A model generated the notes under the pieces. That model worked only from the letters and a program-made list of their open reading frames with translations. It ran no database searches and was not told the origin of the DNA. A DNA stretch of 64,000 bases from Calothrix sp. NIES-4101 (GTDB lineage Bacteria; Cyanobacteriota; Cyanobacteriia; Cyanobacteriales; Nostocaceae): positions 2,666,001 through 2,730,000 of the forward strand of contig AP018280.1 of NCBI GenBank assembly GCA_004296455.1, in the 5' to 3' direction. Positions within the stretch are counted from its first letter, which is position 1, and each line of letters starts with the position of its first letter. Below are positions 1-64,000 of the stretch, in pieces. The position numbers were made by a program, and so were the translations under genes.

Positions 1-362
1 TCTTACCAAGAATATTTAACCTATTCTTTACTCAAATTTAAATTCATCGAAGCCTTGTTCACTGTGTGATGAGTTCAAATTATCTAAATAATTTGCATAT
101 TATTTCAGGATGTGACTTTGTGGGGTAGGGCAAGAAGCTGCTTTTTCCTTGTCAAGTAAACTCCTTGGGTGTATTGCGAGCATGGGATATCTCAATCAAT
201 AGTCTGCTATTGTATGCAACACCTTGCTCAAGCACTAAAACTATTTACGAGTCTGTAAACATATGTTAAGAAATTGCCGTCAAAACGTTTTGCTGTCTTG
301 ACAAGAGTCACATTAATCGATAAGTTAAGATACATACCCGGGTAAGACCGTTAAAGAGTAAT
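1..362. other. Gene-free left edge
   Basis: No convincing coding frame is seen here. The first bases could belong to the 3' flank of a gene outside the window. The right part holds the presumed control region of the gene at 363. Confidence 0.5.
281..326 (+). promoter_or_regulatory. Palindrome and possible -35/-10 before the RHH-like gene
   Basis: A perfect 12-bp palindrome CAAAACGTTTTG (281-292) lies five bases before TTGACA (298-303). A weak -10-like TAAGTT follows after a 17-base spacer (321-326). The palindrome could be an operator, perhaps for the RHH-like protein encoded just downstream; that is inference only. Confidence 0.3.
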
Positions 363-710
363 ATGCAAGCTAAGCAAAAGGTAACTTTGTACTTGTCGCC
401 AGAGCTGCATCGGAAATTAAAAATCCGTTCGGCAGTCGATTCTGAACCGATGTCCGAACTAGCCGAGCGAGCGCTGGTTTTCTACCTAACAAATTCTGAG
501 TTAGTTGACGAAATAGAATCAAACTATGGCAAAACCCATAGAGTTTACTCCTGTCCAAATTGTGAGAGTTCGTTAGTTTTGAAGGATTCCGAATTGGTTG
601 CTTTAAGTAAACAACCCGGTGTCATTAACCAAGAACGTATCTCTATTAACGACGAATTAGATGAGGACGGGGCAAATCCCAAGGGAGAGGAAGAGTTAGT
701 TCCCTGTTGA
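363..710 (+). CDS. Small ribbon-helix-helix-like protein with a CxxC motif
   Basis: The 115-residue product starts with a short strand followed by two predicted helices (VTLYLSPELHRKLKIRS, then SEPMSELAERAL), the layout of ribbon-helix-helix DNA-binding proteins or antitoxins. A CPNC pair lies near residues 64-67, and the C-terminal third is acidic and probably disordered. No toxin-like partner is adjacent. The next gene, 122 bases downstream on the same strand, encodes a Ycf46-type ATPase, so co-transcription is possible. A DNA-binding role is inferred from the N-terminal pattern only. A single CxxC does not make a complete zinc site unless the protein oligomerises. Confidence 0.6.
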   Translation: MQAKQKVTLYLSPELHRKLKIRSAVDSEPMSELAERALVFYLTNSELVDEIESNYGKTHRVYSCPNCESSLVLKDSELVALSKQPGVINQERISINDELDEDGANPKGEEELVPC

Positions 711-831
711 TAAAATATTTCAAGAGAACTAAATAACCCCGTATTGCTTTTAATTTGATTTTATTTTTAATTAACTGGAAGCGGTATCTCTAAGGTCTCT
801 AATCAAGGTAGGTATCAAGAAGGTCGAAGTT

Positions 832-2343
832 ATGAAAGAAGAGCTCAACATTCTCATTCAGGCTCAATACCCCCTAATCTATCTTGTGACCTCAGAGGAA
901 GAGCGGGCGGAACAAGCTATATTCACAATCGCTCAATCCTCGAAGCCGCAACGACGGGTATATGTTTGGACAGTGACTCACGGCATTGTTGAGTACGGTC
1001 AGCCCAGGAATGTAACCCAACACAATACTGTTTCACCGGAAGCAGCGATCGAGTGGATCATTAGGCAGAAAGAGCCTGGTATATTTATTCTTAAAGATTT
1101 ACATCCATTTATAGATGCACCAGCGACAACTAGGTCTTTGCGAGATGCGATCGCTTCTTTCAAAGGTACTAATAAAAATATCATCTTGATGTCGCCGATG
1201 CAGCAAGTTCCTATCGAATTGGAGAAGGAAGTAGTTGTACTAGACTTCCAACTTCCCGATATGAGCGAATTAAATAAAGTTTTAACATTCCATGTTGACC
1301 AAAATCGCGGTCGCAGATTGACAGCAGAAGCAAGGGAAAAACTTTTAAGAGCAGCTTTAGGTTTAACTAAAGACGAAGCTGAAAAAGTCTACCGAAAGGC
1401 ACAGGTAACAACGGGGCGTTTGACGGAAGATGAAGTAAACATAGTCTTGTCTGAGAAAAAACAGTTAATTCGGCGCAATGGGATTCTCGAATATATTGAA
1501 GAAGATGAGACCATTGAAGCCGTAGGTGGATTAGAAGAACTGAAGAAGTGGTTAACGCAACGCTCCAATGCTTTTTCGGAAAGAGCTAGGGAGTATGGAC
1601 TACCCCAACCGAAAGGTATGCTGATTTTGGGTGTTCCAGGTTGTGGTAAATCTCTGATTGCCAAAACTACTTCCCGTCTATGGGGTCTGCCACTGTTACG
1701 CTTAGACATGGGGCGAGTTTATGATGGTTCGATGGTAGGGCGATCGGAAGCCAATTTACGGAACGCCTTAAAAACTGCCGAATCCATTTCTCCAGCAATT
1801 CTCTTTATCGATGAGTTGGATAAATCCTTTGCCGGAAGCGGTGGCTCTGGTGATTCCGATGGCGGTACATCTAGCCGGATTTTTGGCTCGTTCCTAACCT
1901 GGATGCAAGAGAAAAAGTCTCCCGTATTCGTCATGGCAACTGCAAACCGTGTGGAAAGGCTGCCTGGAGAGTTTTTACGAAAAGGCAGATTTGACGAAAT
2001 ATTCTTTGTAGATTTGCCTACACCCGAAGAACGCCAAGATATCTATCGAATCCATTTGGCTAAACGTCGCGAAGACATTACCCGTTTCGATTTAGCACAA
2101 TTATCGAACATGTCTGACGGTTTTTCTGGAGCAGAAATTGAACAAGCGCTTGTTGCGGCAATGTACGAAGCATTTGCTCAAGATCGTGAGTTCACACAAC
2201 TAGATATTATTGCTGCACTCAAAGCCACGCTCCCACTGTCTCGAACGATGCAAGAGCAGGTGACAGCCCTGCGAGACTGGGCAAGACAGCGTGCCAGACC
2301 CGCCGCAGCCTCCGTTGCTGAATATCAGCGAATGGAGTTCTAA
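832..2343 (+). CDS. ycf46: AAA-family ATPase, Ycf46-like
   Basis: The 503-residue product has a non-catalytic N-terminal domain (about 1-215) and one AAA module. The Walker A is GVPGCGKS (267-274), the Walker B is LFIDELDK (324-331), and arginines at 383 and 386 (FLRKGRF) are arginine-finger candidates. The C-terminal helical lid contains GFSGAEIEQAL. Length and order match Ycf46, a protein shared by cyanobacteria and red-lineage plastids and linked to regulation of photosynthesis or inorganic-carbon use in cyanobacteria. The start has an AAGG-type ribosome-binding site about nine bases upstream. The downstream Ycf35 gene on the same strand suggests a functional link. The family call is firm; the exact role is not known from sequence. 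Confidence 0.9.
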   Translation: MKEELNILIQAQYPLIYLVTSEEERAEQAIFTIAQSSKPQRRVYVWTVTHGIVEYGQPRNVTQHNTVSPEAAIEWIIRQKEPGIFILKDLHPFIDAPATTRSLRDAIASFKGTNKNIILMSPMQQVPIELEKEVVVLDFQLPDMSELNKVLTFHVDQNRGRRLTAEAREKLLRAALGLTKDEAEKVYRKAQVTTGRLTEDEVNIVLSEKKQLIRRNGILEYIEEDETIEAVGGLEELKKWLTQRSNAFSERAREYGLPQPKGMLILGVPGCGKSLIAKTTSRLWGLPLLRLDMGRVYDGSMVGRSEANLRNALKTAESISPAILFIDELDKSFAGSGGSGDSDGGTSSRIFGSFLTWMQEKKSPVFVMATANRVERLPGEFLRKGRFDEIFFVDLPTPEERQDIYRIHLAKRREDITRFDLAQLSNMSDGFSGAEIEQALVAAMYEAFAQDREFTQLDIIAALKATLPLSRTMQEQVTALRDWARQRARPAAASVAEYQRMEF

Positions 2344-2404
2344 AAGCTTTCCTCTGCTACCACAGGGGGAAAGGCTAGCCTCACAGCTAGCAATTCAAAA
2401 AAAG

Positions 2405-2438
2405 AAGCCGCGACTTGACATAGCATTAAGTGCGGCTT
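2405..2438 (+). promoter_or_regulatory. Hairpin between ycf46 and ycf35
   Basis: AAGCCGCGACTT (2405-2416) pairs with AAGTGCGGCTT (2428-2438), with one bulged G and an 11-base loop. No T-run follows, so it is not a standard terminator. It lies 46 bases before the ycf35 start and could be a processing or attenuation structure. Confidence 0.4.
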
Positions 2439-2471
2439 GATAGAAACGTCCTTTTCTCTATCTTCTCTTTT

Positions 2472-2476
2472 GGAGG
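2472..2476 (+). promoter_or_regulatory. Ribosome-binding site that fixes the ycf35 start
   Basis: GGAGG lies eight bases before ATG 2485. The frame is open further upstream (to 2437), but the upstream residues are low-complexity and that start has no such site, so 2485 is preferred. Confidence 0.75.
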
Positions 2477-2484
2477 AAACCCAA

Positions 2485-2835
2485 ATGTCTCATTTTAGCA
2501 CTCTCCGTACCAAAATCACTGAAGCTGAAATCCTCAAGTCTTCGCTACGCGACCTTGGTATCTCGGTTAAGACAGAGGCTGATGTTCGCGGTTACAACGG
2601 TCAACGTGTACGTGCTGACATCGTTGCTGTTCTCGAAGGCGAATATGACCTTGGTTGGTCGCGCAATAGCGATGGTTCCTTCGACTTGATTGCAGACCTG
2701 TGGGGCGTTGCTAAGAAGCACAATCAAACCGAGTTAATCAACTCGATTAACCAAAAATATGCTGTTAATAAAACATTAACAGAAGTAAAACAACGCGGTT
2801 TGCAAAATGCCAACGTTAAGTTGGTATTGCAATAA
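2485..2835 (+). CDS. ycf35: Ycf35-like protein (DUF1257)
   Basis: From ATG 2485 the product is 116 residues and begins MSHFSTLRTKITE, the usual start of the Ycf35/DUF1257 family, which is found in cyanobacteria and in algal plastids. The internal DIVAVLEGEYDLGW and the C-terminal TEVKQRGLQNANVKLVL also fit. The molecular function is not established. It lies 141 bases after ycf46 on the same strand, a neighbourhood of plastid-shared genes, and is followed at once by two stacked terminator hairpins, so the transcript probably ends there. No catalytic motif is visible. Confidence 0.88.
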   Translation: MSHFSTLRTKITEAEILKSSLRDLGISVKTEADVRGYNGQRVRADIVAVLEGEYDLGWSRNSDGSFDLIADLWGVAKKHNQTELINSINQKYAVNKTLTEVKQRGLQNANVKLVLQ

Positions 2836-2883
2836 TTAATTCTCTGCGCGTTCCCAAAGCTGCACGGGTTAACCTAATTTGAG

Positions 2884-2903
2884 AGCGGTTAGCCCGCTTT
2901 TTT
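2884..2903 (+). terminator. First terminator after ycf35
   Basis: AGCGG (2884-2888) pairs with CCGCT (2894-2898) across a five-base loop and is followed by a run of six T. It starts 48 bases after the ycf35 stop. Confidence 0.65.
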
Positions 2904-2907
2904 CACG

Positions 2908-2950
2908 AAACCGGATTGCGAGTTTTATTGCAATTCGGTTTCTTGTTTTT
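2908..2950 (+). terminator. Second, stronger terminator after ycf35
   Basis: AAACCGGATTGC (2908-2919) pairs with GCAATTCGGTTT (2930-2941), a 12-bp stem with one G-T pair, followed by a T-rich tail. Together with the preceding hairpin it isolates ycf35 from downstream genes. Confidence 0.75.
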
Positions 2951-3178
2951 CTCTACATATTTAACTTAGCATTTTTTAAAGAAAACTTAAAGTTGCCTCT
3001 AATTCACTTAGAAAAAGAACAATTGATCATCTGCATACAGCAAAACTATTGCGATTGGTAACAGACACCTATCTCTACACCTTCACGTCTGTTTGATCGT
3101 CATTCATATTTATCTGAAATTGGCATAAACCACTCAGAATCTCCGTAACTCTATTTGCTATGGCATTAAAGTTTAAAA

Positions 3179-3299
3179 TTACACGTGTAAAATATACGTG
3201 TTTTCAAATGTTGCGCCAATAAATTATGCAGGATAGATATCAACAAAAAATGCTTATAGTAGTATTTGCAACTTAATTTATATATACGTACGTGTACAC
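3179..3299 (+). promoter_or_regulatory. Repeated ACGTGT motifs upstream of the FAD oxidoreductase
   Basis: The perfect palindrome TTACACGTGTAA lies at 3179-3190. ACGTGT occurs at 3183, 3196 and 3290, the last inside ACGTACGTGTACAC. The stretch 2951-3417 has no gene. The cluster could be a binding region for a regulator; none is assigned. Confidence 0.35.
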
Positions 3300-3417
3300 A
3301 AATATAAATCTAGAAAATCCCCCTAATGGGTACTATTTTATTTTTAATTTATGACTGAAATAGCAAAAATTACCTTGTTAATTAACTTAAGAGTGTAGAA
3401 ACTATGGAGAAGTCATC

Positions 3418-5037
3418 ATGTATCAAATGGAGGCAGCAGTACAAGCGGTAAGTCGTAGTTATGACATTATTTGTTTTGGTGATGAAGTACCTGGTATTCT
3501 GGCTTTAGTTTCTGCGGCAAGGGAATATTACCGCAGAACAGATAAATATCCCCGCAGTTTATTATTATTTAAAGGTAATTCTAAATATGGAATTGGTGGT
3601 CATTTAGTCCGTAGTCGGTTGGCATATTTAGAACGTTCATCAGTACCGGTAACAGTTCAACAAGAAAGACAATTAGATACATTTGGCGACGCACCAGCAA
3701 TTTACAGGGAATTTTTGCAAAAGTCGGGAGTCGAACAAATTGTAATTGATGCAAGTAAAGCTGATTTTGCACTGCGGGAGATGTTACGTGAAGTTGGTGC
3801 TGATATTCTTAGTCATGTGGAAATCAAATCGGTAGTCCAACAGGGACATAAAATCAGTGGGATTGAATTAACCAAGGGTGAAATTTACTTTGGCAAGCAG
3901 TTCATTGACTGCACTGTAAATGCAGAGTTAGCACAGTCAACCCTAGGAATTGGTAAATATAAAGGATTTGAGACGATTGGTTTGCCAAATTCGGAACTCT
4001 CGGTGACTTTGGTATTTGAAAGCCAAGGTTTAAGCGTCGAAAAGTTACAAAATATTGAGTATCAATACTTGAAACGATTTCTCAATCGTGAAGATAAGGA
4101 AGCTCAAGCTTTACTAAATATCGCTGCTGGAAATGATCCTAATTATGCCGAACAATTGAGGAAAGATTTAGTTGATAAAAAAGGTTATCTCAAAACGATC
4201 GCAGTTGGCAAAGATTTTCTTGATATTCGTTCTCCGGCACTATCAATTGCTTACCATGCTTTTCGCGGGACAAAATTTGATTTGACGACGAGTAAGAGTA
4301 TTTTCGATCATGGGAATGTGGCTCTTTTATCTCGCCAGCGCCTATCGTGGAATGCATTATTATTTGCTGTAAATGCCGATGAAGCCGAAATATTAGTGCG
4401 TGGGAAAGCTCAACCAACGCGAAAAATGCTTGATGAGATGCTATTTGTAGCTAGCTGGCTGCAATCACTTGGTGCGGGGGATGTGAAACCTGCGAAGGAA
4501 TTATATATTCGCCATGCGGGCAATATTACAAATGTTGTGGAACCTTTAACTGGTGCCAAAATGTTGACAGGAGGGGTGCCAGCAAACGAAGCTTTGGGTA
4601 CTTTTGGCTATCATTTTGATGTTGGAGGAGCTACGCAAGGTATCATCCAACGGGTGGAAGAATTTACTCAGAATCAGGGTTGTGCGAATCAAGGCTTTAG
4701 CAACTTAGCTTTTTTAACACCATCACTATTTAATATTGGGATTCAACATGCTTTGATGAAGTATGTACCCAATTTAGCCGTGGTTAGTCCTGGTTCTGGA
4801 TTTGAAGGATATGCTTGTTTTCCAGGTCGAATTGTTGAGTTTAATTGTGGTGTGGGACAAGGTGTGGGGATTGCTGTGGGAATTGCTCTCACTCAAGAGA
4901 GGGAACTTAACGAAGTCTCGAACAAGGAAGTCCGCGATGTTATGGAAGTTACGGGTATATTACCGCAAATATACGGGACAAGGAATGGAGTTGCAGCGAC
5001 TCAAGTTGGTGATTTTGAACATTCGAGGACAGCTTGA
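3418..5037 (+). CDS. FAD-dependent oxidoreductase
   Basis: The 539-residue protein opens with a degenerate Rossmann-type segment (YDIICFGDEVPGILALVSAA, about residues 15-34). It carries later segments typical of FAD-dependent oxidoreductases of the FAD_oxidored type: KFIDCTVNAELA-like text near 165 and GGVPANEALGTFGYHFDVGG near 385-405. The canonical GxGxxG is not clear, so cofactor binding is inferred from overall architecture. The substrate is unknown. The start has GGAGAA about eight bases upstream; an in-frame ATG at 3427 is less well placed. Its stop is only two bases from the stop of the convergent gene on the other strand. There is no signal peptide, so it is probably cytoplasmic. Confidence 0.65.
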   Translation: MYQMEAAVQAVSRSYDIICFGDEVPGILALVSAAREYYRRTDKYPRSLLLFKGNSKYGIGGHLVRSRLAYLERSSVPVTVQQERQLDTFGDAPAIYREFLQKSGVEQIVIDASKADFALREMLREVGADILSHVEIKSVVQQGHKISGIELTKGEIYFGKQFIDCTVNAELAQSTLGIGKYKGFETIGLPNSELSVTLVFESQGLSVEKLQNIEYQYLKRFLNREDKEAQALLNIAAGNDPNYAEQLRKDLVDKKGYLKTIAVGKDFLDIRSPALSIAYHAFRGTKFDLTTSKSIFDHGNVALLSRQRLSWNALLFAVNADEAEILVRGKAQPTRKMLDEMLFVASWLQSLGAGDVKPAKELYIRHAGNITNVVEPLTGAKMLTGGVPANEALGTFGYHFDVGGATQGIIQRVEEFTQNQGCANQGFSNLAFLTPSLFNIGIQHALMKYVPNLAVVSPGSGFEGYACFPGRIVEFNCGVGQGVGIAVGIALTQERELNEVSNKEVRDVMEVTGILPQIYGTRNGVAATQVGDFEHSRTA

Positions 5038-5039
5038 TA

Positions 5040-6374
5040 TCATCCCAATCGTTCCATAATACATTCCGCAATACGTTGTGCGGCACCTGGTTTGCCCATC
5101 CTTAATAAACCATTTTCAGCGATCGCATGTAGTTTATCGGGGTCAGCTAATAGATTTTTGACTTGTTTTCCCAGATTTTCGGCGCGTGGAACCAAAATGA
5201 CGGAATTACCTAAAAGACGGCTTTGGGCTTCTGCAAATACGGGATTAAATTGTGGCCCTTTTCCAGGTATCGTAAATGCTGGTTTGCCCAAACCTACAAA
5301 CTGTTCTGTTGCTGTTCCTGCCATGGCGATCGCAATATCTGCCATATGCAAACAGTCGTTATAAGCATTTTGTGCCAAGACGAAGTATGCATTTCTTTGT
5401 TTAAATGTCAAGGCTTTGTCATCAGAAAATTTCACAGGTAATTCGGCGATGGGGTGAGGTTTCCAGCCCTGGGATGTGACAAATTGAGCGAGAATATGAG
5501 AATCGAGATTAGGTGCGATCGCTCCTAAAAAAATCAGGATTTTGGAACCATGGGAAACAGGATTTCGTTCTAACATTGTTTCCATTAGGGATGAGACACC
5601 AATCATAATTTCTTCCCAGTTATCATAGGCTTCGGGAGTGCGGGAACCGGGTAACAATGTCACTACCAGGGGGCGAATTATTTCTTGATGTTCTGTATCC
5701 GTTGCATAAATGCGATGGGTAGGAAAAGAAGGTTGCAAATTATCCATCATCGGGTTACCTAAATCAAAAACAGGAACCCGCATTTCTTGTAATATTGTTG
5801 TTGTCAGAGAATCTCTAGGGAAAATAGCTTTGCAGCGCCGACGAGTCATTAACCACCTCTCCCAAGGATGGTAAATCGAACCGGAAAAGTTTTCCCAATA
5901 GGCACCTTTATTTGTTCGTTTCAACAATCCCCCATCGTCACGCACATAATATTCAGATTTCGCTGTCCCCACAAATGCATAATTAGCACCACTAATCGAT
6001 GCAAATAGCAATGGCAGAATATCCCCAACAGCTAAAACCGCACTGCGATTACCAGCTTGTTTTTGTGCCTTTACCCATTCTCTAGTTGTTTGAATTTGGT
6101 TGAGAGTTAGTTTGAGCAAACCCCCTTGGACATCCCGCATCAATTGTTGTCCGCCATCCATATAAATGAAGCCACCGGAAGGCATCGTTTTCACAGAACC
6201 AACAATGGGTATATTCAGTTCTTGATAAGCATATCCTTCCCCAACTAAAGGTAGTGCCGAAATTTTCGGGGAATTTTCTAATTGCAGTAATTCTTTCAAA
6301 ATTCTCACTGCAATCACATCCTCACCATGTCCGTTGCTTAATGTTAGTAGCTGCAATTGCGAAGTCATATTCAT
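5040..6374 (-). CDS. Lipid-A-disaccharide synthase-related glycosyltransferase
   Basis: The 444-residue product begins LLTLSNGHGEDVIAVRIL and contains MAGTATEQFVGLGKPAF (around 355-375) and GKGPQFNP. These mark the cyanobacterial family usually named lipid-A-disaccharide synthase-related protein, a GT-B fold relative of LpxB. It may use a nucleotide sugar, but the acceptor is unknown and a lipid A role is not implied by the resemblance. It is divergent from the Omp85 gene (249 bases to that gene's chosen start), which would fit an envelope role, and converges on the FAD oxidoreductase with a two-base gap that leaves no room for terminators. Confidence 0.8.
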   Translation of the reverse strand: MNMTSQLQLLTLSNGHGEDVIAVRILKELLQLENSPKISALPLVGEGYAYQELNIPIVGSVKTMPSGGFIYMDGGQQLMRDVQGGLLKLTLNQIQTTREWVKAQKQAGNRSAVLAVGDILPLLFASISGANYAFVGTAKSEYYVRDDGGLLKRTNKGAYWENFSGSIYHPWERWLMTRRRCKAIFPRDSLTTTILQEMRVPVFDLGNPMMDNLQPSFPTHRIYATDTEHQEIIRPLVVTLLPGSRTPEAYDNWEEIMIGVSSLMETMLERNPVSHGSKILIFLGAIAPNLDSHILAQFVTSQGWKPHPIAELPVKFSDDKALTFKQRNAYFVLAQNAYNDCLHMADIAIAMAGTATEQFVGLGKPAFTIPGKGPQFNPVFAEAQSRLLGNSVILVPRAENLGKQVKNLLADPDKLHAIAENGLLRMGKPGAAQRIAECIMERLG

Positions 6375-6622
6375 ACAAATAGAAGAAGGGAAAGAGAGAA
6401 TAGAAAAAATTTTGAGTTCCTAATTTTAGTCGAACTCACGTTTGATTAACAGTTAGCACTCTCCTGGGGATATGAAGAAACAAAAATACATAACTCACAG
6501 TCTCATTGGTTACGAGGAACGATAGATGGGGGAAAGAAAGGCTTGGTGTTGGAAGTTTAGTGTTATCCCCATTGCTTTTCCTTGGTACAACTAATTCCCG
6601 GATAAATCAGGCTAAATTTATT

Positions 6623-8881
6623 ATGCGAGTTGCTAAAGCTACAATTATGACACTCGCCAGTATTACTGCTGGCAATTTTTCTGAGTCGGTAATAGCTGCA
6701 CCGACAAATACTTCCACACCAACAAAAACTACTAATAACGTTGTTGTACCCGTAATTGAAGTTACTAGGCAACGGGTAGAGACAATTGCTCAACCAGAAA
6801 CCGTAGATGCACCTCAATTCTCCCAAAATACAGTCAATGTGCAAAGTCGTTCCAGCAATAATTCGACTGTAGTAGTTGGAAAAGACACAGCAAAAAGTGG
6901 AGAAGTGGAAAAAGCACCCGTACCCATTCCGGTACCGTCATTTTCTGCGGCGCGTGCAAAAGCTCCTGTACCAATTCCTGTTCCTGCCGTTGCTTCTCCT
7001 AGTTCCGCAAAATCAGCCACTGTCGCACAAGCTCCCATTTCCATCCCCGTCCCTGCCGTTGGTTCTCGTACTGCTGCTAAACCTGTAACACCAGTTAAAA
7101 AACCTACTCCCACCCCTGCCCCTGCTCCCCTACCCGCAATCAATGATGAAAATTTAGTTGTCCCTGCAATTGATATTCAAATAGTTGGCGCTAACCAGGA
7201 ACTACAAAATATCATTCGTGAAGTGATTAAAACTCAAGTAGGTGGAGAAACTAGCAAAGCCCAACTCCAGCAAGATGTAGCTGCAATATTAGACACCAAA
7301 TTATTTACCAGTGCGCGTGTAAATAGCACCACTACAAAAGATGGTTTGCGAGTTGTGTATCAAGTACAACCATTAGTTGTGCGATCGCTACAATTATCGG
7401 GAGCCAAGGCGCTGACGTATAAAGTTGCTCTCGAACCGTTCCAAAATCAAATCAATCAACCAGTTAGTCCAACTAGCTTACAAGAAGCAGTTAAAAAGAT
7501 AAATAAATGGTACAAAGATAACGGTTATAGTCTGGCAAGGGTAATTTCGATTTTGCCTGACAATCAAGGTATTTTGACAGTCAATGTTGCCGAAGGCTTA
7601 GTTAGCGACATCAAATTTAAATTTGTCAATGACAAGGGCGAGACGGTTGATACTCAGGGAAAACCTGTTGCTGGACGTACCAAAACCGACTTTATCCGCA
7701 AGCAATTGAAATTAAAATCCGGTGACATCTTTAAAGATGATGTTGTCCGCAAAGACGTGCAACAGTTATATGCTTCCGGTTTATTCGAGAGTGTAAATCT
7801 TACCCTCGAAGGTGATGCCACAAAAACTGATGTTGTCTACGAATTGAAAGAAACAGGGGCGCGCTCAATTAATGTAGGTGGTAGCTACAATGCAGATCAA
7901 GGTATTTTAGGGACTTTAAATTACCAAGATCGAAATGTTGGTGGTATTAATGATACTTTGAGTGCGAACGTCCAAGTTGGCAGACGGGATTTCCTCTTTG
8001 ATAGTACCTTTAATAGTCCTTACCGGATTACCGACCCTAACCGCAACGGTTATGCTATCAACATTTTCCGCAAACGGGGACTGTCAGAAGTCTTCGATGG
8101 TGATCTTAAATTAGCAAATGGCGATCGCATTCGTGAAGGTAAAATTGGCGGTAGTGTTAGTTTCCAACGTCCTATTGATGACTGGGATGCTTCATTAGGA
8201 TTTAATTATACCAGGGTGAGTATGCGCGATCGAGATGGTAATATCTCCTCCCAAGATGAACAGGGTAATCCCCTCACCCTCAGTAAAACAGGTATTGACG
8301 ACCTGGCAACAGTCTCATTTACAGCGACAAAAGACGATCGCGACAACCCCTTAAATCCCACCAACGGTTCGATTCTCAAACTCAGCACCGAGCAATCAGT
8401 TCCCCTTGGTAACGGAAATATCTCCATGAACCGTCTCCAAGCCAATTACAGCCAATACACACCCGTCCAAGTGTATAAGAGTAAACAACCTCAAGTCTTC
8501 GCTCTCAATGTTCAAGCTGGAACAGTTTTAGGAGATTTACCGCCTTACGAAGCCTTTAATATCGGTGGCCCCAACTCAGTACGTGGTTATGGCTCTGGTG
8601 ATGTCGCTAGCGCTCGTACCTACGTATTAGCATCCGCAGAATACCGTTTTCCCATCCTCCAAGCCTTGGGTGGTGTAGTCTTTGCCGATTTGGGGTCAGA
8701 CTTAGGTTCTGGGGATACAGTCACAGGGAACCCTGCCGGAGTTCGTAACAAGCCAGGAATTGGTTTTGGTTACGGTGCAGGTATTCGATTTGACTCTCCT
8801 CTGGGCTTACTCCGTGCCGATTATGGGATTAATGACCAAGGAGAAAGTCGCTTGCACTTTGGCATTGGGCAACGATTTTAG
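6623..8881 (+). CDS. bamA: Outer-membrane assembly factor, Omp85/BamA family
   Basis: This is a surface-barrel protein that would insert outer-membrane proteins. After a signal-like N-terminus (MRVAKATIMTLASITAG, possible cleavage after SVIAA) comes a proline-rich linker with three PVPIPVP- or PISIPVP-type units. Three POTRA-like domains follow, then a C-terminal barrel with the lid motif GGPNSVRGYGSGD and a final aromatic residue (GQRF). Three POTRA domains are normal for cyanobacterial Omp85. The start is uncertain. ATG 6623 gives the best signal peptide (752 residues). GTG 6560 has GGAAG four bases upstream, and the frame is open from TTG 6506. The proline-rich linker between signal and POTRA domains may span peptidoglycan (inference). 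Confidence 0.87.
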   Translation: MRVAKATIMTLASITAGNFSESVIAAPTNTSTPTKTTNNVVVPVIEVTRQRVETIAQPETVDAPQFSQNTVNVQSRSSNNSTVVVGKDTAKSGEVEKAPVPIPVPSFSAARAKAPVPIPVPAVASPSSAKSATVAQAPISIPVPAVGSRTAAKPVTPVKKPTPTPAPAPLPAINDENLVVPAIDIQIVGANQELQNIIREVIKTQVGGETSKAQLQQDVAAILDTKLFTSARVNSTTTKDGLRVVYQVQPLVVRSLQLSGAKALTYKVALEPFQNQINQPVSPTSLQEAVKKINKWYKDNGYSLARVISILPDNQGILTVNVAEGLVSDIKFKFVNDKGETVDTQGKPVAGRTKTDFIRKQLKLKSGDIFKDDVVRKDVQQLYASGLFESVNLTLEGDATKTDVVYELKETGARSINVGGSYNADQGILGTLNYQDRNVGGINDTLSANVQVGRRDFLFDSTFNSPYRITDPNRNGYAINIFRKRGLSEVFDGDLKLANGDRIREGKIGGSVSFQRPIDDWDASLGFNYTRVSMRDRDGNISSQDEQGNPLTLSKTGIDDLATVSFTATKDDRDNPLNPTNGSILKLSTEQSVPLGNGNISMNRLQANYSQYTPVQVYKSKQPQVFALNVQAGTVLGDLPPYEAFNIGGPNSVRGYGSGDVASARTYVLASAEYRFPILQALGGVVFADLGSDLGSGDTVTGNPAGVRNKPGIGFGYGAGIRFDSPLGLLRADYGINDQGESRLHFGIGQRF

Positions 8882-8897
8882 GATATTAGGAAAGCTC

Positions 8898-8957
8898 AGG
8901 AAATGGGAAAGATGATAAAAATATCACAAACACACAATCTTTCCCTACTTCCTTTTC
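8898..8957 (+). terminator. Long hairpin downstream of Omp85
   Basis: AGGAAATGGGAAAGAT (8898-8913) pairs imperfectly with ATCTTTCCCTACTTCCT (8937-8953), followed by TTTC. It starts 16 bases after the stop and is a plausible terminator with a large loop. The rest of 8958-9271 holds no gene; it should contain the promoter of the interrupted Crp-type gene. Confidence 0.5.
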
Positions 8958-9271
8958 AGTAAAACTTCCGATCTCGATCGCTTGATGTTTATGTTGTAAT
9001 AAAGCTTAGAGGAATACCTAAATGTATGGTGTTCAAATATATGCATATATGCAAATTTTAAAGCTTGTTTCTTGCACGAGTACAGTCTTGCGGAAAAAGC
9101 AACTATTAACGTTGCCTAAAAGTCTTTCAGTTCAAAAATTATGAATTTTCTGTTCTGCATTCTGACTGCCAGATTCTACACCTTTGTACTAGTGTGCTTG
9201 CAAACAAGACAAAAACATATAAGAGCAAATCATTATTCTGCTTTTAATTAATAATTTTTTGCAGTTATTTC

Positions 9272-9323
9272 ATGCTTACAGAAATTTTCAGCGAACTTTT
9301 TCCTCTTTTAAGTACGGCTAGTC
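9272..9323 (+). pseudogene. Severed 5' end of a Crp/Fnr-type regulator gene
   Basis: ATG 9272 opens a frame reading MLTEIFSELFPLLSTASP that runs straight into the insertion sequence. Removing the element and one target copy (9324-11011) rejoins it in frame to TTASPQSLEW-type coding at 11012 and on to the regulator body at 11029. The rebuilt gene encodes 227 residues, 23 before ATG 11029. The join restores codons GCT AGT CCT CAA with no mismatch. This shows directly that the gene was intact before insertion. Confidence 0.88.
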
Positions 9324-9406
9324 CTAGGCTGTTGACTTTGTTGGTTTTAAGGCACCATTGCTTCATACAATAATAGTGTCGTTAATACTTAGCACATTCA
9401 AAGCCC

Positions 9407-9658
9407 ATGCAGGAGTTTAAAAGCCCAGTTAGTAGATTAGCACGTTTGTTTCAGAAAGGTCGAGATAACTGGAAAGAAAAAGCACTATTAAAACAAAAAA
9501 AGATTAGAGCCTTAGAAATCAAGGTTAGAGATCTATTAGATTCAAGAGAAGAATGGAAAAATCGCGCGTTGATGGCAGAGTCAAAACTAAAAGAGTTAAA
9601 CATTGAAGGAGATTTAGACGAAAAAAAGAGGAAATTCAAGTCGAAGCAGAAATCATAG
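9407..9658 (+). CDS. Small coiled-coil protein of the insertion sequence
   Basis: This 83-residue, highly charged protein lies inside the insertion sequence. It is almost entirely a predicted coiled coil (residues 18-70; GRDNWKEKALLKQKKIRALE) and ends in a lysine-rich tail. Its stop is five bases before the transposase start, so the two are almost certainly cotranslated from one transcript. No catalytic motif is present. It could be an accessory DNA-binding or multimerising subunit of the transposase. It is not an obvious frameshifted N-terminus of the transposase, which has its own start and HTH-like region. Confidence 0.7.
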   Translation: MQEFKSPVSRLARLFQKGRDNWKEKALLKQKKIRALEIKVRDLLDSREEWKNRALMAESKLKELNIEGDLDEKKRKFKSKQKS

Positions 9659-9663
9659 AAGCT

Positions 9664-10965
9664 ATGGAATTAAATGTGAAGGGTCATCATTATGATGCCA
9701 AAATAATTCAGCAAGCACTCTTACTTTTAATTGAATGTGGTATCAGTTTTAGAGGAGTAGAAAAAGTATTTGAGTTGTTTAATAATTATGAAGAGCAGGC
9801 AACTCCAAGTTTCAGTTGTGTGAGAAAGTGGTTGGCTCGGATTGGAATATATGAATTGACAAAAGAGAAAGAATATCGTGATGATTGGATATTTATTGTC
9901 GATTTGACATTAGAATTAGGGAAACAAAAAGCGTTGGTAATTTTAGGCGTTTCACAGCAGCATATTGAAGAAAATGTGATGAAGCAGAAAAGAGGGTTGG
10001 CGCATGAAGACGTGAAAATTTTCGGATTAGAAATTATGGATTCTACGAAAGGAGAGATTATAGAATCAAAACTAGAAAAAATCAGTCAAAAAGTCGGCGT
10101 ACCAGTACAAATAGTAGCGGACAATGGTAGCGACCTAGCTCGTGGAATCAAGCTATACCAGCAAAATCACCCAGATATTATCTATACCCATGATGTGACT
10201 CATGCAATGGCTTTACTTTTAAAATACCAGCTAGATTCGGATGAGAGATATCAGTCATTTATTCAAAAATGTAATATCAGCAGACAAAAATTACAACAAA
10301 CAGATTTATCATTTTTATCTCCTCCAACACAACGTTCTCAATGTCGTTTTTTTAATGTAGAAAGGTTGACAAATTGGGGGATTAAATTACTAAATTCTTC
10401 TCCAGACACTTTAATTAAATTAATGCCAGATTCTGACCCTTCGCTGATTACTCAGAAAATAGTAGATAAATTGGGATGGTTAGTTGACTACGAATCAGAC
10501 CTAATTCAATGGAACCAAATGGTGTCACTCACACGAGGTGTTGAAACTCAACTCAAACAATCAGGAATTAGTCATAAAACTCTCGATTTTTTTGAACAAA
10601 ATAAAGTTATATTTGATGATAATTCTCTCCAGAAACTTCAACAAAGTATTTTGGGTTATTTGTCTGTTCAATGCCGAAAAATTAAAAACCAATCTACTTT
10701 TTTAGCTACTTCTGATGTGATTGAGTCATTGTTTGGAAAATATAAGCAATTTTCCGCGCGCTGTCCATTTAAAGAAATGGGTCAGATGCTGCTAACCATC
10801 TGTTTATCTACTATGAATCTGACGACAGCTTTGATTAAAAACGCACTTGAAACAATTAGTTTTTCAGACGTTGAAGCATGGCTATCTGAAGTTTTTGGTC
10901 AATCCACACTATCAAAACGAAAAACGTTGTTTTCAGGGGATTGTGACGACATTAAAAGTGCATGA
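9664..10965 (+). CDS. DDE-type transposase, family not assigned
   Basis: The 433-residue transposase has an HTH-like N-terminus (about residues 10-65, ALLLLIECGISFRGVEKVFE). A likely catalytic triad is D80 (FIVDLTLELG), D153 (VADNGSDLARG) and E354 (SDVIESLFGKYK), with a 200-residue helical insertion between the second D and E. It would cut and join the element ends. The frame is intact and full length for such enzymes, so the element may still be active. The family is uncertain: the pattern resembles unclassified (ISNCY-like) transposases more than IS4, IS5 or IS630. Composition does not differ visibly from the host. Confidence 0.8.
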   Translation: MELNVKGHHYDAKIIQQALLLLIECGISFRGVEKVFELFNNYEEQATPSFSCVRKWLARIGIYELTKEKEYRDDWIFIVDLTLELGKQKALVILGVSQQHIEENVMKQKRGLAHEDVKIFGLEIMDSTKGEIIESKLEKISQKVGVPVQIVADNGSDLARGIKLYQQNHPDIIYTHDVTHAMALLLKYQLDSDERYQSFIQKCNISRQKLQQTDLSFLSPPTQRSQCRFFNVERLTNWGIKLLNSSPDTLIKLMPDSDPSLITQKIVDKLGWLVDYESDLIQWNQMVSLTRGVETQLKQSGISHKTLDFFEQNKVIFDDNSLQKLQQSILGYLSVQCRKIKNQSTFLATSDVIESLFGKYKQFSARCPFKEMGQMLLTICLSTMNLTTALIKNALETISFSDVEAWLSEVFGQSTLSKRKTLFSGDCDDIKSA

Positions 10966-11028
10966 ACTTTTACCATGTCAAAAGGCACAGAGTCAACAGC
11001 CTAGGCTAGTCCTCAAAGTTTAGAATGG

Positions 11029-11643
11029 ATGCTAAATGTTGCTACCGAACATGAGTATCCAGCCGGGCGGGCTGTATTAATGGAGGATTCTTGGGGAAAT
11101 GCAGTCTACTTCGTGGTTTCCGGTTGGGTAAAAGTGAGGCGTACTGCTGGGGAAAACTATCGGGCTTTGGCTATTTTAGGTCGGGGCGATTTTTTTGGCG
11201 AGATGGCAATTTTGGACGAGTCACCACGTTCTACTGATGTCATTGCCCTTTCCCCAGTAAAATTATTGAGTATTTCTAGAAATTGCTTTATCCAAATTCT
11301 GTTTAAAGACCCGCAGCTACATCATCGGATGCTACAAATGATGGTAAGGCGATTGCGACATGTGAATATGCGTCTGCAAATGCGTTCTTCACCACCAGCC
11401 GTCAAACTTGCTTATACATTAATTACTATTGCCGATACTTATGGTCAAGAATCAGATAAAGGGAAGGAAATCTTTAATGTAGCCTATCAAGATTTAGCGG
11501 ATGTGACTGAAATTGGTGTTGATGAAACTGGCAAAATTATGGAGAAGTTGTACGAAAAAGGTTGGATTGAAATCGATACTAATAAGCAAGTCGTACGTCT
11601 GGTAAATATGAAACAGTTGATGAGTCTGGCTGGTAGATTATAG
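11029..11643 (+). CDS. Crp/Fnr-family regulator, N-terminally truncated by an IS
   Basis: The remaining 204 residues hold most of the cyclic-nucleotide-binding fold (phosphate-binding cassette FFGEMAILDESPRST, residues 63-77), the dimer helix (about 85-125) and a C-terminal winged helix (YQDLADVTEIGVDETGKIME). The first 23 residues, an N-terminal helix, lie upstream of the insertion at 9272. ATG 11029 is the first in-frame start after the element and has no good ribosome-binding site, so expression now depends on chance initiation or on transcription from the element. The intact protein would be a global-type transcription regulator. The cassette keeps GE and PR, compatible with nucleotide binding, but the ligand is not proven. 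The product is probably non-functional or altered. Confidence 0.82.
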   Translation: MLNVATEHEYPAGRAVLMEDSWGNAVYFVVSGWVKVRRTAGENYRALAILGRGDFFGEMAILDESPRSTDVIALSPVKLLSISRNCFIQILFKDPQLHHRMLQMMVRRLRHVNMRLQMRSSPPAVKLAYTLITIADTYGQESDKGKEIFNVAYQDLADVTEIGVDETGKIMEKLYEKGWIEIDTNKQVVRLVNMKQLMSLAGRL

Positions 11644-11692
11644 GACTAGTAACTCTGTGATTATACTTAATCGAAAATCCAAAATTCTATCC

Positions 11693-11726
11693 ACCCGTCT
11701 CTAAAATAACTGTAGGCGGGTTTTTG
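11693..11726 (+). terminator. Terminator after the Crp-type gene
   Basis: ACCCGTC (11693-11699) pairs with GGCGGGT (11715-11721), with one G-T pair, and is followed by TTTTTG. The rest of the 286-base gap to 11930 contains no gene. Confidence 0.65.
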
Positions 11727-11929
11727 CTTGACTTGTGGGGGGTGGCAGAATTCATTCAAGCTTTAACGTTCTCCGCTAAACTTAAGAGATTCCCATCAGC
11801 AAATATCTCAAAATATATTCAAAATATATAAGTATATAGATAGTAACGACCGTATTTACCGACTGCGATCGCCAAGATATCTCGTTAGATGATTTCTATT
11901 TTACCTTAACGCCAAAGACAACACTCAAA

Positions 11930-13738
11930 ATGACAGAAGTAATTGCCCCTCACACCCATATCGCTCATCAAAATACATTACCAACAATCTTTTTCCATGT
12001 TGCCATGCCGCAACCACAAACTCATTTGTTTGAGGTGACAATGCGGGTGACAAATTATTCAGCTTCTGTTTTGGATTTAAAATTTCCTGTTTGGACTCCA
12101 GGCTCCTATTTAGTGCGGGAATATGCTAGAAATTTACAGGACTTTCGGGCGTTTTCTCTTGTCAAGTCTGGTGAACAATCTCGCCAGCAAGCTTTACGTT
12201 GGTGTAAAGTCAGCAAAAATCACTGGCAAGTTGAGACTAATAATGTTACTGAAATCACTATAAATTACCGTATATTTGCTAACGAATTATCTGTACGAAC
12301 TAACCATTTAGATACGACACATGGATATTTTAATGGTGCTGCACTGTTTTTTAGAATACCTGGTTGGGAAAAGCAAGCAATTAATGTGAAAATTACCCCA
12401 GCACATCCAGAATGGAAAATTACTACAGCCTTACCAATTGTTCCCGGCGAAAAAAATACTTTCTCTGCTGCTGATTTTGATACTTTAGTTGATAGTCCGT
12501 TTGAAATTGGTTGCCATTCACTACATGAGTTTGAGGTATTAGGTAAGCCTCACGAATTAGCGATTTGGGGCAAGGGCAACTATGATGCACAGCGAATGAT
12601 TGCGGATATACAACGCATTATTAAAGTTGAATCTGGAATGTTTGGTGGTTTACCCTACCATCGCTATCTATTTTTGCTGCATTTATCTGCCCAAGCTTAC
12701 GGAGGATTGGAGCATAAAGATTCTTGTTCTTTGATTTATCAGCGTTTTGGTTTTCGTGATAAGGATAAATACGAGCGTTTTCTGCAATTAGTTGCACATG
12801 AATTTTTCCACCTGTGGAATGTCAAGCGAATTCGTCCCCAGGGTTTAGAAGTTTTTGATTACGATGGCGAAAATTATACCCCTTCTCTATGGTTTTGTGA
12901 GGGAACGACAAGTTATTATGATTTACTAATTCCTTTACGGGCTGGTATTTATGACGCTAAATCATATTTAGCACATTTAAGTAAAGAGATTACAAGATAT
13001 CAAATCACACCAGGTCGTTCAGTACAAGTACTTTCCGAGTCAAGTTTTGATGCTTGGATTAAGTTGTATCGCCCTGATGCTAATAGTGGAAATTCTCAAA
13101 TGTCCTACTATTTGAAGGGGGAAATGGTATCTTTATTACTAGATTTGCTCATTCGCGCCAAACACCGTAATCAACGTTCTTACGATGATGTCATGCGTAA
13201 AATGTGGCATCAATTTGGTAAGGATGAAATTGGTTTTACTCCCCAAGATTTACAAGAGGTAATTGAGTCAGTGGCAGAAGTTGACTTAGCTGATTTCTTC
13301 ACTAAGTACGTCGATGGTTTGGAGGATTTACCATTTAATCAATACCTCGAACCATTTGGATTGCAATTGATTGGTGATGCTGATGCAGGAGTATTTTTAG
13401 GTTTGCGGGTGAGTAACGAGCATGCCAGGGAAGTAATTAAATTTGTAGAAGCCAGTTCCCCCGCACAAATCGCAGGAATTACTGCGGGAGATGAGTTATT
13501 AGCAATTGATGGAATTAAAGTTACCGCCAATGGATTAACTGAACGTCTCAAAGATTATCAACCTCATGATAATATCGAAGTGACTGTTTTTCATCAAGAT
13601 CAGTTACTTAGTTTTAATGTTGTCTTAGCACCTCCAAAAGAAAGTAAATATCAATTACTTCTTATCCAAAATCCGACTTCAAGTCAAAAAGATAATTTAT
13701 TTGGGTGGTTAGGTAATTCGGTGAAGGGTTTGTTTTAG
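11930..13738 (+). CDS. M61-family metallopeptidase with PDZ domain
   Basis: This 602-residue protein matches the M61 glycyl-aminopeptidase family. It has an N-terminal beta domain (residues 15-215), a catalytic domain with the zinc motif HEFFH (290-294) and the third ligand E324 (WFCEGTTSYY), and a C-terminal PDZ domain (about 485-575; SPAQIAGITAGDELLAIDG). GGLEHKD near 259 is a family signature. It should hydrolyse peptides, with a preference for small N-terminal residues in characterised members. No signal peptide is visible, so it is probably cytoplasmic. It stands alone, with a promoter region of 286 bases and a downstream stable hairpin 31 bases after the stop. Confidence 0.9.
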   Translation: MTEVIAPHTHIAHQNTLPTIFFHVAMPQPQTHLFEVTMRVTNYSASVLDLKFPVWTPGSYLVREYARNLQDFRAFSLVKSGEQSRQQALRWCKVSKNHWQVETNNVTEITINYRIFANELSVRTNHLDTTHGYFNGAALFFRIPGWEKQAINVKITPAHPEWKITTALPIVPGEKNTFSAADFDTLVDSPFEIGCHSLHEFEVLGKPHELAIWGKGNYDAQRMIADIQRIIKVESGMFGGLPYHRYLFLLHLSAQAYGGLEHKDSCSLIYQRFGFRDKDKYERFLQLVAHEFFHLWNVKRIRPQGLEVFDYDGENYTPSLWFCEGTTSYYDLLIPLRAGIYDAKSYLAHLSKEITRYQITPGRSVQVLSESSFDAWIKLYRPDANSGNSQMSYYLKGEMVSLLLDLLIRAKHRNQRSYDDVMRKMWHQFGKDEIGFTPQDLQEVIESVAEVDLADFFTKYVDGLEDLPFNQYLEPFGLQLIGDADAGVFLGLRVSNEHAREVIKFVEASSPAQIAGITAGDELLAIDGIKVTANGLTERLKDYQPHDNIEVTVFHQDQLLSFNVVLAPPKESKYQLLLIQNPTSSQKDNLFGWLGNSVKGLF

Positions 13739-13768
13739 TTAATTTTCACAATCCTGGGAAAACTAACA

Positions 13769-13798
13769 TATCCCCACTTCCAGAAAAAGTCGGGGATA
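13769..13798. repeat. TATCCCC hairpin, copy 1
   Basis: TATCCCCACTT (13769-13779) pairs with AAGTCGGGGATA (13787-13798), one base bulged. Related hairpins occur at 20638, 43418 and 47668, each just after a stop codon. Confidence 0.7.
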
Positions 13799-13843
13799 TA
13801 AGCATGTGCTATTTACAAACAACCTGGCATCCCTAGCAATTAT

Positions 13844-14084
13844 TAGTTAACCTGAGTTCGGGATAAGCTGAGATAGTAGTTGTGATGTTACTTTGTTCCA
13901 ATCTCAGCGACATTCCTTCAATAAACTGAATATTTGTCTGTTTTTACAGCTAAAACCAAGACTTGGGGGATTCTCCCCCAAACCCCCTCCAAATAAGAAA
14001 TACAAAAATTTTTGGATTTGAAGAATTACAGGGCTTCTTAATTCAAATTGAAACAAAACTCTTAACCCGAACTCAGGTTAGTTA
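13844..14084. mobile_element. MITE-like element with 6-bp target duplication
   Basis: The 229-bp element (13850-14078) has near-perfect inverted ends: ACCTGAGTTCGGGATAAG on the left against the inverse of CTTAACCCGAACTCAGGT on the right. It is flanked by TAGTTA at 13844-13849 and 14079-14084. It carries no ORF. The interior contains a C/G-run hairpin. The right duplication supplies the TAA stop of the small gene at 14082-14417, so the insertion hit the exact end of that gene without altering its protein. Confidence 0.75.
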
Positions 14085-14417
14085 ATCACTTTGTATAATT
14101 TGATATGCAGATATTCTGGCTAAGTCTCTTAATGTTTGGGTAATTTGATTTGCTTGCAGGAACATCCCAATACTGAGTAAAGCCAGAATAATTGTTAATA
14201 AAATGCCGACTTTGAGGTGGGATGAGGATTTTTCTTGAGTAGTTTCTTCGGTTTCAGTTTCTTCAGCTTCAGTTTCTTCGATGTCGGCAGCATCTAAGAA
14301 ACCTTCTGCGATTAGGTAATCAATATTTCCGCCCGTTTGAACCCATATATCCAATAGTTTGAGGTCTACTAACTTCTGGTAGCTTAATTTATGGTTGAGA
14401 GATTCATTAGGTATCAT
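14082..14417 (-). CDS. Small acidic protein with one C-terminal membrane segment
   Basis: The 111-residue product is not recognised. It has a helical N-terminus (residues 1-48), a run of Glu/Thr repeats around 49-63 (EETEAEETETEETTQE), one hydrophobic span (about 70-90, VGILLTIILALLSIGMFL) and a short tail. It would be a single-pass membrane protein. The acidic spacer could keep the N-terminal part away from the membrane. Its stop codon lies in the target duplication of the MITE-like element. No neighbour on the same strand is close enough to suggest function. Confidence 0.6.
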   Translation of the reverse strand: MIPNESLNHKLSYQKLVDLKLLDIWVQTGGNIDYLIAEGFLDAADIEETEAEETETEETTQEKSSSHLKVGILLTIILALLSIGMFLQANQITQTLRDLARISAYQIIQSD

Positions 14418-14666
14418 ATTCTCTTCTATTATTTTTTAATAAACAAAATCTCACAATAAAATAAACTGGTTTTATTGCCAAAGGATTAATAAGTTAATAT
14501 CACTTTATAAATTGTCTTTAATCAATCACAACAATGTATATATCTCCAAGACTGAGATAATTAAGAAGTCTATGCTTTCTAAAAATAGACTATCACTTTG
14601 TAACTAGCGATAAAAGCAAGATGTTAACATTCTTGATATTTAGATAAGTTAAGTAATGATCATTAT

Positions 14667-15083
14667 TTAATCAAACAGGTATTGTTCAGCAACCTTCCAA
14701 TATCGGGAAAAGCGCTTCAAATCGATAAAACCGTCATAATCAAAAAAAGGCTCAACTTTAAAGACCTTTAATTCCAAAGACTTTTCAATGCGATCGCATA
14801 TTACATCAAATCGGGGACTGGGACTATCTGTGGTGACAACTTGAGTGGCATTATTTTCTTTTGCAAATTCTAAGATTTCGTTTGCTACGTCTCCACGCCT
14901 GATGGTAACTGGTAATTCTAGTAAACATTCGTAAATGAAGGTGATGCGTTTGAGACTAATTTGCCATTCGCTAAGTAAAGCATCGTCCCACACCCAAATA
15001 GCAGGCGTGTCAGGGTATTCTTCAAATGCAGGATTTTGGGGACTTAAACAATCTCCATGTATCCAGATGATTGATGTTGGCAT
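14667..15083 (-). CDS. Stand-alone photolyase/cryptochrome N-terminal-like domain
   Basis: From ATG 15083 the protein has 138 residues. SIIWIHGDCLSPQNPAF resembles the first strand and loop of the antenna-binding Rossmann domain of photolyases, and later segments (RRGDVANEILEFAKENNATQVVTTD) match the helix-strand that follows. It stops where a normal photolyase would continue into its FAD domain. That domain is encoded by the next gene upstream on the same strand (15292-16149). The pair together approximates one photolyase, but here is made as two proteins. The frame is also open to TTG 15101. The fold is inferred from motif order; a chromophore is not demonstrated. Confidence 0.65.
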   Translation of the reverse strand: MPTSIIWIHGDCLSPQNPAFEEYPDTPAIWVWDDALLSEWQISLKRITFIYECLLELPVTIRRGDVANEILEFAKENNATQVVTTDSPSPRFDVICDRIEKSLELKVFKVEPFFDYDGFIDLKRFSRYWKVAEQYLFD

Positions 15084-15291
15084 TTTTTGGTGAGTAGTCA
15101 AGGGTTAATGATTATTTGTAGTTATTTGTAGAAAACTACCTTTGAGGATAGTTTGAGTAATTATCAGCTAATTAATCTTCTTTGAATCTGGCACTTGATC
15201 AAAATTTAATCGCTGTTGATGTTGCTGAATCAGAGTATGAATTTATATCATGCAAGACTTAGAGAGTAAGAGTTTGAATATACCTGATTTT

Positions 15292-16149
15292 TTATTTTCC
15301 TTTTACCCTTTTACCTTTCTGCCAACTTTGACTATTTCTCTGCCGACTAAATTCTCCTTTGGGGAATAACTTCCTTTCTAACTCTTCATAACTCCCTTCA
15401 AAATCACAATTGCCATACAACGGACATTTTTGACAATAAACCCCTTCCGTATATTTTTCTAAATTCTCACGATTAAAAAAATAAGGCTTATGACTAAATG
15501 TACTTGCAACCCATTGCCATGACATATTATTACTCGCTGGATCACCATCTAGCAAATGTTCGAGAAACCATTTTGCCCCAGCTTGCCAGCGAATGCGTCG
15601 AAAATGCACCACATATGCAGCTATCCACATACGTGCATGGTTGTGTAAATAGCCGATTTCTCGTAAATCATCACTAAAACTATCGATGCAAACTAATCCA
15701 GTTTTTCCTTCGCGAATATCTGCGGCTAATTGAGGCGCATACTCACTCTTGTTATACCCAGTTTTATATTCTTCCTGATCTTCCCAAATTTTGTCCCCCA
15801 GTTGCAAATATAATCTTTGCCAGTAATCGCGCCATCCCAACTCATTCACCAGCTTGATGGCATCACTTTGGTTACGGGCTTTAGCAAAGGCAAAATCTCG
15901 AACTTCGCGTAAACTTATTACTCCATAACGAAGGTAGGGAGATAGATAAGTCACTGCTCCTTTGAAAAAATTACGTGTTTTAGCGTACTTAAATGGGTCA
16001 ACTTTTGCCAAAGTAGCTTCGGCGGCTTTTCGTCCACCAAGCATTTCACTAATATGATTGTCTGTTTCTGTTGCTTGAGGAAATTGTTCGCGGAGATACA
16101 CAATCAATTCATCCCGGTTACTAAATTCGCGCCGCATGTTGTGACTCAT
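15292..16149 (-). CDS. Photolyase-like FAD-binding domain protein with Fe-S-type cysteines
   Basis: The 285-residue protein corresponds to the C-terminal FAD domain of photolyases/cryptochromes only. Recognised segments are FFKGAVTYLSPYLRYGVIS, ELGWRDYW, YLHNHARMWIA and the FAD site GDPASNNMSWQW. Cysteines at 154 (TGLVC), 239, 242 and 248 (YCQKCPLYGNC) are placed much like the [4Fe-4S] ligands of bacterial Fe-S (6-4) photolyases, as I recall that family. Cluster binding is therefore likely but inferred. The start ATG 16149 is preferred over TTG 16155 because AGG lies six bases upstream. The antenna-like domain is the next gene downstream on the same strand, 208 bases away. The role may be DNA repair or light sensing. 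Confidence 0.78.
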   Translation of the reverse strand: MSHNMRREFSNRDELIVYLREQFPQATETDNHISEMLGGRKAAEATLAKVDPFKYAKTRNFFKGAVTYLSPYLRYGVISLREVRDFAFAKARNQSDAIKLVNELGWRDYWQRLYLQLGDKIWEDQEEYKTGYNKSEYAPQLAADIREGKTGLVCIDSFSDDLREIGYLHNHARMWIAAYVVHFRRIRWQAGAKWFLEHLLDGDPASNNMSWQWVASTFSHKPYFFNRENLEKYTEGVYCQKCPLYGNCDFEGSYEELERKLFPKGEFSRQRNSQSWQKGKRVKGK

Positions 16150-16403
16150 GATCAACCTGTGAGTATTGTATTTAATCTATTCTCTGTAAAGCAAACTATG
16201 CTCTAATTGTGTGAGTTTAATATATCTTTTGTGTAAATAATAATTATTAACTGTCCTCTGAAATCAATTAGCTACACATTTAGGTATATATTAGGTTGAA
16301 AGTAGACAATTGATAAACTGATTTTTTTCACAACAATTCCATTCTCTCAAGATAAATCAAATAGTAGTATATATATTCACGATTAAAAATAACCCTTTTC
16401 AAT

Positions 16404-17993
16404 ATGATTTTGTGCATCAATCCTAATTGTAATCAACCAAACAATTCTCAAGAAAACCGTTTTTGCGGTAATTGTGGTTCAGAATTACTTCTCTCTGGGA
16501 GATATCAGGTAATTCAACAAATTAATCAGCATAGTTATAACAGTAATTCACACTGTAAGTATGAAGTTCGCGAAGTTGGTAATGAGACAGTCAAATATCT
16601 GCAAACTTTGACATCGAATGATTCGCAAGAAATTGAGCATTTTCACAAAACATCTGAAGTTTTAAAGCAATTAAATCATCCTGGTTTACCAAAAGTAGAA
16701 GTTGATGGTTGCTTTATTTATTTTCCCCGCGATAAAGCAACACCTTTACATTGTTTAGTCATTGAAAAAATCACTGGTTTAAATTTAGATGATTATATAT
16801 CGAGCCACTCTTCAACAGAGCCGGCGAATCAAGCTTTAGATGACAAATTAGCAATTAACTGGTTGCAACAAATTGTAGAAATATTACAACAAATTCACAG
16901 CCATGATTTATTACATTTGCAGATTCAGCCAGTAAATATTATACTCCAAAACAATGGAAATTTAGGGCTTGTGGGCTTTGGAGAACCACAGATAAATAAA
17001 CAAGTACAATTTATTGCTGCTTATACTCCACCGGAACAGATCAATAATAATGCCGTACCTCAATCTGATTTTTTTGCTTTAGGACGCACCTTTGCTTTTC
17101 TTTTAACCGGAAAATCTCCTCTATCTCATCTCGAACTTTACGAACCTAGTTTCAACAATACAAGCTTAGATAATGTAAATTCAAATTATACTAATTTTCA
17201 GAATAGTTGGCAAAGCCATAATACTAAAATCTCAGCAAAAATAATTAATTTACTCAATGCAATGATGTCTCCCGTACCAAGGGAACGTCCTCAAAGTGCA
17301 CAGGAAATATTGCGAGTTTTAGCAGAATTAAATGCAACTGCAACCCCTTTAACGGTATCACAAACCAATCTGAATCCATCTATTTTATTACCGCGTAAAA
17401 ATAGATTTTCGTGGAGTTTTTTGTTTGTATGGATAATTGCGATCGCATCCTGTGGTACTATTGGAGGCTTTATTGGTTTTGTGGGTGGTTTTCTGGCAGA
17501 ATTTATTCTGGGTGCAGTTTTCAAAAATATCACTGTTGGTTTTATTTTTGGTGGGGCAATATTTGGGCTAATTACTGGAATTGGTATTGGATTAGCACAA
17601 AGTATATTACTACGACAGAGTGATTTTAAACTACGCTGGTGGTTTTTGGTAACAGTTTTGGGATTTATATTTGAAGGTATTTTGAGTGTTTTTAACGGCA
17701 GTTATGGAACTGAAAATAAGTTATTTCTTATCCCAGGTTTAGCCGTGGGGATTTGTCAATGGTTAGTGTTGCAGCGATATCTACATATACAAACTGCTTT
17801 TTGGTGGATATTGGCGAGCGTTGCTGGTGGTGGTGTCGCTGTGGGAATTAATAAAGCAGTAAATTATTATTTAAGTAATACTTATAGTATTGCCGGTATT
17901 GTCTTGGGGTTATTTGGTTTTGCACTTGTTACAGGTATCGTTTTACAATTTTTATTGATGCGATCGCATTTAAATACTTCAGGTAGAGCGTAA
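16404..17993 (+). CDS. Zinc-ribbon pseudokinase with multipass membrane domain
   Basis: The 529-residue protein has an N-terminal zinc ribbon (C4, C9, C21, C24), a Ser/Thr-kinase-like domain (about 33-310) and a C-terminal glycine-rich membrane region with roughly six spans (333-525). The kinase is degenerate. The HRDxKxxN position reads HLQIQPVN (Q173 for the catalytic Asp, Q175 for Lys), and DFG reads GFG (191-193). A candidate VAIK lysine is K64, and the asparagine N178 is kept. Catalysis is unlikely, so a scaffold or ligand-binding role is inferred. A broken relative of its zinc ribbon starts 93 bases downstream. Kinases with this zinc ribbon are common in filamentous cyanobacteria. Confidence 0.8.
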   Translation: MILCINPNCNQPNNSQENRFCGNCGSELLLSGRYQVIQQINQHSYNSNSHCKYEVREVGNETVKYLQTLTSNDSQEIEHFHKTSEVLKQLNHPGLPKVEVDGCFIYFPRDKATPLHCLVIEKITGLNLDDYISSHSSTEPANQALDDKLAINWLQQIVEILQQIHSHDLLHLQIQPVNIILQNNGNLGLVGFGEPQINKQVQFIAAYTPPEQINNNAVPQSDFFALGRTFAFLLTGKSPLSHLELYEPSFNNTSLDNVNSNYTNFQNSWQSHNTKISAKIINLLNAMMSPVPRERPQSAQEILRVLAELNATATPLTVSQTNLNPSILLPRKNRFSWSFLFVWIIAIASCGTIGGFIGFVGGFLAEFILGAVFKNITVGFIFGGAIFGLITGIGIGLAQSILLRQSDFKLRWWFLVTVLGFIFEGILSVFNGSYGTENKLFLIPGLAVGICQWLVLQRYLHIQTAFWWILASVAGGGVAVGINKAVNYYLSNTYSIAGIVLGLFGFALVTGIVLQFLLMRSHLNTSGRA

Positions 17994-18086
17994 AGAATAG
18001 CACTAAAATGTTTTAACACTTAAGTAATTTTGTTTAAATTACGCTAGAATTTTTAAACTTAAACATAATTATTACCAATTGCACTT

Positions 18087-18302
18087 ATGAGTCTGTGCAT
18101 AAATCCTAGCTGCCAAAAGCCTTTAAATCCAGATAATATTCTTTATTGCCAAAGCTGTGATTCGGAATTACTACTTTATCTGTTCTTATATTCTCCCAGA
18201 ACTTGTATATCTTCCAAAAGTGGATGCTCCCAAATATCAATAAAACTGAAACAAAGATTGGTAATTAATGACCATCAGTTAACAAATTATAAGCATCATT
18301 AA
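18087..18302 (+). pseudogene. Remnant of a zinc-ribbon kinase gene
   Basis: The frame begins MSLCINPSCQKPLNPDNIL and keeps the four-cysteine ribbon ending DSELLL (residues 1-30), as in the preceding pseudokinase, then turns into unrelated sequence. Another frame over about 18190-18245 reads PELVYLPKVDAPKYQ and stops; LPKV also occurs in the intact neighbour, so a frameshifted kinase fragment is likely. The 3' end overlaps the convergent dynamin-J gene by 38 bases. It is best read as a decayed tandem duplicate rather than a working gene. Confidence 0.55.
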
Positions 18303-20526
18303 TTAAATGCATTTTTTCTTGTGCTTGCTTTAATTGCTGAGGATTACTAACAAATAAATCAGGATGCCATTGTTTAACTAATTTTCTATATGCTTGTTTA
18401 ATTGCATCAATTGATGCATTATTGGGCAACCCTAAGAGTTTATAAGCGCGATTTCTTTTCTCAATATCAATTTGTTTTTGGGGTTGCTGGCTTGAAGTTT
18501 GATTAGATGTATTTGTATTTTGTTGTTGACGCTTTTGGTATCCAGAAGCACCCATTTCTGCTTTCATTTTGGCAATTTCCTGATCAATTTCCCAATTACG
18601 GAAATTTGCATCTATGACATCAAAATTAGATCGTTTAGAATAAGTGTTGCGAGCATGAGACTGAGAAGCAGAATTAGTATTATTTGTTGATATTTTTGCT
18701 TGTGTTTGCGGCTCTTGAGCTTGTGTTGCCGTTGCTTTGTTTTGGACTTCCACAACTCTTTTAGTCCCCACATCTTCTTTGACACCAACTCCTTGAGAGC
18801 GATATACAAATTGCTGATTTTTTGGTGTTTCTATTTCAACTTTAAATTCATTGGGAATAGAAATACTGAAATAACTTTCTAATTGTTTATTTAAATCAAT
18901 CAAGCAACTTTGCCATTTCTGTAACTCTTGGCGTTTTTGAATAATATCTAAAGAATCAGAATTTTCAACAAATTTAATTACCCGTTCCGATTTGCGATCG
19001 CACTCTGCTAATATTGATAGTCCCTGACGGCTAAACTCGCTTAAATACTCGTCAACCGCATCAAGGCATAATGTTGCTACTTGCTGATGATAGGATTCCT
19101 TTGATGATTTCTCATCTTGTTTTTGGATGTTTTTATTAACTAGGTAAGAAATGCTGCCTAAAACTGCTGCACCTAAGGGGCCACCTAAAACCCAACCGAT
19201 GCCGCTACCAACAGCAAGTGAGCCAGGTTCACTTAAATCACCAGAATTAGTATTTCGAGGAGGTAAAGTAACTTGGGGATGTTTAGGAAAAGGTATTAAT
19301 AAATCCTCTGGTCTTTCATTTTGAAAAAAATCATATGCTTGATATAACCACTTAGCGACTGCTTGCTGTAATGGCTGTAAATCCTTTTTTAAATTTTGCT
19401 GTTCCCAATCAGAAAAGTTATCCTGTGCTAATGCGATTGCAGCATCACCTTGATATTTTTCACGTAAGTTAGCTAAAGATAGCCATTGACGTAATTTAGT
19501 TGTGCTTGCAGAGAATCCTTGTTGAATTAAATCTGCGGCTTTTCTTTTGATTTCATTGGCAGCATTATTTTTATCATTAATTTTTTGCACTTCATGTTGA
19601 ATCGGACTAATTTTATCTTTTAATGCTGTTTGCAGTTTGAAAGCAAGGGCTTGTACTCTTGGTTTACTTACTGCTTGATTATTTTGTTTTAAAATTAGAG
19701 CAATATTTTGTAATGCAGTTTCAAACTCAACTAAACCGCTTATATTTGCTGCTGCAACATCACCTTTAAGTCTCGCGCGTAAGGCAGGTAATGCATCAAC
19801 TCGATATAAATTGCTAAAACCTGAAGGTAATTCAGCCCGAAAACTTTCAGCAACAAACCGTAATCTATTTTGAACTTCTTTTTGTTCTTCTGGTTCTAAT
19901 AAATTAATAAAATTAGCTACAAAAATAACTGTTTTAATTCCTCGATCTAATAACCAGTCACGCAGGTTTTCTCGTTCTCCTAAAGTCATGAGCTTGCGTG
20001 CATCTAGTAATTGCACTACTAAATCAGCACTCAATAATTGCTCTCTAACCAAGTTATCCTGTGCTTCCCGGTCATTTGTACCCGGTAAATCGAGAAATTC
20101 AATCCCCGTTTCTAAAAATGAATGGGGATAAAATACTTCAACAGATGCCACATCATCTCGCATTCTCCGATTCTGATCAAGAATGGCAAATTGCTTTAAA
20201 ATATCAGTACCACTACGATGTATTTCACTACCATTAGCAAGCATGATTCGAGTTCTAATATCACTACCATATCTAACAGTAATTGCGGCTCCGGTACTGG
20301 GGATTAAATCAATTGGTAAGGTTTTACTACCTAACATGGCATTTAACAAAGTTGATTTGCCATGATTAAAAGGCCCAAAGACTGCAATACGAAAATTAGG
20401 ATTATTTAGATAGTTACAAACTGCTAATATATCTTGATGTAATGACGATTTTCTATTTAAATCAAGTAATTTAGATGTATTTTTTAGTAGTTCTATAACG
20501 GATTGGTAGTTTTTATAGTTTTGCAT
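18265..20526 (-). CDS. Dynamin-like GTPase with C-terminal J domain
   Basis: The 753-residue protein has a dynamin-type GTPase domain: P-loop GPFNHGKS (51-58), switch threonine region PSTGAA (76-81) and DLPG (146-149). Helical stalk regions follow, with a glycine-rich hydrophobic segment (about 433-463) that could be a membrane paddle. A Gln/Thr/Ser-rich linker (590-685) leads to a J domain (690-750) with the HPD motif at 721-723. J domains stimulate DnaK/Hsp70 ATPase, so this protein could recruit Hsp70 to a membrane-remodelling GTPase; that is inference. The base-specificity motif is atypical (VANFIN). It lies 164 bases downstream of the BDLP gene on the same strand and may be part of that transcription unit. 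Confidence 0.85.
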   Translation of the reverse strand: MQNYKNYQSVIELLKNTSKLLDLNRKSSLHQDILAVCNYLNNPNFRIAVFGPFNHGKSTLLNAMLGSKTLPIDLIPSTGAAITVRYGSDIRTRIMLANGSEIHRSGTDILKQFAILDQNRRMRDDVASVEVFYPHSFLETGIEFLDLPGTNDREAQDNLVREQLLSADLVVQLLDARKLMTLGERENLRDWLLDRGIKTVIFVANFINLLEPEEQKEVQNRLRFVAESFRAELPSGFSNLYRVDALPALRARLKGDVAAANISGLVEFETALQNIALILKQNNQAVSKPRVQALAFKLQTALKDKISPIQHEVQKINDKNNAANEIKRKAADLIQQGFSASTTKLRQWLSLANLREKYQGDAAIALAQDNFSDWEQQNLKKDLQPLQQAVAKWLYQAYDFFQNERPEDLLIPFPKHPQVTLPPRNTNSGDLSEPGSLAVGSGIGWVLGGPLGAAVLGSISYLVNKNIQKQDEKSSKESYHQQVATLCLDAVDEYLSEFSRQGLSILAECDRKSERVIKFVENSDSLDIIQKRQELQKWQSCLIDLNKQLESYFSISIPNEFKVEIETPKNQQFVYRSQGVGVKEDVGTKRVVEVQNKATATQAQEPQTQAKISTNNTNSASQSHARNTYSKRSNFDVIDANFRNWEIDQEIAKMKAEMGASGYQKRQQQNTNTSNQTSSQQPQKQIDIEKRNRAYKLLGLPNNASIDAIKQAYRKLVKQWHPDLFVSNPQQLKQAQEKMHLINDAYNLLTDGH

Positions 20527-20637
20527 ATTCCCTAATTTTGATAATTTTGTTTATAGTTATTTATGATGCGATCGCAACTGACTATATATATTTTTTATTG
20601 AATAAATAAATGCTGTTTATTTTTGTTTATATCTTTG

Positions 20638-20665
20638 TATCCCCGACTTATCGAAGTCGAGGATA
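20638..20665. repeat. TATCCCC hairpin, copy 2
   Basis: TATCCCCGACTT (20638-20649) pairs with AAGTCGAGGATA (20654-20665) across ATCG. It lies 25 bases beyond the BDLP stop, between the two dynamin genes, and could uncouple their expression. Confidence 0.75.
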
Positions 20666-20690
20666 TTTATTGGAGGGTTTTGATGAGTTA

Positions 20691-22772
20691 CTAACTGTAA
20701 TAAACTAACAGGTTATTGTAAGCTGTCTCAATAGTTTGTAACTCAGCAAATACATCAGTTTCTAACTTATGCAAGCGTTTTAATTCATTTTCACGACTAA
20801 TTTCGTGATTTTCCTTTTGCTTAAGTAAATTATCTAATTCAGATTTCCGTGATTGGATATCATCATTAATTCTGAGACTCACTTCACGCTCGTAAGCATC
20901 AAAACATTCCTTAACTGCATCATAAACAGTCTTAGATTGCTCATTGGCAACTTTTGGCAAATATTTAACTAACTCTTTCTTAGCAGTTTTGACTAACTCC
21001 TTTCTGGCTTGATCGGCTTGCAAAAATCCCACACCTAAGCCCAGTAAGGGAATAGCAATTGGCCCCAAAATCGGAGTTACTAATGTTCCTAATAAAGCAC
21101 TAATTCCAAAAACTGTAAAGTAGTTAAGTAAGATACTTTTCCAATCAAATCCTGCACCCGCCATTGCAAAGCCAGCTAAATTTCCTCGTGAGAGAGAGAA
21201 CAAACCCATTGCCCATTTTGCCCAACCAGGAGAATGATCTTCTTCACTAGAAATATTGGCATTGACTCGAACTTTTTCACCTGTGAGTTTTTCAGTGATT
21301 TGGTTGGTAATTTGACTGTAGGAATTACCGTACTTGGCTGCACTGCTAGAAAGTTTTGCAAAAGCTGCATTAATATCTTTTTCTGCGGTTAAACTCCAAG
21401 CGGCAAATTTATCAGTGACATATTGTTCAAATGCTTTTTGCAGCGCCAAGTTAAATGCTTCCCGTTTGCCACTGCTGAGGAAGTCCAGCATATTTAACTC
21501 TGGTTGGTAGCGAAGAAAATCGGTTTCAAAGGTATCGCCCAATTTCAATACATAGCTGCGGAATGACTCAGATATTCCATGCGCTTGGTTATCCCGTGTT
21601 TGCAGAATTTCGGTTTTGAATTGGTCGCGAATATTGGTAAGCTTGTTAAATTCGGGTTCGACTGAATTGATACGCGATCGCAATTCTTCCACTCCCTTTT
21701 CTAATAAAGGTATCCGTCTTTGAATTGCTTCTTTGGTGTTGTTTCCTACTTGACGGGCTAAGGTTCGCACCTGTCGCAACTCCGCTACAGCCCGTTCACG
21801 AGTCAGAAAAATATTTAATGCACTCATAAATTCAGGAAAACCCGTCCCCTCTAAGTCTGCTTGGGGATTTTTTAAACGCTTGCGAAGTGCTTGAATTGAG
21901 GACAGTTCAAAAACTCGTTCATTGTAAATATTTTGACCATCAACTATGCAGTATTCGCTGAGGTTAGCTTGGAAAACTTTCCGTAAACGTGCCTCTGAAT
22001 CGCGTAATTCTTCATCATCATCTGGATCAATTAATGCTTCTTTGACTTGATCCCAGGCATTAATTAAAAAGAATACCGATAAACCCCGACCTTTAATATA
22101 ATTTTCTAAATATCTTCTTTCTCCTAAAGTGCAGGGTTGTGATGCACGTAAGACAAAGAGAATTGCATGACAATTATTAATATAACCTAGTGATAATTCA
22201 TTCCGTGCTTCGGTATCATTTAAACCAGGACTATCAACAATTTCAATACCTTTTTCTAGTAATGCTAAGGGATATTCCACGATTGCATGACTGACATCAG
22301 GAAAAGCTGGCTTATTATCTTGTTCTAATCTTTTTGCTTCCGCCGGATCAATAGTATATTTATGTTTAAATTCATCAAACCCCATATCTTGAGGAGATTT
22401 ACTATCATTGAAATATACTGTGACTTTTTTCTGGGAACCATAACGTAATACAGTTAACAGTGCAGTACAGGGGTTGACATCACTAGGTAAAATTTTCTCA
22501 CCAATTAAAGCATTTAAAAATGTGCTTTTACCCCGTTTCATATCGCCCAAAACCATGAGACGAAATACACCACTGCGGAGGTTTTTACTAGCGATCCGCA
22601 TATCTTCAATATCGCGCTCTAAACTGAGTTTTCCAGAACTATTACCACCAGCAATTTCGGCTGCATTAATAGTATCGGCAATTTGATTTAGCGATACTGC
22701 AACTTCGGTACGAACTTGAACAACACGCTCTAAATCATTAATAAAACTATCTGTTCCAAATTTACCTGTCAT
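20691..22772 (-). CDS. Bacterial dynamin-like protein (BDLP)
   Basis: At 693 residues it has the same length as the structurally characterised BDLP of Nostoc punctiforme, and its sequence closely follows that protein from memory. Motifs are the P-loop GDMKRGKS (76-83), the conserved threonine in NPCTALL, DSPG (180-183) and NAWD (238-241). The lipid-binding paddle is a hydrophobic segment at about 547-585. Such proteins bind GTP, polymerise on membranes and tubulate lipid. The start has AGGA about nine bases upstream. A small coiled-coil membrane protein gene precedes it (42-base gap) and the J-domain dynamin follows, suggesting a three-gene membrane module. Confidence 0.93.
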   Translation of the reverse strand: MTGKFGTDSFINDLERVVQVRTEVAVSLNQIADTINAAEIAGGNSSGKLSLERDIEDMRIASKNLRSGVFRLMVLGDMKRGKSTFLNALIGEKILPSDVNPCTALLTVLRYGSQKKVTVYFNDSKSPQDMGFDEFKHKYTIDPAEAKRLEQDNKPAFPDVSHAIVEYPLALLEKGIEIVDSPGLNDTEARNELSLGYINNCHAILFVLRASQPCTLGERRYLENYIKGRGLSVFFLINAWDQVKEALIDPDDDEELRDSEARLRKVFQANLSEYCIVDGQNIYNERVFELSSIQALRKRLKNPQADLEGTGFPEFMSALNIFLTRERAVAELRQVRTLARQVGNNTKEAIQRRIPLLEKGVEELRSRINSVEPEFNKLTNIRDQFKTEILQTRDNQAHGISESFRSYVLKLGDTFETDFLRYQPELNMLDFLSSGKREAFNLALQKAFEQYVTDKFAAWSLTAEKDINAAFAKLSSSAAKYGNSYSQITNQITEKLTGEKVRVNANISSEEDHSPGWAKWAMGLFSLSRGNLAGFAMAGAGFDWKSILLNYFTVFGISALLGTLVTPILGPIAIPLLGLGVGFLQADQARKELVKTAKKELVKYLPKVANEQSKTVYDAVKECFDAYEREVSLRINDDIQSRKSELDNLLKQKENHEISRENELKRLHKLETDVFAELQTIETAYNNLLVYYS

Positions 22773-22814
22773 GCACTTTATTCCTAATACCTACTAAAAT
22801 ATATGTTTGACAAA

Positions 22815-23132
22815 CTACTTTTTCTTTTCCAGAAATAATTTATAAGCCGCAAATGCTAATGCTCCAATAATAAATATATTGGCAAATACAGATGCCACTC
22901 TCACTGCAATCAAGGCAACAACACCTAAGCCAAATAATTTCAATCCGAGAACTGCTTTACCTTTCCATAACTGTCCCTTTACTTCCTCTTTTACTTTTTT
23001 TGTTTGATAAAATTGAATATCTTTTTGGTTGACTTCTGAATCTAGTTCTTTTAACCGTAATTCGGTTTCCTTTTGCCGAAGCTCTCTTTCGAGACGCTGT
23101 AATTCTTGTTCACGTTCCTCTGGCGATTTCAT
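22815..23132 (-). CDS. Coiled-coil protein with C-terminal membrane hairpin
   Basis: From ATG 23132 the protein has 105 residues. A highly charged coiled coil (1-60; ERELRQKETELRLKELDSE) is followed by two hydrophobic stretches (about 65-100) and a lysine tail. It ends 42 bases before the BDLP start on the same strand, so it is probably the first gene of the dynamin cluster. A tethering or adaptor role for the dynamins is possible, not shown. The frame is open to 23189; I prefer 23132 because GGGG precedes it and the extra residues lack character. The family is not recognised. Confidence 0.65.
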   Translation of the reverse strand: MKSPEEREQELQRLERELRQKETELRLKELDSEVNQKDIQFYQTKKVKEEVKGQLWKGKAVLGLKLFGLGVVALIAVRVASVFANIFIIGALAFAAYKLFLEKKK

Positions 23133-23524
23133 CCCGCTAACCCCACTTTGGATTATGAAATTGTCACAGTCATCAAATCTTACATTCAAACCTTAATTAC
23201 ATGTAAATTAACGCACTGATAAAAATTTTTCCATCAGTGCAAATACGGCTTAAATTCTTGACACCTGGCAATTTTTACTAGAAGATAGATACCAATAAAT
23301 AAATTTATGTTCCGGAAATCTTACCAAGATTGATTAATTATTCGCACAGAATCTGACCCTAATTTTTAGATTAGGTTCACCGAAATATCTACTATCACGG
23401 CAATGTAGCAATACATAACTGTTGCTTATGTCAGATTGGTCTAAAGCTTACTTAACTTACTGATAACATCTAAGTTTTTGATGGAGCTTCGCGATATACG
23501 ATCGCATCTATACCTAAAATGACC
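23133..23524. other. Intergenic region between dynamin cluster and hybrid kinase
   Basis: No gene or clear hairpin is seen. It should hold the promoter of the leftward dynamin cluster and the 3' end of the leftward kinase operon. Confidence 0.5.
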
Positions 23525-25522
23525 CTAGGATAACCCTGTAATCTTAGTAATTCTAGTAATTAAATCACTGGGTTCAAAAGGCTTAGAAATATATTCATGA
23601 AAACCAGCATTTAAAGCTTGAGCGCAATCTTCTTCATGAGAACATGCTGTTAAAGCGATCGCTGGAATTTTTTGTCCAGTTTCTACTGGTAAAGTGCGTA
23701 TTTTTTTGATTAAGGTGTAACCATCTTCCCCCGGCATACAAATATCACTAATTAATACGTCCGGTTGAATTTCTTGGAATACGGCGAATGCTTCATCAGC
23801 AGATGTTACAGCAGTTACATTTGCACCTTGTTGTTGGATGAAAAAGGAAAGAAAATTACGATTATCAACTTCGTCATCTACAATCAAAATTCGCAGTCCC
23901 GCCAGGGGAAGGGAAGCAGAGGAAGATGAGGAAGTATTTCCAGAGTTTAAGTGATTATGTTTGTTTTGTAAAACTGGTAATTTCACGGTGAAAGTAGCAC
24001 CCTGTCCGGTTCCGAGACTAAATGCACTGATGCTACCTTTATGTAGTTCGACTAAATGATGAACGATCGCTAGTCCTAAGCCTAATCCATTTTGCGATCG
24101 CGTTGTTGAGCTATCGGCTTGACGAAAACGTTCAAATACTTTGGGTAAAAATTCTGGTTCAATCCCAATACCTGTATCTCTAACTGCTATTTCTACCCAG
24201 GATGTTTCCGCTCTTTTTAAAGTTACTTCGACCTTACCATTTTTGGGTGTAAATTTAATGGCATTAGTTAATAAATTCGAGATAACTTGCTGCAAGCGAA
24301 CGGCATCTCCACTAACTTTGCCAACATTTGTATCTAAGCAGATATCTAATTGCAGATTTTTCATCTCTGCTTGCGGGCGCACTGCATCTAAAGCAGCTGT
24401 AATGATCATCTGTAAATCGACAACACCTAAATTTAACCGCAATTGACCCCTGATAATTCGTGATACATCAAGAATATCTTCAATTAATTGCGTTTGCGCG
24501 ATCGCATTCCGTTCAATGGCATCTAAAGCGCGAGATGTACCTTGTTCATCTAATTTTTTCGTGCGTAAGATTTTTGACCATCCCAGCATTGCTGTCAAGG
24601 GGGTACGCAGTTCATGGGAAAGAATAGCTAGAAACTCATCTTTCATTTGATTTGCAGCTTCTGCTTCCTGTCTTGCCGCTTGTTCGCGGAACATTTGAGC
24701 GCGAGTTTCTTCCGCATTCTTCTGGTCGGTAATGTCTTCTATAGTACCGACATGGCCTTGAATACTACCATCAGTTGCTAGCATTGGTGTACAACGAACC
24801 CGGAGCCAACGTACAATATCCTCTGGAAATAAAAACCGAAATTCCTGAGTATACTCTTTACCTTGATTGAGATAATTTGACCAACTAGTCGTTGCAGCGT
24901 CTTTGTCATCTGCTTTTACAAACTCTAACCAGCTTTTATCTAAAGATTCGGCTGCCGTGACATGACAAATCGCTTGATAACGGGGATTTGTATATGTGCA
25001 GTTCCCTTGGGAATCAATTTCAAAAATACCTACAGGAGAAGAGGTGCTCAAAGAACGAAATCTTTCTTCACTTTGCTTTAGTTCCGAATTTAAGATCGCC
25101 AGTTGCTGAGCTTGTAGCTTTAATACTTCGGATTTTTTGTATAATTCAACAAATATTTTCACTTTTGAAGTTAGGATATGCTGATCTATTGGTTTAAGTA
25201 AATAATCTACCGCACCCGCAGCATAACCTTTAAACTGCATATTATCGTCCGTACTAAAAGCAGTTAGGAAAATGATCGGAGTTTGGCGCGATTTCTGACG
25301 ACTGCGTATTAATGAGGCGGCTTCAAAACCATCCATCCCAGGCATTTGTACGTCCAGCAAAATTACCGCAAAATCTTGGTATAGCAAATACCGCAAAGCC
25401 TCCTCCCCAGAAGTCGCTTGCACTAGATTTTCTTCTAAGTCTGCCAAAATCACCTTTAGTGCTAACAAATTTTCTGGTTTATCATCCACCAGGAGGATAT
25501 TTACTTTGCTTTCAGCCTGCAT
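23525..25522 (-). CDS. Hybrid histidine kinase (REC-PAS-HK-REC)
   Basis: This 665-residue cytoplasmic kinase has a receiver at 7-125 (phosphate acceptor D57 in LLDVQMPG), a short coiled link, a PAS/PAC domain (about 153-270), HisKA with H303 (LSHELRTPL), an ATPase domain (405-515; DTGIGIEPEF, GLGLAIV) and a second receiver (543-663; D593). It would receive phosphate input at the first receiver and relay to its own C-terminal receiver. It is the last gene of a cheR-cheB-kinase operon, five bases after the methylesterase gene, so methylation-type signalling probably feeds it. No transmembrane segment is present. Confidence 0.92.
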   Translation of the reverse strand: MQAESKVNILLVDDKPENLLALKVILADLEENLVQATSGEEALRYLLYQDFAVILLDVQMPGMDGFEAASLIRSRQKSRQTPIIFLTAFSTDDNMQFKGYAAGAVDYLLKPIDQHILTSKVKIFVELYKKSEVLKLQAQQLAILNSELKQSEERFRSLSTSSPVGIFEIDSQGNCTYTNPRYQAICHVTAAESLDKSWLEFVKADDKDAATTSWSNYLNQGKEYTQEFRFLFPEDIVRWLRVRCTPMLATDGSIQGHVGTIEDITDQKNAEETRAQMFREQAARQEAEAANQMKDEFLAILSHELRTPLTAMLGWSKILRTKKLDEQGTSRALDAIERNAIAQTQLIEDILDVSRIIRGQLRLNLGVVDLQMIITAALDAVRPQAEMKNLQLDICLDTNVGKVSGDAVRLQQVISNLLTNAIKFTPKNGKVEVTLKRAETSWVEIAVRDTGIGIEPEFLPKVFERFRQADSSTTRSQNGLGLGLAIVHHLVELHKGSISAFSLGTGQGATFTVKLPVLQNKHNHLNSGNTSSSSSASLPLAGLRILIVDDEVDNRNFLSFFIQQQGANVTAVTSADEAFAVFQEIQPDVLISDICMPGEDGYTLIKKIRTLPVETGQKIPAIALTACSHEEDCAQALNAGFHEYISKPFEPSDLITRITKITGLS

Positions 25523-25527
25523 GAGTT

Positions 25528-26106
25528 TTATTTTCCTATAGAGTCACAAAGCTTAGCCAGTACCAAGGCTATCTCTTCTAGCGGTAAAATCCAGTCTACC
25601 CCAGTCACAGCAGCAATTGCAGCTTTGGGCATGACAGCACATTCTGCTGTGGTTGGTTCTTGAACAATTGCAATTCCTCCTCGCACTTTTATCGCCTGTA
25701 AACCCCGGCTACCATCTTCATTGGCTCCTGTCAAAATCACACCAATCACTTGCTTGCCATAAACATCAGCAGTAGATTCAAATAGTACATCAATTGACGG
25801 TCGAGCGTAAGAAACTGGTTTATCAATCGAAAGGGCAAAATGACCTGGTTCTACAAGTAAATGATAATCAGCAGGACTGAGGTAGACGTAACCAGGTTGA
25901 ATCTTGTCTTTGTCTTCAACTTCTCGAACTGACAAAGGCGTATATTGTTGCAAAAAATCCCTCAACGTCGTGTCGTTAGAATCAGGATGACGATGTTGCA
26001 CGATCGCGATCGGTACTCCAATGTCTTCTGGTATATTTTCTAGCATTTTTTTGAGCGCCAACAATCCTCCCAAAGACGTACCCACAACGATAATTTCAAA
26101 AGCCAT
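25528..26106 (-). CDS. cheB: Stand-alone CheB-type methylesterase domain
   Basis: The 192-residue protein is only the catalytic domain of CheB. The Ser-His-Asp triad candidates are S11 (VVGTSLGG), H38 or H40 (QHRHPDS) and D131 (TGANEDG). The receiver domain that normally gates CheB is absent, so control must come from elsewhere, perhaps from the receiver domains of the hybrid kinase immediately downstream. The start overlaps the cheR stop as TAATG, a sign of translational coupling. No chemoreceptor gene is in the window, so this is likely a non-chemotaxis sensory set. The activity is inferred from the motifs. Confidence 0.9.
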   Translation of the reverse strand: MAFEIIVVGTSLGGLLALKKMLENIPEDIGVPIAIVQHRHPDSNDTTLRDFLQQYTPLSVREVEDKDKIQPGYVYLSPADYHLLVEPGHFALSIDKPVSYARPSIDVLFESTADVYGKQVIGVILTGANEDGSRGLQAIKVRGGIAIVQEPTTAECAVMPKAAIAAVTGVDWILPLEEIALVLAKLCDSIGK

Positions 26107-26936
26107 TAGTTAACCCTCCGATAGAGCTTTTCTCTTTTGACAAGCTCTTTATATTCATGCTCGTGAGGAGTAAAACTGATTGACTCTTGCTTACCTAAGC
26201 CAAGAATACCAAAGGAACAAAGGCTGTGGTAAAAAAGCTCGTGCACGCGACTTTGCAAAGTTTGATTAAAGTAAATGAGGACGTTGCGGCAAATAATTAC
26301 ATGAAATTCATTAAAAGAATTATCAATGGCTAAATTATGTTGAGCAAAGATAATATTCTCCCGTAGATAAGGACTGAAAATTGCATGATCATAAGCCGCA
26401 GTATAGTATTCGGAAAAGGATTTTTTACCACCAGCTTGAATGTAAAGTCGGGTATAGTTTTGCATTAATTTCAGAGAAAAAATCCCACGTCTCGCTGTTT
26501 GCAAAACTTGTTCATTTAAGTCAGTTGCATAAATTCGACAACGCTGATATAGCCCTTCTTCTGTGAGTAAAATAGCCATTGAATAGACTTCTTCCCCACT
26601 AGAACATCCAGCGTGCCAAATGCGAATAAATGGGTAGGTACGTAATATGGGAATAACTTCATTTCTAAAAGCTAAATAAAAATTAGGGTCGCGAAACATT
26701 GATGTCACATTGACTGTCAAACCTAATAAAAATTTGTTAAAGTAGAGTCTATCGGATAATATATTTTTTTGCAGTTGAGAAATACTAGATAATCCTTCAG
26801 CGTAAATAAAACTCTGAATCCGGCGTTTGAGTGAAGAGGGGGCATAATTACGGAAATCATGACCCCAGAAAGTATAAATTTCTTCAATTAGTGACTGAAC
26901 TTCAATATCTTCAAAAGTTTGTTGTGGCACAATCAT
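26106..26936 (-). CDS. cheR: CheR-type SAM-dependent methyltransferase
   Basis: From ATG 26936 the protein has 276 residues. The N-terminal helical domain (about 10-70; FWGHDFRNYAPSSLKRRI) and the SAM-binding region (IWHAGCSSGEEVYSMAI) are typical of CheR glutamate methyltransferases, and CRNVLIYF is the family's later motif. It would methylate glutamates of a receptor or kinase input domain. It is the first gene of the cheR-cheB-hybrid kinase operon and shares one base with cheB. The frame is open upstream to 26999, but the additional residues are hydrophobic and unlike the family. Confidence 0.9.
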   Translation of the reverse strand: MIVPQQTFEDIEVQSLIEEIYTFWGHDFRNYAPSSLKRRIQSFIYAEGLSSISQLQKNILSDRLYFNKFLLGLTVNVTSMFRDPNFYLAFRNEVIPILRTYPFIRIWHAGCSSGEEVYSMAILLTEEGLYQRCRIYATDLNEQVLQTARRGIFSLKLMQNYTRLYIQAGGKKSFSEYYTAAYDHAIFSPYLRENIIFAQHNLAIDNSFNEFHVIICRNVLIYFNQTLQSRVHELFYHSLCSFGILGLGKQESISFTPHEHEYKELVKREKLYRRVN

Positions 26937-27253
26937 AATACTTATGTAAAAACAAATAAAAATCTCTGATAAAAAGCTTGAACAAAAATATTGGATCAAG
27001 AAATGACTTCGTACTCAGTAGTCAGTATTGAAACATGACTTACCTAGTTGTGGTATATCAGTCTCTGTTTTTGAGTGAATTAACCGCAAGTAGACAAAGA
27101 TAAATTCATGATTTTTGTGATAAATTTCATGGGTAATAGGGCATAACATTTATTTTATGCCCTAGTTAAACCCTAGCTAAACATTTCTAATTCAATATTG
27201 AGTGAAGAGTCAATTTTTAATCAAGAAACTCGATTCAAATGATGTAGTTGAAC
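26937..27253. other. Intergenic region with a perfect hairpin
   Basis: There is no gene. TAGGGCATAA (27137-27146) pairs with TTATGCCCTA (27155-27164). It lies about 90 bases beyond the stop of the leftward GH13 gene and may mark its transcript end, although no clear T-run follows on either strand. Confidence 0.5.
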
Positions 27254-28912
27254 TTACTGCCATACAAACACCTTAGCTTCATAAGCACCTAAATCAGTCA
27301 TTAGACAATTATCACCAGCATCCACATCATAATTACCCGTCCATTCGTGCCAAGTACCGTTTTCAGGGAAGTCAGGAACTGTATAACCTGCCAAAAATTC
27401 ACCCGATAAATTTGCCACAACTACCACACGAGAACCCTCATCATTCCAACGGGTATACGCTAACACCTTGGCTTCAGGATTTTCATGGAAAAAATTAATA
27501 TTTTCCGTATGGAGAGCATGACTTTGTTGACGCAGACTGATTAAACCCTTGTAATAGGCAAACAAGTCACGATTTAAATCGCCACCAAGTAATGTCCAAT
27601 CAATCTTAGCTTGGCTAGGAGTTTTATATTTATATTCTCCAAACTCCTCACCCATCCAAATTAGCGGAATCCCGATCGCAGTCATTAACAACACTACGCC
27701 CAGCCTAACACGACGAAAAGCCTCCGCATCCAAAATATTGCGATCGCCCAAATCTGCCATCAGATGATTGTGGTCATGGTTGGTGAGATAATTAACTACA
27801 TTCGTCGCCCCCATAAAACCTTGACGTTTGCAATCCAAGACATCTTTGAGACGTTCTAAATCAAAGGTATCGCCAGTAATATGTTCTAAAACGCAGTGAT
27901 AAAAACTATCATGCCAGCAACCATCCATCGGGCCATCAACATTGGTGATGCTGCTTGTTTCCGGGATATGTTCAGCCACATTGTAAAAAGGTTTGGCTCC
28001 AGCAGTTTGTTTTGCCTCTTGCACAATCCAGTGCATAAAATCATAATTGGCTATTTGTCGTGCAGCATCATAACGAATACCATCGATGTGATACTCCTGA
28101 ATCCAAAAGCGGATAATATCTCCAGTAAATTTACGTGCGGGATAAATATTTAATTTTTCATCATAATGCTCGTAATTAAACTCTGGCCCCCAATTATTAT
28201 CAGGATCGCGGGGTTCATGATGATACCAGTAATCATGGTCGATTTGAGTCAAGGGGGCGGAAGCTTCAGAGTGGTTATAAATCCCATCCATAATTACCCG
28301 AATGCCTCTACCATGACACTCATCAATCAATTTTTTTAAATCTGCGGTAGAACCATAGCTGGTTTCTGTGGCAAAGAAATGTCGAGGGTTGTAGCCCCAA
28401 CTGTAATCGCCGGGATATTCTTTAACTGGCAGTAATTCAATGGCGTTAACCCCCAAGTCGCATAAATAGTCTAACTTTTCGATCACATGTTTATACTTGC
28501 CTCGCAGATGCGGATCATCTTCACCACCGGAGAAGTCAGCAACATGTAATTCATAGATAACTAACTCATGATCGGCTGGTAATGGTTTATCGTCATACTT
28601 CCAAACATAAGTATCGACAATTTTCTCACCATCTTTGATGTGGACAATACTATTTTCACTTGCACTTTTACCATCGATATCGGTTGCGTAGGGATCGGTG
28701 ACATCTACCCATTGATCTGGCTCAAAAAACCAACTTTTTGATTGGATTTTAAATTTATATTGGTAACTCCCATCTTCTAAGTCAACATGAGTGCGAAAAT
28801 AACCATCCTCACCTTTTTTCATGGGTATTTCTTGCCAATCAGAAAAAGAACCTACTAAAGCGGCGGCATTATTATAAGGAGCAAATAAACTAAATTCTAT
28901 AGAGCTAGACAT
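27254..28912 (-). CDS. GH13 alpha-glucan enzyme with N-terminal CBM48
   Basis: From ATG 28912 (AAGGA at 28918-28922) the protein has 552 residues. An early-set/CBM48-like domain (about 1-105; FAPYNNAAALVGSFSDW) precedes a GH13 barrel with the nucleophile D282 (GIRYDAARQ), acid/base E314 (NVAEHIPE) and third acid D380 (LTNHDHNH). This is the layout of branching or debranching and maltooligosyltrehalose-type enzymes. The exact specificity cannot be set from sequence alone. There is no signal peptide, so it probably acts on cytoplasmic glycogen. A second GH13 enzyme lies at 55872-57404. The upstream in-frame start at 28954 is rejected because the site at 28918 fits 28912. Confidence 0.85.
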   Translation of the reverse strand: MSSSIEFSLFAPYNNAAALVGSFSDWQEIPMKKGEDGYFRTHVDLEDGSYQYKFKIQSKSWFFEPDQWVDVTDPYATDIDGKSASENSIVHIKDGEKIVDTYVWKYDDKPLPADHELVIYELHVADFSGGEDDPHLRGKYKHVIEKLDYLCDLGVNAIELLPVKEYPGDYSWGYNPRHFFATETSYGSTADLKKLIDECHGRGIRVIMDGIYNHSEASAPLTQIDHDYWYHHEPRDPDNNWGPEFNYEHYDEKLNIYPARKFTGDIIRFWIQEYHIDGIRYDAARQIANYDFMHWIVQEAKQTAGAKPFYNVAEHIPETSSITNVDGPMDGCWHDSFYHCVLEHITGDTFDLERLKDVLDCKRQGFMGATNVVNYLTNHDHNHLMADLGDRNILDAEAFRRVRLGVVLLMTAIGIPLIWMGEEFGEYKYKTPSQAKIDWTLLGGDLNRDLFAYYKGLISLRQQSHALHTENINFFHENPEAKVLAYTRWNDEGSRVVVVANLSGEFLAGYTVPDFPENGTWHEWTGNYDVDAGDNCLMTDLGAYEAKVFVWQ

Positions 28913-29700
28913 ACAATTCCTTTGTGGAGGATGAGTATCAACTGATGGTTGCATTGTCTGATGTTCCCCCAGGAAAGCACATCATTCCGACGAATAAAAC
29001 ATTGAATTGATTCGCTATTCCTCAAGATTTACTTATTTCATCCAGCAGACGGACAAAAAGATTTGTCAGATGTTGAATTCATATTTCTCATAATTTCTGT
29101 TTGTGTTTATCTTGATATTACTCTTGGTAAGTAGTCTGACAAAAATAATTATATTCATTGCGAGCGAAGCGTTCGCCGAAGGCGTTCCCGCCGGTAAGCA
29201 ACCGCAAGGGCTGGGATTGCTACCCTACGCGAAGGCTTTGCCTACATTCCGCTTTACCCCATTCGCAATGACATTATGTAATTAATTCTGTTTAGTTACT
29301 TAATTTGCTTTGCTTAAAAATATTGATATTATCAAACTTCACGAAGCTTGTGCTGCCACCAAAATCCTCTATTTCCAAAGAGAACATTTGCCCACTTATA
29401 TTCATAAATTAAATATTCATAGCTTAAATAGGATTACTATATACCTTGCGACTGATATATATCTACCAATTTACAACTCAAATTTATCCATAAGGTAGGT
29501 TAATTTTAGATGAACAAAAGTCTAAAGTAACTATTAAGTTTGCTGGTGGAGATTTTTAGCTGAGAATATCATCACAGCTAATTTTAAGTAGAGAAACAAG
29601 CAAAATAATACTTGGCGATCGCATCGCATTTTTTGATTACGAATACTTCTATCAAAACAACTGTACCTATTCCCGATTATCCCCAAAGAAAAATTAAATT
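28913..29700. other. 788-base gene-free region
   Basis: Short frames here look spurious; one (29103-29285) simply reads through a palindromic repeat (29155-29271). The region must hold the promoters of the divergent GH13 and FAD/Rieske genes. I see no RNA gene. Confidence 0.55.
29155..29271. repeat. Small palindromic repeat element (117 bp)
   Basis: The ends TCATTGCGA (29155-29163) and TCGCAATGA (29263-29271) are perfect inverted copies. The interior is GC-rich with nested pairs such as GCGAAGCGTTCGC, in sharp contrast to the AT-rich flanks. Such elements are common between genes of filamentous cyanobacteria. It has no coding capacity. Confidence 0.7.
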
Positions 29701-31206
29701 ATGTCTAACTTAACAGGAAAACATATTTCATATTGGATTGACTCTACACCTACAGCTAATTTTCCAGTACTTAGTCATAACTTATCTGTGGATGTTGCAA
29801 TTGTTGGTGCCGGTATTGCAGGAATTACGGCTGCAATATTACTCAAACGTGCCGGAAAAACAGTTGCAGTGATTGAGTCTCAACAAATATCTACAGGTGT
29901 AAGTGGTCACACCACAGCTAAAATTACCTCACTTCATCAATTAATTTACGCAGATTTAATTAAAAATCATGGTGAAGAAAAAGCCCGCATCTATGCTCAA
30001 TCCAACCAAGCAGCACTAGAATTTGTTGTTAAAACCATTACCGAAGAGCAAATTGACTGTGACTTTAGCCGTCAGAGTGCTTATACATTCGCAGAAACCG
30101 AGGAAAATCTCCAAGATATTGAAAAAGAAGTGGAAGCAGCACTGAAACTCGGATTACCTGCTTCTTTTGTCCGTGAAACTTCCCTACCCTTCCCGATCGC
30201 TGGCGCAATTAAGTTTGATAATCAAGCACAGTTTCACTCACGCAAATACTTATTACACCTGATTCAACAAATACCTGGCGATGGCAGTTATGTATTTGAA
30301 AATACCAGAGTTCAGAAGGTAGAGGAGGATAATTCTTGTCAAGTCATTACCGATCAAGGAATTGTCCAGGCACAAAATATCATCATCGCCACGAATATCC
30401 CGATCGCAGATGAGGGTTTATTCTTTGCCAAAACATACCCCAAACGCTCTTACATAGTAGGTGCCAAAATATCTGCTGACAAAGCGCCACAGGGAATGTA
30501 TATCGGCTCAGGAGAAAAATATTACTCCATTCGTACTACTCCCTATGAAGGTGAGTTATTGTTGCTTGTTGGTGGTGGGGGTCACAAAGTAGGGGCTGTA
30601 GAAGATACTGAAGAAAAGTATCTCGACCTGGAAAATTATACTCGCTCCCGTTTTGATGTTGAGTCTTTTAAATATCGTTGGTCTACTCAGGATTTTGTCT
30701 CCTTTGATAAGTTACCATACATCGGCAAACTAACCCCCTTAAGCCAACGTACCTATGTAGCAACAGGATTTAGCCTCTGGGGGATGACCAAAGGAACTCT
30801 GTCGGGAATGATCCTGGCAGATACGATTTTAGGAATTAAAAATCCTGCTGCTGATTTATATGACGCAACTCGCGCCACTCCTTTTGTGAATCCACAAGGT
30901 ATAAAACAGAACATTGAAGTGGGAACTCATTGGATTGGCGATCGCCTCAAGGGGTGGGGTAAAAACTTGAATGATGTGGGGATAGGTGAAGGAAAGCTAG
31001 TCACTGTTGATGGTGATAAGGTAGCTGCTTACCGAGATGAAACTGGAAACATTCATGCGGTTTCTGCGGTATGTCCTCACTTAGGCTGCGTTGTCGCCTG
31101 GAATAGTGGTGAAAAAAGTTGGGATTGTCCCTGTCACGGTTCACGTTTTAGCTGCACTGGTGAAATTTTACATGGCCCCACAGTCAAGGATTTAAAGAAA
31201 TTTTAG
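29701..31206 (+). CDS. FAD-dependent oxidoreductase with C-terminal Rieske domain
   Basis: The 501-residue protein has a DAO-type FAD domain, with dinucleotide motif GAGIAG at 36-41 and sarcosine/glycine oxidase-like segments. It ends in a Rieske [2Fe-2S] domain with ligands C458 and H460 (CPHLGC) and C476 and H479 (CPCHGSRF), plus the usual disulfide pair C463/C478. Electrons would pass from an unknown amine or similar substrate through FAD to the cluster, or in reverse. A short-chain dehydrogenase gene follows after 19 bases with a strong ribosome-binding site, so the two form an operon. It is cytoplasmic: no signal peptide is seen. Confidence 0.9.
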   Translation: MSNLTGKHISYWIDSTPTANFPVLSHNLSVDVAIVGAGIAGITAAILLKRAGKTVAVIESQQISTGVSGHTTAKITSLHQLIYADLIKNHGEEKARIYAQSNQAALEFVVKTITEEQIDCDFSRQSAYTFAETEENLQDIEKEVEAALKLGLPASFVRETSLPFPIAGAIKFDNQAQFHSRKYLLHLIQQIPGDGSYVFENTRVQKVEEDNSCQVITDQGIVQAQNIIIATNIPIADEGLFFAKTYPKRSYIVGAKISADKAPQGMYIGSGEKYYSIRTTPYEGELLLLVGGGGHKVGAVEDTEEKYLDLENYTRSRFDVESFKYRWSTQDFVSFDKLPYIGKLTPLSQRTYVATGFSLWGMTKGTLSGMILADTILGIKNPAADLYDATRATPFVNPQGIKQNIEVGTHWIGDRLKGWGKNLNDVGIGEGKLVTVDGDKVAAYRDETGNIHAVSAVCPHLGCVVAWNSGEKSWDCPCHGSRFSCTGEILHGPTVKDLKKF

Positions 31207-31225
31207 TACCAAAAGGAGGAAAATT

Positions 31226-32086
31226 ATGACAAGCAGTAAAGAGCAATCACAACCTCAGCAACAGGAAATCCAAACTGATAGTGAAGCGGAAATGCTAACT
31301 AAGCCGAAGTTTGATGATGCCCAGTATCGTGGAAGCGGCAAGTTAGAGGGTAAGGTAGCACTGATTACCGGAGGCGATAGTGGTATTGGTCGAGCGGTAG
31401 CGATCGCTTATGCGAAGGAAGGTGCGAATGTGGCGATCATTTATCACAAAGAACACGAAGACGCAGAAAACACAAAGCGTCTAGTTGAAGAACAAAAACA
31501 GCATTGTCTAACAATTGCTGGTGATATTGGGGATGAAAAGTTTTGTCAACAAGTGGTTGAACAAACGGTAGCCCAACTGGGACATCTCGATATTTTAGTT
31601 AATAATGCTGCCGAACAACATCCTAAAGAAAGCATTGAAGAAATTAGCGCTGAACAATTGGAACGTACTTTTCGTACCAATATTTTCTCGATGTTTTATC
31701 TGACTAAAGCCGCATTACCTTACTTAAAAGCGGGTAGTGCAATTATTAATACCACCTCGGTAACTGCTTATAAAGGTAGTTCCCATTTGTTAGATTATTC
31801 TTCCACAAAAGGGGCAATTGTTGCTTTTACTCGTTCTCTTTCCCAATCTTTAATTGACAAAGGCATTCGTGTGAATGGTGTTGCTCCTGGCCCAATTTGG
31901 ACACCTTTGATTACCTCGACTTTCCCTCAAGAAAGAATTGAAACCTTTGGCTCACAATCACCAATGCAACGTCCTGGTCAACCAGAAGAAATTGCACCAT
32001 CTTTTGTTTTTCTTGCCTCGGATGATTCATCATATTTCGCAGGTCAAATTCTCCATCCAAATGGAGGAATAATTGTTAATAGTTAA
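31226..32086 (+). CDS. Short-chain dehydrogenase (YghA-like)
   Basis: The 286-residue SDR has an extended N-terminus (about 40 residues with QYRGSGKLEGK), the cofactor motif TGGDSGIG (about 49-56), NNAAE, and the catalytic Ser and Tyr-Lys in TTSVTAYKG and DYSSTKGA. The extended N-terminus and PNGG near the end fit the YghA-type subfamily often found with stress genes. The substrate is unknown; NAD(P)-linked alcohol or aldehyde chemistry is likely. AAGGAGGA at 31213-31220 is one of the strongest ribosome-binding sites here. It probably shares a transcript with the upstream FAD/Rieske gene. Confidence 0.9.
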   Translation: MTSSKEQSQPQQQEIQTDSEAEMLTKPKFDDAQYRGSGKLEGKVALITGGDSGIGRAVAIAYAKEGANVAIIYHKEHEDAENTKRLVEEQKQHCLTIAGDIGDEKFCQQVVEQTVAQLGHLDILVNNAAEQHPKESIEEISAEQLERTFRTNIFSMFYLTKAALPYLKAGSAIINTTSVTAYKGSSHLLDYSSTKGAIVAFTRSLSQSLIDKGIRVNGVAPGPIWTPLITSTFPQERIETFGSQSPMQRPGQPEEIAPSFVFLASDDSSYFAGQILHPNGGIIVNS

Positions 32087-32208
32087 TTATTTTTTTCACA
32101 CGAAAAATTCTGCCAACGGTAGGTAAACAGATTGAGTAGAGATGTATAATTTTGGGAGGTTAAACCTCCCATTTAATGATTTGAGGCAGAGAATTGAGGA
32201 GTATATTT

Positions 32209-33105
32209 GTGAAAATTCGCGTCTTCTGGAGATTAATTAAAGAGTCATTTAAAGAATATAATAAAGATAAAGTATCTCGGCTAGCTGCCGCTTTATCCTA
32301 TTACACAATTTTTTCGCTCGCACCTCTATTAATAATTGCGATCGCCATTGCTGGTTTTTTCTTTGGAGAAGAAGCTGCCAAAGGGCAAATAGTCTTCCAA
32401 CTACAAGGCTTGTTGGGGAAAGATGGCGCAGAAGTGATTCAACTGGCAATTGAAAATGCAGCTAAACCTAGCAATAACGGTTTATTTGCCTCTTTAGTAA
32501 GTATTGCTATTCTTCTATTTGGTGCTTCGGGAGTTTTTACAGAACTTCAAGATGCGCTCAACACAGTCTGGGAAGTCAAACCAAAATCAAATCTGGGATT
32601 TACACAACTAATTCGCAAGCGTTTTTTATCATTTGCAATGGTTCTAGTAATTGGTTTTCTGCTGTTAGTATCACTCTTAATTAGTGCTTTACTCACAGGT
32701 ATAAGTAATTACACGATTAGTCTACTACCTGGAAATGACTTAATTTGGCAAATTATTAATAATATATTTTCATTTTCAGTTATTACCCTTTTATTTGCCA
32801 TGATTTTTAAATTTCTCCCAGATGTAACAATTACTTGGGGAGATGTATCTGTGGGAGCAATTATTACGGCTTTATTATTTGTTCTTGGTAAGTCACTAAT
32901 TGGTTTGTATTTAGGAAATAACAGCTTTAGCTCTACTTATGGTGCAGCAGGTTCAATTATAATTGTTTTAGTTTGGACTTATTATTCCGCTCAAATTTTG
33001 TTTTTCGGCGCTGAGTTTACACAAGTCTACGCCAGAAAATATGGCTCCCAAATCCTCCCCGATAAAAATGCAGTCCAGGTGCCAAATTCTAAAGATTATT
33101 CTTGA
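32209..33105 (+). CDS. YihY/BrkB-family membrane protein
   Basis: The 298-residue protein has the family start region (KDKVSRLAAALSYYTIFSLAPLL) and about six membrane spans, including FGASGVFTELQDALNTVWEV between spans. BrkB/YihY proteins are inner-membrane proteins of uncertain role, sometimes described as transporters. The GTG start at 32209 is chosen because GAGGAG (32196-32201) lies seven bases before it; the TTG at 32194 overlaps that site. The 3' end overlaps the convergent histidine kinase gene by 10 bases. Confidence 0.88.
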   Translation: MKIRVFWRLIKESFKEYNKDKVSRLAAALSYYTIFSLAPLLIIAIAIAGFFFGEEAAKGQIVFQLQGLLGKDGAEVIQLAIENAAKPSNNGLFASLVSIAILLFGASGVFTELQDALNTVWEVKPKSNLGFTQLIRKRFLSFAMVLVIGFLLLVSLLISALLTGISNYTISLLPGNDLIWQIINNIFSFSVITLLFAMIFKFLPDVTITWGDVSVGAIITALLFVLGKSLIGLYLGNNSFSSTYGAAGSIIIVLVWTYYSAQILFFGAEFTQVYARKYGSQILPDKNAVQVPNSKDYS

Positions 33106-34298
33106 TTTTTATAGGCAAAATTGATGGGAAAAATCACCGTAAATGTAGACCCTTTCCCCACCTCCGAACTCAGATAAATTCTCCCTTGCAATAAATGCAC
33201 CAATTTATCAACAATTGCTAAACCTAATCCCGTACTATCTGAGGGATGATTTTTACCAGGAATAAGCGCGCGTTCAAAAGGTTGAAAAATACGCAAATGG
33301 TCTTTTGCTGCAATGCCAATTCCTGTATCCTCAACTAATATTAACCATTCTTGAGGGGAAATCAAACGACATATAATTGAGATACTACCTACTTCCGTAT
33401 AACGAATCGCATTACTTACAAGATTCATCAAAATTTGTTGCATTCGCATCACATCGGTAATAACTTGATTCGGTGCATTTTGGTAATCAACTAATAGTTG
33501 TAGTCCCCGGGAAGATGCCAGCGATTCCATAGTTTCATACACTGTGTTAATCAGCATTTCGACATTTGTTCGTTCCAGGTTAAGGGGTATTTTGCCAGCT
33601 TCACAGCGAGATAATTCTAAGGCATCATTAATTAAGGTTAGGAGCTTACGAGCATTTCCTAAAACTCGTTCAATATGTGTCAAACTAGTTGCAGTATCTC
33701 TTATTTCCGTTGTCCGAGATTGGCGTAAAAATAAATCTGAGTAATTAATAATCGAGCTAAGTGGTGTTTTTAGCTCATGTGCAAGCTGGGAAATATTATC
33801 TTGATTAGCATTAACTAGACGCTGAAGTTCTTCAATAGTCAAACTTAATTGATGCTGTACCTGTTGTAATTCCTGCAATCTTTGCTCGACATAGCTATGA
33901 AAACATTGAGCGATGGCGGAATCTACAACCGCATCTATTAATGACATTGCTCGAAGAACTTCTTCTGCTGTTCCCTGTAATAATTCAACACTGATATTCG
34001 CAAGAATTGTGGTTCTGAGTAGATGATACTCCCGCACCACTTCTCTGGGATCAAAATCTTGTTTTGCTCTGAGTGCTCCATGCTTAAAACTGGCTTGGGC
34101 AATTGTTTCAAAATCGCTCTCTTCTGTTTGAGCTAAAACAGTTGCTAAAGCAGTTAAAACATCACCAATATGGTTCAAAACAGCTTGACGAGTTAGATGT
34201 TCTGTGCTTCTAACTTGTCCATCACGAATAACCCTATCAACCCACTGTTGTGCAATGACATCTACTTTATCAGCAAGTAGTTGACTGAAATCTCTCAT
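33096..34298 (-). CDS. Histidine kinase with RsbRD-type N-terminal domain
   Basis: The 400-residue kinase starts with a helical RsbRD_N-like sensor (about 5-140; DKVDVIAQQWVDRVIRDGQ, FDPREVVREYHLLR), then a coiled coil, HisKA with H174 (LAHELKTPL) and an ATPase domain (VEDTGIGIAAKD; GLGLAIV). It is cytoplasmic with no receiver. RsbRD-type domains in other bacteria belong to stress-signalling systems, which fits the surroundings. The cognate regulator is not adjacent. Its last 10 bases overlap those of the BrkB gene on the other strand. Confidence 0.88.
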   Translation of the reverse strand: MRDFSQLLADKVDVIAQQWVDRVIRDGQVRSTEHLTRQAVLNHIGDVLTALATVLAQTEESDFETIAQASFKHGALRAKQDFDPREVVREYHLLRTTILANISVELLQGTAEEVLRAMSLIDAVVDSAIAQCFHSYVEQRLQELQQVQHQLSLTIEELQRLVNANQDNISQLAHELKTPLSSIINYSDLFLRQSRTTEIRDTATSLTHIERVLGNARKLLTLINDALELSRCEAGKIPLNLERTNVEMLINTVYETMESLASSRGLQLLVDYQNAPNQVITDVMRMQQILMNLVSNAIRYTEVGSISIICRLISPQEWLILVEDTGIGIAAKDHLRIFQPFERALIPGKNHPSDSTGLGLAIVDKLVHLLQGRIYLSSEVGKGSTFTVIFPINFAYKNQE

Positions 34299-34448
34299 CA
34301 GAAAAGCCGGGGGGAATATAATTTCTTAGCATACTCTTTTGAGACAATATCTGACTATTATTGTTACCTCCTTCTGAGGAGATATTTTTACCCCAATACC
34401 CGATTCAGTGGTTATAGTTACTAACCACTCAATTTACGACTTTTTACA

Positions 34449-37400
34449 TTATTTGTATAACCAAACTCGTAATAAAGAAAGTAATTGCTCAGTATCTATT
34501 GGCTTTGTAATGTAATCAGAAGCACCAGCATCAATACATTTTTCGCGATCGCCTTGCATGGCTTTTGCTGTTAAAGCAATAATCGGTAGATTTTTAAATT
34601 GTGGTTGTTGGCGAAGATTACGGGTAGTTTCATAACCATCCATTTCTGGCATCATCACATCCATGAGCACAATATTAATATCAGGATTCGCTTGTAAAAC
34701 TTCAATCCCATCTCTACCATTTTCGGCAAATAAAACTTGCATTTGATAGCCTTCTAAAAGACTGGTAAGAGCAAAGATATTACGGACATCATCGTCAACA
34801 ATGAGTATTTTTTTATTTGCGAGTATGGGGTCAAAAGTCCGCAAATTCTCTAGCATTTCCTGCTGAGTTTTTGGCAAATTTGCTTGGACACGATGTAAAA
34901 ATAAAGCAGTTTCTTCCAGCAATCTTTCCGGCGATCGCACATTTTTAATAATAATTGTTTCTGTCAGTCGTCGAAGTTTAGTTTCTTCTTGTTGGGATAT
35001 TTCTTTGCCTGTGTAGACAATAATGGGAATTTTAATCAGGCTTGGTTGCTCTTTGATTTGCTCAATTAATTCAAACCCGCTCATATCGGGTAAACCCAAA
35101 TCTAAAACAATGCAATCGACTCGATGTGTTTGCAGAAATGACAATGCTTCTGCACCCGTGCCGACAGATGTACTTTTAACATCGCTGTTGCCAATTAAGG
35201 CAATAATACTATTAGCTTGTACCTGATCATCTTCAATGATTAAAAGATTTTTGACCTTACGTTGAACAAAATCCTTAATTTCAGTTAATATTTGTGTCAA
35301 AACTTCTTTAGAAACAGGTTTTTGTAAATATGCGATCGCACCTAATTGTAAACCACGCTGTTCTCGATCATCAACAGACATAATATGTACTGGAATATGG
35401 CGAGTTTCCGGATCACGTTTGAGTTGATCTAAAACTGTCCAACCATCCATTTCTGGCATATATATATCCAGGGTAATGGCATGAGGCTTAAACTGTTTTG
35501 CTAATGCTAAACCTTGTTTGCCTCGTAAAGCAATCAGAACTTTAAAGCCTTGTTCCCTTGCCATATCCAAAAGAATTCGAGCAAATTTAGTATCATCTTC
35601 AATGATTAATAAAATACGCTCTTCTTTTGGTGTAATGAAATTTCTATCATCAGGTATTTCACTTTGGTGAATAATAGGAGGTGATTGACTGAGAGAAACT
35701 TCGCCTTTTTTTGCTCTCTCCCTATTTCCCTGCTCACCCATCTCCTGTTTATGAGGGAAGGTGAAAAACTGCGGTAAAAATAAAGTAAAGACACTCCCTT
35801 CTCCTGTTTGACTTCTTAACTCAATTCTGCCACCCAATAATTGAGCTAATTCACGACTAATTGACAAACCTAAGCCTGTTCCACCATATTTGCGACTCGT
35901 GGAACCATCAGCTTGTTGAAATGCCTCAAATATTACTTTCTGTTTGTTAAATGGAATGCCAATGCCAGTATCACTAATGGCAAAGGTGATCATATTTTCA
36001 GGAGCGATACCAATTGTAAGAGTTATACTTCCTTGTTCGGTAAACTTAAACGCATTAGAAAGTAAATTTTTAAGAATTTGTTGTAGACGCTTGATATCAG
36101 TAGCAATTGTCTCCGGTAAATTTTCATCTAATTGAATGACAAAATTCAAGCCTTTAGTTTCTGCAAGATATTGAAAATTTCTCTCTAAATTTAGTTTTAA
36201 GTCCAGCAAACGCAATTGCTCAACTTCTACAGATAAATTACCTGACTCAATCTTAGCTAAATCGAGAATATCATTTATTAACTCTAATAAATCTGAACCA
36301 GCAGAATGAATAATACGACTATACTCTATCTCTTTTTCTGTTAAATTGCCATCAGTATTCTCGGCTAGCAACTTCGCTAAAATTAATAAACTATTCAGAG
36401 GTGTCCGCAACTCATGGGACATATTCGCCAAGAACTCTGACTTATATTTAGAGGATACAGCTAATTGTTCAGCTTTTTCTTCTAAAGCTTGTCTTGCTAA
36501 CTCAATTTCCTGATTTTTAGCTTCAACTTCATGCTTTTGCTTCTCTAATAATTCGGCTTTTTCTTCTAATTCTTCGTTGAGTTGTTGCAACTCTTCATTC
36601 GATTGCTTTAATTCTTCTTGCTGATGTTTTAAAAGTAATTCCGATTCTTGTAATGCTTGCGTTTGCTCCGCCAAAACTTGGTTACTCTGTTGGAGTTCAT
36701 TTTGCTGGTGTTGCAACTCGTTGGCTAAATTTTGAGATTCTTCTAGTAATTGTTGAGTGCGGATATCGGAAAAAATATTATTTAAAGCAACACCAATAAT
36801 TTCACTTATTTGTTCTAAAAAATCTAAATGTAACTTACTGAAAAGTTGAAATGAAGCCATTTCTAAAACAGCCAGCACTTGATTTTCAAATAAAATCGGT
36901 AAAACAACTATATTTAATGGCGTAGCATCTCCTAAACCAGAACTAATCCGAATATAATCATGAGGAACTTGTGTGAGCGAAATTCGTTGCTTTTCGAGAG
37001 CACATTGTCCTACCAATCCCTCACCCAACTTAAACTGATTTGCGAGATTTTTCCGCGTTTGGTAAGCATACGAACTAAATAATTTTAGTATCGGCTCGTC
37101 ATCTTGAGAATCCATCACATAAAAAACGCCCTGTGATGCTCCAATCAAAGGAGCTAAATAGGATATAATCAAACGCGTTACAGTTTCTAAATCCCTACGT
37201 CCTTGTAAAATTTGACTAAATTCTGCTAGATTTGACTGTAGCCAAGTTTGCTGCTCATTTTGGTAATTGGTGTCACGCAAATTAGCAATCATTCGGTTCA
37301 TAGTGCGTGTCAATAAACCAATTTCATCTACGCGATCGCTTTCTGGTAAACTAACAGATAAGTCTCCCTCTCCCAATGATTCCGCTATCTGAGAAAATCT

Positions 37401-38045
37401 ACTCAAAGGATGGGAAATATTACGGGCAAGGGCAAAACCAATCACAGCTAAAATCAGGAACGCTAGAGGAATACCGTAATTAATTGTAGCCAGTGTTAAT
37501 GCAGCTGCATCTCGCGTTTTTTGAGAACGTCTTACCAGCAGTTGATTTTCTTCAGCCTGCATTTGCTGACTTATTTTTTTTATGTCTTCCGACAGTTTTT
37601 GCCCTTGATTGGTAAGAATAAATTTTTGGGCAGCTTCAAAACCCTCATTTTGTCGTAATTTAATGCTATTTTCTAGCCTTTCTACTCTTTGTTCCACTAA
37701 TCTCTCTATCATATCGAGATGGAACTGCTGATTTTTATTATCAGATGTCAACCTTCGCAATTCCTGTAAGGTTTGCTTTGAAAGGTTCACAGATGCTTCG
37801 TATGGAATGAGATAATCATTTTGTTTAGTAATGATGTAGCCACGCGTAGAATTCTCAGCAGTTCTGACATTTATAGTCAATTCTTGCAGTTGGCTAATTA
37901 CCTGATAAGTGTGGTTTTCCTTGCGCGAATTGAGAATTAACTCGTTGATGGAAAGGTAAGAGGCTATACCCAGTGCTGTTAGTATTGTTAAGCTCAGGGC
38001 AAAACCTGCTCCTATTTTAGTTCCGATTTTCAAACGATTTATCAT
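34449..38045 (-). CDS. Large hybrid kinase (CHASE3-HAMP-GAF-HK-REC-REC-REC)
   Basis: At 1,198 residues this is the largest gene. A periplasmic CHASE3-like sensor lies between TM1 (about 10-35) and TM2 (186-207). Then come HAMP (208-260), GAF (285-425), a long Gln/Glu coiled coil (430-530), HisKA with H544, an ATPase domain (640-760; DTGIGIPFNK, GTGLGLSISREL) and three receivers (about 808-920, 930-1045, 1078-1195; acceptor Asp in LDIYMPEMDG, LDLGLPDMSG and MDVMMPEMDG). All three receivers keep the acidic residues, so multistep relay is possible. It stands alone. An IS4-family element has inserted 134 bases upstream of its start and may affect its promoter. Confidence 0.92.
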   Translation of the reverse strand: MINRLKIGTKIGAGFALSLTILTALGIASYLSINELILNSRKENHTYQVISQLQELTINVRTAENSTRGYIITKQNDYLIPYEASVNLSKQTLQELRRLTSDNKNQQFHLDMIERLVEQRVERLENSIKLRQNEGFEAAQKFILTNQGQKLSEDIKKISQQMQAEENQLLVRRSQKTRDAAALTLATINYGIPLAFLILAVIGFALARNISHPLSRFSQIAESLGEGDLSVSLPESDRVDEIGLLTRTMNRMIANLRDTNYQNEQQTWLQSNLAEFSQILQGRRDLETVTRLIISYLAPLIGASQGVFYVMDSQDDEPILKLFSSYAYQTRKNLANQFKLGEGLVGQCALEKQRISLTQVPHDYIRISSGLGDATPLNIVVLPILFENQVLAVLEMASFQLFSKLHLDFLEQISEIIGVALNNIFSDIRTQQLLEESQNLANELQHQQNELQQSNQVLAEQTQALQESELLLKHQQEELKQSNEELQQLNEELEEKAELLEKQKHEVEAKNQEIELARQALEEKAEQLAVSSKYKSEFLANMSHELRTPLNSLLILAKLLAENTDGNLTEKEIEYSRIIHSAGSDLLELINDILDLAKIESGNLSVEVEQLRLLDLKLNLERNFQYLAETKGLNFVIQLDENLPETIATDIKRLQQILKNLLSNAFKFTEQGSITLTIGIAPENMITFAISDTGIGIPFNKQKVIFEAFQQADGSTSRKYGGTGLGLSISRELAQLLGGRIELRSQTGEGSVFTLFLPQFFTFPHKQEMGEQGNRERAKKGEVSLSQSPPIIHQSEIPDDRNFITPKEERILLIIEDDTKFARILLDMAREQGFKVLIALRGKQGLALAKQFKPHAITLDIYMPEMDGWTVLDQLKRDPETRHIPVHIMSVDDREQRGLQLGAIAYLQKPVSKEVLTQILTEIKDFVQRKVKNLLIIEDDQVQANSIIALIGNSDVKSTSVGTGAEALSFLQTHRVDCIVLDLGLPDMSGFELIEQIKEQPSLIKIPIIVYTGKEISQQEETKLRRLTETIIIKNVRSPERLLEETALFLHRVQANLPKTQQEMLENLRTFDPILANKKILIVDDDVRNIFALTSLLEGYQMQVLFAENGRDGIEVLQANPDINIVLMDVMMPEMDGYETTRNLRQQPQFKNLPIIALTAKAMQGDREKCIDAGASDYITKPIDTEQLLSLLRVWLYK

Positions 38046-38172
38046 TGAGAGTCTTAGTTGTCTTAGCTTAACTAATGATGAACTTGCTCATAGTTCAAGT
38101 TTCCATAATTATAAGTTTTATGCAAAGAGTGATACTTGGGCATCCTATGCATAGCACCTACAAACTAGTTTT

Positions 38173-39647
38173 CCAATACAATACCTTCGCCAAAATAAAG
38201 AGGGCTTTCCGTAGTAGAGTTATTGTTTACCACAACCACAACTCAAGAAACACAGAAAGCCCATGCCAGATATATTAGCACTGTTGGAATGCTTGCAACG
38301 ATATACGACCAGAACAACTTTGAGGCGTTGGAGCAGAATTATATCAGCAATGCTAGCAATGAGTGGAAGAATAACAATGCTGGGCATATCACGGTGGTGT
38401 GGAAAGGGCGGAAGCTATAGAACAATACAGCGATTTTTTGCTCATTCATTACCTTGGGCAGGGTTATTTTGGGTATTTTTTAGAGAACATATATTTTGCC
38501 AAAAAGAAACATACCTATTAGCAGGAGATGAAGTAGTAGTAAGCAAAGCAGGAAAAAAAAGTTATGGGGTCGATAAATTTTATTCATCTTTGCATGACAA
38601 ACCAATACAGGGATTATCATTTTTTGCATTATCCTTGGTCAGTATTGAACAAAGGAAAGCATTTCCTATCAGGATTGAACAAGTAATCAAACCAAAAGTT
38701 GAGAAGCAAGCAAAATTAACAGAAGAGACAAAAAAGCCTAAAGAAAAACCAAATCAAGAAGTCCCAAAAAAGAAGGGCGGGCGACCAAAGGGAAGTAAGA
38801 ATAAAGATAAAACAGAAGTAGTTTTTACCTCAGAGCTTCTACGTATTCGTATTCTAATTCAGGACTTGCTCAAAAAATTAAGTAAATTTTTACCGCTAAC
38901 TTACTTGGTATTGGATGGTCATTTTGGAAATAATAATGCCGTGGTTATGACTCGGCAAATGGGCTTACAACTAATTTCTAAGATGCGCTACGACTCTGCC
39001 TTGTATATCCCCTATGAAAATCCAGACCCTAGTCGTAAATGCCGTCGTAAATACGGTGATAGAATTGACTATTCATTTATACCAGATAAATTTCTCAAAA
39101 AAACTGAGACTGTTGAGAATATTCGTACAGATTTTTATCAAACTCAACTTCTCCATAAAGAATTTTCTCAAACATTAAATGTTGTAATTATAGTGCGGAC
39201 AAATATTGTAACATCACATAGAACTCATGCTGTTTTATTTTCAACTGAGTTGAGTTTAAGTTATGTGCATGTGATTGATTATTACAGTTTGAGATTTCAA
39301 ATCGAATTTAATTTTCGCGATGCTAAACAATTTTTTGGACTCGAAGACTTTATGAATGTTGGGAAAAATGCAGTAACAAACGCTGCAAATTTGGCATTTT
39401 TCATGGTTAATATTTCGCAAGTTTTGCTTTCTCACTTCCGTAAATTTAACCCTGATTTTAGTATTACAGACCTTAAGGCAATCTTCCGAGGTTATAAATA
39501 TGTTGAGGAAACTATAAAACTCCTTCCGGAAAAACCTGACCCAGTTTTACTCGCAAATATTTTTCACAGAGTTACCAATTTAGGACGTATCCACCCTGCC
39601 GATCCTTGTTCTAGCAGTTCATAATTTTGGCGAAGGTATTGCCAATA
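38173..39647 (+). mobile_element. IS4-family insertion sequence (1,463 bp) with target duplication
   Basis: The inverted ends share 18 perfect bases, CAATACCTTCGCCAAAAT, at 38179 and, inverted, ending at 39641. The 6-bp duplication CCAATA lies at 38173-38178 and 39642-39647. One transposase gene fills the element. The intact gene and clean duplication suggest recent movement. It sits upstream of the large hybrid kinase gene (divergent from it). Confidence 0.9.
38263..39624 (+). CDS. IS4-family transposase
   Basis: The 453-residue enzyme carries the IS4 signature Y-(2)-R-(3)-E-(6)-K in YSLRFQIEFNFRDAK near residue 345, and first-acid candidates in LLAGDEVVVSK (about 85-95) and LVLDGHFG (about 223-230). 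A lysine-rich insert with an AT-hook-like GGRPKGSKNK (about 167-176) lies between them and could aid DNA binding. The frame is full length with no stop. A 65-residue frame overlapping its start is a shadow. Confidence 0.88.
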   Translation: MPDILALLECLQRYTTRTTLRRWSRIISAMLAMSGRITMLGISRWCGKGGSYRTIQRFFAHSLPWAGLFWVFFREHIFCQKETYLLAGDEVVVSKAGKKSYGVDKFYSSLHDKPIQGLSFFALSLVSIEQRKAFPIRIEQVIKPKVEKQAKLTEETKKPKEKPNQEVPKKKGGRPKGSKNKDKTEVVFTSELLRIRILIQDLLKKLSKFLPLTYLVLDGHFGNNNAVVMTRQMGLQLISKMRYDSALYIPYENPDPSRKCRRKYGDRIDYSFIPDKFLKKTETVENIRTDFYQTQLLHKEFSQTLNVVIIVRTNIVTSHRTHAVLFSTELSLSYVHVIDYYSLRFQIEFNFRDAKQFFGLEDFMNVGKNAVTNAANLAFFMVNISQVLLSHFRKFNPDFSITDLKAIFRGYKYVEETIKLLPEKPDPVLLANIFHRVTNLGRIHPADPCSSSS

Positions 39648-40030
39648 ACCAGATATTTTACCAAACTTAGACCCTATACTCTGAAGTTCACATTTTTAAA
39701 CATAACTATTGATTGAAAACTAATATAATTAAATAATTTGTGAAAAATAATATTAATTATGTATCGTTGATATTTCCTACTAATCTAACATCTGTCCTCA
39801 AGACTAACAACTTTATTCGAGAATCATCAATCTAAATATAAAGAATATATCAGGAAATAAAAAATCCCCGTCACCGGGGTAATTCAGAAAATACTTTCTC
39901 AGATATAGCTACTCTTAAGGAGTATTTACTTTCACGAGAATGCTAATATTCAGTTGCCAGTTTGATTCAGTTTTATTTTTATGAATTCCTGATTTTATTT
40001 TGTGTTTATCTCAACAAAATTCCAACTCTA
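39648..40030 (-). other. Intergenic region with leftward terminator
   Basis: There is no gene. CCCCG (39866-39870) pairs with CGGGG (39875-39879), and on the minus strand the stem is followed by a T-run (39859-39865). This would end the transcript of the glycosyltransferase gene (stop at 40031). Confidence 0.65.
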
Positions 40031-41110
40031 CTAAATAGTAACCGCATTAACTGGACTCAGAGAACGACCATTTTGAAGAAATTTATCTGCCATAATTTGG
40101 CGGTAAATTGCCTCGTAGCCATCTACCATTTGTTTAACACCAAAGCGATGAGTCAAATATTCTCTCACCGCATTACGATCTAATTCCACGGCATTGGGGA
40201 TAGCGTGAATACATTCTTCAATATTATTGCAAACAAAGCCACTCAACCCATGCTGAATTACTTCTGGTGCAGAACCTAAATTCAAAGCAATAACTGGCGT
40301 ACCAGCCGCCATTGATTCAACCATAACTAAACCAAAAGGTTCTCGCCAAGTAATTGGGAAAAGTGTTGCGACTGCACCACCCATCAATTCATTTTTCTGA
40401 GAATGATTTGCTTCACCTAAATATTCAATCTGCTTACCATCAATTAGAGGTTTAATATCTCTTTCAAAATAATCTTTGTCAACAACATCAACTTTTCCTG
40501 CCATTTTTAAATGCCAACCAGATTGTTTGGCAATTTGGATTGCTAAATGTGGTCCTTTTTCTGGAGATATCCGACCTAAAAATGCTAAATAGGGAGGATT
40601 TTCTGGTTGGGAGTGATATTTATGGGCATTAATATCAATACCATTATAAACAGTTGCTACATAATTCAAATCCAATTGAGGTTCCCGTTGTGCCTGAGAA
40701 ATACTCACGTAGCGCTGACGTTTGGCATAGGCAAACATCTTTTGATTTTCGCGATTAAAGGTACCATGTAAAGTGTGGACTGTTGGTGTCTTTACTAGTC
40801 CAGCATAAGCTAGTGCAATATATCCCATATGGGAGTGAATAATATCAAAATCATCTGCTTGGTTATAGACTCTACTCATTTGTAAAGTCTCATATATGGC
40901 GGGTTCTTTAATATCTGGATCAAGCCGTAAAGCACGTGGGTGAACCGATTCCAATTTTGCCAGACTAATTGAATCACCAGAAGCAAATAGTGTGACTTCA
41001 TGTCCACGCCGTACTAATTCATCAGTCAATAATCCGACTACTAACTCAATTCCACCGTAACCAGGAGGTGGAACTCTTTCCCATAATGGGGCAACTTGAG
41101 CAATTTTCAT
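40031..41110 (-). CDS. Glycosyltransferase family 4
   Basis: The 359-residue GT-B enzyme starts MKIAQVAPLWERVPPPGYGG. It has the sugar-nucleotide region LGRISPEKGPHLAI (about 188-201) and the conserved E-x7-E motif in EPFGLVMVE (about 268-276). It would transfer a sugar from a nucleotide donor to an unknown acceptor; GT4 members act in polysaccharide, glycolipid and sucrose-type pathways. GAGGA lies seven bases before the start. A minus-strand terminator follows, so it is a single-gene unit at the left edge of the stress island. Confidence 0.87.
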   Translation of the reverse strand: MKIAQVAPLWERVPPPGYGGIELVVGLLTDELVRRGHEVTLFASGDSISLAKLESVHPRALRLDPDIKEPAIYETLQMSRVYNQADDFDIIHSHMGYIALAYAGLVKTPTVHTLHGTFNRENQKMFAYAKRQRYVSISQAQREPQLDLNYVATVYNGIDINAHKYHSQPENPPYLAFLGRISPEKGPHLAIQIAKQSGWHLKMAGKVDVVDKDYFERDIKPLIDGKQIEYLGEANHSQKNELMGGAVATLFPITWREPFGLVMVESMAAGTPVIALNLGSAPEVIQHGLSGFVCNNIEECIHAIPNAVELDRNAVREYLTHRFGVKQMVDGYEAIYRQIMADKFLQNGRSLSPVNAVTI

Positions 41111-41322
41111 TATAATTCCTCTATTTTTAAAATATGAAAATGAAAAAAGAATATTTTAGATGCAATTATTTTGTTTCATTTTGATTGATTTTTGTTGTGG
41201 TTTTTGTTGCGGTACATACTCTTGAAGTATCTATAATTATATGTATACATTTTTTCAGATTGAGAACACAATTGACCTATAGAAGTAAAAATATTTATCT
41301 TCAGGTAGAGAGTAATTAACAA

Positions 41323-41350
41323 AAAAAGGACTGGAATTCCAGTCCTTTTT
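41323..41350. terminator. Bidirectional terminator
   Basis: A 28-base perfect palindrome: AAAAAGGACTGG pairs with CCAGTCCTTTTT around AATT. It has T-runs in both directions and lies 77 bases beyond the stop of the leftward gene at 41428. The rest of 41111-41427 holds no gene, only a direct repeat of AAATTGGCTAATT near 41390 and 41408. Confidence 0.8.
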
Positions 41351-41427
41351 GATTATTTTTATTAGCTGACTCCAACTAATTTTGCTTAAATTGGCTAATT
41401 CTTAACTAAATTGGCTAATTTCAATGA

Positions 41428-42192
41428 TTAGATAGTCACCTTAGCTTTTGACCAAATTCCCTTTTCATCTTCGTCAAATTGCTGATGGATTGCTTCCCAA
41501 GCCGCTTGTTCTGCTTTGATGCCATCATTATTTTCATCGAGCACAGCATTGTAGCGTTCTATGAATATTTTTTGAGCTTCTTCAGACAAATGCGATCGCA
41601 CTTCCGGGGATAAATCTTCAACACCTTGGCAACGCCCGTTACAAGGATGAGGTAATGTCATTTCGCTGACATGAACTTCTTCGCCACCAGCACTTTCAAT
41701 CAACAGTTGAAACTCCCCGCTCTTATCGGCAGGAACTTCTGCCATGAGGATAAATTCGCCGGCTTTCAAGCGAGTTTCATAAATGGTAGCCTTGTCCTTG
41801 TCCATTCCCAAGGTTACAAACAGTGATGCCAAACCTGCACCAGCACTACCAGCCAGTGCCCCGCTTGCTGCCCCTAGAAGCACTGCACCAATGGGACCTG
41901 CTGCAACTACAGAGCCAACAAACGGAATCATCAAGACACCCACACCTGTGAGTAAACCTAAGAAGGAGCCAAACAAGGAGCCAAAAATAGCCCCGCTTCT
42001 CAATCCTCCCAGAATTACATCCTTCTTAGTAATAAAGCCAGCAACTCGAGTTTGGGATTGGAAATTGTTACCCATTACCGAAATGCGATCGCGAGATACG
42101 CCTCTATCTAACAAACGTCTGACAACAGCATCAATTTGATTTTCTTGTTTAAAAACTGCGGAAACTGTGCGTTCTGCTGTGTTATTAGACAT
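41428..42192 (-). CDS. YflT-type stress protein with glycine zipper and ChaB domain
   Basis: The 254-residue protein joins three parts. The first is a general-stress YflT/17M-like domain (about 8-60; [22 protein letters not shown]). The second is a glycine-zipper membrane region (75-135; [16 protein letters not shown]). The third is a ChaB domain (about 192-252; [26 protein letters not shown]). The YflT plus zipper layout recurs in the gene at 45689. ChaB proteins are linked to cation transport regulation by name only; the role here is unknown. AGGGGA lies seven bases before the start. It begins the minus-strand stress island shared with Dps, CsbD, BON and GlsB genes. Confidence 0.82.
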
Positions 42193-42280
42193 TTTAATTC
42201 CCCTGTAAAATTTGGCAATTTTGCGAGTAATGAAACGGAATTTAGTTTTTTTTTAGTTATGAATTACAAAGGCGAAACTA

Positions 42281-42484
42281 CTAGTACAGATCGGCGGAAA
42301 TAAACCATTGCAAATAGACAAAAAGCTTACTTTATGGGCTTTATTCCTTCTGCCTCCTGACTTGAAAGAGTCATTCGTTATTCTCCGCGTCCCCGCGTCT
42401 CCGTGTCTCCCTGTCTGCCTTTCATGCTTGGCGATGAAAAAATTTCATCGGGACTGCCTTCTTACTTCTGCCTTCACGTACTAG
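42281..42484. repeat. CTAGTAC/GTACTAG-bounded element, copy 1
   Basis: CTAGTACAGATCGGCGGAAA (42281-42300) and, at the other end, TTCTGCCTTCACGTACTAG (to 42484) match the ends of the element at 44980-45066. The right end overlaps the dps stop codon (42481-42483). The element contains four near-identical 8-mers (42385-42416). Confidence 0.6.
42385..42416. repeat. Four tandem 8-base repeats
   Basis: CCGCGTCC, CCGCGTCT, CCGTGTCT and CCCTGTCT follow each other without gaps. Such short tandem repeats are common between genes in heterocystous cyanobacteria. Two inverse units recur near 55766-55784. Confidence 0.65.
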
Positions 42485-43017
42485 ACACCAACAGTAGATT
42501 TGCTCAATTGTGCTTGTGTACCATCTCCTTGAAGTGATTCTCCTTCCACAAATGACCTTAACATCCAAGCCATTTCTTCATGTCCTTCCATCAAACCAGT
42601 TAAGAAATCGGTAGTTCCTTCATCGTGAAATTCTTCACTACACTGGTCAATATGTTTGCGAAGATTACGAATGATTTGTTCATGATCATCTACCAAACGC
42701 TCTACCATTTGGGTTGCATTTGGAATATCACCAGGATGTTCTTTGAGAGAGGTAATTTTCAGGAATCCTGCCAATGTACCTACAGGATAACCACCCAATT
42801 GACGAATTCTTTCAGCAATAGAATCAATATTTTCAGTTAAGGTTTCGTAATGTTCACCCCAGAGTTCATGTAATTGACGAAATTGGGGGCCAACAACATC
42901 CCAATGAAATTTTTTAGTTTTCACAAGCAGTAAATAGGAATCTGCCAAATCACTATTCAAAAGATTAATTACACCTTGGCGTTCAGCTTCTGTCAAACCA
43001 ATGTTAATTTTACGCAT
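42481..43017 (-). CDS. dps: Dps-family ferritin-like protein
   Basis: The 178-residue protein keeps the whole intersubunit ferroxidase site of Dps: H38 (FHWDVVG), H50 (LHELW), D65 and E69 (NIDSIAERI), with spacings 12, 15 and 4 as in the canonical family. It would oxidise Fe(II) with peroxide and store iron in a 12-mer, protecting DNA under oxidative stress. A C-terminal Ser/Gln-rich tail (160-178) is not conserved core. The stop codon lies in the end of a repeat element, so the last residues may have been altered by its insertion. It is part of the stress island. Confidence 0.92.
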   Translation of the reverse strand: MRKINIGLTEAERQGVINLLNSDLADSYLLLVKTKKFHWDVVGPQFRQLHELWGEHYETLTENIDSIAERIRQLGGYPVGTLAGFLKITSLKEHPGDIPNATQMVERLVDDHEQIIRNLRKHIDQCSEEFHDEGTTDFLTGLMEGHEEMAWMLRSFVEGESLQGDGTQAQLSKSTVGV

Positions 43018-43514
43018 TGCTGCTTTCTCTCAACTCATTACATTTTTATTTAAACAATTTTTATTAAATCAGTAACCTCTCATCTGATGGAGTTTATATT
43101 TAATCAAATCTGCCTCCGAGAGCCAAAATAAACTATCTGAAGATAATTGCGATCGCTTATAGACAGAATTTTGTATTTATTAACACATTGGTTATTATTT
43201 AGAAACCATTTATACAGTAAATATTAAGCATAGCCCTGTATTCAGAAATGAGGTTTATGAGATTTCAGCAGTATCGAGCATTGTCTTATCTGATTTCGGC
43301 TAATATCCGCGTTTCCGCGTCAATCTTAATAATCAGTATTCAAGCAGATATGATATTACTTTTGAGGAGTAACCTGGCATCTTCAATTTTTGAGAATATT
43401 GTGAATCAGAAAAAGATCATATCCCCGACTTTTTATAAAAATCAGGGATATGAGTGTTCACAAATTTTTGAGTAATTCTATAGATATTATTCTAATTGTG
43501 ATATCAGAAAAACT
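43018..43514. other. Gene-free stretch with a hairpin repeat
   Basis: A 75-residue frame at 43248-43475 on the plus strand has no family features and spans the hairpin at 43418-43452; I regard it as spurious. The region near 43018-43100 should carry the dps promoter. Confidence 0.5.
43418..43452. repeat. TATCCCC hairpin, copy 3
   Basis: CATATCCC (43418-43425) pairs with GGGATATG (43445-43452), with further pairing through the CGACTTTTT arm. It lies 62 bases beyond the stop of the leftward gene at 43515. Confidence 0.7.
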
Positions 43515-43874
43515 CTATTTTTTACCAGTCGCTTTTTCTAAGAAATTTTCCACTTGGTTTTCTATAGAAGTAGCATTTTGGGAATTACTAGGACGAAACA
43601 TTTTATCTTTGTCAGCATCACCTTGAACTTCGTTGAGACCATTTTGTGTTTCTGCTTGTGTTTCTTCTAAGTCGGGACCTTTGGAAGCACCTATCTTATC
43701 AGTTTTCTCTTGAATTTTGTTTAGTTGTGAAGTTGCATCAGTGTCTGCACTTCTGGAAGTACTATTTGCAGATGCAGGCAGAACATTAGAGAAAAGTAAT
43801 GTCAGACACAAAGCTGTAGCAATTATAAAACGGAAAGAACGAACAACTGATTGAGTTAAACGAGCAAAATTCAT
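43515..43874 (-). CDS. Small exported hypothetical protein
   Basis: The 119-residue product has a clear signal peptide (FRFIIATALCLTLLFSNVLPASA, cleavage likely near residue 37) and a hydrophilic mature part rich in Gln, Glu, Asp and Asn (NKIQEKTDKIGAS; QAETQNGLNEVQGDADKDK). The mature part resembles stress-induced or LEA-like low-complexity proteins in composition only. AGGAG lies about six bases before the start. It belongs to the minus-strand stress island; function unknown. Confidence 0.7.
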   Translation of the reverse strand: MNFARLTQSVVRSFRFIIATALCLTLLFSNVLPASANSTSRSADTDATSQLNKIQEKTDKIGASKGPDLEETQAETQNGLNEVQGDADKDKMFRPSNSQNATSIENQVENFLEKATGKK

Positions 43875-43946
43875 TGTTTTCTCCTAGTGAATAAATTGAA
43901 TGAAACTTGATGAATGTGATGAATGAAATTAGCAAGGATTAGACTT

Positions 43947-44234
43947 TTAGCGAAAATGAGTTACAGCGCGATTAAAGGAATCTTGTAGATCACTCCAAGC
44001 TGTTTCTAAACCATCTTTCATTTCCTCCCAAGCATTTCCCCCTTTAGATTTGAGTTCTTGTAATTTGAGGCGGGTAGTTTGACACTTGGTATTTAGAGAT
44101 GCAAGCTGTTCTTGATATGCATCCTTAGCGTCTGCTTGGGCAAGAGAAGACTTAACTTTTAACTCATCAATTTGAGTTTGCAGTTTTGCCAGTTGTATCT
44201 CCATCTTCTCTTGAAAATCTTGCTTTGTATTCAT
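43947..44234 (-). CDS. Coiled-coil protein of the stress island
   Basis: The 95-residue protein is almost entirely helical and charged. A coiled coil covers residues 5-65 (QLAKLQTQIDELKVKSSLAQ), followed by an amphipathic Trp-containing segment (NAWEEMKDGLETAWSDLQD). No membrane span or signal is present. It is 72 bases downstream of the exported hypothetical's start (on the minus strand it precedes that gene) and 39 bases after the stop of the CsbD-like gene, which suggests a shared transcript. It is similar in style to small cyanobacterial stress proteins; role unknown. Confidence 0.68.
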   Translation of the reverse strand: MNTKQDFQEKMEIQLAKLQTQIDELKVKSSLAQADAKDAYQEQLASLNTKCQTTRLKLQELKSKGGNAWEEMKDGLETAWSDLQDSFNRAVTHFR

Positions 44235-44273
44235 ATAACCACTCTGGAATTAATGAGTTTGGCAAATATCTAC

Positions 44274-44783
44274 TTATTGACCAAAAATACTTTTGACGTT
44301 ATCAACAGCTTTATCTGTAATTGTTTCAACTCTTTCGTAACTTTCTTGAATCGCCTCTTGAGATTTATCAGTATCGCTTAAATCTACGTTGTTAACTGCA
44401 TTTTTTGTAGTTCTGATATCTCTTTCAACTTTGTTTTTAGCTCGATTTGTTACATCTTCAATTGCGTTTTTGGTAGTACCAATATCTTCTCTAACTTTAC
44501 CTTTAGCTTCGTTGATAGCACCTTCTGCCTGTCCAGTCATTTTACCAAGGTTACGTTGTGCAGAACCTACAGCTTGCTCTACTTTTCCAGAGGCTTCATC
44601 GGCGGTACCTTTGCCAAAGAATGCAACTAGCTGAGAAGTATTTGTCAAAGGTGTAGCGTTTGCAGAACTAATATTAGAAAATACTCCAACCCAGATGGTA
44701 ACAATAGCTAATAGCCCACAAAGCAAGTTAGAAAACATTGATTTAATTTTCATCATTTTGGAATTATTGATATTTTTGTGCAT
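44274..44783 (-). CDS. Exported CsbD-like stress protein
   Basis: The 169-residue protein has a signal-like hydrophobic N-terminus (about 15-42, ending SSANAT). It is followed by CsbD-type helical repeats (TADEASGKVEQAVGSAQRNL, EGAINEAKGKVREDIG) and a tail of NA/KN-rich helices. CsbD proteins are small hydrophilic general-stress proteins; an exported version is less common. AGGAG lies about ten bases before the start. It is the first gene of a three-gene minus-strand group (44783 to 43515). The final FGQ end may be periplasmic. Confidence 0.78.
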   Translation of the reverse strand: MHKNINNSKMMKIKSMFSNLLCGLLAIVTIWVGVFSNISSANATPLTNTSQLVAFFGKGTADEASGKVEQAVGSAQRNLGKMTGQAEGAINEAKGKVREDIGTTKNAIEDVTNRAKNKVERDIRTTKNAVNNVDLSDTDKSQEAIQESYERVETITDKAVDNVKSIFGQ

Positions 44784-45141
44784 GATTATTCATCTCCTGA
44801 ATGTTTACTATTTAGTTTGTACTTGAAAATCTCTCACTTGCAAATCAATCTTCAGAGCAGATATTGATCAATCTACAGAACTTATTTTGCCGATCGCATC
44901 TCATCCTTGAGATAGAATCACTATATGTAGGAAGTGAGATTAGTGGAAAATCCTATGGAAATGTATCGCTCTGTTATATCTAGTACAGTTCGGTGGAAAT
45001 GACGCTACCATTTAAAGCTGAAAGGCTCAGAATATAGGCTTTCTTTCTTTTGCCTTAACGTACTAGTAGTTCACCAGAGCAGTTTTGCAAGGATAAAATT
45101 TTGCCGTCCTCGTGTCTTTCTCTGAGCCAATCTCAAACCCA
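44784..45141. other. Intergenic region with a repeat element
   Basis: No gene is seen; the 87-bp CTAGTAC element occupies 44980-45066. The promoter of the leftward CsbD-like group should lie near 44800-44900. Confidence 0.5.
44980..45066. repeat. CTAGTAC/GTACTAG-bounded element, copy 2
   Basis: CTAGTACAGTTCGGTGGAAAT opens and TTTTGCCTTAACGTACTAG closes an 87-bp segment whose ends match copy 1 (42281-42484). The shorter interior lacks the tandem 8-mers. Confidence 0.6.
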
Positions 45142-45618
45142 CTAATTAGAATTTACAGGTTTAGCAGGTGCTACAAGTGCTTGTACCTTGACAGATTTGA
45201 CACCTTTAATTTCTTGCGCCAAAGGTGCAATTTTGTTGAACTGTTGCTGAGTGGGTACGGTTCCGCTAACTGTAACAACACCCTCCTTAGCTTCTATAAC
45301 CAAAGCACTCGCAGGAATATTCGCCTCTAATTTACTCCGAACTTCACTAGCGACATCTTTGTCTGCTCTGTTTACTGCTGCACCTTGATTTAGAGCATTA
45401 TTACGCTCTTCCCTAGCTTTGATGTCTGCGTTTAATTGTCTTCTGCGAGTTTCACTAGTAGCATCTTCTTTTGAATCTGTTGCCTGTTGTGCGTTGGGAG
45501 CCTCTATATTATCTTGAGTAGATTCAGGAGCTACATTACTAGTTCTCTTGGCATCAGTACAAGCAACAACCGAGAGTAATAGGATACTACTACCTAATAA
45601 TGCGATCGCTTTTTTCAT
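45142..45618 (-). CDS. BON-domain lipoprotein
   Basis: The 158-residue protein has a lipoprotein signal with lipobox LSVVAC (C20 would be acylated). A Gln/Glu/Ala-rich linker (21-85) leads to a BON domain (about 86-150; DVASEVRSKLEANIPASALV, GVVTVSGTVPTQQQFNKI). BON domains bind membranes or periplasmic partners and are typical of osmotic-stress proteins such as OsmY. AAGGAAA lies about eight bases upstream of the start. It lies 70 bases after the stop of the YflT-type gene on the same strand. Confidence 0.88.
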   Translation of the reverse strand: MKKAIALLGSSILLLSVVACTDAKRTSNVAPESTQDNIEAPNAQQATDSKEDATSETRRRQLNADIKAREERNNALNQGAAVNRADKDVASEVRSKLEANIPASALVIEAKEGVVTVSGTVPTQQQFNKIAPLAQEIKGVKSVKVQALVAPAKPVNSN

Positions 45619-45688
45619 AATTTAATTTCCTTGATTATTATTTAAGTGAAGTGCTTTTAGGAGTAAGTCTTGCCTGCCACTGCTGGAA

Positions 45689-46594
45689 TTAAACAGCTTG
45701 AACAACAGCTGGACTATAGACGTGAAACTCCTTAACATTGCTTGCCTCTAAGATATTTCTCGCTGCTGCAATTTCCAATTCAGTTCCGGAAATGGCAATT
45801 AAATAGTCGCCTAAATTCATCCGATATTGGTAAGTATCTCTTATATCTTTAGGAACACCTAAACTATCCCAATCATCTCTGCTGTACAAATTTACGTGTT
45901 CAAATTCTTCATTCAGAAGAGCACCCGAAGAGACTACAGATACTTGATTCATAGAAAAACCAGTATCTTTCAATTGAGTTAAAGCTTGCTCTACGTTTTG
46001 ACGATTGAATAAAAGACCAGCAGCATTTTTGTAGCGACTTTTTAGAGGTGTAGATGCTTGATAAATTCCCCAATCTCTAATACCGCGTTTGCGAAGAATT
46101 TGTTCGGCAATAATAATTTCTTGTTCGTTACCATCTACCATAACTAAATAGTAACCCTGGTCAACTAGATCACTATAAATTTTGGCTTCATCTTCGGGAA
46201 TTCCTAAACCTACTAACGCACCGCCTAAACTACCAGCAGCCGCGCCAATTGCACCACCAGCTAAAGCAGTTGCGATCGCTGTTGCTCCGGCTCCTGCTAA
46301 CATGATAGGGCCAATTGTGGGAATTGCCATCAAACCTAAGCCAATTAGTAAACCAGTTAAACCGCCTACTGTACCCCCAGTCGCTGCTCCAACGGCTGCA
46401 CCTTCGTCAGCTTTATTTCCAGTGTGTTCTTTTACCTCAACACCAGCAATTTCACTTTCATGCTCTGCGTTTCTAGCAACTATTGATACTTTATGCATCG
46501 GATAGTTCGCATTTTTCAAGTCAACCAGTGCAAGTTCTATGTCGGAGCGGCGAGTAAAAATACCGACTGCTCTTTGCTCTACTTCTAATGCCAT
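45689..46594 (-). CDS. Two-domain YflT-type stress protein with glycine zipper
   Basis: From ATG 46594 the protein has 301 residues. A first YflT-like alpha/beta domain (about 5-55; RAVGIFTRRSDIELALVDL) is followed by a glycine-zipper membrane stretch (68-130; GAAVGAATGGTVGGLTGLL), a loop with DQGYYLVMVDG, and a second YflT-like domain (about 190-295; AAGLLFNRQNVEQALTQL). The start is set by GGGGGA (46602-46607 on the other strand) seven bases away; the longer frame from 46609 would begin inside that site. It is a paralogue in layout of the ChaB fusion at 41428. Role in envelope stress is inferred from context. Confidence 0.82.
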   Translation of the reverse strand: MALEVEQRAVGIFTRRSDIELALVDLKNANYPMHKVSIVARNAEHESEIAGVEVKEHTGNKADEGAAVGAATGGTVGGLTGLLIGLGLMAIPTIGPIMLAGAGATAIATALAGGAIGAAAGSLGGALVGLGIPEDEAKIYSDLVDQGYYLVMVDGNEQEIIIAEQILRKRGIRDWGIYQASTPLKSRYKNAAGLLFNRQNVEQALTQLKDTGFSMNQVSVVSSGALLNEEFEHVNLYSRDDWDSLGVPKDIRDTYQYRMNLGDYLIAISGTELEIAAARNILEASNVKEFHVYSPAVVQAV

Positions 46595-46693
46595 GACTTT
46601 ATCCCCCAATTCAAATATAAAGCTATTTATTTGAGGTTAATTAAGGTTAATTCAGATAAATTGCTCAATTAACCTCACATAATCTTCAGCTAG

Positions 46694-46972
46694 TTAAACT
46701 GCTCGACGAGCAACTAAACCCCAAATGAAGATTAGTAACATAGCTCCAAGAACTGCAAAGACAATGCTACCAATGGATAAAGTTCCGACTGTGGCTGAAG
46801 CGGCTGCCCCACTTCCCAGCAGAACTTGACCTAGATAACCACCTACTAATGCTCCCAAAATTCCTAAGCCAATTGTGGAGAAAATACCACCACCTTGTGA
46901 GCCTGGATAAAATAACTTAGCTAATGCACCTGCTATTAAACCTAATACCAACCAAGCAATTATACCGCCCAT
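46694..46972 (-). CDS. GlsB/YeaQ/YmgE-family stress membrane protein
   Basis: The 92-residue protein is three short hydrophobic segments with the family pattern IIAWLVLGLIAGALAKLF at the start and a glycine-rich middle (TIGLGILGALVGGYLG). These inner-membrane proteins are induced by general and osmotic stress; their biochemical role is unknown. AAGGAG lies eight bases before the start. It is the most upstream gene of the minus-strand part of the island and is followed by a 485-base region before the divergent CsbD gene. Confidence 0.9.
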   Translation of the reverse strand: MGGIIAWLVLGLIAGALAKLFYPGSQGGGIFSTIGLGILGALVGGYLGQVLLGSGAAASATVGTLSIGSIVFAVLGAMLLIFIWGLVARRAV

Positions 46973-47457
46973 ATTAATTTCTCCTTGTTGTATGATTTGT
47001 TTTTCTTTTGCGTGTCCTTATGTTCTTAAGATTAAGTTTTTATTTCCAATTTTTGCTCTATCTATTGAACGAATATCTAAAATCTTGAGATATTATCTGA
47101 AGCCATAAATATCGTTCATCGGGACTAACTGTTCGGGTTAATATGTGGTAGCACGCTTACCAATAATCTGAGATATCACTTTCAACCCCAGCTTTCCTGA
47201 ACTTGTTTCTGTTACAAAAATACACAAATAAGTTGAAGCTAGGATTGAATTAGAATCAATTAATTTATTCAACGAAGATTAACTTCAATTATTTATAATC
47301 TCAGTATTGAGGAATAGTAATATCTCGATAATTTTATTCTTGAAGATAGATGTAATCACGTTAAAGTAAGTTTAGTATATGAATGTTGCCAGGTTGAATA
47401 AATCAAACGACGAGACATAATAAACTCTCAAATATTTATTAATTAAGGAGAAAAATA
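46973..47457. other. 485-base divergent control region
   Basis: No gene is seen. The region separates the leftward GlsB-YflT-BON genes from the rightward CsbD gene and probably holds promoters for both. I found no firm operator. Confidence 0.5.
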
Positions 47458-47640
47458 GTGAGTACTGAAAATAGAGTTAAAGCAGTAGCTAAAAATATCG
47501 AAGGGAAAATTCAAGAAGTAGTTGGCGAAGTCACTGGTAATCCCAATGATAAAGCTGAAGGGCAAGCAAAACAAGCTGAATCTCAAATGCGCCACACAGT
47601 TGAAAATATCAAAGATGAAATGAAAAAGTCTTTAGAATAA
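47458..47640 (+). CDS. csbD: CsbD-family small stress protein
   Basis: The 60-residue protein has the complete CsbD pattern (ENRVKAVAKNIEGKIQEVVG, GNPNDKAEGQAKQAESQ). It starts with GTG, with AAGGAG (47445-47450) eight bases upstream. It is hydrophilic, helical and probably cytoplasmic. In other bacteria CsbD is controlled by general-stress sigma factors. It is the only plus-strand gene of the stress island and is closed by a hairpin 27 bases after its stop. Confidence 0.9.
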   Translation: MSTENRVKAVAKNIEGKIQEVVGEVTGNPNDKAEGQAKQAESQMRHTVENIKDEMKKSLE

Positions 47641-47667
47641 ACTTTTATTTTGTCATAAATACCCTTA

Positions 47668-47697
47668 TATCCCCGGCTTGTTAAATAAGTCGGGGAT
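47668..47697. repeat. TATCCCC hairpin, copy 4, between convergent genes
   Basis: TATCCCCGGCTT (47668-47679) pairs with AAGTCGGGGAT (47687-47697). It lies between the stops of the csbD gene and the leftward gene at 47748 and may end both transcripts. Confidence 0.75.
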
Positions 47698-47747
47698 TAT
47701 ATTTATCTTTATAAAATTCTTTATCAATGCATCATCAATGAATTTGA

Positions 47748-49085
47748 TTAGCCAAATCCAGCTTTAGCTTTACTTTTATTTTTAGACTTACTCTTGCCAT
47801 TAACCTCTATTAAAGCTTCTTGAAATAAATTATGTAGATGTAAAGGAACACTAGCTATTTCTGGTAATTCTGGATTGAGAGATTTATTAAATTCTTGGAG
47901 AGTAGTTTCTAAATCTTGCTGTAAATTAAATTCTTCTCTATTTAGAAAATCTTGCAATACTTTTTCTAATTTTTCTGGATATTGCTTGGCTAGACGGTGC
48001 CAAATACTGGGATTAATTTCTGGCTCTTCTAGATATTGGCGTAATAATTTTTCCGAATTTTCAGCACTACGCCAATCTGTTACTTCTAACATGTTTTTAA
48101 ATAAGTGATAATTTGTTAAAAACATCTGTCCCCATCGAGGATGGGTAATAACAGTCACCTGTTCTGCTTTTTTGAGGTGATTTGGTAGCTCAATATCAGG
48201 CATCACCATTTTTGTATTTTGATTATTTTCTAAAAGTTGAGCAGCAGCTTTTGCATCTGCACCCATTTCTGCGGCTACCTCAACAATTTCTTCCCGAGAA
48301 GCTCCAGCTTCTTCTACTAATTCTTTTAATGATTTTGAGCTATCAATACCTGCATTTTCTAAAGAACGTTGAGTGATAAAATCCTGAAATTCCTTGAGTC
48401 TTTTTTGTAGTTGATATCCAGGTAAAGTAATTTCATCACGATGGAAAAAGTCAAGAAAAGCTTGATGATACTCCTCTACAGATTCCCATGCTTCTTCTAA
48501 TAATTCTGGTGCATCTGTATACAAATAATTTTTATAATTCTGTTTAAAGTTACCAATTGCGACAGCTAGCTTAGGTTTACCCAGCTTACCCATAATACTT
48601 ATAGAAGTAGAAAACATCCAGTAGCTATCCGTTACAGGCGCAATACGTGCAAGTAAAATTTCTCCATTTTTTAGCCTACTCAGTAACTGCGACTCATATG
48701 AATTTTTTGTTTTGACTACATAATATTTTGCAGTCATCCAATTCATAAGTTTACAGCCATCAGCAAAAATATCGGTGACAGCGAACAAACCAATAAAACT
48801 TTTTTGCCAACTTTGCACCAGAGAACGATCGCTTGTGGATAATTTTGGCTTACTATCTAAAAATAAATCAATTGGTGTTTTTGCATGAATTTGTACTTCT
48901 GTCAAGAACATATCCATTACCATCTCATTATTTGCATGACTGGCGTATTGAGATTTTGGTAATGTGGATAATTTTTTAGCAGAAAAAGATTCTAGTGCAA
49001 CTGCTAAATCTCCTTCTGCATCCATGACAAAGTCAAGTAATTCTTCTTTTAACTGTTTAGCTCTGACTAAAATCTCTTCCATCAT
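47748..49085 (-). CDS. Conserved hypothetical helical protein
   Basis: I do not recognise the family with certainty. The 445-residue protein is soluble and helical with no signal peptide. Visible features are an acidic N-terminus (EEILVRAKQLKEELLDFVMD), a Tyr-rich middle (FKQNYKNYLYTDAPELLEEA), a possible HTH-like segment (SLKELVEEAGASREEIVEVA, about 268-287) and a Lys/Ser tail (GKSKSKNKSKAKAGFG). The tail might bind nucleic acid or be disordered. It lies 54 bases downstream of the REC-kinase gene's stop on the same strand, so the two may be co-transcribed and functionally linked. Confidence 0.65.
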   Translation of the reverse strand: MMEEILVRAKQLKEELLDFVMDAEGDLAVALESFSAKKLSTLPKSQYASHANNEMVMDMFLTEVQIHAKTPIDLFLDSKPKLSTSDRSLVQSWQKSFIGLFAVTDIFADGCKLMNWMTAKYYVVKTKNSYESQLLSRLKNGEILLARIAPVTDSYWMFSTSISIMGKLGKPKLAVAIGNFKQNYKNYLYTDAPELLEEAWESVEEYHQAFLDFFHRDEITLPGYQLQKRLKEFQDFITQRSLENAGIDSSKSLKELVEEAGASREEIVEVAAEMGADAKAAAQLLENNQNTKMVMPDIELPNHLKKAEQVTVITHPRWGQMFLTNYHLFKNMLEVTDWRSAENSEKLLRQYLEEPEINPSIWHRLAKQYPEKLEKVLQDFLNREEFNLQQDLETTLQEFNKSLNPELPEIASVPLHLHNLFQEALIEVNGKSKSKNKSKAKAGFG

Positions 49086-49140
49086 CCAACCTTTATAAAA
49101 TATTTGATATTAATCGCCAGAACAGGAGAAATGATTATGT

Positions 49141-50271
49141 CTATTTTCTGAGGTTTTCTTGGATTTTCTCAGCTTTGAGTCGTGGTAAATTTATACTAAA
49201 TTTACTACCCTGTTCCGGTTCAGATGTCACACCAATTGAACCTTGGTGAGCTTCAATAATACATCGCGATAAATATAAACCTAAACCACTACCAGAACCT
49301 TGATGCTTACCCGAACGAAAACGCTCAAATAGTCTCGCTTGTTCCTGGAGCGAAATTCCGGCTCCTGAATCCTGAATCTCAATAGTGACAATATCTGGAT
49401 TGAGATTTAAATTCACATTTACATAACCAGTTTCTGTAAATTTAATGGCATTCCCGATAATGTTGGTGACAACACGTCTTAATTCGATGCGATCGCCTAC
49501 AATTATACTGTCTAAACTATGATTATTTGCAGATATCTCCAAATTCATTGCTAGTCCTTTTTCTTCTGCCAAATGTTTTAATTCTTGACTCACTTCTCGG
49601 ACTAACTCTTGTATGTCAAATTCCGACAGCTTTAAACTTTTACTTCCAGCCTCATGACGATATACTTCCAGCAAAGTATTCACCATTGTCAATAAATCTT
49701 CATTGCTACCAATCATTGTTTTAAAAACATCTGATGCTTCTGATGTCACCTCAAAAAACATTCCTTCTAACATTAATTTTAAGATGCGATTTGCCGCAAC
49801 TAAAGGTGTTCGTAAATCGTGCGTGAAACGCGAAACAAAATCTTCGCGTAAGTTTGCCATCTGGTCACGTTCGTCTATGGTATGTTTAAGACGTAGTAGC
49901 GATCGCACCCTGGCATGTAGCTCCTCTGGATCGAATGGTTTACGGATAAAGTCATCAGCACCTGCATCAAGTCCCTCAACCAGGCTTGATTGTCCATGGG
50001 CGGTAATTAACAAAATCGGAATGTATGGTAAATTCGTATTATTGCGAATTCGACGAGTAAATTCATAGCCATCCAATTCTGGCATCATCACATCTAAAAG
50101 TATTAAATCTGGTCGCCAATCTTCAACTACACTTAAACCAGTTTTGCTATCTTCATTTAAACTTACTTCATAACCTTCTGATTCTAAAACTGTTTCCAGA
50201 AGCAGTAAATTTTCAAAAATATCATCAACTACCAGTATTTTGTCTTTCCTAACAGATTTATTAATTAACAT
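49141..50271 (-). CDS. REC-histidine kinase
   Basis: From ATG 50271 the protein has 376 residues: a receiver (about 10-125; D60 in LLDVMMPELDG), HisKA with H151 (FTHDLRTPL) and an ATPase domain (IQDSGAGISLQEQ; GSGLGLYLSR). It has no membrane span; it would act as a relay kinase driven by an upstream phosphate source. It is divergent from the NarL-type regulator at 50649, a likely target. The frame is open to 50349, but the extra residues are hydrophobic and atypical. A helical conserved protein follows on the same strand. Confidence 0.9.
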   Translation of the reverse strand: MLINKSVRKDKILVVDDIFENLLLLETVLESEGYEVSLNEDSKTGLSVVEDWRPDLILLDVMMPELDGYEFTRRIRNNTNLPYIPILLITAHGQSSLVEGLDAGADDFIRKPFDPEELHARVRSLLRLKHTIDERDQMANLREDFVSRFTHDLRTPLVAANRILKLMLEGMFFEVTSEASDVFKTMIGSNEDLLTMVNTLLEVYRHEAGSKSLKLSEFDIQELVREVSQELKHLAEEKGLAMNLEISANNHSLDSIIVGDRIELRRVVTNIIGNAIKFTETGYVNVNLNLNPDIVTIEIQDSGAGISLQEQARLFERFRSGKHQGSGSGLGLYLSRCIIEAHQGSIGVTSEPEQGSKFSINLPRLKAEKIQENLRK

Positions 50272-50499
50272 AATTTTTTGTAAATATGAAAATATATAAA
50301 TAAAATCACAGCAGTTCAGAGCATAGATTGTAATTCCTATACAACTCATGAACCGCCTATTTAATCAAATTTATCGTTTTGTCTATCTCAAGGCTAGATT
50401 CTTAGGTCTAGTTTTAGCCGGATAAAAATCTACCTAGCGACAGATGTATAAATTGGATTTCTGATAAAGGGTAATTAATGAACTTTTATTTCTAGTAGT

Positions 50500-50531
50500 T
50501 TGACAGTAAGCTTTTCTACTACTTATAGTAG
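50500..50531 (+). promoter_or_regulatory. Candidate promoter and overlapping dyad for the NarL-type regulator
   Basis: TTGACA (50500-50505), an 18-base spacer and TATAGT (50524-50529) form a good sigma-70-type promoter 120 bases before the regulator start. The dyad CTACT-TAT-AGTAG (50519-50531) overlaps the -10 element and could be an operator. The remaining bases of 50272-50648 hold no gene. Confidence 0.5.
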
Positions 50532-50648
50532 ATGGAATTAACTTCAAATCATTAAAATTTGTACTTTTTGCATAGCTTTACCAATAAAATTAAGAAGGTT
50601 ATTTTAATCTGTAACTTTAGAATTAGATTTGGGAAGAGGTAAACAGCC

Positions 50649-51362
50649 ATGAGCGAGATTAAGGTAATTGTGATTGAAGACCATAACCTTACCAGAATGG
50701 GCTTGCGGGCTGCTTTACAAACAGAGCCGGAAATTAAGATTATCGGTGAAGCCTCCAATGCGACGGATGGTTTGCAGCTACTCAAGACATTAAAGCCGGA
50801 TGTGGCGACTATTGATATCGGTTTACCTGATATGGATGGGATTGAATTAACACGTAGGTACCGGCAATACCAACAGGAAACCCAAGATTTCACCACGAAT
50901 CTACTGATTTTAACCATGCAAAACAGTGAGGAAGCTGTGTTAGCCGCTTTTGGCGCGGGAGCAGACTCTTATTGCATGAAGGATATTGAAAGTGAAAACT
51001 TAATTAATGCGGTGAAAACCACATCTACAGGTAGTTCTTGGATCGATCCTGCGATCGCAGATATTGTACTCCAACAAGTACGACGAGATGATGCAAATAG
51101 TGGAATCAGTTCCAAACGAGTCATGATTGAAGGCTTGGAACCAGAGGTGGAGAGGACTATCGAAACTTTTCCTCTCACTCAACGGGAAAAGGAAGTTTTA
51201 GAATTAATAGTTGCTGGTTGTGATAATGCAGAAATCGGTAAAAAACTCTACTTGACAGTCGGTACTGTGAAAACTCACGTTCGCGGTATTTTGAGCAAGC
51301 TTTGTGTTGCTGATAGAACTCAAGCTGCTGTCCGAGCTTTACGTGCTGGGTTAGTACATTGA
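50649..51362 (+). CDS. NarL/LuxR-type response regulator 1
   Basis: The 237-residue regulator has a receiver (about 4-130; D56 in TIDIGLPDMDG) and a C-terminal LuxR-type HTH (about 172-235; TQREKEVLELIVAGC, VGTVKTHVRGILSKL). It is a close paralogue of the regulator at 59840: same length, same LTRMG and ADSYYMKD-type segments, same ALRAGLV end. AGAGG lies about ten bases before the start. It would be phosphorylated by a kinase, likely the divergent REC-kinase at 49141. In Anabaena the NarL-type OrrA controls osmotic and desiccation genes; orthology to that protein is not established here. Confidence 0.92.
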   Translation: MSEIKVIVIEDHNLTRMGLRAALQTEPEIKIIGEASNATDGLQLLKTLKPDVATIDIGLPDMDGIELTRRYRQYQQETQDFTTNLLILTMQNSEEAVLAAFGAGADSYCMKDIESENLINAVKTTSTGSSWIDPAIADIVLQQVRRDDANSGISSKRVMIEGLEPEVERTIETFPLTQREKEVLELIVAGCDNAEIGKKLYLTVGTVKTHVRGILSKLCVADRTQAAVRALRAGLVH

Positions 51363-51704
51363 TTTTGATATACATTTTGACATACTTTGTATGCCGAAAC
51401 TATTCAATCGCTTTTGGCAGCATCCCAAATGTGTAAATTGTTTTTTGTAGTGCGGGCTTCTAGCCCACTTCCTGGAGATTAGTGAGCTTTCCGGCTCCCA
51501 CTACAAATTATATTTTTGCAAAATTGGGATGCTCCCATCGCTTTTGACTAATCGATAAATTCAGGCGTTGCGGAATCGCGGGATGATTTTGCCCAATTTG
51601 AAATCTATTTTCAATAGTTTCAACCACCAATTCATGCCGCAAATACCCAAAAAGTCCTAAGTTATTATTTCCAATTCGTTCTTAATTTTATATTCTAAAT
51701 TCGA
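51363..51704. other. Gene-free region with an inverted-repeat element
   Basis: No gene is seen. The stretch 51419-51533 forms a large imperfect hairpin (separate entry). The rest is AT-rich with no further structure noticed. Confidence 0.5.
51419..51533. repeat. 115-bp inverted-repeat element
   Basis: AGCATCCCAA (51419-51428) is inverted at the other end as TTGGGATGCT (51524-51533). A second inner pair, TTGTAGTG near 51446 and CACTACAA near 51499, and GC-rich centre (GCGGGCTTCTAGCCC) give a long cruciform-capable structure. It resembles the dispersed small repeats of filamentous cyanobacteria and does not encode protein. Confidence 0.6.
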
Positions 51705-53780
51705 CTAATTTGGTTCCCCCAGTAAGATAATTGAACTGTTTAAGCCTTGAATTACCTGCGTAGTGACTTCGCTAACAGATAAGCCACCCGCAGTCCGATA
51801 ACGTACAGAACGCAAAACTACTAAATCAAAGCTTAATGCTTCCTCAATAATGACTCTGGCAATATCATTATCTTTGACTGTTTGAATATTGGTATTTACT
51901 TCTAATTGACTTTTCGAGGCAATCTCTAATAATTGTGATTTGAACTGTTCTACTTTATTTTGTGGTGTTCTCGGATGGTAAATATGTAATAAAACCACTT
52001 CCGCTTGATTGACATTGGCTAAAATTTGGGCAAACTTAATTGCACCTATGGTTTGACGTGTTAAGTCGCCGACAGGTACAAGAATCCTTTGAAATTTTGT
52101 CGGACTATTTAACAACTGCGCCATCGCAACTGGACAGTGGGAAGACCAAAATATACCATCAATGATGTTACCAAATAAACGCGATCGCAAACCAAGATTT
52201 CTTGACCAACCTAAAATAACTAAGCTCGCATTTTGTTCTCTACTAGTACGGCTAATTCCCAAAGCAATATCATCATCTATCCGTACAGTTGGTAATACTT
52301 CGACATCAAACTCTTGACTAATATCTGTGGCTATCTGCAATCGTTCTCGACTTTGCGTCAGAGCCATTTTTAACTCAGGATTATCCATTTGCACATGTCC
52401 TTTAGTTATTGCTAGTGGCACTATCCTCCCAGACTCATGACGCGCCAATAGTGCTGCCATTTCTAACAAATAACGTTGGGTTTGTGGGTTATAAATTGGA
52501 ACTACTATCGTAAATGGATGCTGAGTTTCGTCTAATATATGGTTACTATTACTACTGTCATTCTTCCACCAAGTTGCGAGCGGCTCATCAGCTAAATCAT
52601 CTTGGGAAATAGTGAGTGCACTGGCAAATCTAGCTGTAATCATCGGGCCAAGAATAGAAGTGATCAGCATTAAGACAATAATACTATTTAAAACAGCATT
52701 GTTAATCAATCTTTCATTGGCAGAGTTGATACTTTGATATGCAACTAATGCGGCTGCAAGGGTTGCAGCTACCTGTGGTAAAGATAATGACCACATTGTT
52801 AATAGTTCCGCATTATTATAACGGTATAAAAGTTTGGCTAGATATGCAGCAACAAATTTACTACCAATCAAAGCCACAACAATTGCGATAGTAATGCCTA
52901 TTGAACTGAGGGTTTTGATGAATGACGGGATATCAATTAATAGTCCCATGTCTACAAAGAAACAAGGGATAAATAAAGCACTGCCAACAAACTCAATTTT
53001 TTCTTTGACTGGGCTACGTCCTAAAACATCATTAACTGCTAAACCAGCTAAAAAAGCGCCGACAATTTTTTCCACACCAACAATTTGTGCGCCCACAGAG
53101 GCTAAGAATAATGCTAGTAAAATAAACAGAAATTGGTTACTTTGCTCATCACCTGTGCGTTTAAAAAACTCTTTACCAGCCCAGTCAAACCCAAATAAAA
53201 CAATCGCTGAATAAATTACTAATCCAGCTAATAAACTCACTAAACTCAGAGCCGTAAATTCTCCCCCATGAATGCCGACACAAACAGCTAGAACTAACAA
53301 AGCTCCTGTATCAGTAAAAATAGTTGCACCAATAGTAACGGTTACTGCTTCATTATTTACAACTCCCAGACGACTAACAATTGGATATGCTAGGAGTGTA
53401 TGAGAAGCAAGTAATGACCCAATTAAAACAGAGGTATTCCAACTAAAGTTAAAGATTTTACCGACAATAATACCAGCAATTAATGGTACTAAAAATGTTA
53501 AAACTCCAAATACAATTGAGCGATTTTTGGTTTTACGAAATTGTCCTAAGTCAATTTCTAAACCCGCTACAAACATGAGGTATATTTTACCAATCTCTGA
53601 TAATAGTTTGATGGTCTCAGAGTCATGATTAAGAAGTTTTAATCCACTATTCCCCAAGATTACGCCCGCTACTAGCAAACCCACTAATCCAGGTAATTTT
53701 AAGCGTTCAAATAATGGTGGAATTGCAAAAATTACTATCAGGAGAATTGTAAATGCAATGATAGGACTGTTGATCAGCAC
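51705..53780 (-). CDS. CPA2-type cation:proton antiporter with universal-stress domains
   Basis: The 691-residue protein has about 12 membrane spans (1-400) typical of Na+/H+ or K+/H+ exchangers, with the acidic core segment ASHTLLAYPIV and FVAGLEIDLGQF near the start. Two universal-stress-protein-like domains follow in tandem (about 425-560 and 570-690; TIVVPIYNP; FQRILVPVGDL). These could bind nucleotides and regulate transport. GTG start at 53780 with AAGGAT about nine bases upstream. It stands alone between gene-free regions. Substrate ion unknown; pH or salt homeostasis is likely. Confidence 0.88.
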   Translation of the reverse strand: MLINSPIIAFTILLIVIFAIPPLFERLKLPGLVGLLVAGVILGNSGLKLLNHDSETIKLLSEIGKIYLMFVAGLEIDLGQFRKTKNRSIVFGVLTFLVPLIAGIIVGKIFNFSWNTSVLIGSLLASHTLLAYPIVSRLGVVNNEAVTVTIGATIFTDTGALLVLAVCVGIHGGEFTALSLVSLLAGLVIYSAIVLFGFDWAGKEFFKRTGDEQSNQFLFILLALFLASVGAQIVGVEKIVGAFLAGLAVNDVLGRSPVKEKIEFVGSALFIPCFFVDMGLLIDIPSFIKTLSSIGITIAIVVALIGSKFVAAYLAKLLYRYNNAELLTMWSLSLPQVAATLAAALVAYQSINSANERLINNAVLNSIIVLMLITSILGPMITARFASALTISQDDLADEPLATWWKNDSSNSNHILDETQHPFTIVVPIYNPQTQRYLLEMAALLARHESGRIVPLAITKGHVQMDNPELKMALTQSRERLQIATDISQEFDVEVLPTVRIDDDIALGISRTSREQNASLVILGWSRNLGLRSRLFGNIIDGIFWSSHCPVAMAQLLNSPTKFQRILVPVGDLTRQTIGAIKFAQILANVNQAEVVLLHIYHPRTPQNKVEQFKSQLLEIASKSQLEVNTNIQTVKDNDIARVIIEEALSFDLVVLRSVRYRTAGGLSVSEVTTQVIQGLNSSIILLGEPN

Positions 53781-54110
53781 TGTTCAGTATCCTTTTGATG
53801 AATGAAAACAAGCATTTTAGAGCAATTCCATTTAATTTGTCACAATTAAAGAAATGTTTTCCGAGCAAACAGCCATCGAGTCTATAGATATTGGAATTTT
53901 ACATCATAAATTAATAAATAATTAGAGCCTGGTTTATCATTAATTGCTAAATTGGCGAAATTGTACTGGTAAAAAATTAGTTGCTAACAGAATCGAGATG
54001 AAGCTAGAGCGAAAATTATATGTAGTGATGCAATTGTTAGTATCTGTTAATAATACTCTCAATAAAAAATATTAACTCAGATATTTGCCAATAGTTATAT
54101 AGTTGTTAAT
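53781..54110. other. Gene-free region
   Basis: No coding frame or clear repeat is seen. It should hold the antiporter promoter (right part of the leftward gene's upstream region). Confidence 0.5.
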
Positions 54111-54782
54111 CTAAGTATATTCTGTAATGATACTGCTAGAATCAGATGATATTTGTATCTCGTCTGTTGCTATTTGTCCATTTTCAAAATTTACTTGGTC
54201 AAGATTTTGTTGTAATATATCTAAAACAATTTGCGGATTCGTGCTTTGTTGCATCACTTCAGCTTCTGGATCATAGCGATTTTGGACATTCGGTAAATCA
54301 GTCCGCAGTTCTTCCACCAAGGCAATTAGTTTGGCAATTTTTTGCTCCGTGAGTAGGTTGAGTTGTAGAATGAGATGCGATCGCTTATCTTCTAGTTTAT
54401 CCTGACGAGTTTGATGAACTAATACACCTGTCGAAATTAGCAACGCCGCAATATCAATTCCTTGTTCCCGTAAGTTGAGTTTGGGAAAATCTCCAGCGAG
54501 GATGCCAATATTAGCTAGATGACTAAAAATGCCCCAACTCGTGAAAAAGATAATTTGAGTATAAAGGAACCATGCTTGACCAAATCCTTTAGCTATCTTT
54601 TCTAAAATTCGTTGATGCAGTGGAATTTTTTGCTCATCCTGAGTTTGCAGACCTATTACTGCTTCAATATTTTTGAGTAAATTTTCTGGTAGCTTCTCCG
54701 TATCTATATTTTCACAAAAGCGATCGCCAGATATATTATAAAAATTAGGAAAATTACTTTCTTGATTAGTGTTTTTTTTCAT
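54111..54782 (-). CDS. DUF1003-family membrane protein
   Basis: From ATG 54782 the protein has 223 residues. A soluble N-terminus (1-70) is followed by two hydrophobic segments (FLYTQIIFFTSWGIF and DIAALLISTGVLVHQTRQ, about 95-150), then the DUF1003-type HLILQLNLLTEQKIAKLI. The Asp/Ser/Gln-rich C-terminus is cytoplasmic. The function of DUF1003 proteins is unknown. AAAGGTG overlaps the alternative GTG start at 54788, so ATG 54782 is chosen. The gene starts eight bases after the stop of the SDR gene on the same strand, so the two form an operon. Confidence 0.82.
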   Translation of the reverse strand: MKKNTNQESNFPNFYNISGDRFCENIDTEKLPENLLKNIEAVIGLQTQDEQKIPLHQRILEKIAKGFGQAWFLYTQIIFFTSWGIFSHLANIGILAGDFPKLNLREQGIDIAALLISTGVLVHQTRQDKLEDKRSHLILQLNLLTEQKIAKLIALVEELRTDLPNVQNRYDPEAEVMQQSTNPQIVLDILQQNLDQVNFENGQIATDEIQISSDSSSIITEYT

Positions 54783-54790
54783 CTTCACCT

Positions 54791-55567
54791 TTAACTCAAA
54801 GAGCCACCTCCATCAATCCAAATTTCCGTCCCTGTAATAAATTTGGATGCATCTGAGGTTAAAAATAAAACCAATTGGGCAACTTCTTCACTAGTACCGG
54901 CAATATTTCCAGTTAAGGGAATATTATCTTTCATTAATTCAGCAGCACCAGGAATCCAGTCTAAATGTCGTTTAGTTGTGCTTTCATTAATTCCAGTTAA
55001 AACACCACCCGGACAAATAACATTAACTCGGATGCGATCGCGGGCAAGTTCTAGTGCTAGCATTTTGGCAAAAGTAACCTGGGCAGCTTTAGTACATGCA
55101 TAAGCTGTTGCCCCAATTTTTCGGAAACTGCGGGTTCCATTGATGGATGATGTAATCACAATGGAACCACCCTGTTTTTTGAGGTAAGGAACACCATATT
55201 TAGTGGTGAGAAATGTACCTCTGAGGTTCACGTTGATGGTTCTATCCCACTCATCGGGCGCAATATCTTCAATCGGTGCCCACACACCATTGATACCTGC
55301 ATTGGTAAACAAAATGTCAATTTTTTGATACTGATGAATAATTTTTTGAAATGCTTCTTCCATTTGCCCAGCATCTGCTACATCTGCGGTAATTGCGAAT
55401 GCAATACCCCCGGCATTGATAATCTTGCTAACTGTTTCCTCTGCACTTGCTTGTGTATGATCGATAATGGCTATTTTTGCACCTTCGTTTGCCAGTAAAC
55501 TGGCTGTTGCACGACCAATTCCTGAACCTCCACCAGTGATGACAGCAACTTGATTTAAAAGTTTCAT
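54791..55567 (-). CDS. Short-chain dehydrogenase
   Basis: From ATG 55567 the 258-residue enzyme has the cofactor motif TGGGSGIG (about 10-17), NAG near 88, the catalytic Ser in ITSSING and Tyr-Lys in YACTKAA, and a C-terminal GTEIWIDGGGSLS. It is a classical SDR that would oxidise or reduce an alcohol, sugar or keto group with NAD(P). The substrate is unknown. It is the first gene of a two-gene unit with the DUF1003 protein. The frame is open upstream to 55582 by TTG only. Confidence 0.88.
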   Translation of the reverse strand: MKLLNQVAVITGGGSGIGRATASLLANEGAKIAIIDHTQASAEETVSKIINAGGIAFAITADVADAGQMEEAFQKIIHQYQKIDILFTNAGINGVWAPIEDIAPDEWDRTINVNLRGTFLTTKYGVPYLKKQGGSIVITSSINGTRSFRKIGATAYACTKAAQVTFAKMLALELARDRIRVNVICPGGVLTGINESTTKRHLDWIPGAAELMKDNIPLTGNIAGTSEEVAQLVLFLTSDASKFITGTEIWIDGGGSLS

Positions 55568-55871
55568 GATGTTGTCGATCAAGATATTTTTGTGACTTTA
55601 ATCCTATTTATAGTCGCAGCAAGAATCACGAGTGAACTAGTACCTAAAGGCAGAAGACTGAACAATACCTGAGAGGGAGACACAAAGCAGTAAGCATTAG
55701 GGATGTTGAGAGGGAGTAATATCATGTCCGGTTAAATACTTATCATTAACAGTGAAATGGTATTAGAGACGCGGGGACGCGGAGAAATTTTAATTGTCAG
55801 TGATTAGGCGAGCATGATATGAACTGCCCTCATCAACCAGAATTATTTATTCGTGCTGGAATCGCGCTATT
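55568..55871. other. Gene-free region with a degenerate repeat
   Basis: From 55637, CTAGTACCTAAAGGCAGAAG matches the inverse of the right end of the CTAGTAC elements. GACGCGGGGACGCGGAGAA (55768-55786) is the inverse of the tandem 8-mers at 42385. This looks like a third, diverged copy of that repeat family in opposite orientation (about 55637-55790). No gene is seen. Confidence 0.5.
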
Positions 55872-57404
55872 TTATACTGATTCTTGGGGAACCCAAACGG
55901 AGACCGAACCTGCATGACATCGGAACTCAGCCCAACCTTCATCATTGGTTGTTATCGGTTCACTAATATGTTCGGTAATGTCGATATAGGTACAGTTGGG
56001 TTGTCCAACTTCCATATATTTACTACCATCGCTACCGTTACTCAGTACAACTGCCATACCTCCAGGATGTTCTTCGTCTCCTAGTCTTGTCCAACCAATG
56101 GTATTTGCATGATCGAAATAATCGTACTGTTCACCGTAGGCGTAGGTTTGACGGGCGAATAAAAATTTATCGAGAATCCATTTGTGACTATCCAACCAAA
56201 TTTCATACTCGTTACCATCATTGGCATAGTCTTTGTAATGAGCGCCGTAGTAATCGGCATAAAATATGCAAGGATAACCTTCGCGTCTCAGCAAAATCAA
56301 AGCGTAGGCAAGGGGTTTAAACCAGGCTTCAACCACTGATTCCAAGGATTGTAACGGTTGGGAATCATGGTTATCAACTAAGGTGACAGCCAGGGTGGGC
56401 TGGTGTTGTACCAGAGTATTATCGAAAATTTGTCTGAGGTCGTAGTTATTACCAGATTTACTGGCAATATGGAAGTTGTAATGCAGAGGTGCATCAAATA
56501 AAGTCACCTTCCCATTAGTAACAGTAATAAAGTGATGTAAAGCCTCGACTTCGTAAGACCAATATTCGCCAACTGCAAATATATCACGTTGGGCATAGTT
56601 GCGAACATGTTCCAACCATTCGAGGAAGAAATCCGCAGATACATGTTTGACAGCATCAAAGCGAAAACCATCAACACCAGTTGTATCTATATACCACTCA
56701 CCCCAATATTTTAATTCGCCAGTCACTTCTGGGTTGTCCATATCCAAATCGCAACCCATGAGATAGTCAAAATTACCTTTTTCTAAATCAATATTGCGGT
56801 CAAATTCTTTACCTTTAAGTAAGTAAATGGCATTTTCATCAGTATTGTATACATTGTGGTCAATTGCGTCAAAATGCCACCAATGCCATTTCATGCTGGA
56901 ATATTTGTCATCGCGACCGGGAAAGTTAAAATGAGTCCAAGCCTTGATTTTTTGATACTCCCCAACTACTGCATTGCGATCGTCTGGATGAAAAGGTGTT
57001 GCTTCAACTTCTTCTTCTTCGTCTGCACCTAATTTGTGATTGAAAACAGCATCGGCATAAATTCTAATTCCTGCTTTTTGTGCAGTTTTAATGGCGTGTA
57101 AATATTCGGCTTTGGTACCGTATTTAGTACGTACAGAACCTTTTTGGTCAAATTCACCTAAGTCAAATAAATCATACACTCCATAGCCCACATCCATGCC
57201 ACCACCTGTACCCTTATATGCTGGAGGCAACCATAGGGAAGTGACACCAATCTTTGCTAAATCTGCGGCTGATTCTGCCAACTGGTTCCACAGGCTACCA
57301 TCTTCTGGGTTGTACCAGTGGAAATACTGCATCATTACGCCATTTGTTTCTGCCACGATCTTAAGTTCTCTTTGATTAGGATTACGTTTACGCAGCACAA
57401 TCAT
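55872..57404 (-). CDS. GH13_5-type alpha-amylase, cytoplasmic
   Basis: The 510-residue enzyme has the GH13 catalytic set: nucleophile D250 (GFRFDAVKH), acid/base E280 (VGEYWSYE) and D347 (DNHDSQP). The start MMQYFHWYNPEDG and LPPAYKGTGG match subfamily 5, cytoplasmic and liquefying bacterial alpha-amylases. There is no signal peptide, so it probably degrades intracellular glycogen or maltodextrins. Its proximity to regulators and stress genes suggests glucan mobilisation under stress. The start ATG 57404 has only a weak ribosome-binding site. A 205-base gap separates it from the ethylene-receptor kinase gene. Confidence 0.92.
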   Translation of the reverse strand: MIVLRKRNPNQRELKIVAETNGVMMQYFHWYNPEDGSLWNQLAESAADLAKIGVTSLWLPPAYKGTGGGMDVGYGVYDLFDLGEFDQKGSVRTKYGTKAEYLHAIKTAQKAGIRIYADAVFNHKLGADEEEEVEATPFHPDDRNAVVGEYQKIKAWTHFNFPGRDDKYSSMKWHWWHFDAIDHNVYNTDENAIYLLKGKEFDRNIDLEKGNFDYLMGCDLDMDNPEVTGELKYWGEWYIDTTGVDGFRFDAVKHVSADFFLEWLEHVRNYAQRDIFAVGEYWSYEVEALHHFITVTNGKVTLFDAPLHYNFHIASKSGNNYDLRQIFDNTLVQHQPTLAVTLVDNHDSQPLQSLESVVEAWFKPLAYALILLRREGYPCIFYADYYGAHYKDYANDGNEYEIWLDSHKWILDKFLFARQTYAYGEQYDYFDHANTIGWTRLGDEEHPGGMAVVLSNGSDGSKYMEVGQPNCTYIDITEHISEPITTNDEGWAEFRCHAGSVSVWVPQESV

Positions 57405-57609
57405 ATCAACTGGTTTAATTAGCTGGTGTGCTGTTTTTATCTAGGGACATTATCTGATGATATTTATTGTCTAGTAATCAATCCCTAGTTATTTGGATGG
57501 ATGTCTTGCGGAGAATTTAGCGATCGCATTTCACTATCTTGAGAATTATTTTCTGGGGTAGTTACTATATCTGGAGATAGATCAGCATATTTGCAATCAG
57601 GTGTTTTTG

Positions 57610-59430
57610 TTAACTCCTCTCACTTGCCAACAATTGCTGAATGGCGATAATTAACTCGTTTGGCTCTGCTGGCTTTGATATATGCATTGCGAATCCAGCC
57701 TCTAAAGCCTTGTGTTGATCATATTCCCCCGCATAAGCCGTCAGGGCGATCGCTTTTGGCATTACTCCATTGAGAAAATGTCTCACTTGACTGATCAATG
57801 TGTAACCATCCATTTCTGGCATTCCAATATCACTAATTAAAATATCAGGTACAAAACTTACCAAAACCTCTAATGCTTCTAATGCTGATTTAGCTGGGAT
57901 GACATTTGCTCCCTCTTCTGCCAACACAAAAGCAAGAAAATGACGCGAATCATTATCGTCATCTACAACTAAGATATTTATTCCTTGCAGATTTCGGAAA
58001 TTTAAGTCAACCGGAATTGGGCTGTCCTGTCTCTTGTTGGCGCTAATGACTTCCAGTAAAGGAAATTGAACTGAAAAGGTTGTCCCCTTTTCCTCCCCTG
58101 GACTTTCGACTCCCACTATTCCACCATGAAGTTCGACTAGTTGCTTGACAATTGCTAGTCCTAAACCCAAACCACCAAATTTTCTGGTGGTGGCGCTATC
58201 CGCTTGACGAAAGTATTCAAATACGTGGGGTAAAAACTCCGGGCTAATGCCTTTGCCTGTATCAATTACTTTGATGCAAGCGTATTGATGAACTTTTTCT
58301 AATTTGATTTCGACTCGACCGCCAGGTGGTGTAAATTTAACTGCATTTGATAGTAGATTCCAGATGACTTGTTGCAGTCTGGCTGCATCTCCTTTAATTG
58401 CAAATTTGGGGTTGGAAATTGGAGATAACAGAGGAAGATATGCTTCTTGGTTATCTTCAAGTGGTTGGGGAAACACTCGAAATTGAGAATTTTCAACTGT
58501 AAAGAGTAAATTGATCGATTTTGCTTCTACTGCTAGCCGAATAGTTTCCAAAGCATGGAAAATAATTGATTTTAAATCTACTTGATTTGTATTTAAATTT
58601 AATTTTCCTTGTAAAATTCGAGAAACGTCGAGTAAATCTTCGATTAATTGAGCTTGTAATTTGGCATTACGCTCAATAATTGTTAGAGCCTCAGTTCTTT
58701 TTTCGGGTGTGAGTTGGCGAGTCAGGAGAATGTTTGACCATCCTAAAATTGGATTTAGAGGCGATCGCAATTCATGGGAAAGCACTGCTAAAAATTGGTC
58801 TTTGATGCGGTTTGCTTCTTCTGCTTGGGTTGCTAGTTGACGAAATTGCTTCTCACTTTGGCGCAAGGCAATTTCTGTACGCTTACGTTCACTGATTTCT
58901 TTTTGCAATTGGTCATTTGCTTGTGTTAGTTCATTGGTACGTTCGGCAACTAATTTCTCTAGTTGATTTTGATAAATTCTCAGTTGTGCCTCAGCCTTGA
59001 GTTTTTCACCAATCTGTGCTTGCAGTTGCAAATTTGCCTGTTCAAGTTGGGCTGGACTTGGTAGTGCTAAAGCTTGGGGTATTAGGGGAAAAAGTTCTAT
59101 AGCCGTAAAAACCGAAATTATCGCCGTCATCGCTTTGAGAGTTCCCGATACCCAATAAATTGGATGCCAAAGTGTCCAGACTTCCATGATATGAGTCGTG
59201 CCACAAGCAATAATAAAACCAGCAAACAAGAGGAAAATCCAGTTAAAAGGTAAATCTTGCCGCTTGCGAACAAAATAGAATAGGCTAATGGGGATGGAAT
59301 AATAGGCCAGTGCAATCAATGAGTCGGATAGGATATGCAGCCAGACTAAATTTGTTTGCCAAAGATAACAATGTCCATGAGGAATAAAAGGTTCCGTCCT
59401 GAAAAAATTAATCCAAAATTCCCCGCTCAT
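57610..59430 (-). CDS. Hybrid kinase with ethylene-receptor sensor domain
   Basis: The 606-residue protein begins with three membrane spans (about 25-120) like the ethylene-binding domain of plant ETR1. D36, Y43, I46, P47, I73, C76 and H80 have exactly the spacing of ETR1 D25, Y32, I35, P36, I62, C65 and H69; C76 and H80 (ACGTTH) would bind Cu(I). A coiled coil (125-205), HisKA with H219 (LSHELRSPL), an ATPase domain (DTGKGISPEF, GLGLAIV) and a receiver (about 485-605; ISDIGMPEMDG) follow. Cyanobacteria have such receptors (Synechocystis slr1212). It is divergent from the NarL-type regulator at 59840, a likely partner. Confidence 0.92.
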   Translation of the reverse strand: MSGEFWINFFRTEPFIPHGHCYLWQTNLVWLHILSDSLIALAYYSIPISLFYFVRKRQDLPFNWIFLLFAGFIIACGTTHIMEVWTLWHPIYWVSGTLKAMTAIISVFTAIELFPLIPQALALPSPAQLEQANLQLQAQIGEKLKAEAQLRIYQNQLEKLVAERTNELTQANDQLQKEISERKRTEIALRQSEKQFRQLATQAEEANRIKDQFLAVLSHELRSPLNPILGWSNILLTRQLTPEKRTEALTIIERNAKLQAQLIEDLLDVSRILQGKLNLNTNQVDLKSIIFHALETIRLAVEAKSINLLFTVENSQFRVFPQPLEDNQEAYLPLLSPISNPKFAIKGDAARLQQVIWNLLSNAVKFTPPGGRVEIKLEKVHQYACIKVIDTGKGISPEFLPHVFEYFRQADSATTRKFGGLGLGLAIVKQLVELHGGIVGVESPGEEKGTTFSVQFPLLEVISANKRQDSPIPVDLNFRNLQGINILVVDDDNDSRHFLAFVLAEEGANVIPAKSALEALEVLVSFVPDILISDIGMPEMDGYTLISQVRHFLNGVMPKAIALTAYAGEYDQHKALEAGFAMHISKPAEPNELIIAIQQLLASERS

Positions 59431-59839
59431 AAATTTTCTCAGCTATCTAAAATTTTAATATAACCAGCAGTAAAAGCTCATGTTTTAGGTTTAACCCTGT
59501 CCACTTTCTTTGGCGGCGAATAATACTGATACGTATTATCTCTATCTCTGCTGCCGGCAAAATTGTATCTAAATGGTGAGAGTGCCTTCCTATAAAAATA
59601 ACACATCCTCCTAAAGATAGGAATTCATTAACCTTTAGTATCTATGTAAATTTATCTTCAAACTAACTTCCGACCTAATTATACCTTTCGAGCGAACTCA
59701 ATTTGAGTTATATTTACTGTTCTGGGGATGGATAGACTGATATTGCTGTAACATTTAGAATTTGTTAATAGGAACATGAATAACCACCTATAGGATTGAT
59801 GAAATTATCTTTCATATTTAGATAAATTGAGGTTTAATT
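59431..59839. other. 409-base divergent control region
   Basis: No gene is seen. It separates the ethylene-receptor-like kinase (leftward) and the second NarL-type regulator (rightward). GAGG lies about eight bases before the regulator start. Confidence 0.5.
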
Positions 59840-60553
59840 ATGGATACAATTCGGATTATTTTAATAGAAGACCACGACCTAACTCGTATGGGGATGCGGG
59901 CAGCCTTAGCCAAGGAAGAAGGGTTTGAAATAGTAGGTGAAGCCAGAAATGCGATGTCGGGCTTAAAGTTGCTTCAGTCTACTCAACCTGACATTGCGAT
60001 CGTTGATGTGGGTTTGCCAGATATGAGCGGGATTGAATTAACACAAAAAATCAAAAATTCTCTGGATGCAGAATCCCCCATACAAACCAAAATTTTAATT
60101 ATGACGATGAATCAAAATGAAGATACTGTTCTCGCAGCCTTTGCGGCGGGTGCAGATTCTTATTATATGAAAGATGCGAGTATTGAAAAACTCGCTGATG
60201 CAGTGCGAATTACCCACTTAGGAAATTCCTGGATTGACCCATTAATTGCGAGAATTGTATTAGATAAAAGTAAGAGAAACGTCGATTTAGTTACTACTAA
60301 TTCCGAAACAGTTTCCATTCATGGTTTGTCGGCTGAAGATAATCAAATGTTAGAGTCATACCCTTTAACAACACGAGAATTTGATGTTTTAAATTTGATT
60401 GTAGACGGATGTAGTAATGGTGAAATTGCGGAAAAACTGTATATTACCGTTGGTACAGTTAAAACCCACGTCCGTAATATTTTGAATAAATTGTGTGTAA
60501 ACGATCGCACTCAAGTTGCCGTTCGTGCTTTACGTGCAGGGTTAGTTAAATAA
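59840..60553 (+). CDS. NarL/LuxR-type response regulator 2
   Basis: The 237-residue regulator has a receiver (D56 in IVDVGLPDMSG) and a LuxR-type HTH at the C-terminus (about 172-235; LTTREFDVLNLIVDGC, VGTVKTHVRNILNKL). It is a paralogue of the regulator at 50649 with the same overall length and the same divergent pairing with a kinase gene, here the ethylene-receptor-like one. Its DNA-recognition helix differs in a few positions (GEIAEKLYITVG against AEIGKKLYLTVG). Targets are unknown; glucan, salt or desiccation genes nearby are candidates by analogy with cyanobacterial NarL regulators. Confidence 0.92.
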   Translation: MDTIRIILIEDHDLTRMGMRAALAKEEGFEIVGEARNAMSGLKLLQSTQPDIAIVDVGLPDMSGIELTQKIKNSLDAESPIQTKILIMTMNQNEDTVLAAFAAGADSYYMKDASIEKLADAVRITHLGNSWIDPLIARIVLDKSKRNVDLVTTNSETVSIHGLSAEDNQMLESYPLTTREFDVLNLIVDGCSNGEIAEKLYITVGTVKTHVRNILNKLCVNDRTQVAVRALRAGLVK

Positions 60554-60693
60554 TTGGTGGAAATAATTTATTTAAATTTTCCATTTGCAACTTTTAGGGA
60601 CGTTAGATAACAACTTCTCTCAACCTTCCTGCGTCCCCCCATCTTTGCGTCTGTTTTCTTCCCATTCTCGCGGCGAAACCCATAGAAATATAA

Positions 60694-62655
60694 TTATCGC
60701 CCTGTCAATTTCGCAATTGTCCCAACTAACCTATCAGGAACAAAAGGTTTGGGCATATAGACTTGAAATCCCGAAGAAATAATTTTGTTGGCATCTACTT
60801 CTTGAGAATAACCAGAAATTGCGATCGCCGGAATTGTCGCAAATTTCGTCTTCTTTCTCAATTGCTGGATTAAATAACAGCCATCATTTTCTGGCATACA
60901 AATATCACTGACTAGTAAATCGGGAATATATGAGTTTAAAGTTTGTATTGCGGCGCTAACTGACGAGACAGTTTTGACATGAGCACCATAAATTGTCAGT
61001 ATTGAACTCAGCAAGTCAAGACTGTCTGCTTCGTCGTCTACTATGAGAATTTTTAAACCCTCCAATAAAGAAATATTTTCGATTGACTCTTGAGCGTAAT
61101 TAGGGATAGTCCAGGCGGCGGGTTGTGCAAATTTTTGCTTGGAAGTTAAGGGAATTTGGACGATGAAAGTTGCTCCTTGCTTTTTCCCTGGGCTTTCAGC
61201 CCACACTTTCCCACCATGCAATTCGACTAAATGACGTACAATTGCTAAACCTAAACCTAAACCGCCATAACATCTGGTGCTAGAACCATCGGCTTGCATA
61301 AAGCGCTCGAAAACATAAGGTAAAAACTCTTCATTAATGCCATCACCACTGTCACTAATTTTTAATTGGGCACATTTGATTGAGTGTGAAAATAACCCTT
61401 TTTTTTCTGTTTCTCTTATTTCTACCCTTGATAAATGTACCTCTACAACTCCTCCATAAGGGGTGAATTTGATGGCATTGGAAAGTAAATTCCAAACAAT
61501 TTGTTGCAAGCGATCGCCATCAGCAAAGATAAAGTCTACATTTGGCTCGAATTTAACATTGATGTGAATATTCTTGGCTGATGCTGCTGGAGTAACAACT
61601 TCTAAAGTTGATGCAATCACCGCCCGAAAATCAACATTTCTAATATTTAGTTTTAAATTTCCTTGAATGATATCGGAAGTATCTAACAAATCTTCGACAA
61701 GATGTAATTGTGCTTTTGCATTCCGATAAATTGCCTCTAAGCCACGAGACATTATAATTGTATTGACTAATTTAGTCCGTAAAATATTAGCCCAACCCAA
61801 AATAGCATTTAAAGGAGTACGTAACTCATGAGATAAAGTTGCTAAAAACTCATCCTTGAGGCGATTTGTCTGAGCTAATTGTGTATAATTTTGTGCTTGA
61901 GCAATTTCTAATTGTTTGCGATCGCTAATATTTTCAATGAATCCATCGACAAATATTTCCTTTTCTTCGTGGCTAATAATTTGATTCCATCTTACCCAGA
62001 CAGTATTTCCATTGAACTGCTGAAATTTAATTTCTTTTCCAGAAACTTGCCCTTGTTCTCGCAACTCTTGGAGTAATTGTCTGCGCTCTTGGGGTGTAAA
62101 AAAAATCTCATGTAGATTCAAAAACTGGACTTGGCTAATATTTTCTGCACCCAAAAGTTTGAGAAAAGTGGCATTTGCTTCCAGTAATTTGCCTTCTAAT
62201 GTTGAGCGAAATATACCTACATTTAATCTATTTAGTAATGAATGCAGGCGAATTTCTAAACTTGCAGATTTACGTTGATAGTCAAGACGTTCTAAGGCAT
62301 GTTTTACGGCTGTAACTAGACGAATATAATGATGACAAGATTTCACTACATAGTCATCTAAACCTGCTTTCATCGCTTCTACAGCGACTTCCTGTGTTGC
62401 AGAACTGGTAAACATGATGACGGGGAGTTCAGTAAAAACGGCTTTGAGTTCGCTCAATACAGTTAAACCATCACTCCAATGCAACTGATAATCAGTGATA
62501 GCAACATCATAATTATTATTGGCAGCTAATGCTTGAGCAAAGCTACTCGCATCCATCACATGCTCAACTTCTAAGTCGAAAAACTCTTTTTTGAGAAAGT
62601 GAATCACTAAAGTACGAGTATCAGGACTATCATCTATTAATAAAATACGCAGCAT
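60694..62655 (-). CDS. Hybrid histidine kinase (REC-PAS-HK-REC)
   Basis: The 653-residue kinase has an N-terminal receiver (about 1-125; D55 in AITDYQLHWSDG), a PAS domain (about 140-260; GIFRSTLEGKLLEANATF), HisKA (LATLSHELRTPL), an ATPase domain (SGDGINEEFLP; GLGLAIV) and a C-terminal receiver (about 535-650; ISDICMPEND-type segment). It lacks membrane spans. The architecture equals that of the kinase at 23525, so these are likely paralogues. Its stop lies 141 bases beyond the convergent NarL-type regulator stop, and it may interact with that regulator. Confidence 0.9.
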   Translation of the reverse strand: MLRILLIDDSPDTRTLVIHFLKKEFFDLEVEHVMDASSFAQALAANNNYDVAITDYQLHWSDGLTVLSELKAVFTELPVIMFTSSATQEVAVEAMKAGLDDYVVKSCHHYIRLVTAVKHALERLDYQRKSASLEIRLHSLLNRLNVGIFRSTLEGKLLEANATFLKLLGAENISQVQFLNLHEIFFTPQERRQLLQELREQGQVSGKEIKFQQFNGNTVWVRWNQIISHEEKEIFVDGFIENISDRKQLEIAQAQNYTQLAQTNRLKDEFLATLSHELRTPLNAILGWANILRTKLVNTIIMSRGLEAIYRNAKAQLHLVEDLLDTSDIIQGNLKLNIRNVDFRAVIASTLEVVTPAASAKNIHINVKFEPNVDFIFADGDRLQQIVWNLLSNAIKFTPYGGVVEVHLSRVEIRETEKKGLFSHSIKCAQLKISDSGDGINEEFLPYVFERFMQADGSSTRCYGGLGLGLAIVRHLVELHGGKVWAESPGKKQGATFIVQIPLTSKQKFAQPAAWTIPNYAQESIENISLLEGLKILIVDDEADSLDLLSSILTIYGAHVKTVSSVSAAIQTLNSYIPDLLVSDICMPENDGCYLIQQLRKKTKFATIPAIAISGYSQEVDANKIISSGFQVYMPKPFVPDRLVGTIAKLTGR

Positions 62656-63272
62656 ATTACAAAACTTATTTTATTTAAATATTTTTTACTTATCTAAACA
62701 TAGGGTAACAGTATGCGTGCACGAATATCTTCATTCCCAAGCAAGTGTTTATAGATTATTCATTCTCTCTAAAGAGTGGTAAATCTATCCAAGAGCGCGA
62801 ACCTCAATTGAATTCTGAGTACACGCCAAATGTACAATTCATCCGTCCATTACTCTACGAAAAATTACCAAGCCAATTACATTCACTGGCATAAATCGCT
62901 ACTATAAAATTTTTCGCATATCAAATATTTGTTCTTTATACTTTGGTGCGATTCTTATAGTCTTGTCTTCTACCCAAAGAACTAAACCTCCACATAAACT
63001 TATCTATCTGAAGCTATAGAAAAAAACAAAAAATAGAATCATGAATATGGGTGATTTTTCAGCCAGCAACTAACTTATTTAACTTAGGAAATAGTTAATT
63101 ATCATCAATCACATATCGTGAGAAATAAAAGCCCACTACTAATAATGAAAAGAAGCACTACTAAAGATAGTGAACACTAAAAACAAAACAATATAACATA
63201 GCAATTACAGAGTCAAAAGCGAACTTACTTAATAATTTGGCTCAAATGATTTTAGGAATATAGGAGTTTTTT
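62656..63272. other. 617-base gene-free region
   Basis: Only very short open frames are visible. It contains the presumed promoters of the leftward kinase and of the small NblA-like gene; no repeat or RNA gene was recognised. Confidence 0.5.
63262..63266 (+). promoter_or_regulatory. Ribosome-binding site for the NblA-like gene
   Basis: AGGAG lies six bases before ATG 63273 and supports translation of this very short gene. Confidence 0.7.
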
Positions 63273-63449
63273 ATGGATACTAATGCATTTCAACTTAGCT
63301 TAGAACAGCAGTTCCAGATGCGTTTAATGGAACAGTCGGCTGAAAGTCTGACTCGTGAACAGCTATTAGATGTGGTAATTCAAACTTCTCGTTTACTGAT
63401 GATTAAAGATAATGTGATTCGGGGATTGGTAAAGGAGTCTGTGTTCTAA
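63273..63449 (+). CDS. NblA/Ycf18-family small protein
   Basis: This 58-residue protein opens MDTNAFQLSLEQQFQMRLM, close to the NblA pattern LSLEQQF followed by a helix, then SLTREQLLDVVIQTSRLLM, as in the two-helix NblA fold. NblA proteins are adaptors that trigger phycobilisome breakdown during nutrient starvation and exist in cyanobacteria and red-algal plastids. The C-terminus (IKDNVIRGLVKESVF) differs from classical NblA, so it may be a divergent paralogue without the degradation role. AGGAG precedes the start. It lies 23 bases from the convergent hybrid kinase gene's stop. Confidence 0.75.
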   Translation: MDTNAFQLSLEQQFQMRLMEQSAESLTREQLLDVVIQTSRLLMIKDNVIRGLVKESVF

Positions 63450-63472
63450 ACCTATCCAACATGCAATCAAAA

Positions 63473-64000
63473 TTACGTATTTTTGACAACTTGCACAATT
63501 ACTTCTATCAACTCATTAGGCTCAATTGGTTTGGATAAATGTTTTTGAAATCCAACAGCGATCGCTTGTTTTTGATCATATTCACTTGCATAGGCTGTTA
63601 AGGCAACTGCGGGAATGTTTCCCCCAGCTTCTTGGGGTAAAGTTCTGATTTGACGCATTAACATATAGCCATCCATCTCTGGCATCCCAATATCACTAAT
63701 AATAATTGTTGGCTGGAACTGACTTAATATTTCTAATGCATCAAAAGCTGATGTAGCTTGGGTAATAATTGCGCCTTCCGTCTCCAAGACGAAGGTAATA
63801 AAATCCCGTGAATCGATATCATCATCCACAACTAATATTTGGATATCTTGAAGATTTTGGCAATCTGAAGCCATTTCTTCAGTAGTGATGTTATTTTCTT
63901 GTTTTTCTGTCATCTGAGATAATGGCAATTGCACTTTAAAGGTTGCCCCTAAATCTTCACCCTCACTTTCAACACTGACTTTGCCACCATGCATTTCGGT
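63473..64000 (-). CDS. Hybrid histidine kinase, 3' part only
   Basis: The gene continues beyond the right edge. The visible part holds the end of the ATPase domain (HGGKVSVESEGEDLGATFKV) and a C-terminal receiver (about 120 residues; IISDIGMPEMDGYMLMRQI with the phosphate-acceptor Asp and a KPIEP lysine). The closing segment strongly resembles that of the ethylene-receptor kinase at 57610 (LTAYASEYDQKQA against LTAYAGEYDQHKA), so the two kinases are close relatives. The sensor part is outside the window. Confidence 0.88.
   Translation of the reverse strand, partial: TEMHGGKVSVESEGEDLGATFKVQLPLSQMTEKQENNITTEEMASDCQNLQDIQILVVDDDIDSRDFITFVLETEGAIITQATSAFDALEILSQFQPTIIISDIGMPEMDGYMLMRQIRTLPQEAGGNIPAVALTAYASEYDQKQAIAVGFQKHLSKPIEPNELIEVIVQVVKNT

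Follow-up and report, generated by a model that had tools for sequence, protein, structure and literature searches.

We analysed a window of 64,000 nucleotides from Calothrix sp. NIES-4101, the term window denoting this whole stretch of DNA. At 18265-23132 it contains three minus-strand ORFs in succession. Their products are a small membrane protein with a coiled coil (CC), the orthologue of the bacterial dynamin BDLP1, and a second dynamin-like protein (DLP) with a C-terminal J module (DLP-J). The genes and their features are:

22815-23132, minus strand: CC, the cluster's first gene; 105 aa from ATG, with an N-terminal coiled coil and a hydrophobic C-terminal helix.
20691-22772, minus strand: BDLP1 orthologue (Tandem B dynamin-like protein); 693 aa, PF00350 and PF21808, PDB 2J68, G4 motif NAWD.
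18265-20526, minus strand: DLP-J (Tandem A dynamin-like protein plus C-terminal J module); 753 aa, PF00350 and PF00226.
19909-20391, minus strand: residues 46-206 of DLP-J, the GTPase domain, with an intact P-loop (GPFNHGKST) and an intact DLPG.
19903-19914, minus strand: G4 motif of DLP-J, residues 205-208; NFIN where NxxD is expected.
19126-19206, minus strand: conserved hydrophobic helical stretch of DLP-J, a candidate membrane-binding tip, residues 441-467; GIGWVLGGPLGAAVLGSISYLV.
18484-18822, minus strand: linker of DLP-J from dynamin body to J domain, residues 569-681; predicted to be disordered on either side of the motif helix.
18541-18627, minus strand: residues 634-662 of DLP-J, a conserved helix motif whose core is FRNWEIDQEIAKMK; found also at the C-terminus of TIGR04376.
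18268-18483, minus strand: J domain, residues 682-753; PF00226, pLDDT mostly 82-91.
18358-18366, minus strand: HPD tripeptide, residues 721-723.

The genes are thus consecutive on one strand, as a preliminary description of this DNA had stated, with intergenic distances of 42 bp and 164 bp. CC-BDLP1-DLP-J is a conserved cluster; its expression as a single transcript is putative. A promoter scan gave 16 sites, fewer than in shuffled sequences (mean 22.0), and terminator-like sites numbered 7 as compared to 3.8 in shuffles; neither scan enters the conclusions below. CC has no match in Pfam, NCBIfam or PADLOC. Its AlphaFold model is a single helix of residues 4-104, in which the hydrophobic residues 61-100 are modelled confidently; an alternative TTG start at 23189 would extend the protein to 124 aa.

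The 693-aa protein is the orthologue of the crystallised Nostoc BDLP1, the Tandem B bacterial dynamin, and the BDLP-type dynamin of the preliminary description is hereby established. In Pfam it matches Dynamin_N (1.8e-33) and, over all 373 positions, the bacterial-dynamin helical domain PF21808 (4.4e-175); in the PDB, residues 2-693 align with the BDLP entries 2J68, 2J69 and 2W6D at 1193 bits. Among the BDLP1 ORFs readable at this site (146), 144 have D as the fourth residue of G4 (aligned count). The BDLP1 frame is shortened in a few loci that carry the fused DLP-J (L150, L153, L178, L193). The cellular function of BDLP1 is called unclear in the relevant passages of reviews (PMC9950537, PMC5827413).

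DLP-J matches Dynamin_N at residues 47-205 (5e-25), and the Pfam scan gave no PF21808 match. The best Foldseek matches of its AlphaFold model are BDLP, IniA and mitofusin; since the whole-model alignments have large rmsd, they were used for family assignment only. The P-loop lysine is present in all 125 DLP ORFs and DLPG in 124 of them. The G4 motif of DLP-J departs from the guanine-type [NT]xxD pattern, and its fourth position is N in 125 of 125 DLP ORFs (120 distinct, aligned count). This invariant NxxN suggests that the nucleotide specificity of the second dynamin may be altered, which would predict that one of the two partners departs from normal GTP use. The helices of the candidate tip are modelled at low confidence. 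In the linker, pLDDT falls below 50 at residues 569-645 and 660-681.

Both dynamins match PADLOC LeoA profiles weakly (5.6e-12 and 5.6e-15), and LeoABC is likewise a bacterial dynamin operon, although one not known to include a J domain. Delay of phage lysis by Bacillus subtilis DynA (a passage in PMC9950537) would also fit an anti-phage or LeoABC-type function, which we nevertheless regard as highly improbable. The LeoA matches are partial, as a shared dynamin fold would give, the distribution of the cluster is clade-wise, and the ORFs of window 14-28 kb include no evident defence gene. Assignment of the cluster to LeoABC or another PADLOC defence system was rejected, the LeoA match of DLP-J being partial and weak, that of BDLP1 weak, and CC having none.

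The C-terminus of DLP-J is a J domain in fold and in motifs. PF00226 matches residues 694-751 (3.9e-15; 56.1 bits, cut-off 27.8), AlphaFold models the J fold, and the HPD tripeptide is preceded by a basic helix II (YRKLVKQW, compared with YRRLARKY in the long DnaJ of the same genome). HPD is kept in all 83 loci of the fused set (80 distinct proteins) and in the 11 separate J genes described below. The dN/dS of the J domain is 0.07-0.26 (seven pairs); for the linker, six pairs yielded a value (0.22-0.76), each time higher than that of the J domain, once barely. The preliminary description of a second dynamin fused to a functional-looking J domain therefore holds. Recruitment of DnaK by the J module is a well-supported prediction from these sequences; the target of DnaK, and disassembly of a coat by Hsp70, we infer.

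The survey for the three-gene order confirmed it well beyond the window, in many filamentous cyanobacteria. BDLP1 lies upstream of DLP-J on the same strand in 82 of the 83 fused loci, so that the second, divergent DLP stands beside the Tandem B gene as expected for Tandem A. CC is present as well in 78, one of the five exceptions being a contig end. CC homologues, which could be aligned, also precede BDLP1 in nine of the 11 split loci and in many clusters lacking a J domain. The gene order is not due to chance: of 244 genomes drawn across the phylum, 20 have a DLP orthologue above 500 bits, and every one of these also has BDLP1, itself found in 22 (hypergeometric P = 2e-27, uncorrected for phylogeny). 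The genes thus co-occur, as had been proposed. This bears on a further explanation, according to which the dynamin body is no more than a membrane anchor for DnaK, whose task there would be the folding or repair of unrelated clients during stress. J proteins tethered to membranes are known from other systems, the predicted disordered tether would suit such a role, and one genome (L060) has lost both dynamins and retains a fusion of CC to J. That fusion is a single case in a genus in which most genomes are without an intact cluster, and retention of BDLP1 beside almost every DLP-J argues against a mere anchor; we consider this explanation improbable.

The J domain is not always fused. At 11 loci (L283-L293), in three cyanobacterial families other than that of the window, the DLP has no J domain and is followed immediately, on its 3' side and in the same orientation, by an independent J gene that encodes HPD. 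The gap is 71-79 bp in seven of these loci, 167 and 176 bp in two and 4 bp in one, and in the last the genes overlap by 4 bp (ATGA). In a tree of 47 DLPs, all 18 fused DLPs included form one clade (100/100). As a side observation, this tree is compatible both with a separate J gene that was ancestral and then lost and with one that was joined several times. The J-domain tree (72 columns, 38 rows), from which five J matches of the own genome and one other were omitted, places the cluster J domains, whether fused, split or orphan, on one side with modest support (73/93). That the fused and the split modules share an origin is therefore suggested more by the helix motif they have in common than by this tree. 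As the J module is fused in one lineage and encoded by a neighbouring gene in three, the split form independently supports that DnaK recruitment belongs to the system. It strengthens the link between dynamin and J and suggests that chaperone recruitment is part of the membrane machine.

Conservation of the J domain among orthologues, a point raised in the preliminary description, held in part: J is kept throughout the fused loci, and outside the window's family it is either separate or not found. Not all orthologues have a J domain: outside the Nostoc family it is missing from 22 DLP ORFs (a set in which two genomes were entered twice and contigs end within about 120 bp in L199 and L194/L297), and inside the family from four paralogue clusters (L251-L254). 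In a phylum draw of 386 genomes, the full motif-plus-J module was found in only 25: 22 have it in DLP-J-sized frames, all in the window's family and including the window, one in the CC-J fusion and two as orphans. In 21 genomes with cluster genes and no adjoining J, of which 16 show a DLP within the stretch fetched, the full module was found nowhere.

These counts also bear on the alternative of Liu et al. 2018, in which the chief role of J is in assembly, through dimerisation of DLP-J and BDLP1, DnaK being secondary or irrelevant. The Campylobacter jejuni DLP1/DLP2 tetramer needs an assembly domain of DLP1 (as described in passages of PMC6104087), and a J domain on a predicted flexible tether could serve similarly. 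However, some pairs do without J, which shows that J is dispensable in at least part of the range of the pair, and HPD is invariant both in the fused loci and in the J proteins encoded separately in split clusters; we consider such an assembly role quite improbable.

The module begins with the helix motif, which is present in 83 of 83 fused loci and modelled by AlphaFold as a helix at low confidence. Residues 589-658 of DLP-J match NCBIfam TIGR04376 (2e-7). This opens another explanation: the motif would mimic the C-terminal helix of TIGR04376 and dock there, and the J module would bring DnaK to a PspA/Vipp1-like polymer and not to the dynamins, the pair thereby being tied to an ESCRT-III-type system and DnaK. 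In hhalign, the J module aligned with TIGR04376 over 30 columns (94.4%, E 9e-8) as compared to 2% for the CC control. With a motif-only HMM run on 6454 ORFs, all matches below 1e-3 were to J ORFs, to a single truncated DLP-J or to seven TIGR04376 proteins; the loci of these seven had, however, been fetched on purpose. The best PDB matches of TIGR04376 proteins are Vipp1/PspA (0.002-0.15), weak matches among which designed proteins appear at 0.04-0.45, and PF04012 matches one of four of them, below its cut-off. TIGR04376 would thus be a cyanobacterial protein distantly like Vipp1/PspA. Cyanobacterial Vipp1 binds DnaK2 in Synechocystis (a passage in PMC4297356), which favours the polymer as target. 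On the other side, the motif did not lead directly to Vipp1 in sequence searches: alone against the PDB up to E 10, it returned no Vipp1 and instead 22 short matches, mostly coiled-coil stretches. TIGR04376 was detected at 0.01 in three of eight J proteins scanned, among the matches listed, and no paper naming the family was found in the open-access literature. PF04012 is absent among the Pfam matches of DLP-J and of the J protein. Neither belongs to the PspA/Vipp1 (ESCRT-III) family; what is common is a C-terminal motif some 30 residues long, shared with TIGR04376, which may have arisen by convergence or have another binding partner. Docking on such a polymer is a possible but unlikely explanation.

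Overall, our preferred explanation, to which we give about even chances, is a heterotypic BDLP1-type dynamin system with a built-in recruiter of Hsp70 (DnaK), probably for remodelling or recycling of the assembly. CC would be the membrane-embedded member that helps to place or anchor the dynamins, as its gene position and predicted hydrophobic helix suggest. BDLP1 and the second DLP would co-assemble on the membrane, a pairing suggested by co-occurrence and by Cj-DLP1/2, with BDLP1 as the conventional GTPase and the DLP as a partner of altered nucleotide specificity. Recruitment and stimulation of DnaK would fall to the J domain, in keeping with its HPD, basic helix II and purifying selection; this domain either extends from the neck end of DLP-J by a long tether predicted to be disordered or forms a protein of its own, produced next to the DLP. 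DnaK may then act on the assembled proteins, freeing or rebuilding them after remodelling, much as Hsc70/auxilin does with clathrin or Hsp70/CDJ2 with VIPP1. The binding of DnaK2 by cyanobacterial Vipp1 and the HSP70-CDJ2 connection with Vipp1 are precedents for this.

Several observations weigh against this recruiter system. Its core genes also occur without J, and in G062 and G454 the module has no adjoining dynamin. G492, G572, G596 and G479 have CC and BDLP1 with no DLP in the fetched stretch, G170 has BDLP1 alone, G060 has the DLP and CC-BDLP1 on different contigs, and L201 has no BDLP1 within 6 kb. HPD is followed by L-F, unlike the HPDVN of the genome's long DnaJ. A dnaK gene adjoining the cluster is ruled out in the window's genome, all six PF00012 (HSP70) matches being distant. 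A J module that is fused in one lineage and separate in others makes the release or control of a bacterial dynamin coat testable with known proteins, BDLP1 being a model bacterial dynamin.

A wider and rather unlikely proposal combines both targets. Motif-plus-J would be an adaptor tying the dynamin pair, DnaK and a PspA/Vipp1-like polymer of the ESCRT-III superfamily, whose tail motif (TIGR04376) it copies. It would have started out in last position in the dynamin cluster and been fused once in the Nostoc family; where membranes are damaged, it would enable DnaK to hand over or clear assemblies of the dynamin and ESCRT-III types. Should the motif bind a Vipp1-like polymer, then dynamin, Hsp70 and ESCRT-III-type membrane maintenance would be joined in photosynthetic bacteria.

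The preliminary description knew of no account of such a system; the pair and its DnaJ-like domain are, however, already in print. Passages in Liu, Noel and Low 2018 place a DnaJ-like domain on B2IZD2, the neighbour of BDLP1, and propose DnaK binding and/or assembly (PMC6104087). Jilly et al. 2018 name the tandem pair Tandem A/B and, in the section concerned, consider a hetero-oligomer possible (PMC5827413). Nostoc punctiforme BDLP1/B2IZD2 (Tandem B/Tandem A) are the same two genes as ours, including the DnaJ-like C-terminal domain on B2IZD2. The main-text passages on them differ from the present account in containing no split J gene, TIGR04376 motif, CC, single fused clade or NxxN G4. No description of the split J gene, the TIGR04376-type motif or the G4 change was found in the open-access literature, searched with neither G4 nor the split gene as a named query and with subscription journals and supplements outside its scope. 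Within that literature, what is new here is the comparative evidence: HPD in every fused locus, one fused clade and the split form.

C. jejuni DLP1/DLP2 (5OWV, 5OXF) are likewise encoded side by side and are Foldseek fold matches, at 12-17% identity in the alignments; the passages on them mention no J domain. Compared to LeoABC, the PADLOC match is weak and partial, and CC lies outside it. A connection of HSP70 and CDJ2 with the homeostasis and the disassembly of Vipp1 has been described (passages in PMC13051332). With Hsc70/auxilin and HSP70B-CDJ2/VIPP1 (PMC7350238, PMC13051332, in the parts concerned), the present system would share a J protein that steers Hsp70 to a coat or polymer, a likeness we use as a working analogy. 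An auxilin-type uncoating role of DLP-J is proposed by analogy only. In clathrin uncoating, the J protein auxilin directs Hsc70 to the coat. Unlike auxilin and CDJ2, the J domain described here is covalently part of a dynamin or encoded together with it.

Judged from sequence, the system described here consists of two bacterial dynamins and a J module, which is either fused to one of them or encoded alongside. ORF mapping of the window confirmed three consecutive minus-strand ORFs, as the preliminary description had placed them.

Features of the window
22815-23132, minus strand: CC, a small coiled-coil protein (105 aa)
20691-22772, minus strand: BDLP1 orthologue (693 aa)
18265-20526, minus strand: DLP-J, a second dynamin-like protein (DLP) with a C-terminal J module (753 aa)
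19903-19914, minus strand: G4 motif of DLP-J, NxxN instead of NxxD (alignment of 125 DLP ORFs)
23525-26999, minus strand, upstream of the cluster: genes which we take to encode a hybrid histidine kinase and CheB-like and CheR-like proteins
18087-18302, plus strand: 71-aa ORF, possibly a partial duplicate of the adjacent Ser/Thr kinase-like gene (16404-17993), whose N-terminal part it resembles (32%)

The 693-aa protein matches Dynamin_N and PF21808 in Pfam, aligns with PDB 2J68 at 1193 bits across residues 2-693 and is an orthologue of Nostoc BDLP1. The 753-aa protein carries a Pfam dynamin GTPase domain (residues 47-205), and the J domain with intact HPD that had been assigned to it was recovered as a DnaJ match at residues 694-751 (3.9e-15; HPD 721-723). 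AlphaFold models its dynamin body mostly with confidence, the hydrophobic stretch 441-467 poorly, the linker as disordered and the J domain confidently; the best Foldseek matches are BDLP, IniA, mitofusins and Cj-DLP1/2. The confident body and J domain, joined by a disordered linker, suggest that J is tethered at the neck end, where it would be free to reach into the cytosol. Searches of Pfam, NCBIfam and PADLOC gave no match for CC; AlphaFold folds its hydrophobic residues 61-100 into a helix (pLDDT around 90) and is less confident about the coiled coil. The window comes from a Calothrix-like cyanobacterium: the named DLP loci compared were the best 80 of 210 that encode a relative, and nearest among them are those of Calothrix elsteri (74%) and of a Calothrix MAG (86% in the best segment).

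The earlier statement that no description of such a system was known does not hold, as the pair and the DnaJ-like domain are already in print (PMC6104087, PMC5827413). Liu et al. 2018 placed the DnaJ-like domain on B2IZD2, the neighbour of BDLP1, and suggested that it serves DnaK binding and/or assembly (PMC6104087). Jilly et al. 2018 assigned BDLP1 to a clade named Tandem B and the other dynamin to one named Tandem A, and suggested hetero-oligomers; the word 'DnaJ' is absent from their main text. They also described another clade of DLPs from cyanobacteria, termed 'chaperone', in which the downstream gene codes for a protein with a DnaK domain (PMC5827413).

In a phylum-wide draw of 244 genomes, BDLP1 (1e-60) occurs in 22, including all 20 with a DLP orthologue above 500 bits; the other two are G048, with a truncated BDLP1 and CC, and G170. 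The two dynamin genes lie on different contigs in G060. At 1e-40 or better, DLP matches were obtained in 129 of the 217 genomes in the family of the window, some of these matches being fragments or paralogues. Fused DLP-J was collected from 83 loci (80 distinct proteins, a few genomes being counted twice via two collections), and a same-strand BDLP1 lies upstream in 82 of them, L132 beginning at a contig end; the BDLP1 frame is shortened in L150, L153, L178 and L193. The three-gene order proposed for survey recurs, CC and BDLP1 both being present in 78/83 fused loci, with median gaps of 14 bp (CC-BDLP1) and 157 bp (BDLP1-DLP-J, maximum 2275 bp).

Conservation of the J domain, which the preliminary description had made decisive, stands in part: HPD is kept in 83/83 fused loci, but 42 DLP ORFs were counted as not fused to J. 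These comprise 11 split loci, 22 ORFs of other families, four Nostoc-family paralogue clusters (L251-L254) and five ORFs interrupted or at a contig end (L145, L185, L187, L189, L202). No J gene was found next to the 22 DLP ORFs of other families, among which L194/L297 and L198/L302 are apparently the same genomes and contigs end within about 120 bp in L199 and L194/L297. In L145 (1246-3462) and L189 (6001-8297), both of the Nostoc family, the DLP-J frame is interrupted and the J part is a separate open frame. In some genomes of the Nostoc family an additional DLP, without J, adjoins another BDLP-like gene (L251 3807-7969, L252, L253, L254). Outside this family, BDLP1-type genes occur as a tandem pair in L283-L291, L051, L052, L299, L302 and L303, and no DLP follows them in the fetched stretches of L303, L305, L307 and L301. 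Four J-less clusters of other families encode an extra hydrophobic protein of 179-196 aa, mutually similar, whose gene either separates BDLP1 from DLP or immediately precedes DLP (L297 5064-5603; L302 10833-11372; L299 6319-6909; L201 5398-5946).

The split loci emerged when 388 genomes of the order were queried with a CC-J protein (L060) and short J genes appeared some 7 kb away from CC. Mapping showed that in all 11 loci the J gene stands by itself, immediately 3' of a DLP gene that lacks J and in the same orientation, and that it encodes HPD.

Split loci by family
f17, one genus: L283-L289, 7 genomes
f46: L290, L291
f3: L292, L293

Gene order is CC-BDLP1-BDLP1-DLP-J in f17 and f46 (in some loci BDLP1 and DLP lie roughly 1 kb apart, with an unrelated ORF in between) and BDLP1-DLP-J in f3, where CC was not found. 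DLP and J are 71-79 bp apart in seven loci, 167 or 176 bp in two and 4 bp in one, and overlap by 4 bp in one (L292, stop and start sharing ATGA). Fusion in one lineage and adjoining genes in others lend independent support to a joint role of the J module and this DLP. With a profile built on the entire module (full match at 119 bits or more, next score 83.5), it was found in 25 of 386 genomes of a phylum draw, 23 of them in the family of the window. Twenty-two of these 23, the window included, have frames of DLP-J size (713-791 aa) and the remaining one is the 268-aa CC-J frame of G153; the two outside the family (G062, G454) have no dynamin next to the module. Among the matches listed, none of 21 genomes with cluster genes and no adjoining J (16 with DLP in the fetched stretch) held a full module, the best reaching 85.5 bits over the J part only, while 5/5 positive controls were recovered.

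In a tree of 47 DLP bodies, the 18 fused rows (of 83 fused loci) form one clade with support 100/100, so a single fusion event would suffice to explain the data; split rows fall in three places with J-less rows between. Cluster J domains are set apart from others weakly (73/93) in a J-domain tree. With dN/dS of 0.07-0.26 in 7 pairs, the J domain is under purifying selection, and the long linker (0.22-0.76 in six pairs, a further pair giving no value) is less constrained; values for short stretches are noisy. The genus of G153 retains an intact-looking DLP-J in 4/16 genomes; G103, G064 and G048 keep CC with remnants, and nothing was found in the others. G153 itself lacks both dynamin genes, and its CC continues in frame into the J module (L060 4884-5690), a single case that could be chance.

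The P-loop lysine is intact in all 125 aligned DLP ORFs. At the fourth position of G4 every one of them (120 distinct) has N; of the 146 BDLP1 ORFs that were readable there, 144 have D. Changes of the G4 aspartate to asparagine shift specificity away from GTP; we therefore infer that DLP-J is probably not a standard GTPase, and NxxN in Tandem A DLPs predicts altered nucleotide specificity.

A conserved helix with the core FRNWEIDQEIAKMK in the window precedes the J domain. Its pattern occurs in 100 of 6432 ORFs, every one a J-module ORF; as it was derived from those J proteins, what carries information is that other ORFs lack it. The set of 6432 did not include TIGR04376 loci. The NCBIfam model TIGR04376 is matched by DLP-J (residues 589-658, 2e-7) and by the free J protein from L284 (residues 4-25, 2e-4); among six further J proteins only the CC-J ORF matched at 0.01 (0.0064; in one case among the best 25 of 26 matches). 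TIGR04376 proteins (L354 1498-2097; L348, L349, L351) form a cyanobacterial family with distant likeness to Vipp1/PspA and carry the same motif at their C-terminal end. Over 6454 ORFs, to which 7 TIGR04376 loci had been added on purpose for motif likeness, a motif-only HMM gave 221 matches in J ORFs and matched all 7 (5e-8 to 5e-4); below 1e-3 it found, besides these, one truncated DLP-J and no others. Alignment of the J module with TIGR04376 by hhalign (94.4%, 9e-8, 30 columns) ends at the C-terminus of the latter, against 2% for the CC control. A motif common to both is thus well supported. TIGR04376 was present in 7/7 cyanobacteria tested and, among 14 controls, only in Synechococcus elongatus; a search of the open-access literature by name found no paper. 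Its closest solved proteins are Vipp1/PspA (0.002-0.15, nearly full length), small designed proteins at 0.04-0.45 also being among the 11 structure matches. PF04012 matched one of four TIGR04376 proteins, below cut-off, and the motif alone gave no Vipp1 match among solved structures. A relation to Vipp1 may be regarded as a lead.

The proposed dynamin/chaperone mechanism is plausible and better supported than before. The J module probably recruits DnaK; whether DnaK then acts on the dynamin assembly itself is evenly balanced. Counting against such action are the numerous clusters that lack J and four genomes (G492, G572, G596, G479) whose fetched stretch has two BDLP1 genes and lacks a DLP: the core can dispense with the contribution of J. 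In its favour, related organisms offer examples of Hsp70 systems that act on membrane polymers: Synechocystis Vipp1 binds DnaK2, and DnaK2 and DnaK3 co-purify with it after high light (PMC4297356), while in chloroplasts Hsp70 and CDJ2 have been described in Vipp1 homeostasis and disassembly (PMC13051332).
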